A stretch of DNA of 9,351 nucleotides from a bacterium (GTDB lineage: Bacteria; RBG-13-66-14). Positions 1-9,351 of this stretch are shown here, piece after piece. Position 1 is the stretch's first letter; every line of letters starts with the position of its first letter. The stretch covers positions 1 to 9,351 of the forward strand of contig DATKYS010000056.1 of NCBI GenBank assembly GCA_035528375.1, written 5' to 3'. Under the pieces are notes generated by a model, which searched no databases, was not told the DNA's origin, and saw only the letters and a program-made list of their open reading frames with translations. The position numbers and the translations under genes were made by a program.

Positions 1-26
1 GCCCCGACCGCCGATAATTCCAAAAC

Positions 27-353
27 CTACATCGGCGCGCCGCACCCCGGGCAGAACTTGACACCCTCGTCCGCCAGGGCGCCGCATTGGGGGCACTTGA
101 CCTTCACGACTTCCTTGGTCCCGCCCACCGCCGCCATCATCTCCTGGTGCTCCTGGTCTCGCTTCACATCGTCGCCCAACACGGCTACAATGACGACGCC
201 GATCCAGGAGAGGAAAAGGCCGAGCACTATGCCGATGCCACCTTTACCCTTCTTCTTCCCGATGATGTAGCCCACTATCGCCGGAGCCACCCAGGCCCCA
301 AGCACCACCAGAATCCAGGTGACAGCTCCGAAACCCACCAAGTTACCATACAT
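27..353 (-). CDS. Small two-helix membrane protein with C-terminal zinc ribbon
   Basis: A 108-residue protein of unknown function. Residues 4-31 and 39-59 are hydrophobic and separated by a basic Lys/Gly turn (GKKKGKGG), which fits a helical hairpin in the inner membrane. A charged linker (about 61-84) follows, then a CPQCG...CPGCG zinc ribbon at 87-105 with four cysteines, as in zinc-ribbon domains of many small bacterial membrane proteins. The start is placed at the ATG whose codon lies at 351-353, because AAGGAGG sits 5 nt upstream on the minus strand. A longer frame reaching 428 would add 25 residues but would read through the promoter. The gene is monocistronic as far as seen and divergent from prmC. 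The membrane and zinc assignments are seen in the sequence; any sensing or scaffolding role is a guess. Confidence 0.85.
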   Translation of the reverse strand: MYGNLVGFGAVTWILVVLGAWVAPAIVGYIIGKKKGKGGIGIVLGLFLSWIGVVIVAVLGDDVKRDQEHQEMMAAVGGTKEVVKVKCPQCGALADEGVKFCPGCGAPM

Positions 354-399
354 GACGGCCTCCTTGCCGGAAGTGAGAATCCTTACGTGCAGACACGCA

Positions 400-428
400 A
401 TGTTAAGCAACGCGAAAAATTTTGTCAA
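400..428 (-). promoter_or_regulatory. Sigma70-type promoter of the zinc-ribbon gene
   Basis: On the minus strand TTGACA (423-428, perfect -35) is followed by a 17-nt spacer and TAACAT (400-405, 4 of 6 to TATAAT). Transcription would begin near 393 and leave a leader of about 40 nt before the AAGGAGG site. The -35 box overlaps the alternative TTG start of prmC at 422, which slightly favours the later prmC start at 440. Confidence 0.7.
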
Positions 429-439
429 TTGATAAACGG

Positions 440-1285
440 ATGAACCGGCCCCCCACAGCGCCCGAGGCCCTCCGCGCCGCCGAAGAGCGGTTGAAAGCCG
501 CCGGCGTCGCCTCGCCGCGCGCCGACGCCGAGCTCCTCCTCGCCCGGCGCCTGGGCGTGGAGCGCCACGGGCTCTACGCCGGGGCCGATTTGGATGAAAC
601 GTCGTTTGACTGTTTCACGGCCGACGTGGAGCGCCGCGCACGACGCGAGCCGCTCCAGCTCATTCTCGGCGAGACGGAGTTCTACGGGATACGGCTCGAG
701 GTCCGCCCCGGCGTCTTCATCCCCCGCCCCGAAACCGAGGCCCTGGTCGGCCTGGCCCTCGATTATTTGACTGACGACGCGGGATTGGCCTACGACCTCG
801 GCTGCGGCTGCGGGAACATCGCCTGCGCCCTGGCCGTGAACCGGGTAAATCTGCGCCTCATCGCCACCGACACCTCGGCGGAGGCCGTGGAGCTGACGAA
901 AGAGAACGCGGCGCTCTGCGGCGTGGGGGAGAGGGTCGCGGTCGTCCAGGCGGACCTCGCCGCGGGACTTTTGGGAAAAGCCGACCTGGTCTGCTGCAAC
1001 CCACCCTACGTGCCCGCGGGGGAAATCCCCGGTCTGGAGCCCGAGGTGCGCGACCACGACCCGGGAAAAGCCCTGGACGGCGGCGAAGACGGCCTGGCGG
1101 TCATCCGGCGTCTCGCCGGGACTTTGGGAAATTTAATCAAGCCCGACGGCCTGGCGCTCGTGGAAATCGGCGACGGCCAGGGGGAGGCGGTGCGGCGGAT
1201 TTTTTCCGAAATCGCCGGAGTGGAGGGAGTGGAGATAAGGAAGGACCTCGCCGGCCGCCAGCGCGTCGCCGTCGTGCGGTTGTAA
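440..1285 (+). CDS. prmC: PrmC/HemK release factor glutamine N5-methyltransferase
   Basis: Transfers a methyl group from SAM to the glutamine of the GGQ motif of peptide chain release factors, in the cytosol. The 281-residue protein has the family's normal length. It shows the N-terminal substrate-binding helical part with SPRADAELLL, then an ILGETEFYG stretch, then PRPETE near residues 95-100. The SAM-binding motif is DLGCGCGN at about 119-126 (usually DLGTGSG, so two unusual cysteines). The catalytic NPPY is at 187-190, and EVRDHDP plus C-terminal RKDLAGRQR are also typical. An in-frame TTG at 422 would add six residues; neither start has a clear Shine-Dalgarno site, and ATG 440 is preferred because 422 lies within the divergent promoter. 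In many bacteria prmC follows prfA; here no prfA is visible, but its other substrate gene, prfB, lies about 3 kb downstream. Confidence 0.95.
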   Translation: MNRPPTAPEALRAAEERLKAAGVASPRADAELLLARRLGVERHGLYAGADLDETSFDCFTADVERRARREPLQLILGETEFYGIRLEVRPGVFIPRPETEALVGLALDYLTDDAGLAYDLGCGCGNIACALAVNRVNLRLIATDTSAEAVELTKENAALCGVGERVAVVQADLAAGLLGKADLVCCNPPYVPAGEIPGLEPEVRDHDPGKALDGGEDGLAVIRRLAGTLGNLIKPDGLALVEIGDGQGEAVRRIFSEIAGVEGVEIRKDLAGRQRVAVVRL

Positions 1286-1290
1286 TGGCC

Positions 1291-1313
1291 CCCTCCCCCC
1301 TCTGGGGGGAGGG
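1291..1313. repeat. G/C-rich hairpin, 10-bp stem
   Basis: CCCTCCCCCC and its exact complement GGGGGGAGGG flank a 3-nt loop (TCT). It corresponds in inverted orientation to the hairpin at 9298-9318 (loop AAA on the plus strand). The sequence following each copy, a G-rich run containing TTGGGGAGG or CTGGGGAGA, is also related. The copy here lacks the GGCGCGCC-containing insert found next to the 9298-9318 hairpin. Confidence 0.75.
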
Positions 1314-1335
1314 TTGGGGAGGGGGGTGTATCGGC

Positions 1336-1388
1336 CCCCTCTCCCTTCCAGGGAGAGGCGCGCCTACGGGTTGGGGTGAGGGTAGGGG
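1336..1388 (+). repeat. 53-nt intergenic repeat unit, copy A
   Basis: The unit contains a CTCTCCCT...AGGGAGAG hairpin fused to the palindrome GGCGCGCC (1357-1364) and a G-rich tail GGGTGAGGGTAGGGG in variant form. Its reverse complement matches 9211-9263 at 48 of 53 positions with no gaps. Two of the five differences are the bases flanking GGCGCGCC, and they change together so that complementarity is kept (A/T here, C/G in the other copy on the same strand). Confidence 0.85.
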
Positions 1389-1407
1389 TAGGGAACGTAG
1401 AAAACGC

Positions 1408-1429
1408 GGCGGGGTTAGGAAACCCCGCC
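1408..1429. repeat. 9-bp-stem hairpin repeat, copy 1
   Basis: GGCGGGGTT and AACCCCGCC pair perfectly around an AGGA loop and are followed by CTACG. The inverted homologue at 9182-9203 has the same outer stem and flanks, but its inner two base pairs are swapped from TT/AA to AA/TT, so the stem is preserved. Confidence 0.8.
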
Positions 1430-1448
1430 CTACGGCATCGCAATACGC

Positions 1449-1483
1449 GGCGGCCCGCAGAGGATTTATCCTACGGGGCCGCC
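1449..1483. repeat. Nested hairpin repeat with GGCGGCCC outer stem
   Basis: An outer 8-bp stem, GGCGGCCC (1449-1456) with GGGCCGCC (1476-1483), encloses an inner 5-bp stem AGGAT/ATCCT (1461-1472). It is followed by CTAC, like the hairpin at 1408-1429, and appears to be a diverged member of the same family with a longer loop. Confidence 0.65.
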
Positions 1484-1490
1484 CTACCTT

Positions 1491-1532
1491 AAAAAAACGG
1501 GCCGACCTGAACGGCGCGCCGTCGGTCGGCCC
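1491..1532 (-). terminator. Intrinsic terminator of the M20 peptidase gene
   Basis: Read on the minus strand, a 9-bp stem GGGCCGACC/GGTCGGCCC (1524-1532 with 1499-1507) encloses a 16-nt loop, itself containing the palindrome ACGGCGCGCCGT. The stem is followed by G and seven T residues (1491-1497). It lies 30 nt past the peptidase stop codon. The stem and the preceding GACGTAGG are identical to those of the plus-strand terminator at 9054-9082; only the loop differs. Confidence 0.85.
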
Positions 1533-1561
1533 CTACGTCACCACAACCGGGGGAGGCGAAT

Positions 1562-2896
1562 CTACCTCCGCCGCAGCTCACCCACCAGCCACAGCAGCCG
1601 CCGGGTTATCTCCCCCAACAGCTCCAGCTCCAGCCGCTCGTTCAACCCGTGGACCCGCGTCGGCATGTCCGCCGGGTTCGGCTCCGAGGGGAAGGGGACG
1701 TACCCGTAGGCGTCGTAACCGGCCCAGCGGAGCTGCCGCGAGTCGGTCCCCCCCAGGCAGATGGTGGGGATGAGCTCGAGCTTGGGGTCCCACTTGGGCA
1801 GGAGCTCCCGCGCCGTCTGCACCACCGGGTGGTCCGGGTCGGAGGCGCTGGCCGGATGGGCGTTCTCCACAGTGACATCCACGGGCAGGTCCTCCACCAG
1901 TTTCTTGAAAAGCGCCAGCCTGTCCTCGGGCTCGCTGCCGGGCAAAAGGCGGCAGTCGCAGTAGAGGACCACCTCGCCGGGGATGATGTTGAGCTTCTCG
2001 CTGCCTTTGACCATGGTCGGGGCGAGGGTGTCGGCGTAGACGGCCTTGAAGAGCGCGGGCAGCCGGGCGGAGAGCTTGCCCAAGTCCCCGAGGAGCTTTT
2101 CCCAGGCGCGGGCGTCGCCACGCTCCAGCCGCTTCATCAGGGGCCCGTCATCGCCCATCAGCCGGTCCAGGAGCCCCCGGTTGGCGGGGAGCATCCGGTA
2201 CTCGAGGGGCAGCTTCTCCAGCCTGCGCAGGACCTCGCCCAGAACGTACATCGCCTGATCGTCCCCCGGCGCGGCGGCGTGCTCCTGGGTCCCGCGGATG
2301 GTGAATCGCAGGCGGAGCTGGCCCTTCTCGCCGATCATGAAGGAGGCGAATCGCCGTCCGCCGATGTCGTAAACCTCGCCGCCGCCCTCGGTGAGGGAGG
2401 CCCAGCAGTCGGCCAGCTCGGGTCGGTTTTTGACTATCCAGCCGATGCCGGCGCCGCCGCCCACCTCCTCGTCGGCCGTGGCCAGGAAGCGCACCGGCCG
2501 CCCGCCGCCGCCTTTTTTCGCCAGTTCCACCAGCGTCACCGCCTGGGCCGCCACCACCCCCTTGCAGTCTATGGCCCCCCGGCCCCAGACGCAGCCCTCG
2601 GCGATTTCGCCGCCGAAGGGGTCCCGCTTCCACTTGGCAAAATCGCCCGCCGGCACCACGTCCAGGTGCCCCATTATCAACAGCGGCTTCTTGCCCTCGT
2701 CGCCCGGGAGGAGGGCCGCGACGTTACCCCGCCCGGCCGCGCTCTGGACGACCTCGGCGTGGACCCCGCGCTCGGTGAGCCAGCCCGCCAGGAACCGGGC
2801 GCACTCGAGCTCGTTCCCCGGCGGGTTGGTGGTGTTGAACCGGATGAGGGCCGACAGGAGCCCGGCGGCCTCGTCGCGCAACCCCGAATCATCCAT
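1562..2896 (-). CDS. M20-family metallopeptidase (ArgE/DapE/CPG2-like deacylase or dipeptidase)
   Basis: A 444-residue zinc-dependent amidohydrolase or peptidase of family M20, acting in the cytosol since no signal peptide is visible. The family motifs are present: MGHLDVVP at about 75-82 (metal ligand H77, with D79), WGRGAIDCKG at 104-113 (bridging D110), ADEEVGG at 141-147 (catalytic E143, ligand E144), TEGGG near 169-173, EHAAAP in the lid domain near 205-210, and the C-terminal ligand H416 in RVHGLNE. The start is the ATG at 2894-2896, preceded by GAGGGG at about 4 nt; an upstream in-frame ATG at 2908 would overlap that site. The substrate cannot be told: N-acyl amino acids, dipeptides and succinyl-diaminopimelate are all possible, and no arginine or lysine pathway genes are adjacent. 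It converges with prmC and diverges from the epimerase. Confidence 0.93.
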   Translation of the reverse strand: MDDSGLRDEAAGLLSALIRFNTTNPPGNELECARFLAGWLTERGVHAEVVQSAAGRGNVAALLPGDEGKKPLLIMGHLDVVPAGDFAKWKRDPFGGEIAEGCVWGRGAIDCKGVVAAQAVTLVELAKKGGGGRPVRFLATADEEVGGGAGIGWIVKNRPELADCWASLTEGGGEVYDIGGRRFASFMIGEKGQLRLRFTIRGTQEHAAAPGDDQAMYVLGEVLRRLEKLPLEYRMLPANRGLLDRLMGDDGPLMKRLERGDARAWEKLLGDLGKLSARLPALFKAVYADTLAPTMVKGSEKLNIIPGEVVLYCDCRLLPGSEPEDRLALFKKLVEDLPVDVTVENAHPASASDPDHPVVQTARELLPKWDPKLELIPTICLGGTDSRQLRWAGYDAYGYVPFPSEPNPADMPTRVHGLNERLELELLGEITRRLLWLVGELRRR

Positions 2897-2907
2897 GCAT
2901 CCCCTCA

Positions 2908-2936
2908 TTGGAAGCGAGCAACATCAACATTATAAT
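2908..2936 (+). promoter_or_regulatory. Sigma70-type promoter of the epimerase gene
   Basis: TTGGAA (2908-2913, 4 of 6 to TTGACA), a 17-nt spacer and a perfect TATAAT (2931-2936) face the epimerase gene. Transcription would start near 2943, giving a leader of about 75 nt. The -10 box overlaps the minus-strand -10 of the peptidase promoter within the palindrome ATTATAAT (2929-2936). Confidence 0.65.
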
Positions 2937-2961
2937 AGCATTCGTAAACCGGGTGTTTTAA
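2929..2961 (-). promoter_or_regulatory. Promoter of the M20 peptidase gene, overlapping the divergent promoter
   Basis: On the minus strand the sequence TGCTATTATAAT contains an extended -10 (TGC then TATTAT, 2932-2940) or, shifted by 3 nt, a perfect TATAAT (2929-2934). A weak -35, TTAAAA (2956-2961), lies 18 nt upstream of TATTAT. Transcription would start 20-30 nt before the peptidase ATG. Confidence 0.5.
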
Positions 2962-3018
2962 AATTTCGTTCTCGACCCAACGGGCGCAATACGACGACGA
3001 ACGCGAGGCGGTGTAGAT

Positions 3019-4065
3019 TTGCGCGCAATGATAACGGGAGGCTCCGGGTTCCTGGGCCTGCACATGGCCCACAAGCTCGCCGAAAAGGGTGTCGGGGAGA
3101 TAACCCTGGTGGACATCGCCGACGCCGACCTCGACGAGTACCCGCCCGGTACGCGCCTGGTCATCCAGGACGTGCGGGACCTGGAGGGCCTGCGGCGCGT
3201 CTTCGGCGAGACCGGGCCGGAGCTGGTCGTCCACGGCGCCGCCGCGCTCCCCCTGTGGAAGAAGCGGGACATCTACTCGACCAACGTCGGGGGCACCGAC
3301 AACGTCCTGACCGCGGCGCGCGAGGCCGGGGTGCCGCGCACGGTGCACGTCTCCTCCACGGCGGTCTACGGGGTGCCGAAGACGCATCCTATTTTCGAGA
3401 ACGACCGGCTCATCGGCGTGGGGCACTACGGCGTCTCCAAGATTCAGGCCGAGGAGGTCGTCAGGCGGCACCGCGAGGCGGGCTACCCGGTCCCCGTCGT
3501 GAGGCCGAAAACCTTCATCGGCACGCACCGACTGGGCGTATTCCAGATACTCTACGACTGGATCGAGTCGGGCCGCCGGATACCGCTCATCGGCGACGGC
3601 TCCAACCTCTACCAGCTCCTCGAGGTGGATGACCTCTGCGACGCCATCTGGCTCTGCCTCACCGCCGAGTTGGAGAAGGCCGACGACACCTTCAACGTCG
3701 GGGCCTGGAACCTGCGGCCCATCCGCGAGGACGTGCGGGAGCTCTGCGATTTCGCCGGCACCGGCGGGCGGCCGGTCGGATTTCCGCCCTGGCTGGTCAA
3801 GCCCGCCCTCGGATTCTTCCGCCTGATAAACGTCTCACCGCTCTACCGCTGGGTCTACGGCACGGCCGATAAGGACTCCTACGTCTCCATAGACAGGATA
3901 AAGGAAGCTCTGGGCTGGGAGCCGCGCTACTCCAACGCCGAGGCGCTGATCCGCTCCTACCGATGGTATCTGGAGAACAAGCCCGAGGCGACGGCCCAGG
4001 CCGGGGTGACCCACCGCACGCCCTGGAAGCAGGGGGTGCTGGGGCTGTTCAAGCGTTTCATGTGA
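3019..4065 (+). CDS. NAD-dependent epimerase/dehydratase (extended SDR)
   Basis: A 348-residue extended short-chain dehydrogenase/reductase, the family that epimerises, dehydrates or oxidises nucleotide sugars and 3-beta-hydroxysteroid-like substrates. The Rossmann motif TGGSGFLG is at 6-13, an acidic residue (D32, in LVDI) ends the second strand and favours NAD, and the catalytic residues are S112/S113 in VSSTAVYG and the YxxxK pair Y137/K141. The TTG start at 3019 is chosen because it gives the usual MRAMITGG beginning; ATG 3028 would remove the first strand. A weak GAGGCGG lies about 8 nt upstream. The C-terminal half (about 250-348) is less typical of sugar epimerases and gives no substrate. 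A promoter at 2908-2936 drives it; 203 bp separate it from prfB. It could be a UDP-sugar epimerase or a sterol/terpenoid-type dehydrogenase; the family call is firm, the substrate is not. Confidence 0.9.
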   Translation: MRAMITGGSGFLGLHMAHKLAEKGVGEITLVDIADADLDEYPPGTRLVIQDVRDLEGLRRVFGETGPELVVHGAAALPLWKKRDIYSTNVGGTDNVLTAAREAGVPRTVHVSSTAVYGVPKTHPIFENDRLIGVGHYGVSKIQAEEVVRRHREAGYPVPVVRPKTFIGTHRLGVFQILYDWIESGRRIPLIGDGSNLYQLLEVDDLCDAIWLCLTAELEKADDTFNVGAWNLRPIREDVRELCDFAGTGGRPVGFPPWLVKPALGFFRLINVSPLYRWVYGTADKDSYVSIDRIKEALGWEPRYSNAEALIRSYRWYLENKPEATAQAGVTHRTPWKQGVLGLFKRFM

Positions 4066-4189
4066 GCCGGCGATGAGGCGCGCCACCTCGGGCGCCCGTG
4101 GAAGTGATAGAATGGGCGGACCGGCCGGACGCCCGCGCCGCCGGAGGGAACCCGGCGATTCCGACCCGTCCTTCCCGTAACCGCGGCGC

Positions 4190-4218
4190 TTGAAAAAAAG
4201 CCGCCCTCGGCCTACCAT
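4190..4218 (+). promoter_or_regulatory. Probable promoter of prfB
   Basis: TTGAAA (4190-4195, 5 of 6 to the -35 consensus), a 17-nt spacer and TACCAT (4213-4218, 4 of 6 to the -10 consensus) precede prfB by about 50 nt. A second, weaker possibility is the extended -10 TGATAGAAT at 4105-4113, which lacks a good -35. The 203-nt gap after the epimerase shows no clear terminator. Confidence 0.5.
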
Positions 4219-4268
4219 AGACCATCCCTCGGCGGGGCACGTTTCCGATTCGAGTCCAAGGAGCGACG

Positions 4269-5385
4269 ATGGATGATATGCAGGAGAGCCTGGAACGCGC
4301 CCGTCAAGCCGTCAGCGACCTCTGGGGGTGCCTTTGACCCGGAGGCCAAACGAAAGCGGCTGGATGAGCTGAACCGCCGCATGGCCGAGCCCGGCTTCTG
4401 GGGCGATTCTCAGGGGGCCGGCAGGCTCACCGCCGAGGCCACCCGCCTGACCGGGGAGCTCGACCGCGCCGAGCGGCTCAAACACGAGCTCGCCGACCTC
4501 GAGGAGCTGGGGGGGATGGCCCGGGACGAGGGCGACGCGGGCGAGCTGGCGTCCGTCGCCGAGGAGCTGGACAAGCTGGCCGACCGCGCGCTGGCCCTCA
4601 CCGCCCAGGCGCTCCTCTCCGGCCCCTACGACGACCAGGACGCCATCGTCGAGCTGCACCCCGGCGCCGGCGGCACCGAGTCCGCCGACTGGGCCGAGAT
4701 GCTCCTGCGCATGTACACCCGCTACTTCCAGCTCAAGGGCTGGAAAGCGGAGCTCCTGGAGATAACGGCCGGCGACGAGGCGGGCATCAAGTCGGCCACA
4801 CTCGCCGTGCGCGGGGACCTCGTCTTCGGACACCTGCGGGGCGAAATCGGCGTCCACCGCCTGGTGCGGCTCTCCCCCTACGACGCCAACCACCGCCGCC
4901 ACACGTCCTTCGCCGCTCTCTACGCCTACCCCGACCTGGACACCGATGTCGAGGTCGAAATAAACCCCGACGACCTGCGCGTGGACGTCTTCCGCTCCTC
5001 GGGCCACGGGGGGCAGTCGGTCAACACCACCGACTCCGCCGTGCGCATCACGCACCTGCTCACCGGCATCACGGTGAGCTGCCAGAACGAGCGCAGCCAG
5101 AAGTACAACAAGGAATCCGCCATGCGGGTGCTGCGGGCGCGGCTGGCCGACCACTACCGCCGCGAGCGCGAGCTGGAGATTGCCGACTCCAAGGCCGACA
5201 AGCGCGACATCGCCTGGGGCTCGCAGATTCGCAACTACGTCCTGCACCCCTACCGGCTGGTGAAGGACCCGCGCACCGGCGAGGAGACCTCGAACGTGGA
5301 CGCCGTGCTGGACGGGGACCTGGACCGCTTCGTGGAGGCGTACCTGCGCTGGAGCCACGGGAAGGAAGGGAAGAAAAATGGCTAG
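4269..5385 (+). CDS. prfB: Peptide chain release factor 2, with programmed +1 frameshift
   Basis: RF2 recognises UAA and UGA in the ribosomal A site and triggers hydrolysis of peptidyl-tRNA. The coding sequence is 4269-4334 joined to 4336-5385, giving 371 residues (E. coli RF2 has 365). The first 22 codons (MDDMQESLERARQ...) start at ATG 4269 with AAGGAG 5 nt upstream and end at CTT followed by TGA. A +1 shift over T4335 continues as DPEAKRKRLDEL and on through MAEPGFWGD. Later motifs are GAGGTES in domain 2, the stop-recognition tripeptide SPY at 202-204 (normally SPF) followed by RRHTSF, and GGQ at 247-249, the glutamine being the PrmC target. WGSQIRNYVLHPY and the final VLDGDLDRFVEAYLR match RF2 rather than RF1. 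A naive call starting at ATG 4273 gives 21 wrong N-terminal residues. The stop overlaps the next gene by 8 nt. Confidence 0.96.
4323..4338 (+). promoter_or_regulatory. prfB: prfB programmed +1 frameshift site
   Basis: The site reads TGG GGG TGC CTT TGA C in the zero frame. The slippery CTT is at 4332-4334, the in-frame stop TGA at 4335-4337 is followed by C, and the internal Shine-Dalgarno-like GGGGG (4324-4328) lies 3 nt before CTT. This is the same spacing as in the well-studied AGG GGG TAT CTT TGA C of E. coli. Low RF2 slows termination at TGA and favours the shift, so RF2 autoregulates its synthesis. Confidence 0.94.
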
Positions 5386-6277
5386 AAAGAACCAATTACA
5401 GATGTCATCCATCGGCGCGCAGATTGAAGAAACGAAATACGATATTTTCAACTGTGACGCCTTCGAGTGGCTGGGCAAACGAGAGGCGAATTCGATCCAC
5501 GCGGTAGTCACCGATCCGCCTTACGGGCTTCGAGAATACGACGAGGATCAACTGGAAAAACGGAAAAACGGAAACGGCGGCGTCTGGCGTATACCACCGG
5601 CGTTTGACGGGCAAAGCCGCAGCCCTTTACCGCGCTTCACGGTTTTGAACGGCGATGATATCCAACGGCTGGGGCAATTCTTCACGAAATTCGCGCGCGG
5701 TCTGTTGGAAGTTCTGGTTCCGGGGGCACACGTATTCATAGCCACGAACCCCCTGGTATCGCACAACGTAGACCTGTCCTTCATCGGATGCGGCTTCGAG
5801 AAAAGGGGCGCTATCATCCGAAGGGTTATCACCCTTCGTGGAGGGGACAGGCCGAAAAACGCCCACGAGGAGTACCCCGACGTAACGGTAATGCCCCGCT
5901 CGTGTTGGGAACCCTGGGAATTATTTCGCAAACCGCTCGACGGTACAGTCGCCGGGAACCTGCGGAAATGGAAAACGGGTGGTTTGCGGCGGATTTCCGG
6001 AAAAGAGCCCTTTAAAGACCTGATTCCGTCCTCGCCCGCCCGGGGTGCGGAGAGGGAAATCGCCCCCCACCCCAGCTTGAAACCGCAGGAGTTCGTGCGG
6101 AAAATCGTCCGGGCGAGCCTCCCCCTCGGAGAGGGAACGGTCCTCGATCCGTTCATGGGCTCGGGCTCGACCGTCGCCGCGGCGGCACACCTCGGCTATC
6201 AGTCAATCGGGCTGGAAATCAACGAGGAGTACTACGACATGGCGGTCACCGCCATTCCCAACCTGGCCGCACTTTGA
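5378..6277 (+). CDS. Beta-class site-specific DNA methyltransferase (N6-adenine or N4-cytosine)
   Basis: A 299-residue amino-methyltransferase acting on DNA with SAM. The motif order is that of the beta class: the catalytic TDPPYG (motif IV) comes first at 45-50, and the SAM-binding part comes last, with HPSLKP at 231-236, DPFMGSGST at 257-265 and GLEIN at 278-282. DPPY favours N6-adenine but does not exclude N4-cytosine. The start ATG overlaps the prfB stop (ATGGCTAG, 8 nt), with purine-rich AAGGAAGGGAAG just upstream, so translation is likely coupled to prfB. Base composition is visibly less GC-rich than in the flanking genes, suggesting acquisition with the next gene. Partner of a putative restriction endonuclease; the recognition sequence cannot be read from the protein. 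Confidence 0.9.
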   Translation: MARKNQLQMSSIGAQIEETKYDIFNCDAFEWLGKREANSIHAVVTDPPYGLREYDEDQLEKRKNGNGGVWRIPPAFDGQSRSPLPRFTVLNGDDIQRLGQFFTKFARGLLEVLVPGAHVFIATNPLVSHNVDLSFIGCGFEKRGAIIRRVITLRGGDRPKNAHEEYPDVTVMPRSCWEPWELFRKPLDGTVAGNLRKWKTGGLRRISGKEPFKDLIPSSPARGAEREIAPHPSLKPQEFVRKIVRASLPLGEGTVLDPFMGSGSTVAAAAHLGYQSIGLEINEEYYDMAVTAIPNLAAL

Positions 6278-6294
6278 GGAACCGAGGTAAGACG

Positions 6295-6396
6295 TTGAGT
6301 TATGAGCTGGATAGATCGGTCCCGCTGCCGCCGCAGCTCACCGCGGACCAAATCCACCGCGCGGTGGAGTACGTCGAACGTGAGGCGACGGAGTGA
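6295..6396 (+). CDS. Short 33-codon frame: N-terminal part of the endonuclease, closed by in-frame TGA
   Basis: TTG at 6295 has GAGGT 6 nt upstream and lies 17 nt after the methyltransferase stop, which is good start context. It encodes 33 residues beginning SYELDRSVPLPPQLTADQ after the initiator and ending in a probable helix (IHRAVEYVEREATE). The frame is closed by TGA at 6394-6396 and the very next codon in the same frame is the ATG of the putative endonuclease. The predicted helix would run naturally into MDVYFEQKNIFSAF. The simplest reading is one gene of about 200 codons (6295-6897) split by a nonsense mutation or sequencing error. Alternatives are a translated leader peptide with reinitiation at 6397 (GGAG at 6390-6393), or UGA readthrough. 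Confidence 0.6.
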   Translation: MSYELDRSVPLPPQLTADQIHRAVEYVEREATE

Positions 6397-6897
6397 ATGG
6401 ATGTGTACTTCGAGCAGAAGAACATCTTCAGCGCATTCGTCGGCATTCTGGGTACCCGAGCCCTCGATTCGGTATCGGTCTACGAGAAGAACCGACAGAC
6501 CGACCTCGCCCAAACCCGCTTCCCGGACCTAATTCGTAGAGGAAGCGGTGAAAGGCCATCCCCCAACGACTGCCTGGAATCAAAGGCCAGTATAAGGCCC
6601 TGGGCCGTTCAAGCCCACTACAACCACGAGGGCTGGTACATTATTTGGAGATACCTCATTGATAAAACGATGAGCATCGAAGCCGAAAAACCCGTAATCG
6701 TCTGGCGGGTTGACGTTGTATATCTAAAGTCTGCGGATTGGAAATACGAGGGGAGCGGCGCGGGGCCCGGCGGCGGCGGGCGCACGCACACCTTCGGTGT
6801 GGATAAGCCGGCGGCGAAGTTGAAGGGGAAAGCCCTTTATAAAAGGACGGACTTGACGGTTAAGAATGGCAAACCCGTACCGAAGAACCATAAATAA
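6397..6897 (+). CDS. Putative type II restriction endonuclease, PD-(D/E)XK-like
   Basis: A 166-residue protein directly after a DNA methyltransferase. A plausible PD-(D/E)XK nuclease core is visible: PD at 43-44 in TRFPDLI, then E61-S-K63 in CLESKAS, preceded by a conserved-looking FVGILGTRALDS. Further on it has aromatic stretches (HYNHEGWYIIWRY, 74-86; VIVWRVDVVYL, 100-110) and a Gly-rich GPGGGGRTHTFG loop at 123-134. Pairing with the methyltransferase and the ExK motif support a restriction enzyme, but I do not recognise the exact family. The first ATG follows an in-frame TGA, and 33 upstream codons in the same frame (6295-6396) probably belong to it, so the enzyme may be N-terminally truncated or inactive. 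Base composition is lower in GC than flanking genes. Confidence 0.7.
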   Translation: MDVYFEQKNIFSAFVGILGTRALDSVSVYEKNRQTDLAQTRFPDLIRRGSGERPSPNDCLESKASIRPWAVQAHYNHEGWYIIWRYLIDKTMSIEAEKPVIVWRVDVVYLKSADWKYEGSGAGPGGGGRTHTFGVDKPAAKLKGKALYKRTDLTVKNGKPVPKNHK

Positions 6898-6912
6898 TAA
6901 AACGTAACCAAA

Positions 6913-7566
6913 ATGCCCGCCTGGCTCATCGTTTTACTGTGCGTTTTTCCGGGGCTGCCGCTGGCGGTCTTCATTGCCCTTAATATCTCCCGGTTTTTCA
7001 GACTGGCCCGGCCCAGCCCCATGCCGCACTGGATGGCGCCGCTCATTGACAACCCCGTCCGGCGGCTCTTCTACCCGACCCGGAAAATCGTGAACGAGCT
7101 CGGCGCGGAGCCGGGGATGCGCGCGCTCGAGGTCGGACCGGGGCACGGGACGTACACCCTGGCCGTCGCCCGGCGGCTCGGGGATGCGGGAAGGCTCGTC
7201 GCCGTGGACATCCAGCCGGAAATCATCCTGCGGCTGAAGAAGCGGGTCGAGCGCGAGGGCGTGAAAAACGTCGAGGCGCGCACCGCCGACGTCAACCACC
7301 TGCCCTTCCCCGACGGCTCCTTCGATCTCGTGTACCTGATGATGGTCCTGGGCGAGATTCCCGACCACCTCGGGGCGCTGCGCGAATTCAAGCGGGTACT
7401 CAAGCCGGTTGGGCGCCTGGCCCTGCAGGAATGGCTGCCCGACCCCGACTACCATCCGGCGGGAACCTTGGTTAAATGGTGCGCGGAGGCAGGTCTGGCC
7501 TGCACGGCGAAGCGGGGGGGCTTCTTCAACTACACTTTGATTTTCACCCCGGCGGGCGGGAATTAA
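6913..7566 (+). CDS. Membrane-anchored class I SAM-dependent methyltransferase
   Basis: A 217-residue protein with an N-terminal hydrophobic helix (about 4-25) and a cytosolic methyltransferase domain of the Methyltransf_11/25 (UbiE-like) kind. Motif I is LEVGPGHGTYT at 72-82, the acidic SAM-ribose ligand is D99 in VAVDIQPE, motif II-like DGSFDLVYL is at 134-142, and LKPVGRLALQEW (163-174) is the typical post-motif strand. The substrate-binding part after 175 is short, so the substrate may be small or membrane-bound (for example a lipid or quinone); this is inference. It begins 15 nt after the endonuclease stop without a clear Shine-Dalgarno site and ends 1 nt before the next gene. High GC composition returns here. 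Confidence 0.85.
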   Translation: MPAWLIVLLCVFPGLPLAVFIALNISRFFRLARPSPMPHWMAPLIDNPVRRLFYPTRKIVNELGAEPGMRALEVGPGHGTYTLAVARRLGDAGRLVAVDIQPEIILRLKKRVEREGVKNVEARTADVNHLPFPDGSFDLVYLMMVLGEIPDHLGALREFKRVLKPVGRLALQEWLPDPDYHPAGTLVKWCAEAGLACTAKRGGFFNYTLIFTPAGGN

Positions 7567-7567
7567 A

Positions 7568-7999
7568 ATGCCGGCGCAGCTCCCCTGGTACCGTTTGATT
7601 ATCTGGTTCGCGTTGGGGCTGGCGGCGGCGGTGACGGCGACGCTCGTATGCTCCCAGTCGGTGGTGGAGCCGCTGGAGGGGCGGACCTACGACGCCGTCA
7701 GCGACTCGCCGCTGGGCGGGGTCGAGGTGATCGTCTGGCCGGTGGACCCGCCCAAAAACTTCGACCCGGCGGACTACGACGCCGAATCGGGGCCCGACGG
7801 CCGTTTTTTCATCCCCATCCCGAAAAAGCTCTACCCGGTGATTCTGAGCCTGCGCGCCGACGGTTACGCCCCGCAGCAGACGGTGGCGGCGGGGCCGGGC
7901 AACCTGGCGGTGGCGCTCACCCGCGCCGAGGTGGTGACTCCGCCGGCGGTCCTGCCCCCGGAGCCGACCGACGCCGGGCCCACCACCGAGGAACCCTAA
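7568..7999 (+). CDS. Membrane-anchored protein with carboxypeptidase-regulatory-like (Ig-fold) domain
   Basis: A 143-residue protein. Residues 9-28 form one hydrophobic segment, an uncleaved anchor or signal peptide (no proper lipobox: the residue before the cysteine is Val). Residues 36-118 match the pattern of a carboxypeptidase regulatory-like/transthyretin-like beta fold: LEGRTYDAVSDSPLGGVEVIVW, then SGPDGRFFIPIP, then YPVILSLRADGYAP. The tail (119-143) is rich in Pro, Thr and acidic residues and probably disordered. The domain would sit outside the membrane; such domains usually bind or scaffold and are not enzymes. The start is 1 nt after the previous stop, so translation is likely coupled to the membrane-anchored methyltransferase; 19 nt then separate it from the dehydrogenase. 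No specific function can be given. Confidence 0.75.
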   Translation: MPAQLPWYRLIIWFALGLAAAVTATLVCSQSVVEPLEGRTYDAVSDSPLGGVEVIVWPVDPPKNFDPADYDAESGPDGRFFIPIPKKLYPVILSLRADGYAPQQTVAAGPGNLAVALTRAEVVTPPAVLPPEPTDAGPTTEEP

Positions 8000-8018
8000 C
8001 CTTTCACGGGAGGCACCT

Positions 8019-9020
8019 TTGCGGATATTGGTTTTCCTGAGCCGCGACTGGGAAACCCAGCGCGAGGTGGCGTCGGACATAAAGCAGGCGGTGGCCTTGA
8101 CCGGCGGCTCCGACCTGGACTCCGACGGCGAGCCGGACATCACCGTCGTCCCCAGCCGGGACCGGGAGGAGTACGAGCGGGAGCTGCCCCAGGCGGAGAT
8201 CCTGTTCGCGTGGAGCCTCTCCCCGGAGCGGCTGGCGCTCGCCGAGCGTCTGCGGTGGGTTCAGCTCGCCTCGGCGGGCGTGGAGCGCGTCCCGGTGGGG
8301 GAGATAGTCGGGCGGGGGATTTTGTTGACCAACGCCCGGGGGGTGCACTCGGTGGCGGTGGCGGAGCACGCGCTGGCGCTTTTATTGGTCCTGGCGCGGC
8401 GGCTGCCCGAGGTCGTGCGGCGTCAGTCCGAGCGGCGCTGGGACCCCGACGCCGTGGCGTACCGGCAGGCCCTGTTGGCCGGAAAACGGGCGGCGATTCT
8501 CGGTTTCGGGAGCATCGGGGTGGAGATAGGCCGGCGGCTGGCCGGCTTCGGGGTGGATGTGTGGGCGATGGTGAATCGTCCACGGCTGGTGCGCGAGGCG
8601 AGCCGGGTCTTCGGCGGCGACGGCTGGCGGGAGATGCTGGGCGGCGCGGACTTCATCTTCAACTGCCTCCCCGAGACCGACGCGACCCGGGGCTGGCTCG
8701 ACGCGGAGCGGCTGGCCGCCTGCAAGCGGGGGGCGCTTCTGGTGAGCGTGGGCCGCGGCGCCACCGTGGACGAGGCGGCCCTGACGAAGGCCCTGGCCGA
8801 GGGGCGTCTCGGCGGCGCGGCGGTGGACGTACTGGAAACCGAGCCGCTGCCCGCAGACTCCTCCCTGTGGACCACGCCCAACCTATTAATTACCCCCCAC
8901 GTGGCGGGCCTGACCGAGGGGATGTTCGCGGCCGTCACCGGGCTTTTCACGGAGAATCTGCGGCGGTTCCTGACGGGGCGGGAGCTGATGAACGTGGTTG
9001 ACCCCGCGCGGGGGTATTAG
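8019..9020 (+). CDS. D-isomer-specific 2-hydroxyacid dehydrogenase
   Basis: A 333-residue NAD(P)-dependent cytosolic oxidoreductase that interconverts 2-keto acids and D-2-hydroxy acids (family of phosphoglycerate, glyoxylate/hydroxypyruvate and D-lactate dehydrogenases). The nucleotide-binding GFGSIG is at 162-167. The catalytic triad is R246 (SVGRG), E275 (VDVLETEP) and H294 (TPHVAG), with the spacing of the family; NCLPETDATRG (215-225) is also typical. After the second Rossmann strand the sequence is VNRPR instead of an acidic residue, which suggests NADP(H) rather than NAD; this is inference. The start is TTG at 8019, with GGGAGG 5 nt upstream and a good MRILVF beginning. It is the last gene of the row and is followed by a strong terminator. 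The substrate is unknown; no serine pathway genes are nearby. Confidence 0.92.
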   Translation: MRILVFLSRDWETQREVASDIKQAVALTGGSDLDSDGEPDITVVPSRDREEYERELPQAEILFAWSLSPERLALAERLRWVQLASAGVERVPVGEIVGRGILLTNARGVHSVAVAEHALALLLVLARRLPEVVRRQSERRWDPDAVAYRQALLAGKRAAILGFGSIGVEIGRRLAGFGVDVWAMVNRPRLVREASRVFGGDGWREMLGGADFIFNCLPETDATRGWLDAERLAACKRGALLVSVGRGATVDEAALTKALAEGRLGGAAVDVLETEPLPADSSLWTTPNLLITPHVAGLTEGMFAAVTGLFTENLRRFLTGRELMNVVDPARGY

Positions 9021-9038
9021 GCGGCGGGCGTCGGCCCG

Positions 9039-9061
9039 GTTGCGATGACGTAGGGGCCGAC
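9039..9061 (+). repeat. 23-nt direct repeat, first copy (5' part of the terminator unit)
   Basis: The 23 nt from GTTGCGATGACG through the first arm of the terminator are repeated exactly at 9329-9351. The distance between the copies is 290 nt. Confidence 0.85.
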
Positions 9062-9082
9062 CTTTAGGTCGGCCCGTTTTTT
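9054..9082 (+). terminator. Intrinsic terminator after the 2-hydroxyacid dehydrogenase
   Basis: A perfect 9-bp stem GGGCCGACC (9054-9062) and GGTCGGCCC (9067-9075) with TTTA loop is followed by G and six T residues (9077-9082). It lies 33 nt after the dehydrogenase stop and would end the whole plus-strand gene row. The stem and flanks are shared with the minus-strand terminator at 1491-1532. Confidence 0.92.
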
Positions 9083-9104
9083 CATAGGTAGCCCTCACCC
9101 CCAT

Positions 9105-9127
9105 CCCCTCTCCCACGGGGAGAGGGG
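9105..9127. repeat. 10-bp-stem hairpin in the repeat block
   Basis: CCCCTCTCCC (9105-9114) pairs perfectly with GGGAGAGGGG (9118-9127) around a 3-nt loop ACG. It is preceded by CCCTCACCCC and resembles the hairpin part of the 53-nt unit without the GGCGCGCC palindrome. Confidence 0.7.
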
Positions 9128-9181
9128 GGCCGTGCCGACCCTCACCCCCATTCCCGTTGGCGCGCCGCTCGCTAAACGTAG

Positions 9182-9203
9182 GGCGGGGAATCCTTTCCCC
9201 GCC
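9182..9203. repeat. 9-bp-stem hairpin repeat, copy 2
   Basis: GGCGGGGAA and TTCCCCGCC pair around a TCCT loop, preceded by CGTAG and followed by GC. It is the inverted homologue of 1408-1429, with two inner base pairs swapped but pairing kept. Confidence 0.8.
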
Positions 9204-9210
9204 GCTTTCG

Positions 9211-9263
9211 CCCCTACCCTCACCCCGGCCCGTCGGCGCGCCGCTCCCTGAAAGGGAGAGGGG
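9211..9263 (-). repeat. 53-nt intergenic repeat unit, copy B
   Basis: Aligned without gaps to the reverse complement of 1336-1388, it is identical at 48 of 53 positions. It holds GGCGCGCC at 9235-9242 flanked by C and G, and a CTCCCT...AGGGAG hairpin with AA in the loop region. Confidence 0.85.
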
Positions 9264-9297
9264 ACTGCTGCACCCCTCTCCCCAGCCCGTAGGCGCG

Positions 9298-9318
9298 CCT
9301 CCCCCCAAAGGGGGGAGG
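9298..9318. repeat. C/G hairpin joined to a GGCGCGCC palindrome
   Basis: CCTCCCCCC (9298-9306) and GGGGGGAGG (9310-9318) pair around AAA, directly adjoining GGCGCGCC at 9292-9299. It is the inverted counterpart of 1291-1313, which lacks the palindrome. Confidence 0.7.
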
Positions 9319-9328
9319 GGACATGCAT

Positions 9329-9351
9329 GTTGCGATGACGTAGGGGCCGAC
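9329..9351 (+). repeat. 23-nt direct repeat, second copy, cut by the window end
   Basis: Exact copy of 9039-9061. It probably continues into another terminator-like hairpin outside the window, which cannot be confirmed here. Confidence 0.8.

Follow-up and report, generated by a model that had tools for sequence, protein, structure and literature searches.

A probably recent nonsense interruption of a putative restriction nuclease gene beside an intact methyltransferase gene downstream of prfB

A methyltransferase–nuclease pair downstream of prfB

The window, by which we mean the whole 9,351-nucleotide stretch of DNA that was analysed, belongs to a 2.63 Mb genome bin (G000) congeneric with Candidatus Coatesbacteria RBG_13_66_14. 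It carries the release factor 2 gene prfB, whose true start is the ATG at 4269 (the start at 4273 of the mechanically called open reading frame lies in the wrong frame), and, with an ATG that overlaps the prfB stop codon, a DNA methyltransferase gene followed by an interrupted nuclease frame (Table 1). The order of the methyltransferase motifs, with motif IV (DPPY) first and FMGSGS later, is that of the beta class; the conserved catalytic motifs are present and the gene is intact.

Table 1. Coordinates of the features of the prfB–methyltransferase–nuclease region within the window
Feature	Position	Strand	Basis or remark
prfB (release factor 2)	4269..5385	+	Pfam PCRF and RF-1; adjoins the restriction-modification pair on its 5' side
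Beta-class DNA methyltransferase, intact	5378..6277	+	Pfam N6_N4_Mtase 1.7e-20; PADLOC MTase_II PDLC03215 1.2e-111
Nuclease ribosome binding site, GAGGT-type	6284..6288	+	CGAGGT conserved in sister G001
Nuclease gene, 5' segment, 33 codons, TTG start	6295..6393	+	matches the N-terminal region in intact relatives
In-frame TGA	6394..6396	+	Leu here in relatives, Trp in one
Remainder of nuclease gene, 166 codons from ATG	6397..6897	+	FPD...LESK, HYNHEGWY, RTHTFG; possible reinitiation product

Because the frame at 6295–6897 combines an F-P-D ... L-E-S-K signature with an adjacent methyltransferase gene, its protein is most readily understood as a nuclease. The earlier note's PD...ESK motif is indeed there, with about 17–19 residues between its two halves; FPD and ESK, and with them the D, E and K of the motif, are invariant in a 13-member family alignment, L062 having ECK. 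Beyond a weak profile match to the partners of related methyltransferases, searches of Pfam, NCBIfam, PADLOC, PHROGs and the PDB returned no match for the nuclease, and homologues were likewise absent from the plasmids, phages and viral contigs that were searched; structure prediction from three distinct sequences reached a pLDDT of 38. The locus thereby exposes a nuclease family that is missing from the searched domain libraries.

The methyltransferase gene lies directly 5' of the nuclease gene at nearly every Acidobacteriota locus where enough of the contig is available, and the two travel together across two phyla. By its anatomy, the locus is a type II-like restriction-modification (R-M) pair with putative cleavage activity. 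Over 93–94% of its length, the methyltransferase shares ~60% identity with enzymes encoded on plasmids of Klebsiella, Citrobacter and Mycobacterium. In the two plasmid pairs that were inspected, those of Citrobacter and Mycobacterium, it is adjoined by nuclease-like proteins of 201 and 307 amino acids, which share with the window's nuclease a layout consisting of an N-terminal LPxxL helix, PDL and E-(I/V)-K; these proteins are only distantly alignable, over most of the nuclease profile and with an hhalign probability of 87–92%. Unlike these plasmid-borne pairs of the PDLC03215 group, the window has an interrupted nuclease.

Within the methyltransferase gene, a tract at about 5558–5860 differs by ~20–30% from both sister species, which are only ~5% apart there; it looks like a product of recombination or gene conversion.

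The interrupted frame and its homologues

Translation of positions 6235–6900 bears out the earlier description of a TTG-started frame, preceded by GAGGT, that is broken by a TGA and resumes at an ATG: after TTG 6295 and 33 codons comes TGA 6394–6396, and ATG 6397 then opens 166 residues closed by a TAA at 6895–6897. The TTG aligns with a GTG start in both sister species, a predicted helix spans the break (in a structure model of low confidence), and 3' of the TGA the nuclease sequence shows no further damage to the frame.

Two of the three congeners, G001 and G002 (MFAF01000050.1, Candidatus Coatesbacteria RBG_13_66_14), carry prfB, methyltransferase, nuclease and class I methyltransferase genes in the same order as the window. 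In both, the nuclease is unbroken and has Leu at the position of the TGA; it measures 203 residues from its GTG in G001 and is open throughout in G002, but with a run of N near the 3' end. Profile searches found the nuclease in 17 of 399 Terriglobia genomes and in 6 of 396 Acidobacteriota genomes. One Terriglobia locus, L003, is ~50% identical and likewise continuous at the junction, and about 18 full-length Acidobacteriota homologues read through it, nearly all with Leu at the TGA position; L034 has Trp there, and L062 a small local indel. The comparison called for in the earlier note thus finds continuity over the junction and mostly Leu in place of the stop. Among the two sisters and the ~18 full-length Acidobacteriota copies, none starts at the residue encoded by ATG 6397, and an in-frame TGA at the position of the window's stop occurs in no homologue examined. 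A weak match (L021) lies in a 778-residue frame that encodes an unrelated, sensor-like protein, and was set aside.

Moreover, the 33 residues upstream of the stop are matched residue by residue in the two sisters and ~18 more distant genomes, and conserved in the N-terminal part of the 13-member alignment are LPP, E30 and a predicted helix that continues to Y40-E42-Q43, with LPP and helix residues located ahead of the junction. Since homologues are continuous over the junction, the 33 residues are a conserved part of the nuclease, an incidental upstream frame is ruled out, and what lies beside the intact methyltransferase gene is a single nuclease gene that has been interrupted.

Two bases of the TGA codon and one of the next codon depart from both sisters, so that three window-specific differences fall within 5 nt; in a shuffling test, this clustering did not reach significance (P about 0.12–0.18). 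The earlier wording of a single point mutation is therefore not quite right, as the stop codon itself is two bases away from either sister. The change in the following codon, Ile to Met at 6397, is unique to the window and places an ATG directly after the TGA.

The same differences bear on whether the stop could have come from a mistake in assembly or consensus calling, or from a minority strain. The source is apparently a metagenome-assembled genome, and this is the sole disrupted copy of the nuclease in the genus, both sisters being intact; however, two differences in one codon and a third in the next exceed what a single miscall would produce, and the rating of the bin is 100% completeness and 0.28% contamination, so that an origin of this kind is quite improbable.

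Reading of the TGA codon

Release factor 2 (RF2) reads TGA, and a CTT-TGA-C site for a +1 shift is the classic means of its autoregulation. The window's prfB has such a site at 4332–4338, and the methyltransferase gene of the pair is closed by a TGA, where the sisters use TAA; these two features indicate that TGA is a stop codon in this genome and rule out an alternative genetic code in which it has another meaning.

A full-length nuclease could still be made if the TGA at 6394 were read through or recoded, be it as Trp, as selenocysteine or by programmed readthrough. Trp does occupy this position in one homologue, and a strong tRNA-Sec gene (75 bits; L042, G000:C36:5509-5602) is encoded in the genome, on the strength of which the genus probably uses selenocysteine elsewhere. 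Selenocysteine at 6394 was nevertheless rejected, no homologue having Cys or Sec there, and the RNA flanking the stop has only a small folding advantage over shuffled sequences (z −1.4). With RF2 and its TGA frameshift site encoded next door and a TGA terminating the neighbouring methyltransferase gene, readthrough, which the earlier note had offered as an option, is disfavoured because TGA acts here as a normal stop; such a reading is very hard to credit.

Selection, possible reinitiation and decay

Relative to the sisters, the part of the nuclease after the stop has a dN/dS of 0.04–0.05, lower than in any neighbouring gene tested, and the 33 codons before the stop one of 0.11–0.18; for the methyltransferase, the value is about 0.10–0.13. 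Along the window branch, 12 synonymous and 4 replacement changes have accumulated 3' of the stop; the 33-codon part, whose length does not suffice for a branch count, has 1 and 2, respectively. The ratio of replacement to synonymous changes after the stop is 4:12 on the window branch versus 3:35 in the sisters, a difference that is not significant (Fisher P 0.18). Under free evolution, 12 synonymous changes would be accompanied by roughly 40 replacements, an estimate based on the counts of N and S sites; with 4 observed, constraint can have been absent over no more than about a fifth of the branch. As synonymous changes so far outnumber replacements after the stop, the gene would either have been broken recently or still be under selection.

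The second possibility corresponds to a gene fission, in which translation terminates at TGA 6394 and reinitiates at ATG 6397 to yield a 166-residue core, alone or with the 33-residue peptide, and restriction persists. The juxtaposition TGAATG, the restriction of the Ile-to-Met change to the window, the strong constraint on the part after the stop, and GGAG 3 nt and GAGG 11 nt 5' of the ATG all speak for it. However, the bases of these Shine-Dalgarno-like stretches already belong to ordinary codons in the sisters, hence did not evolve for a restart, and the constraint can predate the stop. The homologues offer neither a naturally split copy nor one that begins at 6397, a product from 6397 would be without a segment kept by every full-length homologue, and the break falls inside the helix predicted, at low confidence, to span it. 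Altogether, persistence of restriction by reinitiation is unlikely. A more elaborate version, in which stop and start are coupled and a two-piece nuclease (the 33-residue peptide plus the 166-residue catalytic part) is held at low and tightly limited levels relative to the methyltransferase, is somewhat less likely again; extended still more speculatively, it would let the efficiency of termination at TGA 6394 link nuclease output to the level of RF2. Whichever holds, the TGA-ATG arrangement offers a clean natural test of the ability of reinitiation to rescue a nonsense codon that comes early in a gene.

The best account of 6295–6897 is that it encodes the restriction nuclease of a type II-like pair by prfB and has recently been broken by a nonsense mutation with the methyltransferase left intact, which is probable on the present evidence. 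The nonsense codon, 33 codons or one sixth of the length into the frame, would have been acquired in the lineage of the window, recently relative to the split of the sister species; the full-length nuclease would then not be made, so that restriction would be lost or strongly reduced, and the intact methyltransferase would keep marking the DNA, on its way to becoming an orphan. Here, we infer a need for the N-terminal segment in nuclease activity and a loss of restriction in living cells; even the distant plasmid-borne nucleases, partners of the 60%-identical methyltransferases, align over the same N-terminus. Against a recently broken gene count the window-only ATG after the TGA, such as selection for reinitiation would leave, and the undamaged frame that follows; perhaps some N-truncated product arises by reinitiation at the TGA-ATG. 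Among the alternatives that the earlier note had put forward, recent nonsense inactivation is thus the best supported and reinitiation an unlikely candidate, and its point-mutation wording is not quite accurate.

Breaks of the nuclease recur elsewhere in the family. A frameshift precedes RTHTFG in L003/L022, where the methyltransferase is intact; L027 (G562, Terriglobia) has an in-frame TGA at the Trp of an RPW motif together with a Glu-to-Gly change in the nuclease motif; L035 combines an N-terminal loss with a frameshift; and L037 and L038 hold only fragments (L036, which ends at a contig end, was left out of this tally). Judged from the sequences, these breaks probably represent independent decay, although some could be assembly errors, the genomes being largely metagenome bins. 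The family thus appears prone to repeated degeneration, with the neighbouring methyltransferase left intact in at least one case.

The break in the window fits the known pattern of ordinary R-M decay. Damaged R-M genes turn up frequently in REBASE (PMC4687349), and for type II systems a route of decay has been described in which the restriction enzyme is lost and the methyltransferase kept (PMC6471742). Nuclease loss of this kind being already well known, the interest of the window lies in an R-M system caught early in decay, of which two sister species still have unbroken copies. Like decayed systems with an orphan, or solitary, methyltransferase, it has an intact methyltransferase, a broken cognate nuclease and intact copies in close relatives; unlike them, its nuclease has so far acquired one early stop, the rest of the frame being intact.

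In relatives without the R-M pair (L010 of G003 and L011 of G006), other restriction-like or unknown genes follow prfB: an Mrr-like protein in G006 and, in G003, two open reading frames, one of which resembles the N-terminus of the G006 protein. Because of these genes, the site 3' of prfB may be a small hotspot for defence genes.
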